A stretch of DNA of 64,000 nucleotides from Bacillus sp. FJAT-22090 (lineage in GTDB: Bacteria; Bacillota; Bacilli; Bacillales_A; Planococcaceae). Position numbers and translations under genes: made by a program. The notes beneath the pieces were generated by a model. It made no database searches, was not told the DNA's origin, and saw nothing but the letters and a program-made list of their open reading frames with translations. The stretch lies in contig NZ_CP012601.1 of the NCBI RefSeq assembly GCF_001278755.1, positions 2,418,001-2,482,000 on the forward strand. The letters are read 5' to 3'. Below are positions 1 to 64,000 of this stretch, one piece after another (within the stretch, counting starts at the first letter, position 1; each line of letters opens with the position of its first letter).

Positions 1-1759
1 TTCCAGGTGCACTTACATCTGGCTTGATATCGAAGTTAGGAGTAGTTGGTCCACGGGAACTTGAGTCGTTTACTTCGTCTCCAGTTGTATTAGCAGAGCC
101 AAATTTACCAAATGTAACTTTTCCTGCTCCGTTTGCTAATGCTGCTCGAATTGCATCCCCATCTGTTTGGGACATATCAAACGTCGGTAGGAAAGCAAAT
201 GAATCACCTAGAAACGTTCCAGATGCATTTGGTGCATTCGTACCACCAGCAAAGTTATGAATAATAGTTGCAACTGCTCCGTTTGCTTTTGCATGTGCAA
301 TTTTATCGACAAATGCAATGCTACCACGAGAGATCAACGCAACCTTACCGTTTACATCGATTCCTTGATAATCCTTCGCTTCACCGTTTCCAGGAACAGC
401 AACTAAGTCAAATTCCCCTTGAAGTTGTGTTGCTAGGTCTTTCCCAAAGGTAGTTCCCATCAACTGTAATTGCTTAGTAAGGTTATATTGACCAACCTTA
501 ACATTCACTTCTCCGTTGTACATTGTTTCTGGGTTCGTTGTGTTACCAACTGCAATACCTAAACGGGCAGTAGATGGGGTTCCTATTGTTCCTCTGTTTG
601 GACCTGAGTTACCTGTTGCTACAACTGCGATTGTTCCAGCCATCATAGCGTTATTGATTGCGAAAGATCCGCTATCCGTTTCAGAGTTATTCTCCCCACC
701 AAGTGATAGGTTAATAACATCCATTCCTTCAATTACAGCTGTGTCAATCGCTTTTACGATTCCAGAATTAGCCCCACTTCCATATGCTCCAAGCACACGA
801 TAAGCGTAAAGATCCACTTTAGGAGCAATCCCTTTAATGCCGTATTCGTTGGCACCAATTGCTGCGATCGTACCTGCAACATGCGTACCGTGAGATGTAT
901 AGAATGCACTTCCTCGAGCATTAAACTCTGGTGTTCCTGCAGGACGTTCTACAGGTGAAGTTTCCGATGCATCATCAGCCGAACGTGTTCTTGTATAGTC
1001 TGATGAATTAGGGATAAAGTTCTTTCCACCTTTATAAATACCTGCAAATTCTGGGTGGTTTGCATCGATTCCTGTATCAAGTACTGCTACTTTAATGCCT
1101 TGTCCTTCAAATCCTTCGTTCCAAAGCTTTTCAATTCCTAGGAATGAAATACTTGTATTCATCTTTGCTTCTATTTTCTTATCTTTTAAAGTAGTATTTG
1201 TCGGTTTAGATTTTTTTGGTTCTTCCATCGCATAAACGATTGTATCAGGCTCGACTAACGTAACTCCTTGAACAGTAAGTAATTTTGGGAGGTCATTCGC
1301 TTTTACAACCGCTGCAAAACCGTTTAAAACTGTATCGAATGAATAACCTTGTTTAATAGAAATATTTTTTAAACTTAATTCTTTTTTTACAGATGTTTGT
1401 TGTGCTTTTACTTTCGTCCTAACTTGATTTTGTTGTGAGGTTGAAAATGCTTTCCCTTTTAATTCGCTAATTCCTTTTTCAAGGGCAACCGGTTTTTCAG
1501 ATAAATGTATGATTACTGCAACATCTTGATTGCCCGATAGTTTTTCTAAATCTTTGTGTAGTTTTGGTCCACCATCCAACACATTCAATTGCTCTGCGAT
1601 TGCTGCTTTTAGTTGTAAAGTGCTTTCGCTAGGAGCATTTTGTTTAAATGGCTTTGTACCTGTGTTTGCAGATGCAGTCATTATAGGACTAAACATCGCA
1701 AAGATCATAGCTAGTACCAGGAATGAACTAAATAACCTACTAACTAATCTTTTTTTCAA
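1..1759 (-). CDS. Secreted subtilisin-like serine protease (S8, PA domain), truncated by window edge
   Basis: The minus-strand frame runs off the left end, so the C-terminus is missing. The chosen start is TTG at 1759, preceded by an AAAGGGGG ribosome binding site; no in-frame ATG lies nearby. Residues 1-31 form a signal peptide ending near TASA. An I9-type propeptide follows. The peptidase domain shows the catalytic Asp in VAVLDTGID (codon 1076-1078) and the catalytic His in SHGTHVAGT; the oxyanion Asn region is seen as VVATGNSGPN. A PA (protease-associated) insert follows, around VALISRGSIAFVDKIAHA. The frame leaves the window at SAPG, just before the expected GTSMA Ser motif. The arrangement resembles Vpr-type extracellular proteases that degrade proteins outside the cell. 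An S-layer locus follows, so a role in surface-protein turnover is possible but inferred. Confidence 0.9.
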   Translation of the reverse strand, partial: MKKRLVSRLFSSFLVLAMIFAMFSPIMTASANTGTKPFKQNAPSESTLQLKAAIAEQLNVLDGGPKLHKDLEKLSGNQDVAVIIHLSEKPVALEKGISELKGKAFSTSQQNQVRTKVKAQQTSVKKELSLKNISIKQGYSFDTVLNGFAAVVKANDLPKLLTVQGVTLVEPDTIVYAMEEPKKSKPTNTTLKDKKIEAKMNTSISFLGIEKLWNEGFEGQGIKVAVLDTGIDANHPEFAGIYKGGKNFIPNSSDYTRTRSADDASETSPVERPAGTPEFNARGSAFYTSHGTHVAGTIAAIGANEYGIKGIAPKVDLYAYRVLGAYGSGANSGIVKAIDTAVIEGMDVINLSLGGENNSETDSGSFAINNAMMAGTIAVVATGNSGPNRGTIGTPSTARLGIAVGNTTNPETMYNGEVNVKVGQYNLTKQLQLMGTTFGKDLATQLQGEFDLVAVPGNGEAKDYQGIDVNGKVALISRGSIAFVDKIAHAKANGAVATIIHNFAGGTNAPNASGTFLGDSFAFLPTFDMSQTDGDAIRAALANGAGKVTFGKFGSANTTGDEVNDSSSRGPTTPNFDIKPDVSAPG

Positions 1760-2071
1760 TATATTTCCCCCTTTTAACACAGTCGACTCCACTCTTTGAA
1801 AGGATAGATTTGTCCAATGATATTACAAAAGACCTCATCCTTTATAGGAAATGAAGTAACATATGCATAGTGTGATACTGTCCTAATGTATGTCCTAGTC
1901 CATATTTCTATGACGAATTGAAAAAAGTAATGATTATTATTCGTCTTGTAACCTATTTTAAAAAAAATTGTTTCTGATTCACTGATGTACAAGTGTGACT
2001 ATTTCGCTGTCAGAATTGTTTTAGAACCAATACTAAGGATTATGCTAAAACCCGTATCATAAGTAGAATGC

Positions 2072-2107
2072 AAAATGCCCTGTAGATATCACTCTACAGG
2101 GCATTTT
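2072..2107 (-). terminator. Bidirectional intrinsic terminator hairpin
   Basis: Perfect 15-bp arms (2072-2086 and 2093-2107) around a 6-nt loop, with A-runs on one side and T-runs on the other. It separates the subtilase from the broken gene upstream. The stretches on either side (1760-2071 and 2108-2296) show no convincing gene; the open frame at 1774-1992 lacks a ribosome binding site and any recognisable feature. Confidence 0.75.
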
Positions 2108-2296
2108 GTCAAACTATACATTCTCTTACCTTATAATATTAATTGAGGCACTCAATAATACTAAAAAAATAAAAATAGCGAGAATAAAATATAAAAATCG
2201 CCTCAATTAATTTCAGGATCAAGAGACTTTACTAATCTCATAGCTTTCTTTTTTACCTAGAAAAATCTAATAGTTTTTGAACCTGGTACCTAGATT

Positions 2297-2669
2297 TTAG
2301 TCATAGTTATTGAGTTTATTTCCTGGCCACGTAACAAATTCATTTTTGGGACAACGAAACAGAATCTTAACGCCATCAATATTCAAGACAATACCTTTCT
2401 TTTCCAATGCCTTTCCCACGATCGGAGCTAACTCTATAGCATAGGCATTTTTCCAACTCCTATTTTTGCGTTCCTGTGAAAATTCTTTCCTTGTTTTAAA
2501 TCCTACCTGTACTGCTAACTCGTCTAATTCTTCATTGATAGTATGACAAAGCCCACTTATGTAAGACTTGCTTGGTTCTGCACATCGTTTGGCACCATAA
2601 TATTCATAGAATCCTGAAACTCCATCTTCTATATCAGGAAAACCAATATATCTTACTATGACTTCTCAC
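2297..2669 (-). pseudogene. Small gene of unknown family, frameshifted near its start
   Basis: A good AAAGGAG site sits 9 nt before a GTG at 2669, but that frame stops after 11 codons. A different frame, open from about codon 4 to the TAA at 2297-2299, encodes roughly 120 residues of protein-like sequence (for example IVRYIGFPDIEDGVSGFYEY and RSWKNAYAIELAPIVGKALE). It has no start codon of its own. A single-base indel within the first five codons would join the ribosome binding site to the long frame. The family is not recognised. It lies just downstream of the accessory cassette and reads the same way, so it may be a decayed fourth member. A sequencing error cannot be excluded. Confidence 0.55.
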
Positions 2670-2735
2670 GTTCTTAATCTCCTTTCTATAATTTAGCTTA
2701 ACTTATACATGAGTGTGATTATAAATACGCAACAC

Positions 2736-3140
2736 TTAGACAAATCTGTTGACTTCATTCCATATTTCTTTCGATACAGGAAAACTAAACTTTAGTGCCG
2801 TGACACTAAAGGGTTTGGCAAAAGAAGGGTCTGCTTTTTGTATGATGGAGAGAATTTTATTATAGGGAATGGCTTTAATATATTCATAGAATTCATTTAA
2901 AGACATATAATATTCAGCATCTATTTCACCTATATCATCTTTCATCTTTACCTCTCCATCCGCTATTCCCCGTGCAATAATCCCAGAACCATTGCTATAT
3001 AATAAAACTTTGTCACCCTTTTGAATGTACCCTATTTCTCCTTTAGTGGACCGATAAGCAGCACATTTTTGTTCTTCAATCATCTCTAGCTCATACCGTT
3101 GACTTGCTTGTTTATTCGTGTTGATTATAAATAAATTCAT
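2736..3140 (-). CDS. Small protein with possible EVE/PUA-like domain
   Basis: 134 residues. The central segment (about residues 35-70) contains a G-D-K-V-L-L-Y stretch followed by GIIARGIADGEV, which resembles the beta-barrel core of EVE/ASCH/PUA-fold proteins; those bind nucleic acids and sometimes modified bases. There is no signal peptide or membrane segment, so it is probably cytoplasmic. It reads in the same direction as the two genes upstream (3248-4586), with about 107 nt between, so it could be the last gene of that accessory cassette. EVE-like proteins are often linked to nucleic-acid modification and defence; here that role is inferred from fold resemblance and neighbourhood only. 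Confidence 0.5.
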   Translation of the reverse strand: MNLFIINTNKQASQRYELEMIEEQKCAAYRSTKGEIGYIQKGDKVLLYSNGSGIIARGIADGEVKMKDDIGEIDAEYYMSLNEFYEYIKAIPYNKILSIIQKADPSFAKPFSVTALKFSFPVSKEIWNEVNRFV

Positions 3141-3247
3141 TTAGATTCACCTCATAGCATTATTGTAGAAACCAAATCAAATCCGAACTGTTTTCTTCTT
3201 GACCCAATATTGCAAAGTAAAAATTGGTATAAACATAAAATACTTAA

Positions 3248-3799
3248 TTACAATTTGCACATATTCTCCACAATTTCTATTACGTCGTTATTCGATTGAA
3301 TAGTTGTAAGAGGCTTGATAGAAAATGTGAACTTATCATCGGAATCAATGCTAGGTGCACACGTATATAAATTTTCATTAAATATATTAATCTTCAAACC
3401 GGCTTCAAAAATAGCATTTTTCATAAACCAAGGCTTAAATTTATTTCGAATGTTATCAGTAGGATGCTCAAATACTAATCTTCCTGCCGCTATAGAAGGA
3501 ATGAGTTGCTCATGCAGAGGGTGTGTGAACTGAACATTAATGATAAGTAAGTGATCTACTTTATTACTTTCAAGTTGCAATTTTAATCCATAAGGTCTTG
3601 CAATATATTGAGGGATTAGGGTCGTGTAGCTATCAGGTGTTTGTAAAATACTTTTACTAGTTTCAGTAGCAAGTCCGTTACCAAGAATCGGAATATAACC
3701 TTTGTCTGACAGTAAAGCATCAGCATCTTTTAATAGCTTGATTGTATTATCTACTACTTTACGTACGTTTTGGAATGATTGAAATAAAATATTATCCAT
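3248..3799 (-). CDS. Conserved hypothetical protein, partner of upstream nuclease-like gene
   Basis: 183 residues with no recognised domain, no signal peptide and no membrane segment. The sequence is a mixed alpha/beta protein. Residues 40-70 include a GNGLATETSK segment and residues 80-110 a LLIINVQFTHPL strand. Its start overlaps the end of the upstream PD-(D/E)XK-like gene by 8 nt, which implies translational coupling and a shared function. It may be a specificity or regulatory partner of that protein, but nothing in the sequence names a biochemical role. Confidence 0.55.
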   Translation of the reverse strand: MDNILFQSFQNVRKVVDNTIKLLKDADALLSDKGYIPILGNGLATETSKSILQTPDSYTTLIPQYIARPYGLKLQLESNKVDHLLIINVQFTHPLHEQLIPSIAAGRLVFEHPTDNIRNKFKPWFMKNAIFEAGLKINIFNENLYTCAPSIDSDDKFTFSIKPLTTIQSNNDVIEIVENMCKL

Positions 3800-4586
3800 T
3801 GATTAATCCCCTGTCATTTTGAGTATAATTCCATTCTGTTACATTTAGTTCCTTTTTCGGCCATATAATTGTTGACCCCGATGAGTAAAAACCGTTAAAA
3901 GGTAAAACGTTTGACATTTTTCCCCACCCATTAAATCGTGTAAGATTTTTCCGTTCACATACGCCTTGTAGTTCAGAAAGAATAATATGATCCTGTTCTG
4001 TCTGAGATTCCATGCAAGTAGCTTCATATAAGCTTGCCCATGACATCCAGTAGAGGTTATTTACTGGTGCTTTTGAATACTTTAGACCAGATTCAATATC
4101 CTTTTCAGGAAAGACAGTATGATTAGTCAAATATATTAATTGTGTTGAGTTCACATTCCCACAGTCAATTCCAAGTTTCTTTAATGTATTTGAATCATTT
4201 AAATCTTCAAGCTCTCTAGAAAGTTGATCGCGTTGCCAACTTTCTCTCAGCTCCACGTTTACTGTTTCATCTTCTTCACTTGATTTAGGTGACATGTACT
4301 TTGCCTCAATCCCTACGATATGGATTGCATCATCTACATCAGTTAATACCAATATAACATCAGGTTCACATTGTTTGAGAGATGGCCAGAATACATAGCG
4401 AACCTTTTTGATTGGAATTCGAAAAGAAAGCATTTTTCTATTAATATCAAAACTAGAACATAAGGCCTTTATAACATACTCTGGATTGGACAAATACTGA
4501 AATCCTCCGAGTATTGAACTTGTTACAACATCCTCACTATTCCATACTGAAGTAGGGAGTTTTCCATGAATAATTGCCTTTAGCAT
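3792..4586 (-). CDS. PD-(D/E)XK nuclease-like protein of unknown family
   Basis: 264 residues; the start is supported by AGGAGG 6 nt upstream of the ATG. The segment at about residues 72-98 reads EPDVILVL...HIVGIEAKY, that is, a D, then a beta strand, then E-x-K. This is the catalytic layout of the PD-(D/E)XK restriction-endonuclease superfamily. It is followed by a charged helix region and a QLIYLTNHTVF strand. No HNH, helicase or methylase motifs are present. It overlaps the next gene by 8 nt, and an EVE/PUA-like gene lies farther downstream. The trio looks like a small accessory cassette, possibly defence-related; that is inference from fold and arrangement. Confident as a gene, moderate for the fold. 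Confidence 0.6.
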   Translation of the reverse strand: MLKAIIHGKLPTSVWNSEDVVTSSILGGFQYLSNPEYVIKALCSSFDINRKMLSFRIPIKKVRYVFWPSLKQCEPDVILVLTDVDDAIHIVGIEAKYMSPKSSEEDETVNVELRESWQRDQLSRELEDLNDSNTLKKLGIDCGNVNSTQLIYLTNHTVFPEKDIESGLKYSKAPVNNLYWMSWASLYEATCMESQTEQDHIILSELQGVCERKNLTRFNGWGKMSNVLPFNGFYSSGSTIIWPKKELNVTEWNYTQNDRGLING

Positions 4587-4849
4587 ACTAATACCTCCTA
4601 CGTAATGGATAGTTTTACTTTTAAAAAATCTATTTCTATATTGCCATAAGTATTCTAATTAATAAATTATAATTCAGAAAACAATAATTATACATGTCCT
4701 ATTTCATTTTTTAAATGTAGACATACTCCAGCTCTTTCTAAAACTTCTTTAGAAAAGAAGTCTTCCATTATTTTCACATCCCACACTCTCCCAAGCTAAA
4801 CATATAAGCTTATGACGACTCAATAATTATTATTAAAACCTGTTAATAA

Positions 4850-4881
4850 AAAGCAGTTGAAGATATAACTTCAACTGCTTT
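4850..4881 (-). terminator. Intrinsic terminator
   Basis: Perfect 13-bp arms (4850-4862, 4869-4881), followed on the minus strand by a T-rich run. It sits directly after the broken S-layer-like gene at 4884-5104. The region 4587-4849 upstream shows no gene. Confidence 0.8.
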
Positions 4882-4883
4882 GG

Positions 4884-5104
4884 TTAATAAGTATTTGTAT
4901 GTTGATGTTTGAAAAAGGGGGCAGAAAGGTCGCCCGCCAGTGCTTGATACACATAATGCGTGGTACTTCTGTCTAATTCTGCCTTCACTTTGTTAATAGT
5001 TGATCTAGTGTCGTGGTATTCCCATAGGCAATTGATGAAAATGATGAAACTGAAGATGTCAACAATACCGCTGCTACCGTTTGTTTCATAAATCTTCCTC
5101 TCAT
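4884..5104 (-). pseudogene. Broken S-layer-like secreted protein, 5' end only
   Basis: AGGAGG (5111-5116) precedes an ATG at 5104 that encodes a clear signal peptide (MKQTVAAVLLTSSVSSF...) and then TTTLDQLLTK before an in-frame TGA at 4985-4987. One frame over, the sequence continues directly as VKAELDRSTTHYVYQALAGD and ends at TAA 4884-4886. Joining the two needs one indel at the AAAGTGAAG junction. The joined product looks like the first ~70 residues of an S-layer-type protein, with a layout like the SbsC N-terminus (short mature start, amphipathic AKA/VKA helix, Tyr-rich turn). It is truncated by a terminator and lies next to four intact SbsC-like genes, so it is probably the remnant of a further surface-protein gene. 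Confidence 0.6.
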
Positions 5105-5429
5105 AATACTCCTCCTCTTGTGATTAGGTTAGTTGTTGAGAAATTATCAAATATTCTAATAATTATAAATTACTATCTAAATTTTAAATTTCAACTTCGA
5201 GTTCGATAATCTACGACATCTATCGTCAAAATTATTAAAAAACTATACAAAAGAATATTTATGAGGTAAGAAATGTAAAATAATATAAAACTTTTTCCTT
5301 ATAACGACATAGACTTTTATTGCTTATTTTTTCTATCTAATTGTAATAACAAATGTTTACTGAAAGATCCACAAAATATCTTAGAGTTATAGAAAATGGA
5401 GAGCCGGATATGTGGACTCTTCAAAATTT

Positions 5430-7655
5430 TTAATGATACCTAGAAAGCAAAGTACCATCCCATTGTGATTGTTCAACATTGTATGAGAGTTGATCTTGGT
5501 TTACTAGACCCTCAGTACCTACAATAATTAACGAAGCAGAATTATGAGTGAAATTAGATTCTATAGAAATAAAATCAATTACTTTAAGTGTATCACTATC
5601 AACATATTCAACTATTAATTCAGCAGATTTACCATACCCATCGTTTACTGTAATAGTTCCAGTTATATCTTTTTTGAATTCATGACCATAGGATGGATTT
5701 AAGAAAGTGAAATCTAGTGTGTCAGAGATTGTTAATCCGTTATTATCTATATCCTTTAAAGTAATTTCTGTAGAAGCAAATGCTCCTTCGTTTATGATAG
5801 CAATTGCTGGAGTCGTTGGATTTTCGGAACCTTCCCCATTTTGACCGTCTTTATCAGGGGCATATTGGTATGCTTCAAATGTATTTGTTTCATTTTGTAG
5901 TAAGCTGACTGAGCCATAGGTCCATTCTCCATTGTCATCTACTTTAGTAGTACCAAGGAATGTACCATTAAGATATAAATGGACAGTATATTCGGCTTGA
6001 GCTGTTCCACTGATAATATAGCTAGATCCATCGTATGTCACAGGAGTATGCGCCGGGTTGGTAATTTCCAATTTCGCTGCTTCGGTTACATCTATTGTAA
6101 GATTCCAAGTAGAAATATTTTCAGCTTTTACTTCATAACCAATAGTAAGTGAATCACCATTTGAAAGTGCTTTTTCAAATATTTCTTGTGGTACATTTTG
6201 TCCGCGAATAAAAAATAAATCGTTCGAATCCCATTTATATTTATATCCGTTTGTATAAACATAGTCACTCTCTAGATATATGTGTGATCCATTGATAACT
6301 ACCTTATAGAAATCACTTGTATTTTGTAACTGGAAAAAGTGAGTTATCGGTGCTTTTTTACTTGTTAGATTTCCATCTAGTTTTTGTATTGTTGGCTGAA
6401 CATGAGTTACAGAAGCAGATCCACCTGCTGCAATAATAAAGGTTAAATTCCCATTTTGATCGGTGTAGGTTGTCGCTTCTTGCCCTGTCGTTCCAAAATG
6501 ACCATTCGCAGAAGTTATTACTGCGGTAGTGGAATTTGTTTCATTGTCTGGATTTGCATCACTTAAGCTTATAAGTACTCTCCCGACATAAGGAGAGCCG
6601 TCCGAATTTGTTAATTTAGCACTATATATACGATTATTTGTGGTTTCCATGTATGCAACTTCTGATTCACTAAGCAAAATACCAGTAGTATCAGGTTTTG
6701 CTTCTGTAACAAAATTCATCTTATGGTCTTTCCAAGTCATCGTATAGTTTGTAGAAGAGTTAAGATCAGAAGTTGTTAATATTACTGATTTATTGTCATC
6801 TGATAAGGTAGCAGATTGCACAGTTTCTCCTGAAATTTTAAATTGTCCTGCTTCTAGTCCAACCAATGGAATGGAATATTCTTTAGTGAAGTTAATCGTT
6901 ACACTATTTTTTCCGTCAGTAAAAACGGATAGTGGTTTTAGTGGTAATGACGCTAATATATCATCATATGTATTTGTTAATTGGCTTTCAAAAGTAAAAA
7001 TCGCTTCATTAAGATTGAAGTAGTAAACGGCTTTATCTAATTCAAAGGAAGCTTCTTCTAGCTTGTTATCTTGAATAAAACTAGAAGCCTTATCTAAATG
7101 CATTTTCACCGTTACATCATAATTTACTTGATTTATCAAATTTTCCATAGCAGGCTTCACAGCATTTCGGATACCATCACGTGTGGATTGCCCATAGACT
7201 CGGTCTAGTAGTTTCACTTGTTTTCGATATTCAGCAGTTGCTGTGTGATAAGCGGATTTTACTTGATTAAGGTCTTCCGAATTGACAGCCTTTTGAAGGT
7301 TGTTTGTTAAACCTTCAATTTTTTCACTTGATGTAATCGCATCTATGTAAGCCTGTGCGCGCTTCACATGAATTTTAGGCTCTACTAGTTTAGCTTGAAT
7401 ACTTAATTTTTCAGAGGTTGACAGTTTGCTAGCTGCATTTTCCGCTGCGAATATCGTTTTTTTAGCCATATTGTATTGATCGTAGGGACGGGTTTTAAAA
7501 TCTGCAGAACCTTCTACTGAAATAGCCCATTTTAATATCGTTCCTGCATTTTGTGCGTCTGTTACTAATTGGTTTGTATTCGTCGCTGCACCAGCTTGTT
7601 GTGTTGGTGATGATATAAAAGCAACAATAGCAATTAAACATGCAATTTTTTTCAT
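5430..7655 (-). CDS. SbsC-like S-layer protein paralogue 1
   Basis: 741 residues. The start is supported by AAGGGAG about 8 nt upstream. Residues 1-23 are a signal peptide ending at QQAGA. The N-terminal all-helical domain (about 24-240) carries the motif LLDRVYGQSTRDGIRN. The same DRVYGQSTR block occurs in the N-terminal domain of Geobacillus stearothermophilus SbsC, which binds secondary cell-wall polymer. The rest (about 245-741) is a series of Ig-like beta domains, including a PVTYDGSSYIISGTA repeat type shared with the paralogue at 14958. No SLH domains are present. Its N-terminus is closest to that paralogue (TNTNQLVTDAQNAGTILKWA against TNVNQLVTDAQNAGTVLKWA). It is probably an alternative or minor S-layer subunit. 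The 325 bp downstream hold no gene and only weak hairpins. Confidence 0.85.
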   Translation of the reverse strand: MKKIACLIAIVAFISSPTQQAGAATNTNQLVTDAQNAGTILKWAISVEGSADFKTRPYDQYNMAKKTIFAAENAASKLSTSEKLSIQAKLVEPKIHVKRAQAYIDAITSSEKIEGLTNNLQKAVNSEDLNQVKSAYHTATAEYRKQVKLLDRVYGQSTRDGIRNAVKPAMENLINQVNYDVTVKMHLDKASSFIQDNKLEEASFELDKAVYYFNLNEAIFTFESQLTNTYDDILASLPLKPLSVFTDGKNSVTINFTKEYSIPLVGLEAGQFKISGETVQSATLSDDNKSVILTTSDLNSSTNYTMTWKDHKMNFVTEAKPDTTGILLSESEVAYMETTNNRIYSAKLTNSDGSPYVGRVLISLSDANPDNETNSTTAVITSANGHFGTTGQEATTYTDQNGNLTFIIAAGGSASVTHVQPTIQKLDGNLTSKKAPITHFFQLQNTSDFYKVVINGSHIYLESDYVYTNGYKYKWDSNDLFFIRGQNVPQEIFEKALSNGDSLTIGYEVKAENISTWNLTIDVTEAAKLEITNPAHTPVTYDGSSYIISGTAQAEYTVHLYLNGTFLGTTKVDDNGEWTYGSVSLLQNETNTFEAYQYAPDKDGQNGEGSENPTTPAIAIINEGAFASTEITLKDIDNNGLTISDTLDFTFLNPSYGHEFKKDITGTITVNDGYGKSAELIVEYVDSDTLKVIDFISIESNFTHNSASLIIVGTEGLVNQDQLSYNVEQSQWDGTLLSRYH

Positions 7656-7860
7656 TTTGTTCTCCCTTTACAAGTATGTCTCTCTAGATGACTCTTTCTA
7701 TAATTAAGTTTAACATGAATATATTACCTTCTTACTGTCCAAAAACAACGTAAATTGTAAAATGTAACCAATAATAATTACCATTGTTTGGACCAGATGA
7801 TTAAATCTTTTAATATGTTATAATAATAGTATGTTATCTAGAAAAGAAAGGAATTTACTC

Positions 7861-8682
7861 ATGACAAATTCTCCTAAAACATATAAAACAGAAATAGATT
7901 TTTCTGCCGAATGGGACATACCGGCTCAAGAAAAATATATATTCCAATTCTACCATCAGCAATTAGAAGACTTAGAGGCTAATCAGTTACACGTACACGG
8001 AGTGAAATTATATACAGTAGATTCCGGAATTGTTGTAACTGCTATTATTAGACACTCATTACCAAAGAAATTACGACTAGACCAAGTAATATTAGTAGTA
8101 AAAGATACTGAAGGAAAAGAACTTGCGAAGAAGCAATTTGATATGCAGCTATTCGGAGAGCTTGAGCCATGTACAGCTAGACCATGGAACTTCTTATTTG
8201 AAATGGAGGACATAGCAGTTCCTTATGAAGAGATAGAGAATGAAATGGAGTTTGAAATGGCATTTGAGTATTATGAAAAAGTTGTGAAAGACTTCGAATT
8301 ATACTTAGATGAAAATTGGTCTAATGGCCTTTCAGAGGATCAAAAAAATTATGTACACTCTCTAGTTTCGACATTAGAGCCCCTAAAGGAAAATGAAATA
8401 TCGATTGTCGGATTCCATTTTCATGAATCTGAGGACGCAATTAATATTTATATCATTATTCGTAATTCATTTTCTCAGGACTTAACAATCGAAAATCTAC
8501 CTATTCAACTGTTTGATGCAACTGGTGAAATGGTATGTAAGTTAGGCTTCCCACTTGGTGAATTTAGCATTGCTCCGAAGCAAGCTAGACCGATCAGTTT
8601 ATCTTTCTCTAAAGAAGTATTTCAAAAAGAAAACCCCAATTTTAGCTCATGGAAGATTGAAATGGTTCCGCAGACTCTTTAG
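7861..8682 (+). CDS. SLAP-domain S-layer assembly/accessory protein
   Basis: 273 residues with two copies of a beta-rich SLAP-type repeat: about residues 25-125 (HVHGVKLYTVDSGIVVTAII, ending in a CTARPWNFLFE motif) and about 172-265 (ISIVGFHFHESEDAINIYII, ending in KQARPISLSF). SLAP proteins are known from Bacillales as partners of an accessory Sec system that exports S-layer subunits. There is no signal peptide, so it is cytoplasmic. The start at 7861 is chosen over the ATG at 7831: a TATAAT box lies at 7819-7824, so transcription would begin near 7831, and AAAGGAA stands 9 nt before 7861. It lies divergently among the S-layer paralogues, which fits a role in their export. No secA2 is seen in the window. 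Confidence 0.8.
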   Translation: MTNSPKTYKTEIDFSAEWDIPAQEKYIFQFYHQQLEDLEANQLHVHGVKLYTVDSGIVVTAIIRHSLPKKLRLDQVILVVKDTEGKELAKKQFDMQLFGELEPCTARPWNFLFEMEDIAVPYEEIENEMEFEMAFEYYEKVVKDFELYLDENWSNGLSEDQKNYVHSLVSTLEPLKENEISIVGFHFHESEDAINIYIIIRNSFSQDLTIENLPIQLFDATGEMVCKLGFPLGEFSIAPKQARPISLSFSKEVFQKENPNFSSWKIEMVPQTL

Positions 8683-8749
8683 ATTCTTTTACCGATATAA
8701 ATCTTTCTGAATGTTCTTCAAGGATTTCATTCTATAAGAAAATAAAGTG

Positions 8750-8779
8750 AGGACGATGAGTAGTTAAATTCACCGTCCT
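8750..8779 (+). terminator. Intrinsic terminator of SLAP gene
   Basis: Stem with AGGACG/CGTCCT base and an extended inner TGA/TCA pairing, followed by ATTTTAAT. It lies about 65 nt after the stop codon. The rest of the gap to 8944 holds no gene. Confidence 0.6.
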
Positions 8780-8943
8780 ATTTTAATCCCCATAATTAGT
8801 GATATGTTGTTTTAATAACTATAGGATTACAGGCAAGAATACTCTAAATAATTATTTAGTAAGGCTGATTCTACTAATCAGTTATTTACTGACATAGTGG
8901 ACTGCCTCTTTCTATTTCCTATATAAAAAAAACTCATTATCAT

Positions 8944-11193
8944 TTAGTATCTCTTAATCTGATCATGTGAATTAATTTTTAATTTTAACCCATATTCATT
9001 CGTAACACCTTCGACTGAAACAACATTTAATGTTCCAGTTATCTTTCCGTCTTTTCCTTTGTCAATGATTGAACCAACATTCTTGTTCTTATCTTTTAAA
9101 CCGAACGAAAGAGTAAAGCCATTTTTCACTGTATTGATGTACGTTTCTCTTTGATTATTTGTATATTTTACTTTAGTACCATCGGAATCACTTATAGTAA
9201 TCGAAGCTTGCTCGGAAACATATGCTTGATCCTGAGCTAATACCGAACCATTTTTATGTTTTATGGGGGCTATCGAAAAAGTTATTACTTCGTTTGAAAT
9301 GTTATTATCATCACTAGTTCCTTCACTGATCGTCGCAAGTTCAAATGGTCCCTCGATTACTCTTAGTGTCGTTAGACCCCAGCCGACATATGCGGGAATT
9401 GCTATACCTGCAGTTTGTTGAACCATCGAATAATCCGTAATAGCACTTTGTTCTGAGTCTGTAGTAAATTTCCATATTCCATTGGACCCCACTTTTGTTT
9501 TTCCAAGAAAGTTTCCAGCGTTTTTGAAAAAGTAGACCTCATAACTTGGTTGGCCCGTGCCAAACAACTCTATTTTGTTACCATCCATGCGGTACCCAGC
9601 AGTTCCAGGTATGGTTGAAAACTTAGAATCTAGGTTTATCTTAGCAACCACTTTATTACTTGAGATATTGAAGGAAGACACCGACGACGGGGAATAAGTT
9701 CCATTAACTACGTCTTCTCTATCCAGTGCAGCCTTGAACGAATCAAAAGAGACAATTGTTCCTTCATTTCGGTAATTGTCGCCAGAAGACTTCATTTTAT
9801 ATTTTAATCCGTCAGTTGTTACGAAGTAGTTATTCTTACTGTCAATGAAATGCACTGTTTTTTTTGATATGGAGCCTGCTTTTGCTGCTACATAGAAATT
9901 CATTGAACTTGAAGTTTGTGTTTCAACCACTTTGTTTTTCTCCATTTTGTTAAATGAAATAGATTTATCTAGTGCTGCTGAATTTAGCTCTTTCGCTGTA
10001 AATACAATCGTAACTATACCATTGCCATCTGGAGCTACATTTACTGACTTAGCACCAACCGTATTATTTGCTGCTCCATTAATTGAAACTAACTTCAATC
10101 CTGTAGGAATATCAACACGGATTGTAGCTTTAGAAGGCTTCCCATTCGACTCTTTAAATATTGCCGCTAAGGCAACTACTTCCGAAGTTTCTTTATGTTG
10201 AATTGTTTTATCTCCGACATAAATAGGTACAATACTTCCAGGAATGTTAAATCTAACCGTGTTAGTTTTATATTTCAACGTGTAGATCGATCCAGGTACT
10301 TGAATGGATGTTGTTAAGGTAATCGTTAACCCATCTTTACTTAATGAAGTGTTTGTTACTGCCAAACCATTATCTGTTGTAAATTCAGTAGGTTTGATTG
10401 AAGATATCGGTCTATTAAGTTTGATAGAAAATGTCGTATTATTTATAATAGAACTTGATACAATTTCAAGTGGCAAAGATACATTAACACCATTTACCCT
10501 ATTCTGTAGAGCATTCTCCCATTTTAAAGCGTTTGTATTAAGAATTGCTTGAGCTTCATAAACTTTCTTAGCAGCTTCCGAATAATTCCCCCTTCTCACT
10601 TCTGCTTCAGCACTCTTAGCTAGCATATGAACGGTCACATCATTTTTTAATTCAACTATTAACTTCTCTGCAGGTCCTTTTACTACATTTCGGATTCTAT
10701 CGCGAGTAGATTGCCCATATACCCGATCCAACAAAATTGTTTGTTTTCGAAATTCCGCAGTCATTTCATGATATGTCTTTTCTACTTGGTCTAAGTTGTT
10801 TGAGTAAACCGCTTTCGAAAGTGCCTTCGTTTTTGCATCAATTTTCGTACTTGCGGTAATTGCATCAAGATACGCCTGAGCACGTTGAATTTGAACTTTT
10901 GTATCCATTAGTTGGGCTTCATACTTCAACTTATCCGAAAAACTTACCGCATTTAGTGCACCTTCCACTTTTGCAATTGCCATTTTTGCATTGTTAAATT
11001 GTTCCCATGGCTGAGTAATACCATCCGCAGAACCCTCGACAGAAATCGCCCACTTTAAAACGTTTCCCGCATTTTGTACATCTACCATTAGTTGTTCCAT
11101 ATTTATCGCAGCATTTCCTTGTTGAGTTGGTGCAGTCGCAACAAATATCGATAATGCAATTACGGATGAAACTGCCGTTTTAATTGATTTCAC
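8944..11193 (-). CDS. SbsC-like S-layer protein paralogue 2
   Basis: About 749 residues. The open frame begins at an ATG at 11211, but that ATG is part of the GGGAGGT ribosome binding site. GTG at 11193 (10 nt after GGAGG) or TTG at 11196 are better starts and give MKSIKTAVSSVIALS..., matching the paralogues. The signal peptide ends near QQGNA. The helical N-terminal domain carries KQTILLDRVYGQSTRDRIRN; the rest is beta-sandwich repeats. It is closest to the neighbouring paralogue at 11848 along its whole length (for example shared GSIVPI, QHKETSEVLAL and PFEL blocks). The pair therefore arose by local duplication. Probably a surface-array protein that is an alternate or minor subunit. Confidence 0.85.
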   Translation of the reverse strand: MKSIKTAVSSVIALSIFVATAPTQQGNAAINMEQLMVDVQNAGNVLKWAISVEGSADGITQPWEQFNNAKMAIAKVEGALNAVSFSDKLKYEAQLMDTKVQIQRAQAYLDAITASTKIDAKTKALSKAVYSNNLDQVEKTYHEMTAEFRKQTILLDRVYGQSTRDRIRNVVKGPAEKLIVELKNDVTVHMLAKSAEAEVRRGNYSEAAKKVYEAQAILNTNALKWENALQNRVNGVNVSLPLEIVSSSIINNTTFSIKLNRPISSIKPTEFTTDNGLAVTNTSLSKDGLTITLTTSIQVPGSIYTLKYKTNTVRFNIPGSIVPIYVGDKTIQHKETSEVVALAAIFKESNGKPSKATIRVDIPTGLKLVSINGAANNTVGAKSVNVAPDGNGIVTIVFTAKELNSAALDKSISFNKMEKNKVVETQTSSSMNFYVAAKAGSISKKTVHFIDSKNNYFVTTDGLKYKMKSSGDNYRNEGTIVSFDSFKAALDREDVVNGTYSPSSVSSFNISSNKVVAKINLDSKFSTIPGTAGYRMDGNKIELFGTGQPSYEVYFFKNAGNFLGKTKVGSNGIWKFTTDSEQSAITDYSMVQQTAGIAIPAYVGWGLTTLRVIEGPFELATISEGTSDDNNISNEVITFSIAPIKHKNGSVLAQDQAYVSEQASITISDSDGTKVKYTNNQRETYINTVKNGFTLSFGLKDKNKNVGSIIDKGKDGKITGTLNVVSVEGVTNEYGLKLKINSHDQIKRY

Positions 11194-11285
11194 CAAAAAT
11201 TTACCTCCCATTTATACTAGCCATCGTTGTAATTATATGTATATACGGAACGATAATATGTTTATTAGTAACCAAAAAAGCCCAT

Positions 11286-11554
11286 TAACCGATCTCTGCA
11301 GCAACGGTCCCTGCAATATGTGTTCCGTGATTAGTCATCATAAACTGAGTCATAAACACTACCATCATTATAATAGAAATCAAATCCGTTTATATCATCA
11401 GTGTAACCATTGTTATCATCATCCCTCCAGGTTTACCATTAATCTCAATTTGATTTATCCAAATATTATCTATTAAATCTTGAATTGATAAATTTTCGGC
11501 TTTCTTTATTGCATTCTTTTTAAAAAGCCTCTTTTTGAAGAATATTGGAAACAT
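11286..11554 (-). pseudogene. Fragment of a subtilase gene
   Basis: An ATG at 11554 opens a frame (MFPIFFKKRLFKK...IWINQIEINGKPG) that fails after about 50 codons. Shifted frames continue with NNGYTDDINGFDFYYNDGSV, VYDSVYDD and NHGTHIAGTVAAEIG. This is the segment of S8 subtilases between the I-W-x-N-x-x-E-I start and the catalytic His (NHGTHIAGT). Several frameshifts separate the pieces, and nothing of the Ser region remains. It is a decayed remnant between two S-layer genes, showing that proteases and S-layer genes have been shuffled here. The flanks (11212-11285, 11555-11808) hold no recognisable gene. Confidence 0.7.
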
Positions 11555-11808
11555 TTTGTTTCCATATAAGATCTACCCATTCTAGAATGGATTGAATTAT
11601 TCACATTTTGGCTATGATCAGGTTTTAGGAAAGTTTTGTAGTTTTTGTTGAACTAGATTTGAGGAGCCTTAATCAGTTACGGTGTTACCTTTTCTATACT
11701 GTTTTTTAATTACTATTCTTGGTGTTTCTAAGATTGGAGAACATTTTGACCATATAAACTACTTATTTTGATGTAAAGCAATAAGTCACTTTGTCCACAC
11801 ATAAGAAA

Positions 11809-11839
11809 AAGCCGTTAAAAGTCTTCCTTTTAACGGCTT
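11809..11839 (-). terminator. Intrinsic terminator of S-layer paralogue 3
   Basis: 13-bp arms AAGCCGTTAAAAG/CTTTTAACGGCTT around a 5-nt loop, followed on the minus strand by TTTTCTTAT. It stands 8 nt after the stop codon of the 11848-14085 gene. Confidence 0.85.
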
Positions 11840-11847
11840 CATAAATA

Positions 11848-14085
11848 TTAATAATCTTTTATTTGAAAACCTGTATTCAGCTTCAAGTTTAAATCATATC
11901 CATTGGAAACTCCATCTATGGAAATCACTTCTAGCGGACCTGATAATTTATCATCTTCTCCATTTTCAAGAATTACTCCAGCCAATTTTTCTTCGACAGT
12001 CGGCCCAAACTTAATTTTAAAACCATTTGAAACTTTACTAAAGATATTTCCTTGGTCATTGTTTGTAAATTGAACTTTTGTTCCATCTGCATCTTGCACA
12101 ACAATAGAAGCTTGTCTTGTAAGAATAGCTGTATCTTGCGCTATTGTAGTACCATTAGTTCGTTTTACAGGAGCAACAGTAAAGGTTATTTCTTCATTGG
12201 AAAGGTCTTCATCAGCAGTTTTCCCATTACTAATGGACAATAACTCAAATGGCCCTTCTACCACTCTCAAGGAAGTTCCACTAGTATAGACAGGTGTTAC
12301 TTTACCAGCTACTTGCTGAACGAAGTAGAAATCGTTTATATCGTTCTGATTAATAGTAGCAGGATATTTCCATGTACCAGTTGAACTTATTTTAACCTTA
12401 CCAAGATAACTTCCTGCATTTTTAAAGATAAACAATTCGTAGTTTGGTTGGCCAGTTCCAGATAACTCTAATGATTTACCTATCATTCGATACCCATTTC
12501 CAGATTTATAAGCAAATTTCGAATCAATAATCAAAGGAACAGAATAGTAATTTTCTGTAATATTAAAAGAAGATGCCGCGGTCGTTTGATATGTCCCAGT
12601 AATTGTATCCTCTGTATCTAAGGATGCTTTAAAAGAATCAAAGGAAATGGCGATTCCTTCATTTCTATAAGTATCGCTACCGCCTTTAATTTTATATTTT
12701 ATACCATCAGATGTCACAAAGTAGTTGTTAGGTAAATCTACATATTTCACTTTTTTGTTTGAGATAGTACCAGCTTTTGCCGCGACATAAAAGTTCATAT
12801 AACCTGAAGTTTGTGTTTCTACTACCTTGCTATTCTCGAGCTTATTAAAAGTAATTACCTTATCAAGCACTGCCACATTCAAATTGTTGGCAGTAAACGT
12901 AACTATAATAGTACCATTTCTATCTGGCATAACATTTACACTTTTCGCTCCAGCAACGATGTTTTCAATGCCATTAATCGTTAATAGTTTCAATCCTGCT
13001 GGAATGTCGATTCGTACATTATTATTTCCATAAGAACCCGCAAATGTTGCGGACAATGCCAATACTTCAGATGTTTCCTTATGCTGAGTTGTTGTGTCCC
13101 CTATTTGAATAGGTACAATGCTTCCCGGAACTATAAAGCTAGCAAAATTTCCTTTATACTTTAATGTATATTTAAAACTAGGAGTTTGAGCAGAAGTTTT
13201 TAGCGTAACCGTCATTCCATCTGAACTCAAGGAAGCATTTGTAACAGATAAACCGTTATCAAACACAAACTCAGAAGCTTGAACGGTAGATACTGCTCTA
13301 TTTAATCTTACAGATACTGTTGTGTTATCTACTCGAGTAATTGAATTCATTTGAACAGGTAAGGTATTTGCCACTGTGTTTATATTTCTTTGTAAGGTGC
13401 TTTCCCATTTTAAAACATTGGCATTTAGTATTGCTTGTGCTTCATTAATTTTTTTAGTAGCTTCCGTACTTTTAGAGAGCCTTATATAATCTATAGCTGC
13501 TTTTGTTTTCATATGGACGGTAACATCGTTCTTTAATTCATTGATTAATTTTTCAGCTGGCCCTTTTACAGCATTTCGGATTTTATCGCGAGTCGATTGA
13601 CCGTATACTCGATCCAGTAGTATTGTTTGCTTACGAAACTCAGCAGTCATCTCATGATACGCTTTTTCGACTTGATCCAAATTATTTGTATTAACCGCTG
13701 CTGAAAGCACTCTTGTTTTTTCGTTAATTTTAGTACTTGCTGTAATAGCATCCAAATAGCCTTGTGCTCGTTTCAATTGAATTTTGGGATTCGCTAATCT
13801 AGCTTCATATGTCAGTTGTTCTGAAAAACTAAGCTTCTTTATTTCCGCTTCCGCCTTAGCGATCGCTAATTTTGCCTCATTAAATTGAGTCCAGGGTTGT
13901 GTTACTCCATCAGCTGAACCTTCAACTGAAATTGCCCATTTTAAAACGTTCCCTGCATTTTGTGCATCGGTCATTAACCGATCAATATTTACCGTAGCAT
14001 CTACTTGTCTCTCTGGTGCAACTGCTACGAATGCAGATGCAGCTACTGCAGATGAAATGACCATTTTCACAGTATTCTTATTCAT
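11848..14085 (-). CDS. SbsC-like S-layer protein paralogue 3
   Basis: 745 residues; the start has an AAAAGGGG site 8 nt upstream. Signal peptide MNKNTVKMVISSAVAASAFV, cleaved near RQVDA. The N-terminal helical domain includes NAGNVLKWAISVEGSAD and LLDRVYGQSTRDKIRN, the SbsC-type cell-wall-polymer-binding block. The C-terminal two thirds are Ig-like repeats ending in the VSNGYDLNLKLNT module shared with paralogue 2. The two proteins align over their full length with scattered substitutions, so they are a diverged tandem pair. Probably exported and assembled on the cell wall. Confidence 0.85.
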   Translation of the reverse strand: MNKNTVKMVISSAVAASAFVAVAPERQVDATVNIDRLMTDAQNAGNVLKWAISVEGSADGVTQPWTQFNEAKLAIAKAEAEIKKLSFSEQLTYEARLANPKIQLKRAQGYLDAITASTKINEKTRVLSAAVNTNNLDQVEKAYHEMTAEFRKQTILLDRVYGQSTRDKIRNAVKGPAEKLINELKNDVTVHMKTKAAIDYIRLSKSTEATKKINEAQAILNANVLKWESTLQRNINTVANTLPVQMNSITRVDNTTVSVRLNRAVSTVQASEFVFDNGLSVTNASLSSDGMTVTLKTSAQTPSFKYTLKYKGNFASFIVPGSIVPIQIGDTTTQHKETSEVLALSATFAGSYGNNNVRIDIPAGLKLLTINGIENIVAGAKSVNVMPDRNGTIIVTFTANNLNVAVLDKVITFNKLENSKVVETQTSGYMNFYVAAKAGTISNKKVKYVDLPNNYFVTSDGIKYKIKGGSDTYRNEGIAISFDSFKASLDTEDTITGTYQTTAASSFNITENYYSVPLIIDSKFAYKSGNGYRMIGKSLELSGTGQPNYELFIFKNAGSYLGKVKISSTGTWKYPATINQNDINDFYFVQQVAGKVTPVYTSGTSLRVVEGPFELLSISNGKTADEDLSNEEITFTVAPVKRTNGTTIAQDTAILTRQASIVVQDADGTKVQFTNNDQGNIFSKVSNGFKIKFGPTVEEKLAGVILENGEDDKLSGPLEVISIDGVSNGYDLNLKLNTGFQIKDY

Positions 14086-14230
14086 ATTTTTATCCCCTTT
14101 TTATAAGCTAAATATTCTATAATATGTTTTTTAACATTTTTAACATGCATCTTATGTATTCTCCACTTACCATCATTATCTCTTTTTCTAAATTCTTCCT
14201 TTAGTATATATGTACGACCAATACCTAAAA

Positions 14231-14683
14231 AGGTTTCATTTTTATATTAATTGTATTCGTGCACATTTTCTTGAACTAATGCATTTTACTGTAAACGTTC
14301 ATTTTCTGATTGAAATCCTCTAAAGCTCCTTCATTTTTGGACGCCCCTTTTTCTTAAGAATTAGGGAGTCTACACTTTCATTTCTATAATTTATTCACTA
14401 TTTTCTAATTGTACTTTGAAGGTAAATAGAACTGTACAGCATTCTCTAAAGAAGATAACGTATTCTCATTCATATAATTGAGGATGTTTAAGCTTATCTT
14501 CAAAAGTGTAACTTGTATAGCTCTTCTTAAAAGCTTTTAGCTCATATTGATATTTTTTTTATCCAAAAATCAATCGTTTCAGTATTAGATATATTAAGAT
14601 ATTGCAATAGGATTAAGAATTTCTTTACCATTTTCGTATCGAGAAATGACCTCTAACTTTTGTTCATTCGCAAATTTAGCCAA
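14231..14683 (-). pseudogene. Decayed IS3-family transposase orfA
   Basis: A GGAGGTGA site and a TTG at 14683 open the frame MAKFANEQKLEVISRYENGK, typical of the first helix-turn-helix of IS3/IS150 orfA. After stop codons the frame is picked up by SYTFEDKLNILNYMNENTLS, which reads as a second helix-turn-helix. Later pieces include KKGRPKMKE-like and FNQENE...KKMCTN-like sequence; these are the K-K-x-R-P and leucine-zipper E-N-x-x-L-K-K hallmarks of orfA C-termini. Many stops and shifts make it non-functional, and no orfB or terminal repeats were found. The rest of the 14086-14957 gap contains only terminators. Confidence 0.7.
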
Positions 14684-14860
14684 AAAAAGTCACCTCCAAT
14701 TGTTAATTTTGTGTCTAGCAATTGGGGTGCAGTTCAAGATCCTTCTAACGGCTTTCCTATATAATTTAATTTACATTCCTTAAACCCTGCATTACTTTGA
14801 ACGATATAAAATCTAATATAGATTCTGCAATACTAATGTTATATAAGATTAATATAAAAA

Positions 14861-14887
14861 CCTCTTAACCGTTAAACGATTAAGAGG
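14861..14887 (-). terminator. Distal terminator hairpin of main S-layer gene
   Basis: CCTCTTAA/TTAAGAGG arms with an additional internal CGTTTAACG pairing, followed on the minus strand by a T-containing run. Second of two hairpins after the S-layer gene, as expected for a very abundant transcript. Confidence 0.6.
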
Positions 14888-14898
14888 CCTTTAACTTC

Positions 14899-14928
14899 GT
14901 GAAAATTCAATTCAATTTGAATTTTCAC
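14899..14928 (-). terminator. Proximal hairpin downstream of main S-layer gene
   Basis: Perfect 12-bp arms GTGAAAATTCAA/TTGAATTTTCAC around a 6-nt loop, about 30 nt after the stop codon. AT-rich; may protect the mRNA 3' end or act with the hairpin at 14861-14887. Confidence 0.6.
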
Positions 14929-14957
14929 AACTATTTAAATGTTTATAAAACTTTTAA

Positions 14958-17264
14958 TTAGTTTTTCACAAATACTTTTGAATCAATAGTAGTTAATTTA
15001 TATTTTACATCATCTGTGTTTACTACGCCTGAAACGCTCTCAATGTTAAAGTATTTCGAAGCTGCTGTAGCATCAGTTTGGAAGTTAAAGTTTGCAGATG
15101 GTGCAATTTTTGTAATTTCTAGCTCTCCAGCAAGTGAATTAGATGTATGCTCAACTGATAAAGTAGCAGTTCTACCAAAACCGTCATTTACAACTATTGT
15201 TCCCTTACCGTTTTTAAAATCATGAGCAAACAAAGGATTGTTTAAGAAATCGAATGTTAAAGTATCACCAATACTTAAACCTGCAGTTGCATTATCATTC
15301 CAAGTAATTGTTGAAGCAGTAAATGCTCCTACTTTTAAGTATGCATGATCAAATCCACCAGCAGTAATTACATCATCAACTTTTTGACCTTTACCAACTT
15401 GTACTGCATATAATTTATTAATTTCATCTTGAGTTAAGTTAGATGCTTGAACAACCCAAGTACCATTTGAAGAAACAACAGCATCTCCAACTAATACATC
15501 ATCAGCTGTTGCTAAATCAGAAGTATCTGATACTGCTGTTGAAATATCAAGACCAGTGTCTGTTTCTTTATAAATAAACACTTTTGCTCCCGCTTCACCT
15601 TCACCAGTTAAACGGTAAGTTGTTCCATCATAAGAAATAGCTTTTGAAGGAGTAGTAATTTCGATATCTGCATTAGCATCAACATCATCAGTAATTGTCC
15701 AAACTGAGCTATTAACTTTATTATCTTGGTAATCTGCATAATACTCATCATTTTTAGATAATCTTGTTTTAAATACATCAAGTGTTACTATTTTACCTTC
15801 AATAATGAATGTATCATTGCTATCAAAGTTATATTTAATGCCATTTAAAACAGCATAATTATTTGTCTTATCGACGAAATCATAGTCAGCAGTTCCAAAA
15901 GTTCCAGCCGGAACAGTTCCAGTTGCACCTAACTCGTAGAAATAAGTCAAGCCACCTTTAACAGTTTTAGAAGTGTCTTCTAAGTTTGTGAATACAGGAT
16001 AAACTGCAGATGTATCTGCTCCTCCAGAAATAACTATTGTTACTTTTCCATCAGTTCCTGCATAGATTTTTGGTAGAACAGCAGCTGCTGCATATCCAAC
16101 TCCATCTACGTTACTGATGAAAGCTGTTCCAGCATAGTCTGATCCGTCAGCATTTTTCAATTCAATACCAACTTCTCCAGTGTAGTTAGCTTTATCAGCA
16201 TTTTTAAGAGATACTGTGTAAGTTCTTGTATTAGTTGTTTCAAGACGTGCTGTATCAGCAGCATCAACAACTGTTGAACCATCTGCAGGATTAGCCGCTA
16301 CAGTAAATGTTTTACCAGTAGCTACACCTTGGTAAGATAAAGCGTAAGTTTTTCCAGCTGCTTGATCAGTTGTTTTTAAAGTAACTGTTTTTTGGTCAGC
16401 TGCAATAGTAGCAGATTGTACTAAAAGACCATTATCAAATGTAAATTGTCCAGCTGCTAGTAATGCATCAGGAGTTTTAGAGAATTTTACAGTAACTGTG
16501 TTTTTATCAACACGTGCAACTGAAAGAACTTGTAGAGGCATAGCAGTTGCTACATCATCAACTGATTTTTGTAAAGAAGTTTCCCATTTAAGAACATTAG
16601 CGTCAAGAATTGCTTGAGCATCTGTTAAGTTTTGAGACGCTTCTTCTAATTTACCAGCTTTAGAGTTTGCTGCAGCTGATTTAGCAAGCATATTAACAGT
16701 AACTTCGTTTTTAACTGAAGCTACTAGTTTTTCGATAGCTGGTTTTACTTCGTTACGGATGCCGTCACGAGTAGATTGACCATATACGCGGTCTAGAAGA
16801 GCCGCTTGTTTACGGTATTCACCAGTTGCTTTGTGGTATGCAGTTTCTACTTTTTCGATGTCGTCAGATTTAATAGCAGCATCTAAGCTAGCTGTTAATT
16901 CAGCAATTTTTACACTTGAAGTGATTGCATCGATGTAAGCTCCAGCGCGTTTAACTTGTAATTTTGGTTCAACAAGTTTAGCTGTTACGCTTAATTTTTC
17001 AGATGCTGAAAGTTTAGCAGCTGCTGCTTCTGCTGCAGCGATTGCTTTTTTCGCAGCGTTGTATTGAGCGTATGGTTGTGTTTTGTAGTCAGCAGAACCT
17101 TCTACTGAGATAGCCCATTTTAATACTGTACCTGCGTTTTGTGCGTCTGTTACTAATTGGTTTACATTAGTTGCTGCGTCTGCTTGTTGTGCTGGCGCTG
17201 CTGCAACGAATGCTGAAGCTGCTACTGCAGTTGAAGCTGCAATTTTGATAGCTTTTTTCTTCAT
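14958..17264 (-). CDS. Major SbsC-like S-layer protein
   Basis: 768 residues from the ATG at 17264, which has GGGAGA 10 nt upstream; an upstream in-frame extension to 17348 lacks a ribosome binding site. Signal peptide MKKKAIKIAASTAVAASAFV, cleaved near QQADA. The N-terminal helical domain (about 31-260) is Ala/Lys-rich and includes LLDRVYGQSTRDGIRNEVKP, the block found in Geobacillus SbsC, whose N-terminal domain anchors to secondary cell-wall polymer. Ig-like beta domains follow. Very regular codon choice, low Cys/Met, high Ala/Thr/Lys, double hairpins downstream and a long upstream region all fit a highly expressed S-layer lattice subunit. The other three paralogues have a less biased composition and are probably alternates. 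Confidence 0.9.
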   Translation of the reverse strand: MKKKAIKIAASTAVAASAFVAAAPAQQADAATNVNQLVTDAQNAGTVLKWAISVEGSADYKTQPYAQYNAAKKAIAAAEAAAAKLSASEKLSVTAKLVEPKLQVKRAGAYIDAITSSVKIAELTASLDAAIKSDDIEKVETAYHKATGEYRKQAALLDRVYGQSTRDGIRNEVKPAIEKLVASVKNEVTVNMLAKSAAANSKAGKLEEASQNLTDAQAILDANVLKWETSLQKSVDDVATAMPLQVLSVARVDKNTVTVKFSKTPDALLAAGQFTFDNGLLVQSATIAADQKTVTLKTTDQAAGKTYALSYQGVATGKTFTVAANPADGSTVVDAADTARLETTNTRTYTVSLKNADKANYTGEVGIELKNADGSDYAGTAFISNVDGVGYAAAAVLPKIYAGTDGKVTIVISGGADTSAVYPVFTNLEDTSKTVKGGLTYFYELGATGTVPAGTFGTADYDFVDKTNNYAVLNGIKYNFDSNDTFIIEGKIVTLDVFKTRLSKNDEYYADYQDNKVNSSVWTITDDVDANADIEITTPSKAISYDGTTYRLTGEGEAGAKVFIYKETDTGLDISTAVSDTSDLATADDVLVGDAVVSSNGTWVVQASNLTQDEINKLYAVQVGKGQKVDDVITAGGFDHAYLKVGAFTASTITWNDNATAGLSIGDTLTFDFLNNPLFAHDFKNGKGTIVVNDGFGRTATLSVEHTSNSLAGELEITKIAPSANFNFQTDATAASKYFNIESVSGVVNTDDVKYKLTTIDSKVFVKN

Positions 17265-17637
17265 AAACTTGTGATCTCCCTTCGCTTGTGTGTTGCAATT
17301 TTTTTTAGCGTGTAACATCGGTCGCTTGATCGCGTCCAATATCGTCACCCTAACTAATATATAAGTTTACAAAACTCATATACTAAAATCAACTAAAATC
17401 TTCAAAGATTACCAGTTTTTTATAAGGATGACTGTATGAAAGCACCAAGGACAACATCACATATTCCATATTACAGTAATATTACCAATCACGCTAGTCT
17501 TTTTTTATGAATATTTCTTACTATTTTTATTTTTATAGATTTTACTTAAAATTTCTTTAATACAACTATTTAAAATTTATTTTAATTTTATTTAATTTAA
17601 TGCGTGCAATTTTAAAATTATGTGTTATGATTTACTG

Positions 17638-17808
17638 TATAGAAGGTTACTTATAGATGTGTAACGCCGTAAACTTGTTTGTACATTCATTAGTGTGCAG
17701 CCTTCTACTTCCTTCGTTTTATCGCTCAAGAAAAGAAGCATCTGAACATCGGATGCTTCTTTTCTTATTTTATAAGGGTTTTGGTCTATTGGCCAAAACC
17801 CCTTTTTT
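17638..17808 (+). ncRNA. Candidate small RNA with two intrinsic terminators
   Basis: An extended -10 element TGTTATGAT (TATGAT at 17626-17631) predicts a plus-strand start near 17638. The predicted RNA begins AGAAGG (17641-17646), complementary to CCTTCT at 17701-17706. It contains a small GTTAC/GTAAC hairpin and then a strong 15-bp terminator stem (about 17728-17767). A second stem GGGTTTTGG/CCAAAACCC plus T7 follows at 17776-17808. No plausible open frame of useful length lies inside. No minus-strand gene explains plus-strand terminators here. It lies divergently upstream of the major S-layer gene. It matches no RNA family I recognise; existence is inferred. Confidence 0.4.
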
Positions 17809-18091
17809 TGTTTAGAGAGGTAATTCTACTATCTAGATCTATTCAAAATGAAAAATACTGGAACACATTTGACCTACTAGTTCTAGTTTATATTTCACAC
17901 TTTCATATGTTTGTTTATTTTAATGTAGGTAAAAAGATTTCGGAGTCATAAATTTGACATTAATTTTATTACATCTATGTTACGACCCCCACACCTTTTT
18001 AACACTGCTGTAATATAAAAAATGAAGAATCTTCCTATTGAAAACGATTTCGAAATAGATTTGTAAAGAAACTGAAAGTAGAGAAAAGAAA

Positions 18092-18117
18092 AAACCACTA
18101 GAAATTTCTAGTGGTTT
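18092..18117 (-). terminator. Terminator overlapping the glnQ stop codon
   Basis: A perfect 26-nt palindrome (13+13) whose first arm contains the last two codons and the TAG of the upstream ABC ATPase gene, followed on the minus strand by TTTTCT. Termination signal and coding end are fused. The gap 17809-18091 holds no gene. Confidence 0.8.
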
Positions 18118-18836
18118 AGGACTTTTGATAGGAAATCCTGGGCACGTTGCGTATCCGGATTGGTAAAGAATTTGGAAGGTGCTGCACGCTCGACGATTTT
18201 ACCATCAGCCATAAAGACGATCTCGTCACAGATTTCTTTAGCGAAGCCCATTTCGTGCGTTACAACTACCATGGTCATGCCGTCTTTTGCTAGTTTTCGG
18301 ATTGCATCGAGCACTTCGGTTACCATTTCTGGGTCAAGTGCAGATGTTGGTTCGTCAAATAGCATGACGTGTGGATCCATTGCTAGGGCACGTGCGATAG
18401 CTACGCGCTGTTGCTGACCACCTGAAAGCCTGCTAGGGTAGGCATCGAATTTATCTGCAAGACCAAGAGATGTCAGTAGTTCTTTCCCTCTCGCTTCAGC
18501 AGCTTCTTTGCTCATTCCTTTTACTTTAAGTGGTGCCATTGTTACGTTTTCTAATGCAGTTAAAAACGGAAAAAGGTTAAAGCTTTGGAATACGAAGCCG
18601 ATGTTCGTTCGAGCTGCGTTAATATCCGTTTTTTTACTGTGAATGGATACTCCATCGACCGTGATTTCTCCATCGTCGATTGGCTCTAGAGCATTAATGG
18701 TACGGATTAGTGTAGACTTACCCGCTCCACTTGGTCCGATGAGTGCGACTACATTCGATTTTGGCACTTCGAGCGAGACGTCGGTTAGGACGTGGTGATC
18801 GCCGAAGCTTTTATTGACATTTTTGATTGATATCAT
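18108..18836 (-). CDS. glnQ: Polar amino-acid ABC transporter ATP-binding protein
   Basis: 242 residues, the usual length for GlnQ-type ATPases. Walker [10 protein letters not shown] (about 33-41), Q-loop VFQSFNLFP, signature [15 protein letters not shown] (about 135-149), Walker B VMLFDEP and switch His in VVVTHEMGF are all present. It powers uptake of a polar amino acid, glutamine-type by sequence class. It is the last gene of the leftward operon SBP (19546) - permease (18858) - ATPase, with 21 nt to the permease gene. Exact substrate specificity cannot be read from sequence. Confidence 0.93.
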
Positions 18837-18857
18837 GATGATACACCCTCCCTACCG

Positions 18858-19514
18858 TTATGCTTCACTCTTCAGTAATCGTTTTTCGAAATATCGAATG
18901 ATTAATGATAAGCTGAATGTCATGATGAAATAGATTAGTGCAACAAATGTCCACACTTCAATAGAACGGAAAGATGTTGCCACTAGGTTTTTCGCGTTAA
19001 GCGTTAAGTCTGTTGCCGCTATTACGGATACAAGAGATGAGTCTTTTATTAGCATAATAAATTGAGATGCTAAAGGTGGTAATACTCTTCTAAATGCTTG
19101 TGGCAAAATAATATGTGTCATTGCCTTTGTATGGGACATACCAAGAGAACGCGCTGCTTCCATCTGTCCTCTTGGAACACCTTGAATCCCTGAGCGCACG
19201 ATTTCCGCGATAAACGCACCGGCAAATATTGCAAGTCCGATGATCGCTCCCCAATATGAACCAAGTTTATAGTATTGTCCGAGTACAAAGTAAATCCACA
19301 TAAGTAATACAAGCAGTGGAACCCCACGAATAATTTCTACATATATAGAAGAAATCAATTGTATAATCTTATTTTTTGAGATACGTCCCAATCCAAATAA
19401 AATACCTATCGGTATAGCTATAAGAATTGCTAGTAAGGAAATTTCTAATGTTTTTAGTGCACCGTCAATAAAGACATCCATATTGCGCGGTATAACACTC
19501 CAGTCGTATATCAT
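18858..19514 (-). CDS. glnP: Polar amino-acid ABC transporter permease
   Basis: 218 residues with about five membrane segments and the HisM/GlnP-type permease layout. The conserved EAA loop is seen around EAARSLGMSHTKAMTHIILPQA (only the first part is diagnostic), which docks the ATPase. The N-terminal part contains GALKTLEISLLAILIAIPIG, the first core helix. A GGGGAGGA-type site precedes the start. It is the middle gene of the transporter operon. A single permease gene suggests a homodimeric membrane part. Confidence 0.92.
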   Translation of the reverse strand: MIYDWSVIPRNMDVFIDGALKTLEISLLAILIAIPIGILFGLGRISKNKIIQLISSIYVEIIRGVPLLVLLMWIYFVLGQYYKLGSYWGAIIGLAIFAGAFIAEIVRSGIQGVPRGQMEAARSLGMSHTKAMTHIILPQAFRRVLPPLASQFIMLIKDSSLVSVIAATDLTLNAKNLVATSFRSIEVWTFVALIYFIMTFSLSLIIRYFEKRLLKSEA

Positions 19515-19545
19515 AGCTGTTCCTCCCCTAAGCTGCTAGAGTGTT

Positions 19546-20373
19546 CTATTCGTCTACAACTTCACTTAGCCAGTCAGACGTTTCAAACCATTTATTACGA
19601 GAAGCTAGTTCTGCAGGACTTCCAATGTAACTGTTTAGGAATGAGTTAACCCATTGAACTGTTTCAAAATCATTTTTCTTCAGAGCAATCCCTAAGTTCT
19701 CAGATGAGATTAAACCTTCTAATTGACGAACTTGGTCTCCATTTTGTAATTTCCAAACTGCAATAGCAGGCTCATCATATACTACTGCATCTGCTTTACC
19801 TTGTGCCATTGCTGCTGCTGCTGATGGGAATTCTTCGAAATCTAATACTTCAGCGTTTTTAAATACATCTTTTGCAAGTAGTGCTCCAGTTGTTCCGATA
19901 CCTACAGCAATTTTTTTACCTTTTACATCAAGCTCTTGCCAAGTTTTTGTTGCTGTATCCGATGTAGGAAGCATAACTGCTTGACCAGTTTGGAAGTATG
20001 GGTCTGAAAAGCTAACTGCTAAAGCGCGATCCCCACGAATAGTCATACCAGCAAAAACCATGTCTACTTCTCCCGCTTGAAGTGCTGGAATTAAACCATC
20101 AAATGTAAATTGTTTGTATTCAACTTTAATATCTTTTCCAAGTGCTGCTCCAAGTGCGTTCGCAGTATCTACGTCATACCCAACGAAGTCTCCATTCGGA
20201 TCTTTCATATCGAATGGGAAATATCCTGGTGACATCCCAATAATTAATTTTTTGTCTTTTAATGCCTTTTGAATTGTCGAATTTTCTGTTGAAACTCCGC
20301 CTCCTGAATCATTACTACATCCCGCGATAATTAAAACGGTAATCATAAGTAGTGCTGCTAACCATTTTTTCAT
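19546..20373 (-). CDS. glnH: Amino-acid ABC transporter substrate-binding lipoprotein
   Basis: 275 residues. The start at 20373 (MKKWLAALL) is preferred because GGGGGTAAAAG stands just upstream; the in-frame ATG at 20388 overlaps that ribosome binding site. Lipoprotein signal with lipobox IIAGC (Cys19). The mature part is a periplasmic-binding-protein-like family 3 domain: KLIIGMSPGYFPF start, GDFVGYDVDTANALGAALGK, and the FAGMTIRGDRALAVSFSDPY block that contacts the substrate alpha-amino/carboxyl groups. It captures a polar amino acid (glutamine-type) outside the membrane and delivers it to the permease. First gene of the operon, divergent from an XRE-cupin regulator. Confidence 0.92.
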   Translation of the reverse strand: MKKWLAALLMITVLIIAGCSNDSGGGVSTENSTIQKALKDKKLIIGMSPGYFPFDMKDPNGDFVGYDVDTANALGAALGKDIKVEYKQFTFDGLIPALQAGEVDMVFAGMTIRGDRALAVSFSDPYFQTGQAVMLPTSDTATKTWQELDVKGKKIAVGIGTTGALLAKDVFKNAEVLDFEEFPSAAAAMAQGKADAVVYDEPAIAVWKLQNGDQVRQLEGLISSENLGIALKKNDFETVQWVNSFLNSYIGSPAELASRNKWFETSDWLSEVVDE

Positions 20374-20586
20374 AACTTTTACCCCCATATATATTTTCTT
20401 CAGATCCCCTATTAAGCTACTGAATTATTAAAAGTATAAGTTATTAATATTCACGTGTCTACATAAAAAATAATTTGGTATAATATTTTTATTATTGCAT
20501 CTATTGGAAGAAAGATGCAAAATAGTATATATATATTCTTTATATTAAGAGTTTATTAGGTTTGTTAGTGTTTTATTACAAAATTG

Positions 20587-20613
20587 ATTAGCATGTTTAA
20601 TTATTCTGCTAAT
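20587..20613. promoter_or_regulatory. Inverted repeat, possible operator of the XRE-cupin regulator
   Basis: Perfect 7-bp arms ATTAGCA/TGCTAAT with a 13-nt spacer, extended imperfectly outward, in the divergent region between glnH and the regulator and about 28 nt before the regulator start. A second inverted repeat TTGCATCT/AGATGCAA lies at 20495-20521. Either could be the binding site of the divergent regulator. Function is inferred. Confidence 0.4.
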
Positions 20614-20640
20614 TGAATATTTATTCAAAGGGGTGTTTTT

Positions 20641-21195
20641 TTGGAATTTCCAAAAGAAGAAGTTGGTAAACGAATTAGATATTTACGGAGATTGCAAGGA
20701 CTCACATCGGACGAGCTTGCGAAACTTGCCGGAGTAAGTCAAAGCATGATTTCTCAAATAGAACGCGGACAGGTGTCCCCATCGCTTGAGACCCTCTGGA
20801 AATTGAGTCATAGCTTGAACGTACCAGTGTTTTCTTTTTTTGAAACAGAGGAAACAAACGCCGTAACGATTTCCCGTGCAGGAGAAGCGAAGAACATTAA
20901 ACGTGTACGCCCCAATGTGAGCTATGAACTGTTGTCGCCAAGCTCTGGTAAGCAGATGAGTTTTTTCAAGATGATTGTGGAGCCTGGAGAAGATTTAGAA
21001 ACTCCACTTTTGTATCATTCTGGCGAAGAATGTGGAATTATGCTAACTGGAAGTTTACGTATTGAGGTAGAAGGTGAGATACATACGATTCACGAAGGTG
21101 ATAGTATTTATTTTGACAGCTCACTTCCGCACAGGTTTACGAATGTTGGGGATGAGAATGCCGTGGCTATTTGGGCGATGACGCATAGTTTTTAA
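20641..21195 (+). CDS. XRE-family transcriptional regulator with cupin domain
   Basis: 184 residues. The start is TTG at 20641 with AAGGGGTG about 7 nt upstream. The N-terminal helix-turn-helix (about 8-62: GLTSDELAKLAGVSQSMISQ) is followed by a C-terminal cupin (about 105-180: GEECGIMLTGSLRIEVEGE, GDSIYFDSSLPHRF) that probably binds a small ligand. The family (PuuR-like) usually controls adjacent amino-acid or polyamine transport. Divergent placement 250 bp from the glutamine-type transporter suggests it regulates that operon and itself. Confidence 0.88.
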   Translation: MEFPKEEVGKRIRYLRRLQGLTSDELAKLAGVSQSMISQIERGQVSPSLETLWKLSHSLNVPVFSFFETEETNAVTISRAGEAKNIKRVRPNVSYELLSPSSGKQMSFFKMIVEPGEDLETPLLYHSGEECGIMLTGSLRIEVEGEIHTIHEGDSIYFDSSLPHRFTNVGDENAVAIWAMTHSF

Positions 21196-21242
21196 AGGTG
21201 GATGGGAGGCTTCTCGCTTAGGCGGGGGCTTTTTTTGTTAGA

Positions 21243-21275
21243 AAAAAGCTCTCTGATTGAATCAAAGAGCTTTTT
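21243..21275. terminator. Bidirectional terminator between convergent genes
   Basis: AAAAAGCTCT/AGAGCTTTTT arms with A-runs and T-runs on both strands, between the XRE-cupin gene (plus) and the DUF1761 gene (minus). A weaker G-T-containing stem followed by T7 lies just before it at about 21207-21237 and serves the plus strand. Confidence 0.75.
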
Positions 21276-21280
21276 GATAT

Positions 21281-21661
21281 TTATGACAACCATCCATGTA
21301 AAGCGCCCAGTAATGTAAAGATAACAAGGTGATCGCAAATTGCTATAAGTGTTGATTTTTTCGAAATCAAACCAAACAATGCATTTTTCACATAAACCAT
21401 TTTGATGATAACTCCAATTATGAAACCAATTAGGGCTCCTTGAAGCAACGTTTCTGCACCGGTTGCGTTTATAAGAATCGCCATTAAAATAGAACTGATG
21501 AATGCAATGATGACCGAATAAATGTATTTTAACGGGCCTTCTGTTTGTTGCTCTTTCTTATTTCCTAATAAAATCGAATAATAGATTGTTCCATAGATCA
21601 TATATAAAAGCCCGCCAATAATGATAGCTACATAGTTTAAATTACTCCAATCAATAGACAT
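21281..21661 (-). CDS. DUF1761-like small membrane protein
   Basis: 126 residues with four predicted membrane helices (about 8-28, 47-66, 72-90, 103-122). The N-terminal segment NYVAIIIGGLLYMIYGTIYY, followed by a soluble loop, matches the DUF1761 pattern. The function of this family is unknown. It lies 15 nt downstream of an SRPBCC-fold gene and is probably co-transcribed with it. Confidence 0.7.
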   Translation of the reverse strand: MSIDWSNLNYVAIIIGGLLYMIYGTIYYSILLGNKKEQQTEGPLKYIYSVIIAFISSILMAILINATGAETLLQGALIGFIIGVIIKMVYVKNALFGLISKKSTLIAICDHLVIFTLLGALHGWLS

Positions 21662-21676
21662 GATACTCCTCCTAGT

Positions 21677-22132
21677 TTATAAATCTTTCAATGCTTCTGT
21701 ACGAACCAATTCCACAAATCCGTCTACTACTTTATCATTGCTTTTCTTTGGACCTAATTTAATAAACGTTTTCCCCATGAGGTTAATTCCTTCATTTTGC
21801 CCTGTATATATAAATCTTGTGGATTGTTCATCTACTTTGATGAGTGTATAAGCAGCTTGAATTTTAAAGGTTTTCGCAAGTGTAAATTCAATTTTGTTGT
21901 GTTTTTTTTGGTCCGTGTTTTCGTGCTCTATGTCCGTCACGATGTAAGTTTCGGTTCTTTTTCCTTCTTTGTATGTTTGTTCATAAGTGGAGCCTACAAC
22001 TCCTTCTTTTATTTCTAAAGGTTTGTGTTCCACTATATTTGGCATAATTCTCTGGATGTTTTCTAACTGAAAGAGATTCCATACAGTCTCGATTGGTGCA
22101 GGGATGATGATTTCTTTTTTCCAAGTTAGCAT
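21677..22132 (-). CDS. SRPBCC/START-like ligand-binding protein
   Basis: 151 residues. The first strand and helix, EIIIPAPIETVWNLFQLENI, are the typical opening of SRPBCC (polyketide cyclase/dehydrase, CoxG-like) proteins. The C-terminal helix, KLGPKKSNDKVVDGFVELVR, closes the hydrophobic cavity. It is likely a cytoplasmic hydrophobic-ligand-binding protein of unknown substrate. The start is an ATG with a weak GGGGTAAA site. It forms a two-gene unit with the DUF1761 protein. Confidence 0.75.
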   Translation of the reverse strand: MLTWKKEIIIPAPIETVWNLFQLENIQRIMPNIVEHKPLEIKEGVVGSTYEQTYKEGKRTETYIVTDIEHENTDQKKHNKIEFTLAKTFKIQAAYTLIKVDEQSTRFIYTGQNEGINLMGKTFIKLGPKKSNDKVVDGFVELVRTEALKDL

Positions 22133-22222
22133 TTGTTTACCCCGTTTCTAAAGTAGTAGTGTATAAGATTTGGTGCGATTTTCCTAAAGTGTATCATAGA
22201 AATTTGTTGAAGCAATAGGTTT

Positions 22223-22285
22223 GTCGCGTTCGCGAGGTTGTTTGTCGTGTTCATTGTGAAGTTTGTCTCGTTCAACCATATTTTA
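22223..22285 (+). repeat. 21-bp phased GTCTCG-type array, short copy
   Basis: Three degenerate units begin at 22223 (GTCGCG), 22244 (GTCGTG) and 22265 (GTCTCG), exactly 21 bp apart. Same period and lead motif as the large array at 39.3-39.7 kb. It lies between argD and the SRPBCC gene. Confidence 0.6.
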
Positions 22286-22294
22286 GGTAAATTA

Positions 22295-22320
22295 AAGGAC
22301 CTGCCAAATTGGCAGGTCCT
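22295..22320 (-). terminator. Terminator of the arginine operon
   Basis: AGGACCTGCCAA/TTGGCAGGTCCT-type stem, nearly perfect, followed on the minus strand by TTTAATTTA. It is 45 nt beyond the argD stop. Confidence 0.75.
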
Positions 22321-22364
22321 AGTTTGTGAATAGCGGTTCGCAGAGCGCTTTAATTCAAGGTGTA

Positions 22365-23489
22365 TTATTTTAGTATAGAAGAAAGTATATTTACCGCTTG
22401 GTCAATTTCTTCCGATGAAACGGTAAGTGGTGGCAAGAGTCGAATGACGTTTGGTCCTGCTGCTACTAAAAGTAGTCCAGCTTTTTCAGCTTGAGCTATA
22501 TATGGTACCGCTTCCTCTTTGCATACGATACCGAGCAATAATCCCGATCCCACTATTGGGTATTCAGGTAGCGCTACTTTTAGTTTAGCCAAAAAGTAGC
22601 TAGATTTTTCATTGACTTCATTTAAAAATTTTGAAGTAAAAACATTGTCTAGCACCGTTTGCGCTACTGCTACTGCTAATGGGTTGCCGCCGAATGTTGT
22701 ACCATGTGTTCCAGGGCCGAAAGAGTCATGTAAAGCACTCGTTCCGAGCATTGCTCCGATTGGAAAGCCTCCTCCGAGTCCTTTTGCTAACGTCATAATG
22801 TCAGGCTTGAGTACAGTTTGCTCAAATGCATAGCGAGTTCCTGTGCGACCGATGCCTGTTTGCACTTCGTCGATTATTAATAATATTCCTTTGGATTTGC
22901 AAATGTCAGCGATTACTTGAGCGAATTCAGGCGTTACTTGGTTAACTCCACCCTCCCCTTGGATCACTTCAAGCATGATCGCCGCTACTTTGTCGTCGAT
23001 AGCCGACTCCAGTTGCTCGATGTCATTGAACGGTACGGTTCGGAAAGTATCCAGCAAAGGTCCGAATCCATTTCGAACTTTGTCTTGGCCAGTAGCAGAC
23101 ATTGCACCAAATGTACGTCCATGGAATGATTTTTCGAATGTGATGATAACGTGTTTTCCTGTATGTTTGCGAGCAAGCTTAATTGCCGCTTCATTCGCTT
23201 CGGCTCCACTGTTACAGAAAAATGCGTGTGCTAAATGCGTATCTTTTACTAAGGTAGCAGCTAGCTGTTCCTGTCCAGGACTTTCGAATAAATTCGAAGT
23301 ATGCCATAGTTTTTCACTTTGTTGTTGAATTGCTTCAACAATCGCTGGGTGTGCATGACCGAGACTTAGCACTGCGATGCCACTAGTAAAATCGAGATAC
23401 TCTTTGCCTGTATCATCTACGATAAGTGTCCCTTTTCCTTGCACTAAGTGAACTGGTCGACGTGCATAATTTTGAAATAAAGAACTCAC
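22365..23489 (-). CDS. argD: Acetylornithine aminotransferase
   Basis: 374 residues from GTG at 23489, which overlaps the argB stop codon (GTGTGA) and has AGGAGG 7 nt upstream. The longer open frame to 23633 is argB sequence in another register. It transfers an amino group from glutamate to N-acetylglutamate semialdehyde to give N-acetylornithine. The PLP-enzyme features are present: SGAEANEAAIKLARKHTGK, the cofactor-ring Asp in IIDEVQTGIGRTG, and the Schiff-base Lys in TLAKGLGGGFPIGA. Last gene of the argC-J-B-D operon. Confidence 0.95.
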   Translation of the reverse strand: MSSLFQNYARRPVHLVQGKGTLIVDDTGKEYLDFTSGIAVLSLGHAHPAIVEAIQQQSEKLWHTSNLFESPGQEQLAATLVKDTHLAHAFFCNSGAEANEAAIKLARKHTGKHVIITFEKSFHGRTFGAMSATGQDKVRNGFGPLLDTFRTVPFNDIEQLESAIDDKVAAIMLEVIQGEGGVNQVTPEFAQVIADICKSKGILLIIDEVQTGIGRTGTRYAFEQTVLKPDIMTLAKGLGGGFPIGAMLGTSALHDSFGPGTHGTTFGGNPLAVAVAQTVLDNVFTSKFLNEVNEKSSYFLAKLKVALPEYPIVGSGLLLGIVCKEEAVPYIAQAEKAGLLLVAAGPNVIRLLPPLTVSSEEIDQAVNILSSILK

Positions 23490-24265
23490 ACTAGTACCTC
23501 CTGATGTAAAATGGTCGTTCCTTCTAGTTGCTCCCCGACAATTTGAACGGAAGGAATGCCTGCAGATAAACAATCGAGTGCTGCAGTCACTTTTGGAATC
23601 ATTCCTCCGTAGATTTCTCCTGATGCGATCCATTCCGCAATTGCAGTGGAAGTTACAACTTGTTGCACTTCTCCATCAATTTTAATGCCAGGTGTATCTG
23701 TTACGAGTTGTAAACTTTCCGCTTTTATTGCGAGTGCTACTTTATTTGCTACTGTATCAGCATTAATGTTGAGTGGTGTGCCATTCTCGGTGCTGCCTAT
23801 GCTCGAGATCACTGGTGTGATGCTGTTTGCTAGTAGTGTTTCTAGCACTGAGCAATTTACATTATTTATTTCTCCGACAAAGCCGTAAGTTTCTTTGTCT
23901 AATAGCGTACATTCTAATAAATTGCCATCATATCCGCTTAAACCAATTGCTACAATCCCGCTTTTATTCAACTGATGAACAAGTGTTGGATTGACTTGAC
24001 CGACTAGGGTCGACTGGACAATTCCGATTGCTTCTTCAGATGTGACTCGAATGCCGTTTATAGTGGTTGACGTTATTTTGTTTTTTGCGAGTTCTTTATT
24101 AATTGCAGGGCCTCCGCCGTGGACGATGATTATCTCATTGCCAGCAGCTTGGAGCTTTTTGAAATTGGTGAAGAAGTTTTCATTTAACCCCTCCAGCATG
24201 CTTCCACCGAGTTTGATGACGATGCGTTTAGGAGCGATAGGTTGCGTTGATTTGGACGTAGTCAT
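23486..24265 (-). CDS. argB: Acetylglutamate kinase
   Basis: 259 residues. It phosphorylates N-acetylglutamate. The amino-acid-kinase fold shows KLGGSML (about 18-24), GGGPAINKEL (glutamate-binding) and a C-terminal GGMIPKVTAAL with the active-site Lys. The ATG at 24265 lies inside the end of argJ (38-nt overlap), and GGGGTG stands about 10 nt upstream. The tight overlaps on both sides imply coupled translation. Confidence 0.95.
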   Translation of the reverse strand: MTTSKSTQPIAPKRIVIKLGGSMLEGLNENFFTNFKKLQAAGNEIIIVHGGGPAINKELAKNKITSTTINGIRVTSEEAIGIVQSTLVGQVNPTLVHQLNKSGIVAIGLSGYDGNLLECTLLDKETYGFVGEINNVNCSVLETLLANSITPVISSIGSTENGTPLNINADTVANKVALAIKAESLQLVTDTPGIKIDGEVQQVVTSTAIAEWIASGEIYGGMIPKVTAALDCLSAGIPSVQIVGEQLEGTTILHQEVLV

Positions 24266-25454
24266 ATGTCAAATCGCACCCCCATGCAGTTCCTTGGCCA
24301 TCGCCTTGATGTATGTCCACGAAGATTTTTACTTCTGGTTGTTTTAAATAGACGATCAAGTCATCCTCTGAGAAAGCGACAGGTTCACCGTTTTCTACAA
24401 CTTTTGAAGTCCCAATATGAATCGTGATTGCGTTAGGATCCAGGGTAGCTCCACTATAGCCAACTGCTGCGATTATTCGTCCCCAGTTCGCGTCGTTTCC
24501 GAACACAGCTGTTTTCACAAGTGGCGAACCGACAACTGTTTTAGCTATTTTGCGAGCTTCTGCATCAGTAATTGCTCCCTTTACTTCTACTTCAATCAGT
24601 TTTGTTGCACCTTCTCCATCTTTTGCAATCATTTTCGCCAATTCTTGGGACACGATGTGTAAGGTTTGCACGAAGTTTTCCCAATCAGGATGTTCTGGAG
24701 TAAGTGTTTCGTTTTCTGCCATTCCGTTTGCCATGACGATTACCATGTCATTAGTCGATGTATCGCCATCGACAGTAATAGCATTGAACGTCACGTCTGT
24801 AATCGATTTTAGTGCTGATTGCAAATGTTCGGATTCAATGTTTGCATCCGTTGTAATGAAACCAAGCATCGTCGCCATGTTAGGTTCAATCATACCGGAG
24901 CCTTTTGCAGTTCCAGCGACAATCACTTCTTTTCCATCAATCATTGTTTGATAGGAAGTGTTTTTCGTAACGGTGTCTGTCGTCATGATTGCTTGAGAGA
25001 AGGACATTGCCCCTTCTAACTCATCTACTGGATCCAATTGTTTGATTCCTTCTGTTACCGGATCCATTTTCATCAGTTCTCCGATGACGCCTGTTGATGC
25101 AACTCCAACTAGATTCAGATCGATCCCTAGCTTTTCGGCAGTTAGTTTTTGCATTGTATAGGCATCTGCCATTCCTTGCTTGCCTGTGCATGCGTTGGCA
25201 TTACCGGCATTGACGATGATTGCTTGCATTTTACCTGTTTGGTACACCACATCTTTTGTAACAAGTAGTGGCGCCGCTTTAATAGCATTCGTTGTGAATA
25301 CACCCGCAACGCTTGCTGGAACCTCGCTGACTAGCAGAGCAAGGTCTTTTTTCTTATGCTTAAGGCCGCAGTGAATGCCAGTCGCTTTAAATCCTTTTGG
25401 TGATGCTATATTTTTATATGAAATACGTTTCATTGCCATGGTGGTTATAGCCAT
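24228..25454 (-). CDS. argJ: Glutamate N-acetyltransferase / amino-acid acetyltransferase
   Basis: 408 residues. Bifunctional or monofunctional ArgJ recycles the acetyl group from N-acetylornithine to glutamate, so the pathway runs as a cycle. The self-cleavage site is visible in EPNMATMLGFITTDA (cleavage before the Thr, which becomes the nucleophile). GSGMIEPN and the glycine-rich VVGSPLVKTAVFGNDANWGR are also conserved. The start at 25454 has AGGAGGAATAA upstream. It lies 45 nt after argC. Confidence 0.95.
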   Translation of the reverse strand: MAITTMAMKRISYKNIASPKGFKATGIHCGLKHKKKDLALLVSEVPASVAGVFTTNAIKAAPLLVTKDVVYQTGKMQAIIVNAGNANACTGKQGMADAYTMQKLTAEKLGIDLNLVGVASTGVIGELMKMDPVTEGIKQLDPVDELEGAMSFSQAIMTTDTVTKNTSYQTMIDGKEVIVAGTAKGSGMIEPNMATMLGFITTDANIESEHLQSALKSITDVTFNAITVDGDTSTNDMVIVMANGMAENETLTPEHPDWENFVQTLHIVSQELAKMIAKDGEGATKLIEVEVKGAITDAEARKIAKTVVGSPLVKTAVFGNDANWGRIIAAVGYSGATLDPNAITIHIGTSKVVENGEPVAFSEDDLIVYLKQPEVKIFVDIHQGDGQGTAWGCDLTYDYVQINATYRS

Positions 25455-25499
25455 TTATTTTATTCCTCCTAATCAGCGTTTACGCTGAACTAATTAATG

Positions 25500-26543
25500 T
25501 TAAATGAATAATGGGACGTGCTTGAGGCCAGTTGTTTGATCGAAGTTAAATTGAACGTTCATGTTTTGAATCGCTTGACCAGCAGCTCCTTTGACCAGAT
25601 TGTCGATAACCGATACTACGGTCGCGCGGTTTGTACGCGGATCAACCTTGACGTGAATGTCGCAGAAATTGGAGCCATATACTTGATTTGTTCCGAATTT
25701 GTTAGTTTCTTTTATTATTCGAACGAAAGGATGGTTTGCGTAAGTTTCTTCTAATGTGTCGATTAGTTGTTTTTCTGTTGCACCTTCGTTTACGGGAGCA
25801 TAGCTTGTTGAAAGAATTCCTCTTGTCATCGGTACTAGATGAGTAGTGAACGTGATTGTTGAATTTTGATTGGCAAAGAGGCTTATTGCTTGCTCGATTT
25901 CCGGGATATGTTGGTGTTGATGTAATTTGTATATGGCAGTATTTTCATTCGTTTCACTGTAATGTGTCATTTGCCCCGGCTTGTTACCCGCTCCAGATAT
26001 TCCACTCTTCGCATCGATAATAAGATGTTTTACATCGATCAGGTTTTCTTTCAAGAGAGGAAGTAATGAGAGTAAAACCGCTGTCGGATAGCATCCTGGG
26101 TTAGCAACTATATCAGCTTGCTGAATGTTTGTTTCGTTCCATTCCGTCAGACCATATACACTTTTCTTAATAGCTTCAATAGGAGCTGGTATTTTTTTAT
26201 ACCATTGCTCATATTGCTTTGTATCCTTCAGACGGAAGTCACCAGATAAATCAATGAGCTTTGGACCTTCATCTATTAATGATGGAAGTAACTCGCTCGA
26301 TACCCCTGAGGGAGTGCTCGTAAAAATCACATCATACTCTTTTAATCTATCAGGCTCTATTTTTAATAATGGCTGGTCATGAATATTCAACAAATGTGTA
26401 TATTTATTCGAAAACACGTTTCCTTCATCTGAAGAAGTGAACAAATCCAGTGTCCCTATTTCAGGATGTGTATGCAGAAATCTAATTAACTCAAGCCCAC
26501 CATAGCCAGTTGCACCAATAATTCCAACCTTCATTTTCTTCAC
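25500..26543 (-). CDS. argC: N-acetyl-gamma-glutamyl-phosphate reductase
   Basis: 347 residues. NADPH-dependent reduction of N-acetylglutamyl phosphate. The Rossmann motif GIIGATGYGGLELIRFL is at the N-terminus; the catalytic Cys151 is in VANPGCYPTAV. Later GISGAGNKPG and HQHIPEIEQ are family signatures. First gene of the operon; GAGGTGAAGAAA precedes the ATG. Transcription is from the promoter at 26565-26593. Confidence 0.95.
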   Translation of the reverse strand: MKKMKVGIIGATGYGGLELIRFLHTHPEIGTLDLFTSSDEGNVFSNKYTHLLNIHDQPLLKIEPDRLKEYDVIFTSTPSGVSSELLPSLIDEGPKLIDLSGDFRLKDTKQYEQWYKKIPAPIEAIKKSVYGLTEWNETNIQQADIVANPGCYPTAVLLSLLPLLKENLIDVKHLIIDAKSGISGAGNKPGQMTHYSETNENTAIYKLHQHQHIPEIEQAISLFANQNSTITFTTHLVPMTRGILSTSYAPVNEGATEKQLIDTLEETYANHPFVRIIKETNKFGTNQVYGSNFCDIHVKVDPRTNRATVVSVIDNLVKGAAGQAIQNMNVQFNFDQTTGLKHVPLFI

Positions 26544-26564
26544 CTCTTCAGTAAGTTAGAATCT

Positions 26565-26593
26565 ATTATAATACTGCATAAATATAAAGTCAA
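26565..26593 (-). promoter_or_regulatory. Sigma-A promoter of the arg operon
   Basis: Minus-strand TTGACT (26588-26593), 17-bp spacer, TATAAT (26565-26570): near-consensus vegetative promoter 22 nt before argC. The spacer is AT-rich with a TTTATGCAGTAT segment that only weakly resembles an arginine-repressor box, so ArgR control is possible but not shown. Confidence 0.75.
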
Positions 26594-26652
26594 TCGTATT
26601 TTTATAATTTTTTTGATTATTTTATAGATTTATGAATATGAGGGGAATAATA

Positions 26653-26697
26653 TTACAGAGGTGTTACTGGTGCCAGGCACCAGTAACACCTCTGTAA
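26653..26697. repeat. GGTGCCAGGCACC palindromic repeat, copy 1
   Basis: Perfect palindrome with 22-bp arms around one central base. Core GGTGCCAGGCACC, then AGTAACACCTCTGTAA in the right arm with the exact complement on the left. Intergenic, between the rsgI terminator and argC. Confidence 0.85.
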
Positions 26698-26715
26698 CAC
26701 ATTTTTCCCATAGAA

Positions 26716-26745
26716 AAAGGAGCGAATTGAGGGATTCGCTCCTTT
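26716..26745 (-). terminator. Terminator of sigI-rsgI
   Basis: 12-bp arms AAAGGAGCGAAT/ATTCGCTCCTTT, loop 6 nt, then TTC TAT on the minus strand. Six nt after the rsgI stop. Confidence 0.8.
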
Positions 26746-26750
26746 GTCGT

Positions 26751-27815
26751 TTAGTTGTTTCCATTTCCGTTATTGTTACCATTACCATTGCCTTTATTGT
26801 TTTTTTCTTGATCGTTTTGGGATTTTTCATTTTCTTTTTGTGTTTTTTCTGCATCTTTTTGCTGTTTTTCTTTTTCTTTATTCATTACTTTTGCTTGGTT
26901 TTCGGTAGGTTTACCGTTACTATTTTGTTGATTTCCTTTTTGTTCCGGCAGCTTTTCTTTTTGTATATCCTGCTTTTCTTTTATCATTTCTTGTTGTTGT
27001 TTAATTTTTTCTTGTTGCTCTTGCTGTTTTTGTTCAATTTTTTCTTGTTGCTCTTGTTGTTTATCTTTATTGGATTGTTCATCTATTTTGTTTTGGTTGT
27101 TGCTGGATGGTATCTTTTGCATATTACTCTCCTGGTTTACTGGAATACCATTGTTTCTAAGATTATCTTTTATTTTATTTTCCTTCTCAACTTCTTTTAA
27201 CTTTTGAATGGATTTGTCGTGTTTGTCAGCTTCTTTACGTTCTTCAATGGTACTTTCATTAACTATCCATTCTTTGTCGGTGTGCTCGCTTTGTACTTCT
27301 TCAACTGCTACTTCTATAATTTCTTTCATATCAGATGATTCTTTATTATTTTCGTATATAGTTGTTATTGCTATTTCTTTTGCAAGGGGACTTAGTTGCT
27401 TTACTATGTTTGACAATACGATGTCCACTTGGTTCCCCTCCCAGTCTTCGAGCATGATAGGAGCTGTATCGTTTAGCGACCGAAGCGTCACGACTAATCC
27501 CTCTTGATCAACACCTAATTCTACTGAATTGTTTGCATCCAATTGAACATAAGCTAGTGCTGTTCCTGGGTTTGGGATAAAGGATGCTATCACAAATAGA
27601 AGAAACATTGCTGCGACAATAACTGGAGCGAGAAAAGAAGGTTTTGTCCATTTCCTACTAAGAGTAGTTACCCCCATTAAACGGAATTCAACTTCTTGTC
27701 CAATCTCAGGATTCGAAATGATGGGAACACCTCGAAGAAATTTACCTTCCTTCGTTAGAAAAATCATATATTTAGTTTTCTTTTCGCAAACAATGCCTTT
27801 ATAAGTGCGCATCAT
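26751..27815 (-). CDS. rsgI: Anti-sigma-I factor
   Basis: 354 residues. The RsgI N-terminal domain (about 1-52, YKGIVCEKKTKYMIFLTKEG) binds sigma-I. One membrane helix lies at about 64-84 (APVIVAAMFLLFVIASFIP). An extracellular folded segment follows (about 88-185). The last ~165 residues are a low-complexity Q/K/E/N tail ending in a GNGNNNGN run. In B. subtilis the disordered RsgI tail is needed for sensing cell-wall defects; the tail here fits that role although its sequence is repetitive. The start overlaps the sigI stop by 4 nt (ATGA), so the two are coupled. Confidence 0.9.
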   Translation of the reverse strand: MMRTYKGIVCEKKTKYMIFLTKEGKFLRGVPIISNPEIGQEVEFRLMGVTTLSRKWTKPSFLAPVIVAAMFLLFVIASFIPNPGTALAYVQLDANNSVELGVDQEGLVVTLRSLNDTAPIMLEDWEGNQVDIVLSNIVKQLSPLAKEIAITTIYENNKESSDMKEIIEVAVEEVQSEHTDKEWIVNESTIEERKEADKHDKSIQKLKEVEKENKIKDNLRNNGIPVNQESNMQKIPSSNNQNKIDEQSNKDKQQEQQEKIEQKQQEQQEKIKQQQEMIKEKQDIQKEKLPEQKGNQQNSNGKPTENQAKVMNKEKEKQQKDAEKTQKENEKSQNDQEKNNKGNGNGNNNGNGNN

Positions 27816-28570
27816 ATGATTTCTCCTTTTACATACTCTTTTATATATTCAAAGTCACTTTTTAACAGTAAAGCAACTGCTATTATGTATTTTCTATGCC
27901 GTTCTAAAGTTTTTCGTGAGACCTCGACGATTTCTTCCATTTCTTTCAGTGGTAATCTTTTATATTTTATAAGAAATTCATAGAATTCTTCTGTCTCAGC
28001 GATAATTTGTGCGGTTTGAAATGCTGTTTTTCTCGCATCCTCATGCTTTGGAGCAACTTTTGCTAAATCTTCAAATGATAACCCGAATTCTGCGAGTAGT
28101 TTAGTATAGCGAGAAATTTCTTCTCTTCTTGCTTCTGCCTGCTGTTCTTTTGAATAGGAATCAAGCGCTTGAGCGTCGAATAACAATTGGTGCTCCGTTG
28201 CCGCTTCTTCTTTTGATGCATGTATTAATAGAACTTTCTCTTTTCGGACAGATTCTTTGCGAATAAAATCAATGATACGTCTCTTTATAATTAAGTGTGC
28301 ATAAGTTTGCAACGATGCATTTTCACTAGGATTAAAACTCATGATCGCTTCATGGAATCCATTCATAGCTATACTAAATTCTTCGTCATGTTCATCAATT
28401 GATCGTTTACAAACAAAGGATGCGGTTTTTTTCATAAATGGGGTAAAGGCAAAAAGAAGGTCATTTAAAACCTCCTCATTCCCTGCTTTTGCCATTTGAG
28501 CAAGTTCAGTCGTTATTTGTTTTTGTTTTGTTTTCGTTTTAAAAATCCCGTGAATAATGGACAAAAGCAT
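27812..28570 (-). CDS. sigI: RNA polymerase sigma factor SigI
   Basis: 252 residues. A sigma-70-like region 2 is visible (about 60-112: FVCKRSIDEHDEEFSIAMNG, then a TYAHLIIKRRIIDFIRKES DNA-melting helix). The C-terminal half is the SigI-specific DNA-binding region rather than a standard region 4. Sigma-I controls cell-wall and heat-stress genes (for example lytE and mreBH in B. subtilis). GGGAGGGT stands before the ATG. It carries its own sigma-I-type promoter upstream, consistent with autoregulation. Confidence 0.9.
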   Translation of the reverse strand: MLLSIIHGIFKTKTKQKQITTELAQMAKAGNEEVLNDLLFAFTPFMKKTASFVCKRSIDEHDEEFSIAMNGFHEAIMSFNPSENASLQTYAHLIIKRRIIDFIRKESVRKEKVLLIHASKEEAATEHQLLFDAQALDSYSKEQQAEARREEISRYTKLLAEFGLSFEDLAKVAPKHEDARKTAFQTAQIIAETEEFYEFLIKYKRLPLKEMEEIVEVSRKTLERHRKYIIAVALLLKSDFEYIKEYVKGEII

Positions 28571-28719
28571 ACATACCCTCCCGTTCTCATCTTTCCCTTA
28601 GCCTATCATTGTAACTGGCTGATTGGAGAATGAAAAGCGGTTAAACTATAAATAGTTCAATCTTCGTCATTATTATAGTACTAGCGATGTTAGTTTATTA
28701 TTGCTCTAGTACTATATTA

Positions 28720-28748
28720 TTCGTTCGTCAAGATACATTTGTGGGGGT
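28720..28748 (-). promoter_or_regulatory. Sigma-I-type promoter of sigI-rsgI
   Basis: Minus strand: -35 ACCCCC (28743-28748), 19-nt spacer, -10 CGAA (28720-28723) within CGAATAATATAGT. ACCCCC/CGAA is the known sigma-I core. An overlapping second CGAA (28724-28727) lies 15 nt from the -35. The 5' untranslated region would be about 145 nt. The rest of 28571-28952 holds only the next terminator. Confidence 0.75.
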
Positions 28749-28810
28749 GGCTAGAGGATAAGTTTTATGTAGAGTTTTTAATATATTGATTGAAAATAAT
28801 ATATTAAACA

Positions 28811-28838
28811 AAAAGGAGGCTCTTAGGAACCTCCTCTT
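28811..28838 (-). terminator. Terminator of the charged secreted protein gene
   Basis: GGAGG/CCTCC stem with a bulged A-T extension, followed on the minus strand by CTTTTTGTTT. It lies about 115 nt after the stop at 28953. Confidence 0.6.
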
Positions 28839-28952
28839 TGCATTGTTTTGTTTCCCTTAAATAATAGACGAAATCATACGTATCTACACGTTTTTACTTC
28901 ATCTAAAGAACTGGGTTAAATAAAATTAAAATAGTGTATCGATAAAGAGGAT

Positions 28953-29651
28953 TTATTTGTCTTCTTTATTTTTTTTATTTTCTTGTTTTTCAGCTTTTTG
29001 TTCTTCTTTTAAAGCTTTTCTTTCTTCTTTATGCTCTGCTTGAAGTGCTTTACGCTCTTCTTTTTGCTCAGCTTTAAGAGCTTTGCTTTGTTCTTTTGCA
29101 GATTCCTTTGCAGGTTCTTCTACAACAGGTTTTTCAGCTACTGGTTTTTCTACTACTGGTGTAGGTTCAACTGTTACAGGTTTTTCTTCAACTGGTTCTT
29201 CAGTTTTAGGTTCCTCTGTTTTTGGCTCTTCAGTTTTTGGTTCTTCTACTGTAGGCTCTTCAGCTTCTTTTTGTGCAGCCTCAAATTTAGCGATTGCTCT
29301 TTCAGCATTACGTAAAATTGATGCTTTAGCAGTTTCACTTCCAGCATTTTCATATGCTTTTGCAAGTGCTGCTAGATTTCCAGCCGTGTAACCTTCAGGA
29401 ATTTCAGGGAATTCACTTTCTGGTTTTGTTTCATCTTCAGTTTTTGTATCATCTGTTGAAGGAGTTGTTACTACTGGTTTAACAGTATCTTCTGTTGTAA
29501 CTTCTGTTTTTTCCTCTGTAGAATCAGAGTTCAATTTACTCAAATTTACAGTGTCGAACAAATTTTCATTTGCCCATGCATAACCTGATCCTGTTACCGT
29601 CAATGTTGCAACTAATAAAGCTGCGCTTGTTTTCTTCCATTTCATCTGCAT
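28953..29651 (-). CDS. Secreted Glu/Lys-rich low-complexity protein, putative SigI target
   Basis: 232 residues from the ATG at 29651 (GAGGTGAT 7 nt upstream). The open frame continues to 29699, but that start would sit at or before the predicted transcription start. Signal peptide MQMKWKKTSAALLVATLTVT, cleaved near YAWA. An acidic/Thr-rich linker follows, then a short helical block (GYTAGNLAALAKAYENAGSE) seen in Bacillales proteins of unknown role. Then come EEPKTEEP repeats, a Pro/Val-rich stretch, and a Lys/Glu coiled-coil-like tail (KALKAEQKEERKALQAEHKE). No enzyme motif. Its promoter matches that of sigI, so it probably acts in the cell-wall stress response. Confidence 0.75.
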   Translation of the reverse strand: MQMKWKKTSAALLVATLTVTGSGYAWANENLFDTVNLSKLNSDSTEEKTEVTTEDTVKPVVTTPSTDDTKTEDETKPESEFPEIPEGYTAGNLAALAKAYENAGSETAKASILRNAERAIAKFEAAQKEAEEPTVEEPKTEEPKTEEPKTEEPVEEKPVTVEPTPVVEKPVAEKPVVEEPAKESAKEQSKALKAEQKEERKALQAEHKEERKALKEEQKAEKQENKKNKEDK

Positions 29652-29706
29652 TATAGAATCACCTCGGATAGAATTTTGTCCCGTACTATGCTCGGACACT
29701 ATATTA

Positions 29707-29735
29707 TTCGTAATAAATTCATAACTTGTGGGGGT
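29707..29735 (-). promoter_or_regulatory. Sigma-I-type promoter of the secreted protein gene
   Basis: Minus strand ACCCCC (29730-29735), 19-nt spacer, CGAA (29707-29710), continuing CGAATAATATAGT. The -35 context CACCCCCACAA, the spacer length and the 13-nt -10 region are the same as in the sigI promoter 1 kb away. Predicted start near 29700. Confidence 0.75.
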
Positions 29736-29750
29736 GAAGACAAAAAAATA

Positions 29751-29801
29751 ATATTACAGATGTGTTACTGGTGCCAGGCACCAGTAACACATCTGTAATA
29801 T
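29751..29801. repeat. GGTGCCAGGCACC palindromic repeat, copy 2
   Basis: Perfect palindrome with 25-bp arms around one central base; arm AGTAACACATCTGTAATAT. Followed on the minus strand by ATTTTTTTG, so it could also terminate the DMT transporter gene. It differs from copy 1 by one position on each side, changed in step. Confidence 0.85.
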
Positions 29802-29831
29802 ATTCAAGGAGTATATAGTAAGGAAGCGGTT

Positions 29832-30761
29832 TTAACTGCTTTTAGGTTGTTGCATTTTTTTCTTTTTATGTTTTTTCCACATGTCTTCGGCTGCTCCAGA
29901 TCCTAGCATGACACCTGCTACGATTAGGAAGAGCCCGATGAAATGGCGATAGTTTAGTATTTCACCTAAGAAGATGGCAGATAGAATCAAAGAGAATAAT
30001 GGATTTAAATTCATAAATATCGCCGATTTTGTTGCTCCTGCTTTACCTACTGCGTAGTTGTACATGAGATGCCCAATGGCTGTCGATAGTACGGCAGATG
30101 CTAAAAATAGAACCCAAAAAAGAGGTTTTGTTTCAGCAAATGTGTAGATTCCTCTTGGTTCTTGCACTAAGCTGATAACGATTAACACAACTGCTCCGAT
30201 TAGTAGCATATAGGCAGTGAGCAATCTTGGGTCAAGTGTTCTCGCTGCTTTGCTTACGATCATATAGCTCAGCACTTGCGCTAAAATTGCGAGGAACACA
30301 TAGAAATCACCAAGGTTGGCTCCGCTGGACTCTCCTCCTCCTACTAGGATGGAAACCGTCACCCCAGATAAACCAAGTAAGAGGCCAAGCCACTGAAAAC
30401 GTGATGGGAAGTACTTTAATATAATCGCACCTGAAATGGCGGTAAGCATTGGACCCGTTCCTAAGATTAGACCTCCATGGGTCCCACTTGTAATCGCAAG
30501 CCCCATGTTCAAAAAATAATGATGGAGCACGACATTGGAGAGAGCCCCTAATAATATATACTTCCATTCTTGTTTCGTTGGCATTCGTAGGAGATTCATT
30601 TTCCATAAAATGACCAGTACTACTAGACCGGCTGTTAAAATTCGAAAAGCCGTTAGGGTAACTGGGGGCACTACTGTTACTAGATATTTAAGTATCGGTA
30701 GGTTTGCTCCCCAAACGAACATGACGAACACGAGCATTAAATATATATTCCATTGCTTCAT
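29832..30761 (-). CDS. DMT-superfamily (EamA) transporter
   Basis: 309 residues with about ten membrane helices arranged as two EamA repeats (about 5-140 and 150-290). N-terminal W-G-x-N (VWGANLPILKYLV) and, in the second half, AVLSTAIGHLMYNYAVGKAG are typical. It is probably an exporter of metabolites or amino acids; the substrate cannot be told. A short basic C-terminal tail (KKHKKKKMQQ) faces the cytoplasm. It lies 15 nt after panF and may be co-transcribed with it. Confidence 0.85.
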   Translation of the reverse strand: MKQWNIYLMLVFVMFVWGANLPILKYLVTVVPPVTLTAFRILTAGLVVLVILWKMNLLRMPTKQEWKYILLGALSNVVLHHYFLNMGLAITSGTHGGLILGTGPMLTAISGAIILKYFPSRFQWLGLLLGLSGVTVSILVGGGESSGANLGDFYVFLAILAQVLSYMIVSKAARTLDPRLLTAYMLLIGAVVLIVISLVQEPRGIYTFAETKPLFWVLFLASAVLSTAIGHLMYNYAVGKAGATKSAIFMNLNPLFSLILSAIFLGEILNYRHFIGLFLIVAGVMLGSGAAEDMWKKHKKKKMQQPKSS

Positions 30762-30776
30762 TTGAGGAACTCCTTT

Positions 30777-32222
30777 TTAAAATTGGTATTTTGTTCTCTT
30801 TATTAATAAACTACAAACGACATATGCAAGTAGCGATAAGGTAACTGGCACGACGACCGTATGCACACCGAATAGATTGCCGTTTGATTGATTGTAAAAA
30901 TGCAAAGCAATATATGAAACAATTCCGGTGATCATGGATGCTACCGCTCCGTATTTATTGCCATAAGACCAATAAAGTCCAAGGACGACTGGCCAAATAA
31001 AGGCTGCTTCTAACCCACCAAACGCAAAAAGGTTTAAGAAAATAAGTAAGTCAGGAGGATTCAATGCTAATAAAAATACAACAGACCCTAATAGAGTCGT
31101 CACCCCAAAGCTTAGATTTTTGACCATTTTCTCGTTTGCATTCGGATTCAGATAGTTAATATAAACATCCTTTACAATAGAAGAACTCACTAGTATAAGA
31201 AGAGAGTCAACTGTCGACATAATCGCGGCAAGTGGTGCAGCAAGTACAATCCCTGCAAGCCAAGCAGGAAGGACCTTTAGTGCCACAAGTGGAATCACCG
31301 TATCTGGAACTTCTACGCCCGGTAAAATAGTGCGTGAAAAAATACCGATTAAATGCATGTTTAGCATAATAAAACCAGTAACAACCGTTCCGATTACAAG
31401 TGCTCTGTGCATAGAGCGAGTGTTTTTATAGGACATTGCACGTACTGCCATTTGCGGAAGTCCAACAACTCCTACTCCGACAAGTATCCAAAAGGAGGAC
31501 ACATACGCTGCGGATAAGTTCCCTTCATTGCCGTATGGCGTTACCAGGTTTGGATTTTCAGCAAGCAGGTCCTGAATAATATTTGGCACGCCGCCGCCAG
31601 CAATTATAACGGCAATCAATAAAATCAACGTGCCAATTACCATCACTCCACCTTGCACAGCATCAGTTACCGCAACTGCGCGGAAACCTCCGATTACTAC
31701 ATAAACTAATACGGACACTGCAAAAATAAATAAGGCAGTTGTATATTTCATACCCGTCAAAGATTCGATTAAGCGACCACCACCGACCCATTGTGCCGTC
31801 ATCGCTGAAAATAAAAAGATGATCATACTAATTGCTGCAAGCAACACAACAGCTGTGCTGTTATAACGAACCTTTAGGAAATCAATTAACGTGATGGCAT
31901 TATATCGTCGAGCTAAAATTGCAAACTTCTTCCCTAAAATAAGTAAAACAAAGTAACCCGTCACTACTTGGGTCATCGCAAGCAAAACCCAACCAAACCC
32001 CATCGTATATGCTGTTCCTGGCCCACCAAGAAAACTTGAAGCACTTCCATACGTTGCAACCATCGTCATTGCCAGAACAAAGCCGCCAAGCTCTCGTCCA
32101 CCTAAAAAGTACTCCTGCAAGAATCCCCCAGTAGAGGATTCCAGCTTTTTACTAGACCAAAATCCGATGATAAAAATAATTGCGAGAAAAATAACAAGAG
32201 GGATAATAACGCCTATATTCAC
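30777..32222 (-). CDS. panF: Sodium/pantothenate symporter
   Basis: 481 residues with about 13 membrane helices of the sodium:solute symporter family. SSS signatures include GGRELGGFVLAMTMVATYGS near the N-terminus and GGFRAVAVTDAVQGGVMVIG. It imports pantothenate with sodium for coenzyme A synthesis. The assignment to PanF rests on similarity and on the overlapping YhdT-type gene upstream, a pairing also known in enterobacteria. The start overlaps the yhdT-like stop by 4 nt. Confidence 0.88.
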   Translation of the reverse strand: MNIGVIIPLVIFLAIIFIIGFWSSKKLESSTGGFLQEYFLGGRELGGFVLAMTMVATYGSASSFLGGPGTAYTMGFGWVLLAMTQVVTGYFVLLILGKKFAILARRYNAITLIDFLKVRYNSTAVVLLAAISMIIFLFSAMTAQWVGGGRLIESLTGMKYTTALFIFAVSVLVYVVIGGFRAVAVTDAVQGGVMVIGTLILLIAVIIAGGGVPNIIQDLLAENPNLVTPYGNEGNLSAAYVSSFWILVGVGVVGLPQMAVRAMSYKNTRSMHRALVIGTVVTGFIMLNMHLIGIFSRTILPGVEVPDTVIPLVALKVLPAWLAGIVLAAPLAAIMSTVDSLLILVSSSIVKDVYINYLNPNANEKMVKNLSFGVTTLLGSVVFLLALNPPDLLIFLNLFAFGGLEAAFIWPVVLGLYWSYGNKYGAVASMITGIVSYIALHFYNQSNGNLFGVHTVVVPVTLSLLAYVVCSLLIKRTKYQF

Positions 32223-32479
32223 AGCTCTTCCTCCTCTTCTTCAAACGAAACATCCTTCAAAACAAATTTCGCCAAAACAATAACCGTCACACATATGAGA
32301 ATAAAACCTACAATACAACTATAGAAAAACCAATCCGGAAAACCAAGAATGTAAGCATACTCTTCTACCGGTCGTGATCCAAGCCCATAAGCAAAACCAA
32401 ACCACCATATAAAATGAGCAATCGCAAGTCCAACCCCAATTAGCGCTTCCCGATGTGCAATTTTAAAACGAGGATCCAT
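32219..32479 (-). CDS. yhdT: YhdT-like small membrane protein (DUF997)
   Basis: 86 residues from the ATG at 32479, chosen because AGGGGTGG stands 7 nt before it; a start at 32500 is also open. Two membrane helices (about 10-30 and 45-70) and an acidic tail EEEEEEL. The segment AHREALIGVGLAIAHFIWWF is characteristic of YhdT proteins. Always found next to panF; presumably a small accessory subunit of the symporter. Translationally coupled to panF by a 4-nt overlap. Confidence 0.82.
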   Translation of the reverse strand: MDPRFKIAHREALIGVGLAIAHFIWWFGFAYGLGSRPVEEYAYILGFPDWFFYSCIVGFILICVTVIVLAKFVLKDVSFEEEEEEL

Positions 32480-32589
32480 CTTTCCATCCACCCCTATCAT
32501 TTCAATTCATTACTTCAGTATAGCGAAGTTAAATTAACTTGTTAACAAGTTAATACCAGAAACTTAGACTTTCTAAATATTACAACAGT

Positions 32590-32713
32590 GTTACTGGTGC
32601 CAGGCACCCAAACAAACACGATAAACGTGAATAACGTGAAAAATAAAACAATCACGAAAGTTGAAACTTTCGCGATTGTTTGAACTAACATGAATGTTTG
32701 GGTGCCAGGCACT
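32590..32713. repeat. GGTGCCAGGCACC repeat, copy 3, split around a terminator
   Basis: Two cores are present. The left part reads TTACTGGTGCCAGGCACCCA and the right part GTTTGGGTGCCAGGCAC. GCACCCAAAC on the left pairs with GTTTGGGTGC on the right, so the two cores form the ends of a ~120-bp inverted repeat enclosing the terminator at 32646-32681. Other copies are single, simple palindromes. Confidence 0.65.
32646..32681 (-). terminator. Terminator of the ctpA-adaptor operon
   Basis: About 16-bp stem AACAATC-CGAAAGTT/AACTTTCG-GATTGTT with one A-C mismatch, followed on the minus strand by TTTTATTTTT. About 60 nt after the adaptor gene stop at 32744. Confidence 0.85.
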
Positions 32714-32743
32714 TGTCACAAAGTACTTGTCATCTTACATTTC

Positions 32744-34003
32744 TTATTTATAGGTCAAGTATCTGATGTAGTCTTTCCAGCCGACTGCTTTAATGCTATT
32801 CCATGTTGGAAGGTCAATAGGGAATGGTAGGAATGCGGTTGAGTCATCTCGTTTTAGGTTCGCATTCAGTATTACCGTGTTGTTCTCTAACCCTTCTGAA
32901 AGAATAGCATATTGTTTTAAGTCAAATGGTACTGTTACTGGAGTGCGCACGATACGACCACTGTTTGTTAATGTGTATATTTCAGCTTTTTGTTCTGCTC
33001 TGTTTAGTAGCCATTTTGACTTTACTTGCACCGCGTTTTCCACTTCATCTGTTGTGATGACGGAATTGATGTTTGCGGCAAATGGCAATTCTTCAGGCTG
33101 CTCATTTAATTGAATTTTTACTTCGTATAGTGGTTCTTTAGTTTTATTGTCTAATTGTTTGTATGCTTTTAGCCATTCTGACTTGTTGGCAGGCACTACT
33201 GACTTCGTAAGTAAACTACCATCCGCCGCACCTTCTCGATGTGTGGAGTAGTTCATTACTTTTTGGCCTTCCATGATCTCGTGCCATTCTTCTTCATTGG
33301 CGAATGTGAGTACCGACTTTTCATTTGAATATATACGAATGAAATAAAGACCGTCTCGCTCTTCAATGCTCGCAACACTTCCATCAATCGGACTAAGTAA
33401 TGAGAGATCGCCTGTTTCTTGACTAAGCTGCGTTGTGACAATTTGTAGTTTGCGATCAACTTCCGCAAGTTTTTGCTCCGCTTCAGCGATTGCTTGTGCG
33501 TAATTACCATCTTGCGGAACATTCACATCTACTTGGACATTGACGTCAATCACGTCATCGGTCGTCGTGCCTGTTGTGGAGCCTTCGCCATAGGAAGTGG
33601 CGTCCGATCCTGCACGTTCCGATTCAAGTGAGCTTATAATTTGTTGAAGCTGTGACTGCTCCTGCATATATGCTTGCTGCTCTGCTTCCCAAAGTGAACG
33701 CTGGTTATCGGCAGATTCTGTTTTTAATTGCGCAAGTTCTGCCCCTTGTTGGACAATATCCCCTTCCGCAATTTTGAAATCACTAACTGCCTCTGCTTCA
33801 ATTGTAACAACTGTTTCTTTCGCCGGAACTACTAGCGATTCCTTTTCTATCTCTTGCGCATACGTATTCGCCTGAGCTCTGTCGTATTCTTCTATATAAT
33901 AGCTTCTAGCCAATTGGCTTTTTTCTGAGAATAAAAGAATGGCATTTGCAGCAATAAATGTAGAGACAACAATTGCTATACCTATAGTAAATCCCTTATT
34001 CAT
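32744..34003 (-). CDS. HlyD/RND-type membrane-fusion (adaptor) protein
   Basis: 419 residues. One N-terminal membrane anchor (about 6-26). A lipoyl-like half domain (about 60-95, VVTIEAEAVSDFKIAEGD), an alpha-hairpin coiled coil (about 98-200) interrupted by an acidic Thr/Gly/Val insert (DVNVQVDVNVPQ), a second lipoyl half (LLSPIDGSVASIEE) and a beta-barrel (about 225-400). Such proteins usually work with an ABC or RND exporter, but neither is next to it. It overlaps the preceding Yip1-like gene by 4 nt and is third in the operon led by the S41 peptidase. Substrate unknown. Confidence 0.8.
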   Translation of the reverse strand: MNKGFTIGIAIVVSTFIAANAILLFSEKSQLARSYYIEEYDRAQANTYAQEIEKESLVVPAKETVVTIEAEAVSDFKIAEGDIVQQGAELAQLKTESADNQRSLWEAEQQAYMQEQSQLQQIISSLESERAGSDATSYGEGSTTGTTTDDVIDVNVQVDVNVPQDGNYAQAIAEAEQKLAEVDRKLQIVTTQLSQETGDLSLLSPIDGSVASIEERDGLYFIRIYSNEKSVLTFANEEEWHEIMEGQKVMNYSTHREGAADGSLLTKSVVPANKSEWLKAYKQLDNKTKEPLYEVKIQLNEQPEELPFAANINSVITTDEVENAVQVKSKWLLNRAEQKAEIYTLTNSGRIVRTPVTVPFDLKQYAILSEGLENNTVILNANLKRDDSTAFLPFPIDLPTWNSIKAVGWKDYIRYLTYK

Positions 34004-34677
34004 ACAGATTGCCCCCCTTCAAACCAAGTTTCAAATGGGATTACATGAAATCCTGCTGAAACGAGAGCAAGTACGGTTTGGACAACTATTAAAATGATTA
34101 ATAGTTTACGAGTCGACATTTCTGTGAACGAACGCAGAAAATGAAACTGAATCGCAATGATCAGTCCAGTGATTAACGTTAAATAATTAAAGAAATGAAT
34201 GAAAAATTCATTATCTAAAAACGTTGCTGCCAGTGGTCCAAAAGACAAAATTGAAAATTCGGTTGTATAGCCAACTATAGCATAAATGAAAAAGTTTAAG
34301 GCTTTTTCGATTAATAGTAAAGCGACAACAAATAGTTGCAATACCGCCACTTTAGATAAATCAATGCTAGTTATTTTATGTAAGAGAAAGGCAATTCCAA
34401 AAAAATGAAATGCCATATATAAGATTGCCCAAATGAGTACACCGATCAAGGAGACTATTCTCGCTACCGAATAAGTGTCCTCATATCCATTCGCGAAAAT
34501 GGAGGTAAGTGCTTCTGTATTCATTCCCCATATATCTTGAAGAGCGAACAGGAGAACACCTAAAAGTGCGATAAACCATACTCGCTTCTCAAAGCTACGC
34601 ATTGTATTAGTCTTTAGCGAATCAATTAATTCATTTCTGTTGAAAAGATATTTCCAAAATCGAAATTCAAAAAACAT
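34000..34677 (-). CDS. Yip1-like polytopic membrane protein
   Basis: 225 residues with about five or six membrane helices (starting about 33-50, 70-92, 108-130, 150-168, 180-205). The N-terminal WKYLFNRNELIDSLKTNTMR cytoplasmic helix and overall pattern resemble Yip1/YIP1-domain proteins. Function unknown. Positioned between the S41 peptidase (15 nt upstream) and the adaptor protein (4-nt overlap), so all three probably act together at the membrane. Confidence 0.65.
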   Translation of the reverse strand: MFFEFRFWKYLFNRNELIDSLKTNTMRSFEKRVWFIALLGVLLFALQDIWGMNTEALTSIFANGYEDTYSVARIVSLIGVLIWAILYMAFHFFGIAFLLHKITSIDLSKVAVLQLFVVALLLIEKALNFFIYAIVGYTTEFSILSFGPLAATFLDNEFFIHFFNYLTLITGLIIAIQFHFLRSFTEMSTRKLLIILIVVQTVLALVSAGFHVIPFETWFEGGQSV

Positions 34678-34692
34678 TCCATTGTTCCCCCT

Positions 34693-36075
34693 CTATGGTT
34701 GAACAGTTACTTCCACATAAGCACCGTTTTTCATCGCTGTCCCATTTTTCGGTTGAAAATTAGGATGGATGAGTAGTAAGTATGCTGCTCCTTTATCTAA
34801 TGGTGCATTTGGTTTTACAACGAACTGCTTGGATGATTTTTGTTTAATCGTTATAGGCACGCCGTTGGTTTCACCAAGCTTTACTAACTCAATATTCTTT
34901 TGGTCCTTATTGTCTTTTATTTCTTTCGAAAAGGTAACTGTAAATTCTTTTGTTGCTGGTATGTTCGAAAGCGTACGAATTTTTTTATACGTTTTATTTG
35001 TTTCTAAAATTGTGTCTAAATGCGCTTGGGAAAGCTCCTTTCCTGCTTCCGTCACAACATTTGGAGTGACACCTGTTTTATTGATAATTGTTCCTTTTGG
35101 TCCAGTAAAAGATGCTACTGTCAACTTCAAGAATGATCCATCTGACAACTCATAAAATGTCTGCATCGTTCCTTTTCCATACGTTTTTTGACCATAAAGT
35201 TTTGCAGATTTTTGGTCCAGTAAAGCGGCTGCCGTCATTTCAGAAGCACTTGCGCTATAGCCATTTACAAGAACCTTTGTATTTTTAGGAAATAAGGACG
35301 CATGCTTTACAGATTCCACAAGCCCAGAAGGACCTCTCGTTTCAAGATAATACGCGTGAGGGCTATTTGGGAATAAACCAATAAGTTCCTCAGCAGTAGG
35401 CACATACCCCCCGCCATTATTTGTTAAGTCAAGAATAAATGAAGTAGCACCCTGCTTTTGCAATGCATTCTTTGCATCTTGAACGAGTTTTGCCCCATTT
35501 TCGGAGAATGAATTAATTGCGATATAGCCTGTGTTTCCATAAAGCAACTTCTTTGTCACAACAGGTACATGGAATTTTTTGCGTGTTAACGTATACGATT
35601 CTTTTTTATTCGTTTCTTTTAAAACGGTTAATTGAACCTTCGTTCCTTCTTTACCTGTAATGAGCGATGAGGCTTGCTGTATAGACATTTTTTCAGTAGA
35701 AGTACCGTTCACCTCTAAAATAATGTCTCCCGATACAATATCAGCACCATCAGCTGCTCCACCATCAAACGTGCTAACAACCTGAATCCCTTTTTCATGC
35801 TCTTCAATAACAACACCTATTCCAGTTGTCGTATTGTTGATGGAGTTTGTGTACTTTTCGTATTCTTCCTTTGTAAAATATGTAGAATAAGGATCCAATT
35901 GATTCATAATGTCATCAATCGAAGTGGCGCTTTGCAGATTAGTCGGAACTTCTCCCTTATAATCCTCACGCACAATTTGCTTCACTTCATCAAGTGGAGC
36001 ACCAAAAGCGGAAACTGGAGCAACCAATATACTAAAAATTAATAGAATAATTGCAAAACCAGAAAACCTCTTCAT
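34693..36075 (-). CDS. C-terminal processing protease, S41 family with PDZ
   Basis: 460 residues. Signal peptide about 1-24 (cleavage near SAFGA). PDZ domain about 80-160 (VSGDIILEVNGTSTEKMSIQ). S41 peptidase about 170-340 with Ser276 in NGYSASASEM and Lys301 in TYGKGTMQ; the 25-residue Ser-Lys spacing matches Tsp/CtpA. A C-terminal beta domain (about 360-460) of the SbsA/Ig-like type seen in cell-surface proteins follows. Extracytoplasmic serine protease. First gene of a three-gene operon. Target unknown; membrane or wall-protein processing is likely. Confidence 0.88.
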   Translation of the reverse strand: MKRFSGFAIILLIFSILVAPVSAFGAPLDEVKQIVREDYKGEVPTNLQSATSIDDIMNQLDPYSTYFTKEEYEKYTNSINNTTTGIGVVIEEHEKGIQVVSTFDGGAADGADIVSGDIILEVNGTSTEKMSIQQASSLITGKEGTKVQLTVLKETNKKESYTLTRKKFHVPVVTKKLLYGNTGYIAINSFSENGAKLVQDAKNALQKQGATSFILDLTNNGGGYVPTAEELIGLFPNSPHAYYLETRGPSGLVESVKHASLFPKNTKVLVNGYSASASEMTAAALLDQKSAKLYGQKTYGKGTMQTFYELSDGSFLKLTVASFTGPKGTIINKTGVTPNVVTEAGKELSQAHLDTILETNKTYKKIRTLSNIPATKEFTVTFSKEIKDNKDQKNIELVKLGETNGVPITIKQKSSKQFVVKPNAPLDKGAAYLLLIHPNFQPKNGTAMKNGAYVEVTVQP

Positions 36076-36254
36076 TCCATTTCCCCCTTTTAAAGCTTAT
36101 AAACCTATCATAACCGAAAATCTTCCATTCTGCCGTAAATTTATTACAGATATATTACGAAAAAATATACAATATGAAAAAACCACTCAATGGAAGTGCA
36201 CAAAATACAACATATCCCAAATTACTAGGTTTTATTACGGAGTTGCTGTTGGTG

Positions 36255-36295
36255 ACAGGGATGTTACTGGTGCCTGGCACCAGTAACATCCCTGT
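36255..36295. repeat. GGTGCCAGGCACC palindromic repeat, copy 4
   Basis: Perfect palindrome, 20-bp arms; arm ending GTAACATCCCTGT. Core is the complement form GGTGCCTGGCACC. Between the flagellin terminator and the ctpA-type gene; the flanking 36076-36254 contains no gene. Confidence 0.85.
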
Positions 36296-36340
36296 AATAA
36301 TTCATGTGCCTTAAAAATCCTATGTATCCTATAAAATAAA

Positions 36341-36374
36341 AACAATCGTGAACGATTAGCTCTTCACGATTGTT
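36341..36374 (-). terminator. Terminator of flagellin gene
   Basis: Perfect 12-bp arms AACAATCGTGAA/TTCACGATTGTT with a 10-nt loop, then TTTTTATTTTAT on the minus strand. 45 nt after the stop. Confidence 0.9.
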
Positions 36375-36418
36375 GAGTGTGTTATATGATTTTAGCTTTT
36401 GCTTAGAAGTGGGCTGGT

Positions 36419-37234
36419 CTATTGTTTTAATAGTTGCAAGATAGATTGGGCTTGTTGCATGTGGAGTCTTAGCACATATTGGCCTGCTTGCATTAAGATA
36501 TTAGCTTTTGTTAACGCCATCATTTCTTTTGCGATGTCGGCATCTCGTATACGAGACTCTGCTGCTGTTAGATTTTCTTCCATATTTACCGCGTTATTAT
36601 ATGCATGTTCCAGTCGATTCGTATATGCACCCATGCGCGAACGTTCACTAGACACTTTATTAATCGCTTTATCTAGTTCTCCAATCGCTTCATCTGCTTT
36701 TTCTCTTGTTGAAATCGAAAGATCATTACCCCCTATGCTTACCGCTCCCATATTTCCAAAAGTTAGCTCGATGTGTTGTCCTGCATTTGCTCCTGCTTGA
36801 ATTTTTAATGAACTTTGAGAGCCATCGAGTAGCTTTTTCGTATTAAATTCGGTATCTGTAGATATTCTAGTAATTTCTTTTTTTAATTCCTCAAATTCGA
36901 TGCCTAGTTGTTCTCGATCATTGTCTGTTAGCGTATCATTTGCAGCTTGGACACTAAGCTCTCGCATTCTTTGTAAGATGGAGTGGGTTTCATTTAACGC
37001 ACCTTCTGCTGTTTGAACAAGTGATATCCCATCTTGAATATTTCTTGCTGCTTGTCCGAGTCCACGAATCTGCGCTCTCATTTTCTCGGATATAGCTAGA
37101 CCTGCAGGATCATCTGCAGCACGATTAATACGGTATCCAGAAGTTATTCGCTCCATGGACTTATTTGCAATTGCCCACTGGGCGTTCATGTTTCTTATTA
37201 TCGACAACCCAGTAGAATTCCACATTCCAAACAT
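36419..37234 (-). CDS. hag: Flagellin
   Basis: 271 residues from the ATG at 37234, which is preceded by GGGGGATG; the open frame reaches 37345, but that part is read-through of a repeat. N-terminal D0/D1 helices (RNMNAQWAIANKSMERITSG, YRINRAADDPAGLAISEKMR) and the C-terminal D1/D0 helix (MALTKANILMQAGQYVLRLH, QAQSILQLLKQ) are complete. The central variable region is very short, as in other Bacilli flagellins without D2/D3 domains. The start MFGMWNSTGLSIIRN is unusual; most begin MRINHN. It is an isolated monocistron, so it may be a second or divergent flagellin. Filament subunit exported by the flagellar type III system. Confidence 0.9.
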   Translation of the reverse strand: MFGMWNSTGLSIIRNMNAQWAIANKSMERITSGYRINRAADDPAGLAISEKMRAQIRGLGQAARNIQDGISLVQTAEGALNETHSILQRMRELSVQAANDTLTDNDREQLGIEFEELKKEITRISTDTEFNTKKLLDGSQSSLKIQAGANAGQHIELTFGNMGAVSIGGNDLSISTREKADEAIGELDKAINKVSSERSRMGAYTNRLEHAYNNAVNMEENLTAAESRIRDADIAKEMMALTKANILMQAGQYVLRLHMQQAQSILQLLKQ

Positions 37235-37264
37235 CTGATCATCCCCCAAGGATCCTTTTTGTAT

Positions 37265-37272
37265 ATATCGTC
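37265..37272 (-). promoter_or_regulatory. Possible sigma-D -10 box of hag
   Basis: Minus-strand GACGATAT, one mismatch from the sigma-D -10 GCCGATAT, 31 nt before the hag start. The -35 is poor (TTGA rather than TAAA at 15 nt). A sigma-A reading (TTGAAA, 17 nt, ATATAT) is also possible. Confidence 0.4.
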
Positions 37273-37304
37273 TTCTTCCAAATATTTTCAAGTTTTCTAG
37301 TGAA

Positions 37305-37357
37305 TTTATTACAGAGTTGTTACGGGTGCCAGGCACCAGTAACAACCCTGTAATAAA
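37305..37357. repeat. GGTGCCAGGCACC palindromic repeat, copy 5
   Basis: Palindrome with 26-bp arms, two mismatched pairs (A/C and G/T). Arm GTAACAACCCTGTAATAAA. Upstream of hag; the region 37358-37495 contains no other gene. Confidence 0.8.
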
Positions 37358-37495
37358 CCAGAAATATTGTTGTGTTTTGATGATTATATTTAACTATTAT
37401 GGGTAAACTATGGAAAGTTATATTTATATTATTTTTTTGCATTTATACTTTAGTGATATTTCCCGGGAAATCTACAAATATGGAGGACAAATGAC

Positions 37496-37600
37496 ATGAA
37501 AAACGACAAATTCATAGGTTTAAGCTGGGGGGATATTTTGTTTGGATTATTTGGTTCGAGCGCTTTCGTATTAATTCTCTACTTTTTTACTTCCTTTTAA
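37496..37600 (+). CDS. 34-residue single-span membrane peptide
   Basis: GGAGG stands 11 nt before the ATG. The product MKNDKFIGLSWGDILFGLFG... has a short polar start and one hydrophobic helix (about residues 15-33), ending FFTSF. A strong terminator follows within 15 nt, so the unit looks like a real transcript. Not a family I recognise. Could be a small regulatory membrane peptide; a type I toxin is possible but no antisense RNA is evident. Confidence 0.55.
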   Translation: MKNDKFIGLSWGDILFGLFGSSAFVLILYFFTSF

Positions 37601-37614
37601 CTTTTTGAATACAT

Positions 37615-37657
37615 AAAAACACCTATCGAAAATTTACTTTTTTCGTTAGGTGTTTTT
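37615..37657. terminator. Bidirectional terminator
   Basis: AAAAACACCTA-CGAAAA paired with TTTTTTCG-TAGGTGTTTTT, with runs of A and T on either side. It separates the 34-residue peptide gene (plus) from the IDEAL-domain gene (minus). Confidence 0.85.
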
Positions 37658-37673
37658 TATTTGGCTATTAGGT

Positions 37674-38129
37674 TCAAAGGTGGCATCCTCCATCAGTGTT
37701 CTTTAATTCTTGGATTTCATGGAATAATGCTTCGTTTCTATGGAGTAAAGAGTAATCAATCATTCTATTATAGTTTTCTTGTTCTAGTTGCTGGATGATT
37801 TCTTCAGCACCTTCTATTGAAGTCGAGACAGAGTCATTATTAGTTGCCTCAATTATTGACAGTAAGTGGATATGAATATCAGAAACAAGTAATAGTTGGT
37901 AAAGTGGAAGACGAATGAATCGGTTTCCTTTTTGGAAAACGAATACTTCGGATAAATTCTCTACTTGCAGCGTCGTAGCATTTACTATTATTTCTTTTCC
38001 TTCTACAGGTATAAAGTGAAATAGTTCATCTTCTTTTCGAATGGAAAAATATTGATAGGCAAACACTAATTTTATTCTTCCAGCCTCGTGCTTTGTATAA
38101 AATGGTTTCATTAACTGTACTAGTAACAT
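37674..38129 (-). CDS. IDEAL-domain protein
   Basis: 151 residues; GGGAGGG is 5 nt before the ATG. The N-terminal ~100 residues are a beta-rich domain of unknown type. The C-terminal part (about 112-142, NRMIDYSLLHRNEALFHEIQ) fits the short IDEAL motif (I-D-x-x-L followed by a D/N-x-x-x-F-x-x-L helix) found in several Bacillales proteins that appear to mediate protein interactions. The product ends in GGCHL. Cytoplasmic; function not known. Confidence 0.6.
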   Translation of the reverse strand: MLLVQLMKPFYTKHEAGRIKLVFAYQYFSIRKEDELFHFIPVEGKEIIVNATTLQVENLSEVFVFQKGNRFIRLPLYQLLLVSDIHIHLLSIIEATNNDSVSTSIEGAEEIIQQLEQENYNRMIDYSLLHRNEALFHEIQELKNTDGGCHL

Positions 38130-38258
38130 TTCATCCCCTCCCTCATGTTTAGAATTTTCTGACTTATATTAGTTTATCATATTTTATGATTTACGTGTAG
38201 TGCAAAACGCTAAAAAGCGAACACATTATTATGTATTCGCACTTCTTACTTCCTTATA

Positions 38259-38627
38259 TTATTTCAATGATAAAACCTTAGCTGACTGTGGTCTATTTCT
38301 TCCAGAACCATATAGTAAGTAGCCTACTTTTCTTTCATTGTAGCGTACAGCAAATGTTTGAAACACTTTTTGAAGGATGACTGATTCTTGTGGCATTTCT
38401 TCGCTTTCTAAGTAAAAGGAGAGTATTTTAGTTTTGAAGTTTAAATGCAAATCATAAATTGTAAAATCATCTGCTACTATCTGTTCAATACGTGTCATTT
38501 CTTGAGTAGGATAACCAATAAAATACTTAATATTACTTGTTTTAACACCGACTATTTTTACTTCTTCCAACCACTGTTGTCGCTCATGATCTAGAAAATC
38601 AAGCAATGAAGGTATATAAAACTGCAT
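38259..38627 (-). CDS. Hypothetical protein
   Basis: 122 residues from the ATG at 38627. A GTG at 38645 is also open, but its AAAGGAAG would be nearly adjacent, whereas GAGTGGTG precedes 38627 by 9 nt. The sequence is mixed beta/alpha (for example YFIGYPTQEMTRIEQIVADD, FTIYDLHLNFKTKILSFYLE). No family recognised. It follows the same direction as the IDEAL gene but is separated from it by a hairpin at 38216-38241, so it may be monocistronic. Divergent from the XRE regulator at 38815. Confidence 0.6.
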   Translation of the reverse strand: MQFYIPSLLDFLDHERQQWLEEVKIVGVKTSNIKYFIGYPTQEMTRIEQIVADDFTIYDLHLNFKTKILSFYLESEEMPQESVILQKVFQTFAVRYNERKVGYLLYGSGRNRPQSAKVLSLK

Positions 38628-38814
38628 TTTATTTACACCACTCACTTCCTTTCTTATTGTATTAATACCTAATATTTACATCATTGTAATAGGATGTATG
38701 TTATCTTTATACCTTATTAATTGGATTGTTTTATTAATATCGCCAATTTGGCGATTTTTATATTTCACTTTCATTAATTAGATATTCTAGGTTCAATGAT
38801 AAGGGGGTACTCGA

Positions 38815-39207
38815 ATGCCTTTTCATGAACATATTCGTGAATATCGGGAACAATTAGAAATCACACAAATCGAAGCAGCTGAGCGTTTAGGCATTGATCA
38901 TTCCGTTTTATCTAAATATGAATTAGGTAAATTGGCGATTCCCCTCGATTTATTGCCAGACATTCGAAGAGTTTATGCTATTCCTAAGGAAAAATTTATA
39001 GATATGCTGGAAGACAAACTTGGTAAAAGTAGAAATCCTGGCTTAGAGGCAAGAGAAAACAAGATGCGTTATGCTGCTGCTCTACAAAATGAATACATGC
39101 CATACATTATGAATTCAAAAGAGTTTCGACTTTTTATGTCTAAATTAAATGCTTTAGACAAGAAAGAAGCGAAGAAACTTTTAACTGAAGCTATAAAAAA
39201 TAATTAA
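38815..39207 (+). CDS. XRE-family helix-turn-helix protein
   Basis: 130 residues; AAGGGGG is 7 nt before the ATG. Helix-turn-helix about 6-60 (EITQIEAAERLGIDHSVLSK), which is the CI/SinR-like layout. The C-terminal region (about 70-130) is helical, with a conserved-looking NEYMPYIMNSKEFRLFMSKL. Likely a DNA-binding repressor of unknown target. A hairpin including AGCTTATGCT/AGCATACGCT with T7 follows at 39206-39268. Confidence 0.75.
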   Translation: MPFHEHIREYREQLEITQIEAAERLGIDHSVLSKYELGKLAIPLDLLPDIRRVYAIPKEKFIDMLEDKLGKSRNPGLEARENKMRYAAALQNEYMPYIMNSKEFRLFMSKLNALDKKEAKKLLTEAIKNN

Positions 39208-39300
39208 AGCTTATGCTACTTATTCTGCAAAAATTGTGGAATATTAAACAGCATACGCTTTTTTTGTTTAGATATGATACTGACCTATGTTTGAAAAATA

Positions 39301-39743
39301 GTCTTGGTTCTAGTTAGATTGGTCTCGGTTAGCACTTAATTTGTCTCGGTCTAAGCTGGATTAGTCTCGTTTAGCGACAATTTGGTCTCGCTTCCAGTGG
39401 AAATGGTCTCTTTCTGACAATTCCTAATTAAAGTATATTTTTCATTACATGAAGTTAACTCTTTACTATGAGAAATAGTCTCGCCTAGCACTCAATTAGT
39501 CTCGGTCCAAGCGGGATTTGTCGCGGTTAGCGATAATTTGGTCTCGCTTCTAGTGGAAATAGTCTCGTTCTGACAAATAATGTCTAATTAAAGTAATTTT
39601 CTTCATTACATGAAGTTAACTCTTTACTATAAGAAATAGTCTCGCCTAGCACTTAATTTGTCTCGGTCCAAGCTGAATTGGTCTCGGTTTGCGTCAATTT
39701 GGTCTCGCTTCCAAAGGTAATGGTCTCTTTCTGACATTTACTG
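39301..39743 (+). repeat. Large array of 21-bp GTCTCG-led units in three superblocks
   Basis: Unit starts with GTCTCG (or close) occur at 39301, 39322, 39343, 39364, 39385, 39406; then 39478, 39499, 39520, 39541, 39562; then 39639, 39660, 39681, 39702, 39723. Spacing inside each block is exactly 21 bp. The loose unit consensus is GTCTCG, a variable core, then AATTT/AAATG. Blocks share a five-unit order with cores such as TAGCACT, CCAAGC, TAGCGA, CTTCCAGTGG and TTCTGACA. Between blocks lies the conserved leader GAAGTTAACTCTTTACTA. Stop codons in all frames rule out coding. It fills the gap before ywqB. Confidence 0.9.
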
Positions 39744-39872
39744 GTCATTTAAGTTCCCCTTCTTTTTTGGCCATTCACTCATCTTTTTGCCAAGGTTTCG
39801 AGCTATGCCTTTTATTAATGACGGTTTATACGTATAATGGAAGGAAAGCCTTTTTTCTTAGGAGAGATTTGT

Positions 39873-41453
39873 TTGAACCTTACTTCTTCCCAAAAACTAG
39901 CAAACCATTATAAAGAAAATATCGAGAAGTCCATGCAGACGTTTGAGAAGAAGTTTCATCCTGCCATTTTAGAGGATGAGGAGCTTATTCGTCGTGCTGC
40001 TTTTTTTGTTCGTAACAATGCTGTGCTTGTAACGAATTTTTATCCACAAGAACACCGGGTGGATTTTATCGTGAGAGATGTCAGCAGTTTAGAGGTCTCT
40101 TACAATATTTTAGAAGATACTTTTCACTGTCCGTGTCCCATGCATAAGCCATGTCGGCATATTGTAGCGGCAGTTTTTTATTTGTATCAGCAAAATGAGT
40201 CATTATCGACATGGATTTCTAATTGGCGTTCTACTACGGATCAGGCACAATTGAAGCTACTGAGAGACGAGCGAAGTCCAAGAAGCTGGGATATTCTGAT
40301 TGAGAACTTTTTCCGTAAATTTATTTCCAGTTATCCACCGAATAGCTTTTATCTTTTAGAGTTCGCGGTTCATGATTTACAGACGCAAATTCGCAAATCT
40401 CGGCCTTTTGAACGGGAATGGCAGCCAATTTTCGATGTATATGTTAACTTTGTCGTCTTAATGAAGGTTTGGCCGTATTTAGAACCATTTGCAGAGTCCA
40501 ATATGCGAAATCGTGTGCTTCATTTTCTGAACGAATATATAGAGGATTTAGATGACTCACTATCTCAGCTTGCTTCAAAGCCAAGACTATTTGCTGCGGA
40601 TTCATTTTACGACGAATTAATGAAGCGAGTTCGCCATTTCTATTTTGAGATGGAAACACTGTTGAGTTATCGAAAGCATGTCTATTTGTCTTTTTGGGAT
40701 GCCCTAGTGACAGATAAGGCTACTCGTGAAAAGGAAGTAGCTTATTTGCAGGCACTCGATAAAACAGAAGATGATATTCATCTAAATATGGTACTTCCCT
40801 ATTTTTATCTCACATTGTCTCGAATGGACGATTTAGTAAATGCTGCTGAACAAATGGAGACAGTACAGCTGTTGGAATGGGTCGAAGTTTGCGAGAAGGC
40901 ACTTCATTCTTCCAATAAAGAACTTGCTAACCAGCTTGCTCGAAAGTTATTGTCACACATACCTTCTTATTTAAATGAATTTGCCCAAAATCCATCAAGA
41001 GTGATGTTAATTCGTAGATTGGAATTGCTTTTTGATGCCATTCAATTAGACACAAATGAAATGGAGAAACTATACCAATCATTTGGCTTATATGGAGTTC
41101 AGGCGTATTCAAATTTATTAATCAAAGAAAGACGTTACCAGGACTGGATGGCTCTCCATCATTCTGCTAATTCGTCACTGGAGTATGCCGAAGCTTGTGG
41201 TCTTCCTATCGTCAAAGAAGAGGCACCTGAAGTATTATTACCGCTCTATCATCATTATGCGATGCGCTTTCTATTGGAAAAAAACCGCTATAGCTATAAA
41301 CAAGCCGTACGAATTTGGAAGAAAATGAAGCAAATTGCGAAAAAAACAAATGACACGGATTATTGGAATCAATATGTAGATACTATCCGGGAAAAATATC
41401 GCCGTCTACGTGCATTACAACAAGAAATAGAGAAAGGAAATTTGCCATTATGA
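39873..41453 (+). CDS. ywqB: SWIM zinc-finger protein YwqB-like
   Basis: 526 residues from TTG at 39873 (AGGAGA 7 nt upstream); a longer frame to 39837 has no ribosome binding site. Around residue 80-95 the SWIM motif C-x-C-x(n)-C-x-H is seen in FHCPCPMHKPCRHIVAAVF. The remaining protein is alpha-helical and repetitive. SWIM proteins bind nucleic acid or protein and are often paired with SNF2 helicases. It overlaps ywqA by ATGA, as in B. subtilis ywqB-ywqA. The exact role is not established. Confidence 0.85.
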   Translation: MNLTSSQKLANHYKENIEKSMQTFEKKFHPAILEDEELIRRAAFFVRNNAVLVTNFYPQEHRVDFIVRDVSSLEVSYNILEDTFHCPCPMHKPCRHIVAAVFYLYQQNESLSTWISNWRSTTDQAQLKLLRDERSPRSWDILIENFFRKFISSYPPNSFYLLEFAVHDLQTQIRKSRPFEREWQPIFDVYVNFVVLMKVWPYLEPFAESNMRNRVLHFLNEYIEDLDDSLSQLASKPRLFAADSFYDELMKRVRHFYFEMETLLSYRKHVYLSFWDALVTDKATREKEVAYLQALDKTEDDIHLNMVLPYFYLTLSRMDDLVNAAEQMETVQLLEWVEVCEKALHSSNKELANQLARKLLSHIPSYLNEFAQNPSRVMLIRRLELLFDAIQLDTNEMEKLYQSFGLYGVQAYSNLLIKERRYQDWMALHHSANSSLEYAEACGLPIVKEEAPEVLLPLYHHYAMRFLLEKNRYSYKQAVRIWKKMKQIAKKTNDTDYWNQYVDTIREKYRRLRALQQEIEKGNLPL

Positions 41454-44164
41454 TACAACCTTTATCTATTACAAAAGAGCTGCCCTTGAAAATAAATGTG
41501 ACAGAAAACGGGAACTTCCGCTTAATATCTATTGGTACATCAGCTGAACAATGGGTTCCTTCCTTATATATCAATCATCGCCAAAGTTTTTTTGGACTGC
41601 AGGCACAAATCGAAGAGAATGCTCTGATTGCAACTCCTGTTGAAATGATGGAGATTTTCTCAGGGAAAGCCCATCCTTTTATAACGTTTACAGGTGATAA
41701 TCATGATTCTAATGAGTGGCTTCGAACTTTTAAAGAAGCGGCAACTACTTGGTCATCTCCTGATTTATGGAGCCAGCTTAATATTGATGGAGTTAACATT
41801 GAAGTAAATGCACCTCTCGAGGAAAAAGGAAAAATACTTATTGCAAATGCTGTCAAACAAAAGCTTTTTCAAGCAGGACTGACAATGGAAGATGTCCCAT
41901 CGCTTGTTCCTTTCTTCCAGCAAGGTGGATGGCCAATTAAATCACAGGCTACTCATCCAAGCTTAATGGTGGCTATACGGTTATCTGAACCAGATGAATT
42001 TGATGACACATGGTTGTTGGAAACAGTAGTTCGTGGCAAAAAGAGCAGTGTGTATTGGACACCTTCCTTTCGGAAAAAAACTTTGCCAATTAAGGATGCT
42101 TTACCAGATAAATGGAATACTTTTAGTGAATATATTGCAGAGACACAAGCTAAAATTTTCTCGCTCATATCTTCTATTGACCCATCTAACTTAAACATAT
42201 TCTTTTCTTCCCCATTGGCAGATGAGGAAGTACGTGTCTTCCTTAGAGATGACCTAGTGAAATTACAGGCGCTTGGATTCGAGGTTATCCTTCCGGCTTG
42301 GTTGAAAGCAGTGAAAGAAACAAAAATGCGTGTAAAAACCATTGCTCAAACAGCAAATACTTACAAAACGGCTGCTGGTCTCGATGAGATCCTAAAATTT
42401 AACTGGAGCTTTTCTTTAAATGGGCAGGAAATATCTGCAGAGGATTTTCAAACGCTAGTGAATGAAAATCGTTCTTATATTCAAGCAGGCAATGAATGGT
42501 TCCGTATTGATGCAGCATGGATGCATGAAATCAGAGAACTCATGAAGAAATCGGAGGATGAAAACTGGACGGTTAAAGAGCTTTTATTCCGAGAGATTCC
42601 CGAAGAAATTGCACTTGCATTAGATGATGATAATGATCAGTCAAATGAAGATCCTTTATTCGAATTTGAAATGCAAAAGTCTCTGAAATCATTGATGGAT
42701 CAGTTATCAGAGAAAAAAGGATTTCCTGAAATCCCGATCTCGCCAAATTTGTTGACAACATTGCGTCCTTACCAACAGCTTGGTCTTGACTGGCTAGTGT
42801 TTATGCGAAACGATAAATTCGGAGCTTGTTTGGCCGATGATATGGGACTTGGGAAAACAGTACAGCTAATCTCATACTTATTGCATGTACATGAAAAGGA
42901 TGAACAGCCAACTCCGTCTCTTATCATCTGCCCTACATCTGTCCTTGGAAACTGGCAAAAAGAGCTTGCAAAGTTTGCACCATCTTTAAAAGTACAGACA
43001 CATTATGGATCTGGCCGTACGAAAGAAATTGATATGACAGCGGATGTTGTCATCACGACTTTTGGTACTGCTATGCAAGATATTGAGTCTTTGGAAGAAA
43101 TCGTGTGGGCTAGTGTCACACTGGATGAGGCTCAAAATATTAAAAACATGCATACAAAACAATCACGTGCCATTCGTAAACTGAATGGTGCACACCATAT
43201 TGCGCTAACTGGAACACCTGTTGAGAATAGATTGTCTGAGCTTTGGTCTATTTTCGATTTTATTCATAAAGGGTACTTAGGCTCTTTCCGTAAGTTCCAA
43301 GAAAATTATATTGTACCGATTGAGCGCGATAATTCAGAATCCATTAAGCATAAGTTACGTGTAAAAATCCAACCGTTCTTACTAAGAAGAACGAAGCAAG
43401 ATCCTGAATTACTTCTTAACTTGCCTGAAAAACTGGAGCAACGGGAATATTGTGCGTTAACTACTGAGCAGGCTGCTCTATATGAATCGCTTATACAAGA
43501 AACGGTTAGTAAACTTGATACGCTCAGCGGCTTTGAGAAAAAAGGACTTATATTGAAAATGCTAAGCAAGCTTAAACAGCTATGTAATCATCCTGCCCTT
43601 TATTTAAAAGAGCCATTTGATGATGCAGAAGATATGCTCGATCGTTCCGAAAAACTTGCACGTATTGTGACAATGGCGGGAGAAATCGCCGCTAGTGGAG
43701 AGCAGTGTTTAATCTTTACTCAATATATTGGAATGGGCCACTTGTTGCAGCATTGCCTGACAGAGCTATATGATATTGATGCTCCGTTCTTAACAGGCAG
43801 TATGCCAAAAAATCAACGTGACCATCTTGTTGAAGCGTTCCAAGCTAAAGAGTTTCCAGTCTTTCTTTTATCATTAAAAGCAGGTGGAACTGGATTAAAT
43901 TTAACCGCAGCAAGCCATGTATTGCACGCCGATCGCTGGTGGAATCCGGCTGTTGAAAATCAAGCAACTGACCGTGCTTACCGTATCGGACAAACGAACT
44001 TTGTTCATGTGCATAAATTTATTACAATCGGTACAATTGAAGAAAAAATAGACAAACTTCTTGTTGAAAAACAAGCATTATCGGAAGAATTGATTCATTC
44101 TAGCCAATGGATTACCGAAATGTCCGACACCGATCTAAAGGATCTTTTGACTTTATCGATCTAA
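41450..44164 (+). CDS. ywqA: SNF2-family DNA-dependent ATPase/helicase
   Basis: 904 residues from the ATG at 41450 (AAAGGA 11 nt upstream). An N-terminal SNF2-associated domain is followed by the ATPase core: motif I DDMGLGKTVQLISYLL, motif II LDEAQNIKN, motif III ALTGTPVENRLSELW, and C-terminal motifs V/VI LKAGGTGLNLTAASHV and QATDRAYRIGQTN. It translocates on double-stranded DNA and remodels protein-DNA contacts; its specific target is unknown. Coupled to the SWIM protein upstream. Confidence 0.93.
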   Translation: MIQPLSITKELPLKINVTENGNFRLISIGTSAEQWVPSLYINHRQSFFGLQAQIEENALIATPVEMMEIFSGKAHPFITFTGDNHDSNEWLRTFKEAATTWSSPDLWSQLNIDGVNIEVNAPLEEKGKILIANAVKQKLFQAGLTMEDVPSLVPFFQQGGWPIKSQATHPSLMVAIRLSEPDEFDDTWLLETVVRGKKSSVYWTPSFRKKTLPIKDALPDKWNTFSEYIAETQAKIFSLISSIDPSNLNIFFSSPLADEEVRVFLRDDLVKLQALGFEVILPAWLKAVKETKMRVKTIAQTANTYKTAAGLDEILKFNWSFSLNGQEISAEDFQTLVNENRSYIQAGNEWFRIDAAWMHEIRELMKKSEDENWTVKELLFREIPEEIALALDDDNDQSNEDPLFEFEMQKSLKSLMDQLSEKKGFPEIPISPNLLTTLRPYQQLGLDWLVFMRNDKFGACLADDMGLGKTVQLISYLLHVHEKDEQPTPSLIICPTSVLGNWQKELAKFAPSLKVQTHYGSGRTKEIDMTADVVITTFGTAMQDIESLEEIVWASVTLDEAQNIKNMHTKQSRAIRKLNGAHHIALTGTPVENRLSELWSIFDFIHKGYLGSFRKFQENYIVPIERDNSESIKHKLRVKIQPFLLRRTKQDPELLLNLPEKLEQREYCALTTEQAALYESLIQETVSKLDTLSGFEKKGLILKMLSKLKQLCNHPALYLKEPFDDAEDMLDRSEKLARIVTMAGEIAASGEQCLIFTQYIGMGHLLQHCLTELYDIDAPFLTGSMPKNQRDHLVEAFQAKEFPVFLLSLKAGGTGLNLTAASHVLHADRWWNPAVENQATDRAYRIGQTNFVHVHKFITIGTIEEKIDKLLVEKQALSEELIHSSQWITEMSDTDLKDLLTLSI

Positions 44165-44176
44165 TCCTACAGAAAC

Positions 44177-44211
44177 TAAAACCTGACCGTGCTTCTTCGG
44201 TCAGGTTTTTC
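44177..44211 (+). terminator. Terminator of ywqB-ywqA
   Basis: AACCTGACCG/CGGTCAGGTT stem, 8-nt loop, then TTTTTCTC. 13 nt after the ywqA stop. Confidence 0.9.
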
Positions 44212-44251
44212 TCTCATGATTCAACAGTAACGCGTGCGGTCTGATAAGTAT

Positions 44252-44650
44252 TTATACTGGAAGTTGATTTGTATGTGATGTTGGAAATTCGAAGTCTGAT
44301 TCTATTTTCTTTTCGTTCGGTTGATGTGGTTCTTGATCATCACGTTTCTTCGTTACTAAAAATCGGATGTCCTCCACAACTACTTCAGTTACAAACACTC
44401 TCCCTTCTCCTTTTTCATATGACCTCGTATTAAGCCTACCTGTTATCCCGACAAGTGAGCCTCTCCCACAATACTTTACGGTCGTTTCTGCGAGCTTTCC
44501 CCAAATCGTGCATAGCACAAAGTCCGCTTCATCTGTTTTATATCCCTTATTTACTGCAATTACAAAACTTGTTTGTACCCTTCCTTCGGATAAATATTTG
44601 AGCTGTGGAGCTTTTGTCATTCGTCCGATTAATGAAACTGTGTTCACCAT
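44252..44650 (-). CDS. ssbB: Single-stranded DNA-binding protein, SsbB type
   Basis: 132 residues from the ATG at 44650, with GGAGGTGA 2 nt upstream of the AAATG; the longer frame to 44746 lacks a site. OB-fold start MVNTVSLIGRMTKAPQLKYL, middle DFVLCTIWGKLAETTVKYC, and GSLVGITGRLNTRSYEKGEG. It lacks the acidic C-terminal tip DDDIPF of housekeeping SSB, as expected of the shorter competence paralogue SsbB (YwpH). Binds single-stranded DNA. Monocistronic; the position next to ywqA and ywpF agrees with B. subtilis. Confidence 0.85.
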   Translation of the reverse strand: MVNTVSLIGRMTKAPQLKYLSEGRVQTSFVIAVNKGYKTDEADFVLCTIWGKLAETTVKYCGRGSLVGITGRLNTRSYEKGEGRVFVTEVVVEDIRFLVTKKRDDQEPHQPNEKKIESDFEFPTSHTNQLPV

Positions 44651-44918
44651 TTCACCTCCTTCTATTTTGATTAGCACCATCATAAAGCTATTCCAAATAG
44701 TTAGCAAAAGTCGAAAATGGCATTTTAGCCTCGTTTTTTCATTCAAAATGCGATTCTAGTAACATTCATTTTTCTGAAACCTTCATAATACAAGCTTTCT
44801 AAAAATCAAAAATGGAAATTTCGCATTTCTTTATTATTTTGCCAGTAGTTCCACCTATCCGTGCATCCTTATTATGTTATAATATGGTTTAATCAAATCC
44901 TTCATAAGGAGAATGCAG

Positions 44919-45359
44919 ATGAAAACTTTTAAAATGATTTCAATTGATATTATACGCGAAGAAGAGGTAGTTTCTATTTCTCTTGAAGATGGTATTGTGA
45001 TTAATCAAGAAAATACAAGCCGTTCTTGGATATTGGAGCTTTTTATCGATAAAAAATATGAGAATCTTTTTCAAGAATTTCAATCAACCAATGAAATCCT
45101 GAATGTGCAGGTTATTATTTCTTATCCTGAAAACGAACCTGCTAATTTTGAAGTTGTTACATATTCAGTGAAAGAAATTGGACAACACATTTCTGTATTG
45201 TTAAAAGGTACATTAAAGCACGTACGAAGAAAATATGCAGAATCTCTCCTTGAAGAATTGATACAAGAAGGACTAACTGGAGAAGAACTACTAGCCAAAT
45301 TTGAAAAATACATGAAAACAAGACCTAAGCTAAAAACAGACCAAATAAAAAAAAGCTGA
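44919..45359 (+). CDS. ywpF: YwpF-like protein
   Basis: 146 residues; the second of two in-frame ATGs (44919) has AAGGAG 7 nt upstream, while 44913 is too close. An extended -10 TGTTATAAT is at 44875-44883. Beta-rich N-terminal two thirds (MKTFKMISIDIIREEEVVSI, WILELFIDKKYENLFQEF) and a helical tail. In B. subtilis ywpF lies in the same neighbourhood with ssbB. No catalytic residues are recognisable; function unknown. Confidence 0.75.
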   Translation: MKTFKMISIDIIREEEVVSISLEDGIVINQENTSRSWILELFIDKKYENLFQEFQSTNEILNVQVIISYPENEPANFEVVTYSVKEIGQHISVLLKGTLKHVRRKYAESLLEELIQEGLTGEELLAKFEKYMKTRPKLKTDQIKKS

Positions 45360-45384
45360 CTCAATGGAGTCAGCACTTTTTTTA
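45347..45384. terminator. Terminator between ywpF and lipoprotein 4
   Basis: AGCTGACT/AGTCAGC stem with A-runs and T-runs on both sides, spanning the ends of ywpF and the convergent lipoprotein gene. Confidence 0.85.
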
Positions 45385-45750
45385 CTCATTTCTCTCTTTT
45401 ATATCTTGTTTTATCGTTTGTCCTGCTTCGTTGTTTGCCCCATTCATTTCAGGAACCACATCGTCATTAACACCATTAAAACCATTCGATTGATTTGGAA
45501 CTGTATCTTGGTATCCATTATTTGTCCCATTCGTTCCACCTGTTCCATTCATACCGTTTGGTCCCGTTGTCCCGCCATAATCGTTCGTTCCATTGTTATT
45601 ATTCCCGTTAGGTGTTACATCGTCCCCACCTCGCTGAACATCGTCCAATGGAGTGTCATTATCGTTAGGAAAAGCACCTTCATCGTTGTTATTACATCCA
45701 ACTAATAAGAAAGCACTCATTGCTACTGCAGGAATTGCCTTTTTCCACAT
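45382..45750 (-). CDS. Asn/Gly-rich lipoprotein, tandem copy 4
   Basis: 122 residues from the ATG at 45750 (MWKKAIPAVAMSAFLLVGC); AAAAGGAGG is 8 nt upstream. Lipobox LLVGC gives a lipid-anchored Cys19. The mature part is poly-Asn/Asp/Gly/Thr (GGTTGPNGMNGTGGTNGTNN) with a conserved start CNNN, then a DDVQ-type stretch, and ends IKQDIKERNE. Intrinsically disordered; no known domain. The downstream member of a four-copy tandem family; the copy farthest from the others in sequence. Surface-exposed, of unknown function. Confidence 0.75.
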   Translation of the reverse strand: MWKKAIPAVAMSAFLLVGCNNNDEGAFPNDNDTPLDDVQRGGDDVTPNGNNNNGTNDYGGTTGPNGMNGTGGTNGTNNGYQDTVPNQSNGFNGVNDDVVPEMNGANNEAGQTIKQDIKERNE

Positions 45751-45849
45751 AAATAAATTCCTCCTTTTTATTTTCATCAAACGATTACAAGATGGGAGGA
45801 ACTATCCCATGGGCTGTTATGCAAATTAATTAGATATTTTTATATCTAA

Positions 45850-46227
45850 TCATTGATCCTTGTCGTTTATTATTCCATCCATGTTGTTGCCGTTGTTGCC
45901 ATTATTGCCGATGCCGTTGTTTCCATTATTGCCATTGATGCCATTGTTTCCGTTGTTGTCGTTTTCGCCGATTTCGCCATCGTCACCGTGATCAACGCCA
46001 TCATCGAGGTCTAAACCGTTATTGTTATTAGTATTTGTTCCACCCATACCATTTCCGTTTGTACCATTATTATTGTTATTATCCATATCAGGTGTGATCT
46101 CATCTACACCCTCTTGAACATCTTGCATTGGAGTTTCATTATCATCTGGAACACCATTGTTGTTGTTATTACATCCAACCAATAAAAATGCACTCAATGC
46201 TACAGCAGGAACGGCTTTTTTCCACAT
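45850..46227 (-). CDS. Asn/Gly-rich lipoprotein, tandem copy 3
   Basis: 125 residues; the MWKKAVPAVALSAFLLVGC signal and lipobox are nearly identical to the sister copies. The mature part is a Gly/Asn repeat (GNNGNNGIGNNGNNGNN) and lacks the IKEI-type tail found in copies 1, 2 and 4; it ends GIINDKDQ. The site AAAGGAGGAATT is shared by all four. It appears to have expanded its repeat at the expense of the tail. Confidence 0.75.
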   Translation of the reverse strand: MWKKAVPAVALSAFLLVGCNNNNNGVPDDNETPMQDVQEGVDEITPDMDNNNNNGTNGNGMGGTNTNNNNGLDLDDGVDHGDDGEIGENDNNGNNGINGNNGNNGIGNNGNNGNNMDGIINDKDQ

Positions 46228-46329
46228 AAAAAAATTCCTCCTTTCTGGATTATGTTCATCACACTATGGTGACTTACAATAGGTTATCCGGAAAGGAAGG
46301 AACTATCCCATGGCAAAAATGCCTGTTTT

Positions 46330-46674
46330 TTACTCCGTTATCTCTTTTATTTCTTGTTTCGTCGATTGACGACTATTGTTGTTTGCGTTTGGAACAGTCT
46401 CGTCATTGACACCATTGTTAGTACCTGTACCTGCGCCACCATCAAAGCCAGCTGGATTGTTTTGGCCATTATTATTGTCATTCGTATTTGTTCCACCTGT
46501 GCCGTTCATTCCATTGCCATTGTTATTATTCATATCAGGTGTGAGGTCATTCAAATCCTCTTGAACTTCTTCCATTGGTGTTTCGTTATTGTTCGGAGCT
46601 GCATTATCGTTGTTATTACATCCTACCAATAAAAAAGCGCTTAATGCTATAGCAGGAATTGCTTTTTTCCACAT
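46330..46674 (-). CDS. Asn/Gly-rich lipoprotein, tandem copy 2
   Basis: 114 residues. Signal MWKKAIPAIALSAFLLVGC with lipobox. Then CNNNDNAAPNNNETPMEEVQ, a TPDMNNNNGN stretch, GGTNTNDNNNGQNNPAG and a C-terminal KQEIKEITE tail. Copies 1 and 2 share the segment between the lipobox and PMEEV almost exactly, so they are the most recent duplicates. Confidence 0.75.
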   Translation of the reverse strand: MWKKAIPAIALSAFLLVGCNNNDNAAPNNNETPMEEVQEDLNDLTPDMNNNNGNGMNGTGGTNTNDNNNGQNNPAGFDGGAGTGTNNGVNDETVPNANNNSRQSTKQEIKEITE

Positions 46675-46804
46675 AAAAAATTCCTCCTTTCTGGTTTATG
46701 TTCATCACACTAAGGTGATTTACGATAGATTGTCCAGGAAAGGAGGGAACTATCCCATGGCATAAATGCCTGTTTTTTCATTTATTGAATGTATCAGATT
46801 GCTT

Positions 46805-47170
46805 TTACTTCGTTATTTCTTTTATTTCTTGTTGCATCGTTTGACCAGTATCATTGTTTGCATCTGGAACTAAGTCTTCATTGATCCCTTTGTTTTCATT
46901 TGGAACTACATCATCGAGACCGTTGTCTCCAGCACCACCGTCATATCCACTTTCATTCGTATTAGTGCCGCCTATTCCATTCATTCCATTACCATTGATA
47001 TCATTCACATCAGGTGTAAGGTCGTTCATATCAGGTACGAGGTCGTTAACATCCTCCCCAACTTCTTCCATTGGTGTTTCATTATTATTCGGTGCTGCAT
47101 TATCATTATTATTACACCCAACCAATAAAAAGGCACTCAACGTTAAAGCAGGAACAGCTTTTTTCCACAT
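46805..47170 (-). CDS. Asn/Gly-rich lipoprotein, tandem copy 1
   Basis: 121 residues from the ATG at 47170 (MWKKAVPALTLSAFLLVGC). The longer frame to 47206 overlaps the conserved upstream element. Like copy 2 in CNNNDNAAPNNNETPMEEV, but it contains a short tandem DLVPDMNDLTPDVNDINGN and ends QQEIKEITK. First gene of the tandem set, 155 bp after fabZ on the opposite side of a conserved upstream element. Confidence 0.75.
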   Translation of the reverse strand: MWKKAVPALTLSAFLLVGCNNNDNAAPNNNETPMEEVGEDVNDLVPDMNDLTPDVNDINGNGMNGIGGTNTNESGYDGGAGDNGLDDVVPNENKGINEDLVPDANNDTGQTMQQEIKEITK

Positions 47171-47202
47171 AAAAAAATTCCTCCTTTTCTGGTTAATGTT
47201 CA

Positions 47203-47256
47203 TCACACTATGGTGATTTACAATAGATTGTCCAGAAAGGAAGGAACTATCCTATG
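47203..47256 (-). promoter_or_regulatory. Conserved element upstream of the tandem lipoproteins
   Basis: Upstream of copies 1, 2 and 3 lies the same block: TCACACTATGGTGA (47203-47216; also 46705-46718 with one change and 46259-46272), then a linker, and AACTATCC-ATGG (47244-47256; also 46748-46760, 46300-46312). The second part alone occurs at 45800-45812 above copy 4. TCAC and GTGA form a short inverted repeat 30-45 nt before each start codon. Probably a promoter/operator copied with the genes; the sigma factor is not identified. Confidence 0.55.
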
Positions 47257-47324
47257 GCATTCCTGCCTGTTTTTTTGATTAAAAAAATGAATAAAGTATA
47301 ACACTCTTCTAGAGCGGAATACTA

Positions 47325-47765
47325 TTATTGATTGTCTACTACTGGTCCTAATGCGAAGAGGATATCAGCCTCACAAACAAGTTCACCGTCTACTGTTGCG
47401 ATTCCATGCCCTTTGCCCATAGCTCCACGAAGTTTAACTAGTTCTACTTCCAGCTTTAATTGATCACCTGGTTTAACTTGGCGTTTAAATCTGCAATTAT
47501 CAATACCAGTGAAAAAAGCGAGTCTTCCTTTATTTTCAGGAATTTGAAGAACTGCTACTGCTCCAACTTGCGCTAACGCCTCTACGATTAATACTCCCGG
47601 CATCACTGGGTATCCTGGGAAATGTCCATTAAAAAATTCTTCATTTATCGTGACATTTTTAAGTCCTACTGCTCGTTTACCTTCTTCTACTTCAAGAATT
47701 CGATCAATCATTAAAAATGGATAACGATGAGGTAAAATCGCTTGAACTTGCTCTGTTGTTAACAT
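47325..47765 (-). CDS. fabZ: 3-hydroxyacyl-ACP dehydratase
   Basis: 146 residues, the standard FabZ length. Dehydrates 3-hydroxyacyl-ACP in fatty-acid elongation. Active-site His48 in [13 protein letters not shown] and Glu62 in VEALAQVG are present. The hot-dog fold start [20 protein letters not shown] is typical. GGAGGGAA stands before the ATG. Last gene of the flhO-flhP-47787-fabZ leftward cluster. Confidence 0.95.
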
Positions 47766-47786
47766 GGTTTTCCCTCCGATATGTCC

Positions 47787-48053
47787 CTATTTACCGTCTT
47801 TTATATCTAAAATATGCTGATACGTTTCCCATTTGAGTGCGTCTTTCGCAGATCCTTCTCCAAGGACCCCGTATCCAACCATTAAACCTGCTGCAGCTGC
47901 TCCTACAAGGAGTGCGATAACTATTAGTATACGCAGCCATATGGGGAACATGCGAATTTGGACCCAATTGATTTTTTTCGTTTCAGTTTTAGCTTCTTGC
48001 GCTTTTTCTATTTTTCGTTGTTGTCTGCCAGAAATTTTAACTTCTTCTGTCAT
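47787..48053 (-). CDS. EpuA-like small membrane protein
   Basis: 88 residues. A basic cytoplasmic start (RQQRKIEKAQEAKTETKK), one membrane helix (about 36-60, WLRILIVIALLVGAAAAGLM), and a short outer part GVLGEGSAKDALKWETYQHI. This pattern, sometimes misnamed DNA-directed RNA polymerase subunit beta, is the EpuA-like family found beside flhP and fabZ in Bacillales. Function unknown. It lies 24 nt after flhP and 21 nt before fabZ. Confidence 0.75.
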   Translation of the reverse strand: MTEEVKISGRQQRKIEKAQEAKTETKKINWVQIRMFPIWLRILIVIALLVGAAAAGLMVGYGVLGEGSAKDALKWETYQHILDIKDGK

Positions 48054-48077
48054 AAGCCCAACTCCTTACGGAAAAGA

Positions 48078-48917
48078 TTATCTTATCCCATTTATTAGAC
48101 CCAACATTTGGTCTGCTATCGATATTGATCTTGCACTGAATTGATAAGAACGCTGAGCAGTCATTAACTCAGTCATTTCTTTTGACATATCTACATTAGA
48201 CATTTCCAATACTTGATTCGTTAAAGCTATTTCACCACGTTCAGCACCTTGAAGGTCAATTATCACATCTTGTGCATTGACCCCTAACTCTGCCAAATTG
48301 TTTGGCAATACAATGTACGTCTCAGAAAGCTGTTCCATTAACTGTGGTTTTTGTAAAACAGAAACTGCTAATTCTCTTTGGACAGTAGAACCATCTGGAT
48401 AATTTGCTGTTAGTACACCAGACTCGTTTACAGAAAAACTTGAAACGTTCTCTGGAATAGTAATTGCTTGTCCAGCTGCATCAGCCACAGGATAACCATC
48501 TCCTGTAACGAGCATTAAGTTACCATTTTCCATTGGCGAAACATAAAATGCACCTTGACGAGTATAAGCCGTCTGTTGGCCATTTTCTCCATCTGGCATT
48601 AAAACATTAAAATATTGCTTTGGTTCCTGAAAAGCAAAATCTAAATCACGTCCCGTAGATTGGAGACTTCCTTGCTTCCAGTTCATGGATGCCTGTGCAA
48701 GTGAAGCTCCAACTCCATAGCGAATTCCTACGGGTGATTGACGATCTACTTTGTCCAACTTGTCATTGTTAAATTGTTGGTATAATAGCTCTTGAAATTT
48801 TACATCTTTCGCTTTATAACCATGCGTATTGGAGTTCGCAAGGTTGTTTCCAATAATGTCCATTTGATTTTGAAGCTGTGACATTGTATTCGTAGCTGTA
48901 ACCATTGTACGTAACAT
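48078..48917 (-). CDS. flhP: Flagellar hook-basal body protein FlhP
   Basis: 279 residues. FlgF/FlgG-family rod protein: MLRTMVTATNTMSQLQNQMD with the N-terminal DIIGNNLANSNTHGYKA motif, and the C-terminal helix ELMTAQRSYQFSARSISIAD. Structural part of the flagellar distal rod/hook, exported without a cleaved signal. Downstream of flhO as in B. subtilis. Confidence 0.92.
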   Translation of the reverse strand: MLRTMVTATNTMSQLQNQMDIIGNNLANSNTHGYKAKDVKFQELLYQQFNNDKLDKVDRQSPVGIRYGVGASLAQASMNWKQGSLQSTGRDLDFAFQEPKQYFNVLMPDGENGQQTAYTRQGAFYVSPMENGNLMLVTGDGYPVADAAGQAITIPENVSSFSVNESGVLTANYPDGSTVQRELAVSVLQKPQLMEQLSETYIVLPNNLAELGVNAQDVIIDLQGAERGEIALTNQVLEMSNVDMSKEMTELMTAQRSYQFSARSISIADQMLGLINGIR

Positions 48918-49008
48918 CTATGGGTGCCTCCTCTTAAATTTAGAAAGAAGAATAAATTTTTCTATATTGTTACTGTCTAGCTTCCGCCTTCTGTTGTCTT
49001 ACGTATTT

Positions 49009-49848
49009 CTAATTTACCCGTCCTACTTCATTTACTGCTTTTTGCATGCTTTGGTCGTATGCTTGAAGTACTTTTTGATTTGCTTCAAAAGCTCGGTATG
49101 CTGTTAACATTTCCGTCATTGTTTTAGCAGTATCTACGTTGGAACGTTCAATATATCCTTGTTGCATCGAAAAACTAACGTTTTCCGTATCGTAAGCTGA
49201 AGGCAAGTTTGTACCATCCGCAGTTTTAAATAAACCATTGTCTTGTTTAATCAACGTTTCTGGTTGGGTGGAAAAAGAAACACCGATTTGCTCGATTGCC
49301 GCATCTTCTACATAAATCTGCCCATCACCAGCAACACGAAAATCGTCATTTTGAAGCTGAATACGTTGCCCATTTGAATCAAGAACATACAGACCTTGAG
49401 GATTTGTTAAAAATCCTTCCGGATCTAATGTGAAGCTCCCATTACGAGTGTATGCTTCTCCTTCCACTGGATGCTGTAAACGATAAAAAATGGCACCTGT
49501 TTGACCCGTTTCTGCATCTTCTGGTAGTAAACCATCAATCAAAGAAATATCCGTATTCAAGCCCGTTTCTTGCAGCTGACCTTGCTGCATCAAAGCGATT
49601 GTTTCTTGCATATAAACACCAGTACCTACTGCTCCAACACCTGTTGCATATTTCCCTTTGATAGGAGCATCCATTGGAATATTGGAAGGTCCTAATTTGG
49701 ATAAAAACATTTCAGGAAATGATCTAATCGCTGATTGATCCGCTTTATATCCAGGCGTATTTGCGTTTGCCATATTATTTGTCAGTAATTCCGTTCTACG
49801 CTGTTGCGCAATCATTCCAGATGCAACTGTATGAAATCCACGAAACAT
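49009..49848 (-). CDS. flhO: Flagellar hook-basal body protein FlhO
   Basis: 279 residues. MFRGFHTVASGMIAQQRRTE and ELLTNNMANANTPGYKADQS mark the N-terminal FlgG-type helix; AYTRNGSFTLDPEGFLTNPQ is the FlgG-family core; NVDTAKTMTEMLTAYRAFEA ends the protein. Rod component paired with flhP. Starts 40 nt after mbl. Confidence 0.92.
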   Translation of the reverse strand: MFRGFHTVASGMIAQQRRTELLTNNMANANTPGYKADQSAIRSFPEMFLSKLGPSNIPMDAPIKGKYATGVGAVGTGVYMQETIALMQQGQLQETGLNTDISLIDGLLPEDAETGQTGAIFYRLQHPVEGEAYTRNGSFTLDPEGFLTNPQGLYVLDSNGQRIQLQNDDFRVAGDGQIYVEDAAIEQIGVSFSTQPETLIKQDNGLFKTADGTNLPSAYDTENVSFSMQQGYIERSNVDTAKTMTEMLTAYRAFEANQKVLQAYDQSMQKAVNEVGRVN

Positions 49849-49888
49849 TAGAATGCCTCCTCTTTAGTCCAGCTGCAGTACCAGCCAG

Positions 49889-50881
49889 TTATCTTCTTGA
49901 GATTCTATCAATATTATCTAACATGATTCCCGTGCCTATTGCTACACAATCCATAGGACTCTCTGCTATAAATACTGGCACTTTCAATTCTTCTACAAGA
50001 AGATGATCCATTCCATGTAAAAGTGCTCCCCCACCAGTAATGATTACGCCACGGTCAATTATATCGGCCGATAATTCAGGCGGTGTCTTTTCTAAAACAT
50101 TTTTCGCTGCTTGTACAATAACAGAAACTGATTCGCGTAATGCTTTTTCAATTTCTTCTGAACGAATGGTAATGGTTCTTGGAAGACCAGTTACCATATC
50201 ACGTCCACGAATATCCATCTCTTCATTACGACTATTTGGAAATACAGTACCTATCGTAATTTTTATGTTTTCCGCTGTACGTTCCCCTATTAAAAGCTTG
50301 TACTCTTTTTTTATATATTGAAGGATGTCGTTGTCAAAAACATCTCCGGCAATTTTAATAGATTCAGAAGTAACGATGTCTCCCATTGAAAGTACTGCAA
50401 CATCTGTAGTACCTCCACCGATATCGACAACCATATTACCGCTTGGTTGGAAAATATCCATTCCTGCTCCAATTGCTGCAACTTTAGGTTCCTCTTCCAA
50501 ATATACTTTTTTACCGCCCGATTTTTCTGCTGCTTCTCGAATTGCTTTTTGTTCTACACTTGTAATGTTAGTAGGACAACAAATTAAAATGCGAGGCTTA
50601 GATAGAAATCCTTTTACGTTTAATTTGTTAATAAAATGCTTTAGCATTGCTTCTGTCACGTCAAAATCAGCAATTACTCCATCTTTTAGTGGGCGAATAG
50701 CAACAATATTCCCTGGTGTTCTGCCCACCATTTGACGTGCTTCTTCTCCAACTGCAAGCACTTTGTTTGAGCTTTTATCTATAGCAACTACGGATGGTTC
50801 ATTTAAAACAATCCCTTTACCCTTTACATGAATTAATACGTTCGCTGTTCCTAAGTCGATTCCTATATCCTTCGCAAACAT
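49889..50881 (-). CDS. mbl: MreB-like cytoskeletal protein Mbl
   Basis: 330 residues from the ATG at 50881; AAGGAG is 11 nt upstream (a TTG at 50887 is also open). Bacterial actin that guides sidewall peptidoglycan synthesis. Actin-fold motifs: phosphate-1 DLGTANVLIHVKGKG, phosphate-2 VVDIGGGTTDVAVLSMGDIV, adenosine motif GVIITGGGALLHGMDHLL. CCPTNITSVEQKAIREAAEK and the order spoIIID-mbl-flhO identify Mbl rather than MreB. Confidence 0.95.
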   Translation of the reverse strand: MFAKDIGIDLGTANVLIHVKGKGIVLNEPSVVAIDKSSNKVLAVGEEARQMVGRTPGNIVAIRPLKDGVIADFDVTEAMLKHFINKLNVKGFLSKPRILICCPTNITSVEQKAIREAAEKSGGKKVYLEEEPKVAAIGAGMDIFQPSGNMVVDIGGGTTDVAVLSMGDIVTSESIKIAGDVFDNDILQYIKKEYKLLIGERTAENIKITIGTVFPNSRNEEMDIRGRDMVTGLPRTITIRSEEIEKALRESVSVIVQAAKNVLEKTPPELSADIIDRGVIITGGGALLHGMDHLLVEELKVPVFIAESPMDCVAIGTGIMLDNIDRISRR

Positions 50882-51154
50882 TAACAATGTTTCTCCTTCC
50901 CTATCTAAACCTTTTTATATGTATAATTCCATACGTCTCTAACTTATAATTTTATCATAGTTTTGTCATAAAAACACTTTTTTTATTGACAAATAAACCC
51001 TTACTATTTTCCTTCTTTTTGTTTTTTATTCAGTAGATGGAGGAATATAGTAGAACTTTATAACTAGTTCTATATCATTTGTGTAACGGTATTATTTTCT
51101 AGTTAACCATTTCTTTCAGATGGGCAAAAAAATATTTTAACAGAACGAGAAAAC

Positions 51155-51217
51155 AAGACCAATTTCGTTTAAACCGAGACCAATTATCCTCCATTCGAGA
51201 ACATTGCTCAAAAAAAG
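51155..51217 (-). repeat. 21-bp phased GTCTCG-type array, between spoIIID and mbl
   Basis: Plus-strand AAGACC at 51155, GAGACC at 51176, GAGAAC at 51197, each 21 bp apart; the motif reads GTCTC on the minus strand. Degenerate short copy. The remaining 50882-51252 intergenic stretch has no gene. Confidence 0.6.
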
Positions 51218-51252
51218 AGTAGCAAAAGGCAACTATTTCAAAAGAAAAAAGC

Positions 51253-51273
51253 CGTGATTTATTACAAATCACG
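51253..51273 (-). terminator. Terminator overlapping the spoIIID stop
   Basis: CGTGATTT/AAATCACG stem covering the last codons and TAA of spoIIID, followed on the minus strand by GGCTTTTTTCTTT. Confidence 0.75.
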
Positions 51274-51537
51274 ACCTTTCCCATCTTCCTTTTTTGTTTT
51301 CCATTTTCGTTTCGTTGCCTCTCCACCGCGTAAATGCCTGACCGATTTATGATACGCAAGTATTTCTTTGACTTCTTTCGCCAATTGCGGATCCACTAAA
51401 TGGAGCCTCTCCGTCAAATCCTTATGAACAGTGCTTTTAGAGTGACCGGTCGTGCTCGCGATGGCACGGACAGTTTTCTTTGTTTCAATTACCATTTCCC
51501 CTAAACGTATGCATCTATGACGTATCGTTTCGTGCAC
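51262..51537 (-). CDS. spoIIID: Sporulation transcriptional regulator SpoIIID
   Basis: 91 residues from GTG at 51537 (AAAGGAAG 6 nt upstream). Helix-turn-helix TVRAIASTTGHSKSTVHKDL and the basic C-terminal helix KSVRHLRGGEATKRKWKTKK are hallmarks. Mother-cell regulator that activates or represses sigma-E-dependent genes during sporulation. Between spoIIQ and mbl as in B. subtilis. Confidence 0.95.
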   Translation of the reverse strand: MHETIRHRCIRLGEMVIETKKTVRAIASTTGHSKSTVHKDLTERLHLVDPQLAKEVKEILAYHKSVRHLRGGEATKRKWKTKKEDGKGRDL

Positions 51538-51791
51538 TAACTCTTCCTTTCGTTAGTAAAGGAACACTTTTCATCACTTTATGCATTCGTATCGGTTTTT
51601 ATGAATTTCAAATTCGACTTAAGGTGTTACTTCTGCAAAACGCAGAAAAGACTACATCGAATTTATTCAATGTAGTCCAAACGAAATCTGTACATCCAAT
51701 GAGGCTTTAAGTCCACTGGATGCTTGGAACTCAGGCGTTACCGGAATTCCCTATTTCAGCATATTCACGCTAAAATTTAAATAAATAATGT

Positions 51792-52454
51792 TTAAAACGC
51801 TAGTAATGATTCCGGATTGACTAGGATACCCTCTTCGTTATAAACCTCAAATTGCAAGTGAACACCTGCAGTAGGGTTCCATTCATTTTCAGATGAAGTT
51901 GCAAGTGCTTGTCCTTGCTCCACAACATCTCCTACTTTTACTAGAATGCCAGTGACAGAGCGATATTTTGTTTGCATACCATTTGCATGAGATAAGACGA
52001 TTTCATCTCCTACAAAAGGATCTACATTGACTGCTTCTACTTTTCCACTCATTGCTGCAACTACTTCGAATGGTTCTCCATTCATCGACAGGGATACACC
52101 CGTATTCGCTACATAGGTTTGATTGAACACGAGTAATGATTTTTCACGTGTCGCTTCATCTGCTTCCATGTCATAATAGTGCTGTACGACTTCCATGCTA
52201 TCCAACAAAGTTTCTTTGAAAGGATATTTCATAGATTCTGCTTGTGCATTCGTTTCGATAGTTACTTTATCAGGATCCTTACTAGCATCGGTCCATTTGG
52301 ACTCCCCTGCTGTATCCGTGTCAACAAACACGTTATACCCCCAAATCATTCCTACGAATGCTACCGAAAATCCCGCATAAATTAGTGGCCAAAACCACGG
52401 TTTCTTCGGATTTTTATTCTTCTGAGAAGGCTTGTTTGATTGTTCTTCTCTCAT
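51792..52454 (-). CDS. spoIIQ: Stage II sporulation protein SpoIIQ
   Basis: 220 residues from the ATG at 52454 (GAGGTGATG 4-7 nt upstream). N-terminal membrane helix (about 22-40, PWFWPLIYAGFSVAFVGMIW), a linker, then a degenerate M23/LytM domain (about 120-210: AAMSGKVEAVNVDPFVGDEI, GVHLQFEVYNEEGILVNPES). HLQFEV replaces the HxH-type HLHFEV, and the other metal-ligand position is SHANGM, so it is probably not an active peptidase; this is normal for SpoIIQ. Forespore protein that binds SpoIIIAH across the septum. Confidence 0.9.
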   Translation of the reverse strand: MREEQSNKPSQKNKNPKKPWFWPLIYAGFSVAFVGMIWGYNVFVDTDTAGESKWTDASKDPDKVTIETNAQAESMKYPFKETLLDSMEVVQHYYDMEADEATREKSLLVFNQTYVANTGVSLSMNGEPFEVVAAMSGKVEAVNVDPFVGDEIVLSHANGMQTKYRSVTGILVKVGDVVEQGQALATSSENEWNPTAGVHLQFEVYNEEGILVNPESLLAF

Positions 52455-52464
52455 TTTCATCACC

Positions 52465-53427
52465 TCAATTGCTATTATTTGCATTTGAAGGAGATTTTAA
52501 ACACGTTGAAAAACTTTTTATTTCTGTTCCTTTATAATAGTGAAGAAGAATGTCATGTGCACCTACAGAATCGTGTGCCAGCACCTCTGCACCGTACTGG
52601 CTCATTCCTACTCCATGCCCATATCCGACCGTATCTACTATCACCTTATCATTCTTGAATGTAACTTTGAAATCCGTAGAGGGTAGTCCGAGTAATGTAC
52701 GAACTTCACGGCCTGTCCATGTTTTACCGTTTATTTGTACCGATTCTACGCGGTTAGAATCTGTCTTCGTCACTTGAAATGTTTTCACTATACTTTCAGA
52801 CCATTTTAATCCAAAAGCATTTGCCCATTCCTTCTTTGTATACTCGAATTGCTTGTTTACATTTGGCGCAAACAGCTCTTCCTCTTCACTTGGTACAGAA
52901 ACTAAATACGGAATCGCATACCCACTATAATTTTCCGCACTCTCTGTTTGTCCATTACTAGTTGAAAAGAACATAGCCGTGATCAGCTGATCCTTATAAA
53001 CAATGATTTCTCCTTCGGTAGAAGCGACGACGTTACGGAGTTTTTCCTCATATTCCTCAAAGGAAGATCCCCATTTTTTCTTTCGTTCTTCTTCGCTTGC
53101 ATACACTTGTTTTTGCACCGTTTTTTCAATAGGTGTTTCCCCATAATTCGTCTCGCGTAACACATACGTCCGAGCAGCGATAGATTGTGCTTTTAAAGCC
53201 TCTTCATGAAAGGAAATAGGCATTTCCGCAGCTACAACTCCTAAAACGTACGTTTCGAGAGGAATCTTCTGTTGTTCCCCTTTCACTTCGATTAGTATTG
53301 GACATTCAATTTCAAAATCTAGTTCCAATGCAGGTGGTGATTTTGCGTCATGCTTTTCTTTGATTAATAAGAACGGTAGTAACAGGAGGCATATGACAAT
53401 GAATAATAAGAGTATGTTTTGTTTCAT
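52465..53427 (-). CDS. spoIID: Stage II sporulation protein D
   Basis: 320 residues from the ATG at 53427; the ribosome binding site is weak, and a longer frame to 53466 adds only unconserved residues. Signal anchor MKQNILLLFIVICLLLLPFL. Lytic transglycosylase-like SpoIID domain: LETYVLGVVAAEMPISFHEE (catalytic Glu in AAEMP), ALKAQSIAARTYVLRETNYG, AMFFSTSNGQTESAENYSG, and GYGHGVGMSQYGAEVLA. Degrades septal peptidoglycan for forespore engulfment. Eleven nt upstream of spoIIQ. Confidence 0.93.
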   Translation of the reverse strand: MKQNILLLFIVICLLLLPFLLIKEKHDAKSPPALELDFEIECPILIEVKGEQQKIPLETYVLGVVAAEMPISFHEEALKAQSIAARTYVLRETNYGETPIEKTVQKQVYASEEERKKKWGSSFEEYEEKLRNVVASTEGEIIVYKDQLITAMFFSTSNGQTESAENYSGYAIPYLVSVPSEEEELFAPNVNKQFEYTKKEWANAFGLKWSESIVKTFQVTKTDSNRVESVQINGKTWTGREVRTLLGLPSTDFKVTFKNDKVIVDTVGYGHGVGMSQYGAEVLAHDSVGAHDILLHYYKGTEIKSFSTCLKSPSNANNSN

Positions 53428-53530
53428 AGAGGTACTATATGCTAGACAGAGAGGGAAAATGAACAAGCAGTTTTAATAGGGAAACTTATGAAGGAATTAT
53501 TTAACATTAAATAACGTAATGTGGCACTTC

Positions 53531-53646
53531 GAGATCAATTGTGCGTTAACCGAGACTATTTTACATAAACTCGAGACTATCTCCAAACAGAACGAGACCA
53601 ATTTGGCTATATCCGAGACCATTTCTCTAAGTAAAGAGCTAACTTA
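53531..53646 (-). repeat. 21-bp phased GTCTCG-type array with leader, 5' of the NERD gene
   Basis: Plus-strand GAGAT/GAGAC at 53531, 53552, 53573, 53594 and 53615, exactly 21 bp apart (GTCTCG on the minus strand). On the minus strand it is preceded by AAGTTAGCTCTTTACT (53630-53646), close to the AAGTTAACTCTTTACT leader of the 39.4-39.6 kb blocks. Between divergent spoIID and the NERD gene; 53647-53810 contains no gene. Confidence 0.85.
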
Positions 53647-53823
53647 ATGAGATAGAAAATAATTTTTTATTTCATGTTAAACAAGAATTTGATTTTGGAA
53701 CGATATATTATCCCAAAATTGAATTTTGGAGTCAAAAAATGCTAAAACTGACCAAAAACACATACTAAAATGGGAATTATGCACTCTATAGAAAATATGA
53801 TAATCTTAATTTGAGGTGATAAT

Positions 53824-54777
53824 TTGATAGCAAAAAAATATTCCACAACACCATACATGGAAGCATTACAATCACTAAAAAAGAGATTGAAAAAAAATCA
53901 TCCAAAGTACTTAAATATTCAAGAAGAAATACTACAGAAAACTGCTGGAGACATTGGAGAAGAAGCAGTGATGCGTTTCCTTGAACAAGTAAAGTTGCCT
54001 TACAGGTTCTATGCATTCCACAATATTTCACTACTTTCCGAATCTCTAATTCAATTAGACATTCTTATTATTTCACCCTATTACGCGCTGATTCTTGAAG
54101 TTAAAAACATAAAGGGAGAATTAACATTCACAACGAATCCATCGCAACTTGTTCGGCGACTTGAAAATGGAAAAATTAATGTATTTGATTGTCCCTCATT
54201 ACAATTAGAGGAATATGAATATCAGCTGAACCTTGTTTTCCAAAAAAATAATATTCCCCTGCCAGTCTTCGGAGCAATTGTATTTGCATACTCAACAAGC
54301 CATATCCAAGCCTCTCCATCAAAAACAACCATATTAACACGAAAACAAATCAAACCTTATCTTAGAGAAATGAATATAGAAAGACCATTCCTCTCAAATA
54401 ATGAACTTGATCTTATTAAAAACTATATTTTGAATGCACATAAGGAATTTCAGCCATTTCCATTAATTAAATACTTCTCCATTAATCCCGATTCAATCAT
54501 TCACGGAGTCGAGTGCAGTAATTGCAACTTAATTGGAATGAAAAAAGTCCAGCACAATTGGTTTTGCCCTAAATGCAAAAACTATCAAAGAAATGCACAT
54601 GAAAAAGCCTTGAAAGATTATTTTTTGATTTACAAAAACACGATGTCTAACAAAGAATGCCAGCACTTTTTAAAACTCGATAACAAACATCAAGCTACAA
54701 GAATATTAAAAAACACGATGCTAATAAAAACTGGTCAATCCAGAAATACTAAATATAGCATTAGATCTCCTAAATAA
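53824..54777 (+). CDS. NERD-domain protein with C-terminal zinc ribbon
   Basis: 317 residues from TTG at 53824 (GAGGTGAT 6 nt upstream). NERD domain (about 40-165): GDIGEEAVMRFLEQVKLPYR, the QLDILIISPYYALILEVKNI strand with the D...E-x-K layout of PD-(D/E)XK nucleases, and LEEYEYQLNLVFQK. A C-terminal zinc-ribbon-like C-x2-C...C-x2-C (CSNCNLIGMKK...WFCPKCKNYQ) follows, then a helical tail. NERD proteins are predicted nucleases or DNA-processing factors; the exact role is unknown. It is flanked on both sides by 21-bp phased arrays. Confidence 0.82.
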   Translation: MIAKKYSTTPYMEALQSLKKRLKKNHPKYLNIQEEILQKTAGDIGEEAVMRFLEQVKLPYRFYAFHNISLLSESLIQLDILIISPYYALILEVKNIKGELTFTTNPSQLVRRLENGKINVFDCPSLQLEEYEYQLNLVFQKNNIPLPVFGAIVFAYSTSHIQASPSKTTILTRKQIKPYLREMNIERPFLSNNELDLIKNYILNAHKEFQPFPLIKYFSINPDSIIHGVECSNCNLIGMKKVQHNWFCPKCKNYQRNAHEKALKDYFLIYKNTMSNKECQHFLKLDNKHQATRILKNTMLIKTGQSRNTKYSIRSPK

Positions 54778-54798
54778 AAATCCATTTTTTAGCACTTC

Positions 54799-54903
54799 GA
54801 GACAAGACAACTCAAAATCGAGACCAATTATGACCTGGTCGAGACCAATTCCACTGTAATTGCAACCAAATCCTAAGTAAGCAAGACCAAAAATATCCTT
54901 CGA
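54799..54903 (-). repeat. 21-bp phased GTCTCG-type array, 3' of the NERD gene
   Basis: Plus-strand GAGAC at 54799, 54820, 54841, then degenerate GCAACC at 54862 and AAGACC at 54883, each 21 bp apart. It ends in the same AGCACTTCGAGA as the array at 53.5 kb, so the two arrays are directly oriented around the NERD gene. Confidence 0.8.
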
Positions 54904-54908
54904 CAAAA

Positions 54909-54942
54909 AAAGCACCATGCATGTATGAATGCACAGTGCTTT
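54909..54942. terminator. Terminator of murA
   Basis: AAAGCAC/GTGCTTT outer arms with an inner TGCAT/ATGCA stem, followed on the minus strand by TTTTTTGTCG. Just after the murA stop. Confidence 0.75.
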
Positions 54943-54949
54943 ACATATA

Positions 54950-56245
54950 TTATACAAGTTGAATTGCTTTCTCTGGGCTTTCGGTACCGATTCTTTCAAT
55001 ATCCGCACCAAGTGCTGCAAGTTTTTTGTCGAAATCAACGTAGCCACGGTCTAAGTGATAAAGTTCAGTTACACGTGTAATACCTTCAGCTACAAGACCA
55101 GCGATAATAAGTGCTGCTGCTGCGCGTAAGTCCGTTGCTGCGACTTCTGCACCTTGTAAATTAGATGGTGATTCCATAATTACAGAACGTCCTTCTATTT
55201 TCATGTTGCCATTCATCCGTCGGAATTCTTCCACATGCATAAAACGGTTTTCAAATACAGTTTCCGTGATGATTCCTGTTCCATGAGCAGTCATCATCAA
55301 TGCCATCATTTGTGATTGCATATCTGTAGGGAAACCAGGATGTGGCATTGTTTTAATATCAACTGATTTTAATGGTTCAGAAGAACGTATACGTAAGCCT
55401 TGATTTTCTTCGGTTACTTCTACGCCCATTTCTTGCAGTTTAGAAATTAGTGCTGTCATATGCTCTGGTACAGCATTTTCGATTAGCACATCGCCTTTTG
55501 TAATTGCAGCTGCAACCATGAATGTTCCTGCTTCAATACGATCTGGGATGATATGGTGCTCTGTTCCGTGTAATTCAGATACACCTTCAATACGAATTGT
55601 ATCCGTACCGGCACCTTTGACGCTTCCGCCCATTTCGTTGATGAAGTTAGCTAAATCGACAATTTCCGGCTCTTTAGCAGCATTTTCGATAATCGTGATG
55701 CCTTCAGCAAGCGCTGCAGCAGTCATAATATTTTCTGTTGCTCCTACGCTTGGTACGTCTAAATAGATTTTAGCACCTTGTAAGCGTCCATTTGTTTTTG
55801 CTTCTACAAAGCCATGTCCGAACGAAATTTCTGCGCCCATCGCTTCAAAGCCTTTTAAATGCTGATCAATAGGGCGTGAGCCTATTGCACAACCGCCTGG
55901 AAGAGCAACACGAGCAAAACCATTGCGCGCTAAAATTGGACCCATTACAAGTATAGATGCACGCATTTTACGCACATACTCAAATTGTGCTTCACTTGAA
56001 AGTCTCTCTTGAGAATCAATTATTACTTGATTTAGTTCTGGATTGTATATAACTTTTGTATTTAAACTTTTTAACACTTCATTAATTGTCAAAACGTCTG
56101 CTAGTGTAGGTACATCTTTGATTACATTTTGTCCTTTGGTGGCAAGTAAAGCAGCAGCAAGAACTGGTAGAACAGCATTTTTCGCGCCTTCCACTCTTAC
56201 ATTTCCTTTTAAAGTTTGACCGCCCTTAACAACGATTTTATCCAC
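54950..56245 (-). CDS. murA: UDP-N-acetylglucosamine 1-carboxyvinyltransferase
   Basis: 431 residues. First committed step of peptidoglycan synthesis: transfers enolpyruvate to UDP-GlcNAc. Lys22-Asn23 in [10 protein letters not shown]; Cys119 in [15 protein letters not shown], the residue attacked by fosfomycin; C-terminal [15 protein letters not shown]. The start has GGGAAAG upstream. It lies between ywzB and the spoIID region, the murAA position in B. subtilis. The 333-bp gap to ywzB contains no clear gene, only a ATGCTCAT/ATGAGCAT inverted repeat at 56525-56563. Confidence 0.95.
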
Positions 56246-56578
56246 TTCTTTCCCTCCGCGTTCTTATCCTCATTTGCTCATATATAATCGAAAATATGTA
56301 TGATGTCATTATTAGGAATTACAAAACAATATACATCATACAACGAATTTCGAGTATATACAAGCATCAAAAACACTATTTTCTACTGCTAATTTAGTTC
56401 ATTTTCATTGCTATAGTATACGTTATACCCAGTCTTTTCGTGTAGATAATCTTAAATTACCCCAGTACGTTTCACATAAAACCTAATCGACAAAATATTT
56501 CCCAGGAAATAAGAGGAGATTCTACATGCTCATACAAACTACTCCATTATTTGCATGAGCATAAAGAATCTTTTTCCA

Positions 56579-56821
56579 TTAATTAAATAGAAATGGCAAT
56601 TGATTTGACCAATTCGTTAGATTTAAGAAAAAATTAGCAACAGTTGAACCGATCATTATACTTATTAAAATAAATAACAGCTGAGCCTGAAAAACTTTAT
56701 TTTTTTTAATTACCTTTTCAATCATAATTGCTTGAAGTGCATAAAATGATATACCGATAAAAAATATATTTGCTAAGATAGCAATGATTGCCTGTTGGCC
56801 ATTTAATAAAAACATTTCCAT
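56579..56821 (-). CDS. ywzB: DUF1146 small membrane protein YwzB
   Basis: 80 residues with two membrane helices (about 8-30, 45-64). AIIAILANIFFIGISFYALQ and AQLLFILISIMIGSTVANFF are the DUF1146 pattern. Function unknown; regularly found between the ATP synthase operon and murA. GGAGGATG precedes the ATG. Confidence 0.8.
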   Translation of the reverse strand: MEMFLLNGQQAIIAILANIFFIGISFYALQAIMIEKVIKKNKVFQAQLLFILISIMIGSTVANFFLNLTNWSNQLPFLFN

Positions 56822-56869
56822 CCTCCTACATTTAAACTAGATTAGTAGCAAAGTAGCCCTATAAGAAAA

Positions 56870-56897
56870 AAACGGACAGAACTAGTTCTGCCCGTTT
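56870..56897 (-). terminator. Terminator of the ATP synthase operon
   Basis: AAACGGACAGAA/TTCTGCCCGTTT-type stem with one mismatch, followed on the minus strand by TTTTTTCTT. A second, longer imperfect hairpin (GATAAATAA/TTATTTATC) lies between it and the atpC stop at about 56925-56985. Confidence 0.8.
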
Positions 56898-56991
56898 GTT
56901 AAATCAGTTAAAATCAAAATTGCCTGCACGATAAATAAAATCCGTGACATTCACCGGAGGCAGTCCTTATTTATCACAGGAATAATAAGGT

Positions 56992-57417
<426 letters not shown>

Positions 57418-57420
57418 TTA

Positions 57421-58866
<1,446 letters not shown>

Positions 58867-58870
58867 TTAC

Positions 58871-59746
<876 letters not shown>

Positions 59747-59775
59747 TTATTGTTTTTTTCACATCGACAAAGATA

Positions 59776-61296
<1,521 letters not shown>

Positions 61297-61311
61297 TCAA
61301 AATTCATAATA

Positions 61312-61848
61312 TTAACCGATCAAGTTACGTTTTAAGCGATCTAATTTAGTACTTAGAGTGCTATCGTAAATGCGGTTTCCGATTTGAACACGAATTCCAC
61401 CAATAATAGATGGATCTACAATGTTTTGAATACGTAAAGATTGTTTACCTACATTTTTTGCAAATACAGATGAAACGCTTGCACGTTCTTCTTCTGTTAA
61501 ATCACGAGTAGTGTATACTTTCGCTTCTGCAATACCTTGTGCTTCATTCGAAAGTGTCATAAATTCAGAAATAATGTCTGAAACTTCGCTTAATCTCTTT
61601 TTATCAATTAGCACTAAAAGTGTATTGATAACGATAGGATTTGCATTAGCAAAAACTTCACGAATCAACTCTTTTTTCTTGTCTAAGGAAAGCTTTGGAG
61701 ATGTGAATAGAGTTTTCAAATCTTTATTGCCATTCCAGACAACTTTAAGTTCACGTAAATCATTTTCTACTGATTGAAGCTCGTTTTTTTGTTGTGCTAG
61801 TTCGAATAATGCGATTGCGTAACGCTGTGCTGCAGTTGATTTACTCAA
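61312..61848 (-). CDS. atpH: ATP synthase delta subunit
   Basis: 178 residues. N-terminal helical domain [20 protein letters not shown] and C-terminal [20 protein letters not shown], which joins F1 to the peripheral stalk. The start overlaps the atpF stop by 4 nt (ATGA). Confidence 0.95.
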
Positions 61849-62369
61849 TTAACTTCGCCTGCCTTCGCAATCGTAGCCTCGATTAGCGCACGATTATCTT
61901 CTTCCGAAACTTCTTTTTCAAGAACTTTGGACGCTGCAAGTACAGAAAGTGAAACTACTTCTTGTCGTACTGCCGCAATCGCTCTTTCTTTTTCTGTATC
62001 GATTTCACGAATAGCAGATTCTTTTAAACGCGCTGCTTCAGAACGAGCAGTTGTGATAATTTCTTCACGAGACGCTTCGCCTTGCTTTTTCGCATTTTCT
62101 ACAATCGCTAGTGCTTCCGTGCGTGCTTCTTTAAGTAAGTCACGTTGTTCTTCTAGTAATCGCTCTGATTCTTGGCGGCTAGATTCAGCTGCTTCAATTT
62201 CACTTGCGATTAATTCTTCACGTTGAGTCATAATCCCCATTAATGGACCCCAAGCTACTTTCTTTAAAAGTACAAGTAGTAAAATAAAGAAGAATAATGT
62301 AGCAAAGATATCCCAAGTGTTAAAACCACTATGGGCTTCAGCACCAAGTACAAGGTAATCAAAAGACAC
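61845..62369 (-). CDS. atpF: ATP synthase b subunit
   Basis: 174 residues. One N-terminal membrane helix (about 18-37, [20 protein letters not shown]) and a long charged coiled coil (about 38-170) that forms the peripheral stator. GGAGTGAAAC site before the ATG. Coupled to atpH by a 4-nt overlap. Confidence 0.95.
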
Positions 62370-62453
62370 GATTGTTTCACTCCTTTCAAACGCTAATAAG
62401 AGATCTTGCTTCTATAATGTATAAATGTATTTATTGTTTTCTAATTCATAAAG

Positions 62454-62480
62454 AGAATGGCGGATAAAAAACCCGCCATT
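62454..62480 (-). promoter_or_regulatory. Hairpin between atpE and atpF
   Basis: Perfect 8-bp arms AATGGCGG/CCGCCATT with a ~10-nt A-rich loop, 21 nt beyond the atpE stop. On the minus strand it is followed by CTCTTTATG rather than a long T-run, so it probably does not stop all transcription. It could reduce downstream readthrough or stabilise the upstream mRNA, helping make more c subunits than b. Inferred. Confidence 0.5.
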
Positions 62481-62500
62481 ATAGATTTTGTAAGTGGTTC

Positions 62501-62770
<270 letters not shown>

Positions 62771-62791
62771 CTAGTTTCCTAAACAGTTATA

Positions 62792-63508
<717 letters not shown>

Positions 63509-63537
63509 TCATTCACCTCTCTTTCACAATCTCATAG

Positions 63538-63906
63538 TTAATGTCTTGCATGAAACACAATTCTTTCTACTATTAGTAGAACATAGGGAATCATTAATCC
63601 GATAACTGTGCTGATCAGATGTATGTACTCTGGAAGGGCAAGGGCAATTGCAACAGCTGCAACGCCTGATGCGAAGCGAAAAGTTGTGCCGAGACCTGCT
63701 CGTCCTTTTCCATTTGTCAACACTCGATCAAATTTCTCCATTCTACGTACTAGAATCCAGAAATTATACAGACCAAATAAAGAACCTAGTGCTAAGCCCG
63801 CAAATATTGGCGAATATGGGGTAAATCCCCAACCTAGCGCACATGCTCCGAGCAAAAAAAATATGTACTTTTTCTGCTTCGTATAAATACGTTGCATTTC
63901 CTGCAT
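63538..63906 (-). CDS. atpI: ATP synthase protein I
   Basis: 122 residues with four membrane helices (about 13-30, 32-50, 74-92, 95-115). YTKQKKYIFFLLGACALGWG and SPIFAGLALGSLFGLYNFWI resemble AtpI of Bacillus, a helper for c-ring assembly. First complete gene of the operon in this window; starts 7 nt after the stop of the partial gene at the edge. Confidence 0.85.
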   Translation of the reverse strand: MQEMQRIYTKQKKYIFFLLGACALGWGFTPYSPIFAGLALGSLFGLYNFWILVRRMEKFDRVLTNGKGRAGLGTTFRFASGVAAVAIALALPEYIHLISTVIGLMIPYVLLIVERIVFHARH

Positions 63907-63913
63907 GGGTCTT

Positions 63914-64000
63914 CAGTCTCCTGAATCATATTTTCGAATGGTAGTAATAATGGCGAACACACCAACCGTAAGGCCAGCGAGTAAACATATTACTAAAAAT
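63914..64000 (-). CDS. atpZ: AtpZ/AtpI-like protein, C-terminal end only
   Basis: Frame running in from the right edge: ...FLVICLLAGLTVGVFAIITT IRKYDSGD, then TGA at 63914-63916. One membrane helix followed by a short charged tail at the start of an atp operon fits the AtpZ (ATPase gene 1) family. Only 28 residues are visible, so this is tentative. Confidence 0.5.

Follow-up and report, generated by a model that had tools for sequence, protein, structure and literature searches.

Intergenic arrays of many different words that share one 21-bp step, possibly protein-binding lattices, in a bacterial genus

The intergenic DNA of the genome examined in this study (G000) and of other members of its genus carries arrays of short units that recur at an exact step of 21 bp. 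Within this genus the spacing is kept, the words that open the units diverge more slowly than the nearly free cores between them, the units mostly form blocks of 3-6 with a recurring head and tail, and the arrays are found preferentially between convergent genes. At roughly even odds (a probability of about 0.5), these arrays may be DNA-level lattices in which putative binding sites follow each other at intervals of two helical turns (21 bp), so that a bound protein would lie along a single face of the helix. Intergenic repeats of bacteria are, as a rule, grouped according to their sequence, whereas the property conserved here is a length, held across many words and against insertions and deletions, which would point to an unrecognised class of putative DNA-binding lattices.

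The window analysed here (64,000 nucleotides; positions 2,418,001-2,482,000 of the single 4,210,291-bp contig of G000) contains an array flanked on one side by an HTH gene (38815-39207, PF01381) and on the other by a gene for 526 residues (39873-41453), whose product had no match in a search of Pfam and NCBIfam. The first-pass annotation had described 16 GTCTCG-type starts in three blocks with a constant 21-bp step inside each block, and a count of positions confirmed all of this, with 12 of the 16 starts being exact and the other four reading GTCTTG, GTCGCG and, twice, GTCTCT. The arrays of the window and their parts are the following:

39301 to 39426, plus strand: block 1, six 21-bp units (GTCTTG, four GTCTCG, GTCTCT) starting at 39301, 39322, 39343, 39364, 39385 and 39406; the last unit passes into the tail TTCTGACAATTCC
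39453 to 39477, plus strand: head of block 2, AGTTAACTCTTTACTATGAGAAATA
39478 to 39582, plus strand: block 2, five 21-bp units (four of five exact GTCTCG, one GTCGCG) starting at 39478, 39499, 39520, 39541 and 39562
39614 to 39638, plus strand: head of block 3, the head sequence preceding the block
39639 to 39743, plus strand: block 3, five 21-bp units starting at 39639, 39660, 39681, 39702 and 39723, the final unit being the tail GTCTCTTTCTGACATTTACTG
22219 to 22281, plus strand: second array type, GTTTGTCNCGTTC, three units at 21-bp steps followed by the tail-like AACCATATTTTAGG
51154 to 51201, minus strand: degenerate GTCTCG array (TTCTCG, GTCTCG, GTCTTG) at 21-bp steps
53530 to 53619, minus strand: GTCTCG array of five units, the last being ATCTCG with the tail AAGTGCCACATTACG
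54798 to 54887, minus strand: GTCTCG array with the motif at four of five 21-bp positions; a predicted terminator lies 19 bp before it

The three blocks repeat one another every 161 bp (TRF counts 2.6 copies), and for this reason the cores, correctly noted as differing within a block, come back in each block. Enrichment over shuffled sequence was also borne out, as the window contains 21 pairs of the form GTCTCG-N15-GTCTCG (one mismatch or none) compared to 0.04 expected from 100 shuffles; 13 of these pairs belong to the reported array and the other 8 to the rest of the window. Heads resembling AGTTAACTCTTTACTATGAGAAATA were seen by eye ahead of arrays at further loci and in sister species. 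The array at 51154-51201 lies shortly past a terminator-like hairpin (by eye) and is overlapped by an 86-codon ORF on the minus strand (51099-51359). Repeats at 26763-27092, within a 365-codon open frame, and at 28930-29077 have 21-bp and other multiple-of-three steps and are probably ordinary low-complexity coding repeats. In addition, an SNF2-type helicase gene adjoins the 526-residue gene (41363-44164); its best NCBIfam match, the SCO1167/SCO6262-family helicase, is below the cut-off.

Recurrence of GTCTCG at 21 bp throughout the 4.21-Mb genome, as predicted from the window, was observed in 47 exact pairs (31 + 16), which by our own grouping fall into 15 loci, while the reversed control gave none. 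An equal rate of the pattern inside genes, which would have counted against it, was not seen either, with 0 of the 16 merged G000 arrays examined lying within an ORF of at least 300 codons. When steps of 14-30 bp were scanned from each word, 21 bp accounted for 59 of 66, followed by 20 bp (four), 29 bp (two) and 16 bp (one). The unit approximates AATTGGTCTCGGTT followed by 7 bp that are nearly without information, giving 14 informative positions, among which those of the word were chosen by the search itself. Blocks contain 3-6 motif hits, and many of them start after a head like AGTTAACTCTTTACTATGAGAAAT and close with a unit whose tail is GCCATTTACTG or a variant thereof (by eye). Eight of the 15 loci lie within ~0.2 Mb (2.38-2.58 Mb), and 14 lie no more than 0.84 Mb from dnaA, a range of ~40% of the chromosome. 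A terminus landmark was considered for the cluster at 2.38-2.58 Mb and is ruled out, since skew and dnaA place the origin near 3.19 Mb; a dif search in sampled G000 stretches gave nothing convincing (best candidate with 7 mismatches of 28). A role as replication landmarks is conceivable. The G000 loci are skewed to the origin half; this bias is not generalised, however, because the two 21-bp regions sampled in G096 are nearly opposite the origin.

The words of the arrays differ, and GTCTCG is accompanied by TTGGTTGCTCTC, TTTGGGGAACTC, TTCGACCGAT, TTTACTTGC and others. The sister species G041 and G135 contain the word TTGGTTGC at 21 bp in 100 and 87 exact pairs, respectively, in arrays with heads and tails similar to those of G000, and TTGGTTGC pairs were present in 7 of the 19 genus genomes (the reversed control matched 2 of 19, neither being G041 or G135). 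Further words are TTTGGGGAACTC and GCTCGGATA in G041, ACCACATACCCAA in G135, GTTTGTCNCGTTC and TTTTCTGAGAT in G000, and TTTACTTGC, CGCAAGTAAACC, TTTATGGGACACT, CGCAAATT, TCGACCGAT and ATCGGATGG in four more genus genomes. Since relatives keep the step although their words do not contain GTCTC, the methylation or type IIS role that had been suggested for this site appears unlikely to be general. Word-anchored steps of 14-30 bp in the TTGGTTGC family were 21 bp in 316 of 381 cases, the rest being mainly 20 bp (27) and 17 bp (20). Two observations speak against a strict 21, namely the 19-bp step in 25 of 105 cases in GGGGAACTC arrays and the 20-bp second unit common to many G135 elements. Very long GGGGAACTC arrays of ~30-38 units, mostly at 21 bp and often at 19 bp, occur on contig C1 of G041 (L300 1-650; contig 16990-17789 and 30191-30827).

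The word can also differ at a single site. About 600 bp upstream of the 526-residue gene were inspected by eye in the 19 genus genomes, an approach that weak arrays could escape, and arrays were seen in three of them with three different words (GTCTCG in G000, TTGGTTGCTCTC in G041, and GTGCTCTCG at steps of 20, 21 and 21 bp in G147); no array was seen in the other 16, among which G129 has a tail-like fragment. A second site, identified by eye from its flanks, has arrays in G135, G041, G222 and G147. Other genera of the family contain long GTCYCG arrays of 13-23 units with cores of their own (e.g., GTCYCGCGCTCAAGG and GTCTCGGTGGCGCTTATCTGG). Family-wide motif searches matched 7 of 151 genomes (reversed control, 2 of 151) and, in a second search, 11 of 200 (control, 8 of 200); the control also matches because other repeats too yield 21-bp words, and the presence of 21-bp arrays in other genera is based on arrays read directly, not on motif counts. 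At the level of the class, a GTCYCG quadruple was found in 4 of 299 genomes (control, 1 of 299), and the three of these genomes that lie outside the family have what look by eye like near-perfect tandem copies. A motif search of genome contigs returned no Bacillales name among the matches listed (80 of 119 stretches), and no description of such arrays was found in the titles and abstract starts of the papers that searches of the open-access PMC literature listed.

Local self-similarity was scanned at periods of 13-40 bp, and regions were divided according to whether they overlapped ORFs of at least 150 codons. In stretches chosen for their arrays, G000, G041 and G135 had 14, 11 and 17 non-ORF regions at 21 bp, respectively, compared to means of 0.68, 0.20 and 0.08 for the 25 other periods, with a further 2, 8 and 8 regions at 21 bp overlapping ORFs. 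In stretches picked without regard to arrays, by round coordinates or contig starts, in seven genus genomes (720 kb), 13 non-ORF regions were found at 21 bp (G000 1, G041 0, G135 0, G087 4, G096 2, G147 5, G129 1) compared to a summed mean of 0.96 for another period, while regions in ORFs numbered 5 at 21 bp compared to 1.32. The zero counts come from samples of 140 kb (G041) and 120 kb (G135), and other parts of both genomes are rich in such regions. Five genomes from the rest of the family had 2 (G196), 1 (G139) and 0 (G218, G150 and G149) regions at 21 bp, G149 having three at 22 bp, and four genomes outside the family (386 kb) had one region compared to 0.20. These counts establish the 21-bp excess for the genus, with a patchy distribution along the chromosome, but not for the class.

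Tandem copies of whole blocks offer a fair comparison of what is constrained, because array and spacer were duplicated together, and 27 pairs of sister blocks from nine loci were compared (11 loci were given, two of which yielded no pair). Substitutions are alike in arrays (276/2631, 0.105) and in the spacers between blocks (164/1414, 0.116). Length changes other than 21 bp, in contrast, are approximately sevenfold rarer in arrays (8 per 2631 bp versus 29 per 1414; Fisher p about 1e-7 per bp); because the chain finder admits no steps other than 19-23 and 42 bp, arrays with larger interior indels could be split and missed, and the gaps of 1-2 bp that it leaves unfiltered number 5 in arrays versus 15 in spacers. 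Homopolymers are not the cause of this depletion, since it remains outside runs of three or more (5/2173 in arrays versus 20/1128 in spacers, p 4e-6). Five of the eight array gaps fall no more than 9 bp from the array end, two cancel mutually, and one is interior. Gaps of 3 or 6 bp are absent from arrays and make up 7 of the 29 in spacers, and the constraint therefore concerns 21 bp rather than multiples of three. Within the units, words diverge at about half the rate of cores (~77/1179 versus 256/1943, summed from per-locus rates) and were slower in all nine loci with data (ten loci were supplied, one of them with only a single block). Duplications of a whole unit (21 bp) and of a whole block (143-184 bp) also occur. 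That relatives keep one 21-bp spacing with different words suggests that it is the spacing that is preserved.

With genes called from ORFs, 67 of 71 merged arrays had both flanking genes called (one was inside a long ORF, and three had no downstream gene called). Twenty-eight of these arrays lie between convergent genes, 20 lie in tandem pairs and follow the genes, 10 lie in tandem pairs and oppose them, and 9 lie between divergent genes. The convergent share is above expectation, convergent space making up 18% of the intergenic bases across 40 samples (p 7e-6, an optimistic value given that some arrays are related copies), and arrays in tandem pairs lean toward following a gene on the same strand (++ 20 versus -- 10, p 0.10). 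A same-strand terminator was found within 260 bp in 7 of 16, 5 of 11 and 16 of 44 arrays, so that an early impression of arrays coming after a terminator overstated the case; none was found ahead of the reported window array.

The protein lattice is ranked first because a step protected from indels, slow words and freer cores are what a cooperative lattice on one face predicts, whereas decaying minisatellites should collect indels as fast as the spacers do and coding sequence should show indels of 3 bp. A putative protein would contact each word as well as the neighbouring proteins, all on the same face of the DNA; protein binding, with helical phase as the reason for 21, could result in local wrapping or in insulation between converging transcription units. 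The binding platform on one helix face that was proposed at first fits a spacing kept while substitutions accumulate, and the protein part of that proposal stays putative. Since the word varies both between and within genomes, more than one reader or a fast-evolving reader would be implied. Against the lattice reading, the words are too diverse for one reader to recognise them all. More tentatively, the arrays could correspond in bacteria to the satellite DNA of eukaryotes: throughout the genus the lattice, with its 21 bp and single helical face, would be what is inherited, and the word could be exchanged; the word would be rewritten at the same site (GTCTCG, GTTGCTCTC, GTGCTCTCG) as fast-evolving putative lattice proteins change, and the arrays would organise or insulate converging genes. 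If true, word turnover at fixed sites would provide a tractable bacterial model of the satellite-DNA problem.

The main rival to the lattice reading is that the arrays are degenerate minisatellites, functionless tandem duplications decaying in gene-free DNA, with blocks spread by recombination or a mobile carrier, an explanation that we consider doubtful but worth serious attention. Both kinds of duplication described above are consistent with it, as are the patchy presence at the window site (3 of 19 genomes) and the location between convergent genes, where insertions are tolerated. However, it leaves unexplained why many unrelated words have a single period, why length changes are depleted without a depletion of substitutions, and why words are slower than cores.

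It is considerably less likely that the other strand of the arrays encodes, or once encoded, small peptides with a heptad repeat (MALRDQFxxxNRDQF..., MAxRDQxxxERNQ...), with 21 bp representing seven codons. The other-strand reading turns the tail into TAAATGGC and the head into TTCTCATAG, and in TTGGTTGC blocks the minus-strand AGC-AAC-CAA (Ser-Asn) frame has the lowest dN/dS of the six (0.40, compared to 0.54-1.25 in the others; lowest in 6 of 7 loci, values uncorrected for transition bias), which a pure DNA model does not predict and which leaves room for a peptide past. In GTCTCG blocks, however, the corresponding frame is not the lowest (0.63). The first-pass annotation reported stops in every frame, which holds for the whole array and for block 1 but not for the block-3 region alone, where 36 codons are stop-free on the minus strand, the strand of the peptide. 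An array in G012 (L054 4119-4665; GTCTCG) is open on the other strand over its whole 547 bp with a charged heptad repeat, and its translation matches 49 families, largely coiled-coil (of 25 shown, 24 are below cut-offs and PUMA_CC is just above, 30.9 versus 30.1 bits); this open strand could be a real gene in that species. Against a general coding role, stop codons directly follow Arg-Asp in 18 of 80 G000 units and Ser-Asn in 28 of 233 units, stop counts in the reported window array are no lower than in shuffled sequence, the 20-bp and 19-bp steps break the reading frame, and no ribosome site was seen by eye at a normal distance. Coding on either strand is rejected as the main reading because of the in-frame stops and the absence of 3-bp indels.

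More improbable still, the arrays could be ends or internal parts of non-autonomous mobile elements, with the units serving as transposase-binding sites. Dispersed copies with similar cores occur in G135 (23 aligned), and several arrays in G041 are embedded in longer repeats that have imperfect inverted repeats at their ends and also contain a palindromic module (by eye). Most G000 loci, however, have the word and step but not the cores in common (by eye), the 13-23-unit arrays of other genera have no such inverted-repeat frame, and a plasmid and phage search with one 276-bp block query gave no match. Composite intergenic repeats of G041 (L289, L291, L293 and L295) have imperfect inverted ends (TTATAGGGATATTGTGTCTTAA ... 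TTAAGACACAATATCCCTATAA) and enclose a GC-rich palindromic module (GGAAAGCGTCC...) together with one or more 21-bp arrays of different words. It is very improbable that the arrays are transcribed into an RNA on which an RNA-binding protein finds repeated sites, the scaffold considered at first. The same-strand lean of tandem arrays speaks for it; against it, the window array folds no better than shuffles (z -0.86 and -0.29), Rfam gives no match in the window at gathering scores (two at chance level lie below them), and promoter-like sites number 3 compared to 1.7 expected.

Several known systems resemble these arrays in part. REP/BIME repeats of enterobacteria are likewise dispersed and intergenic, but they consist of palindromic units in alternating orientation, whereas the units of the 21-bp arrays all point the same way, have no significant fold in the window, lack a dominant 10.5-bp G/C phase and have species-dependent words. 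As excerpted from PMC6379681 and PMC12393610, some REP/BIME repeats are bound by DNA gyrase, BIME-2 being gyrase-preferred sites, the E. coli gyrase motif (130 bp in total) shows phased 10-bp G/C variation, and highly transcribed operons have an excess of gyrase sites downstream of them. Gyrase-type wrapping, considered because of where the arrays lie, is unsupported because G/C content has no dominant 10.5-bp component in most families: the fraction of the spectral power found at 10.5 bp is 0.15 for GTCTCG, 0.06 for TTGGTTGC, 0.12 for GGGGAACTC and 0.14 for two other genera, and reaches 0.40 only in an 8-unit GCTCGGATA set. Iterons and plasmid centromere arrays are also direct repeats with a fixed step near two helical turns and are read by a cooperative protein. 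The 21-bp units differ in having only ~14 of 21 bp in common and in being scattered over many places in the chromosome instead of marking a single origin or centromere; the 15 loci are dispersed over one chromosome, and the array in the window has as neighbours an HTH protein and the 526-residue protein rather than an initiator gene. CRISPR arrays, in which identical repeats of about 21-50 bp alternate with spacers of foreign origin, share the alternation of a constant word with variable sequence of constant length, but the 21-bp arrays have short words, point-mutated units and cores common to sister blocks, and the block query matched no plasmid or phage. Archaeal Borg elements also have many unrelated intergenic tandem repeats in one genome, which the excerpted source (PMC9879509) describes as perfect copies with 14-38% of intergenic unit lengths divisible by three, whereas the 21-bp arrays have imperfect units and one dominating length. 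Finally, MITEs, BOX, RUP and other small interspersed repeats share short, non-coding, dispersed copies. MITEs have terminal inverted repeats and target duplications, and around some G041 copies imperfect inverted ends were seen by eye. The 21-bp arrays differ from all of these in a fixed inner lattice that outlasts the change of word.
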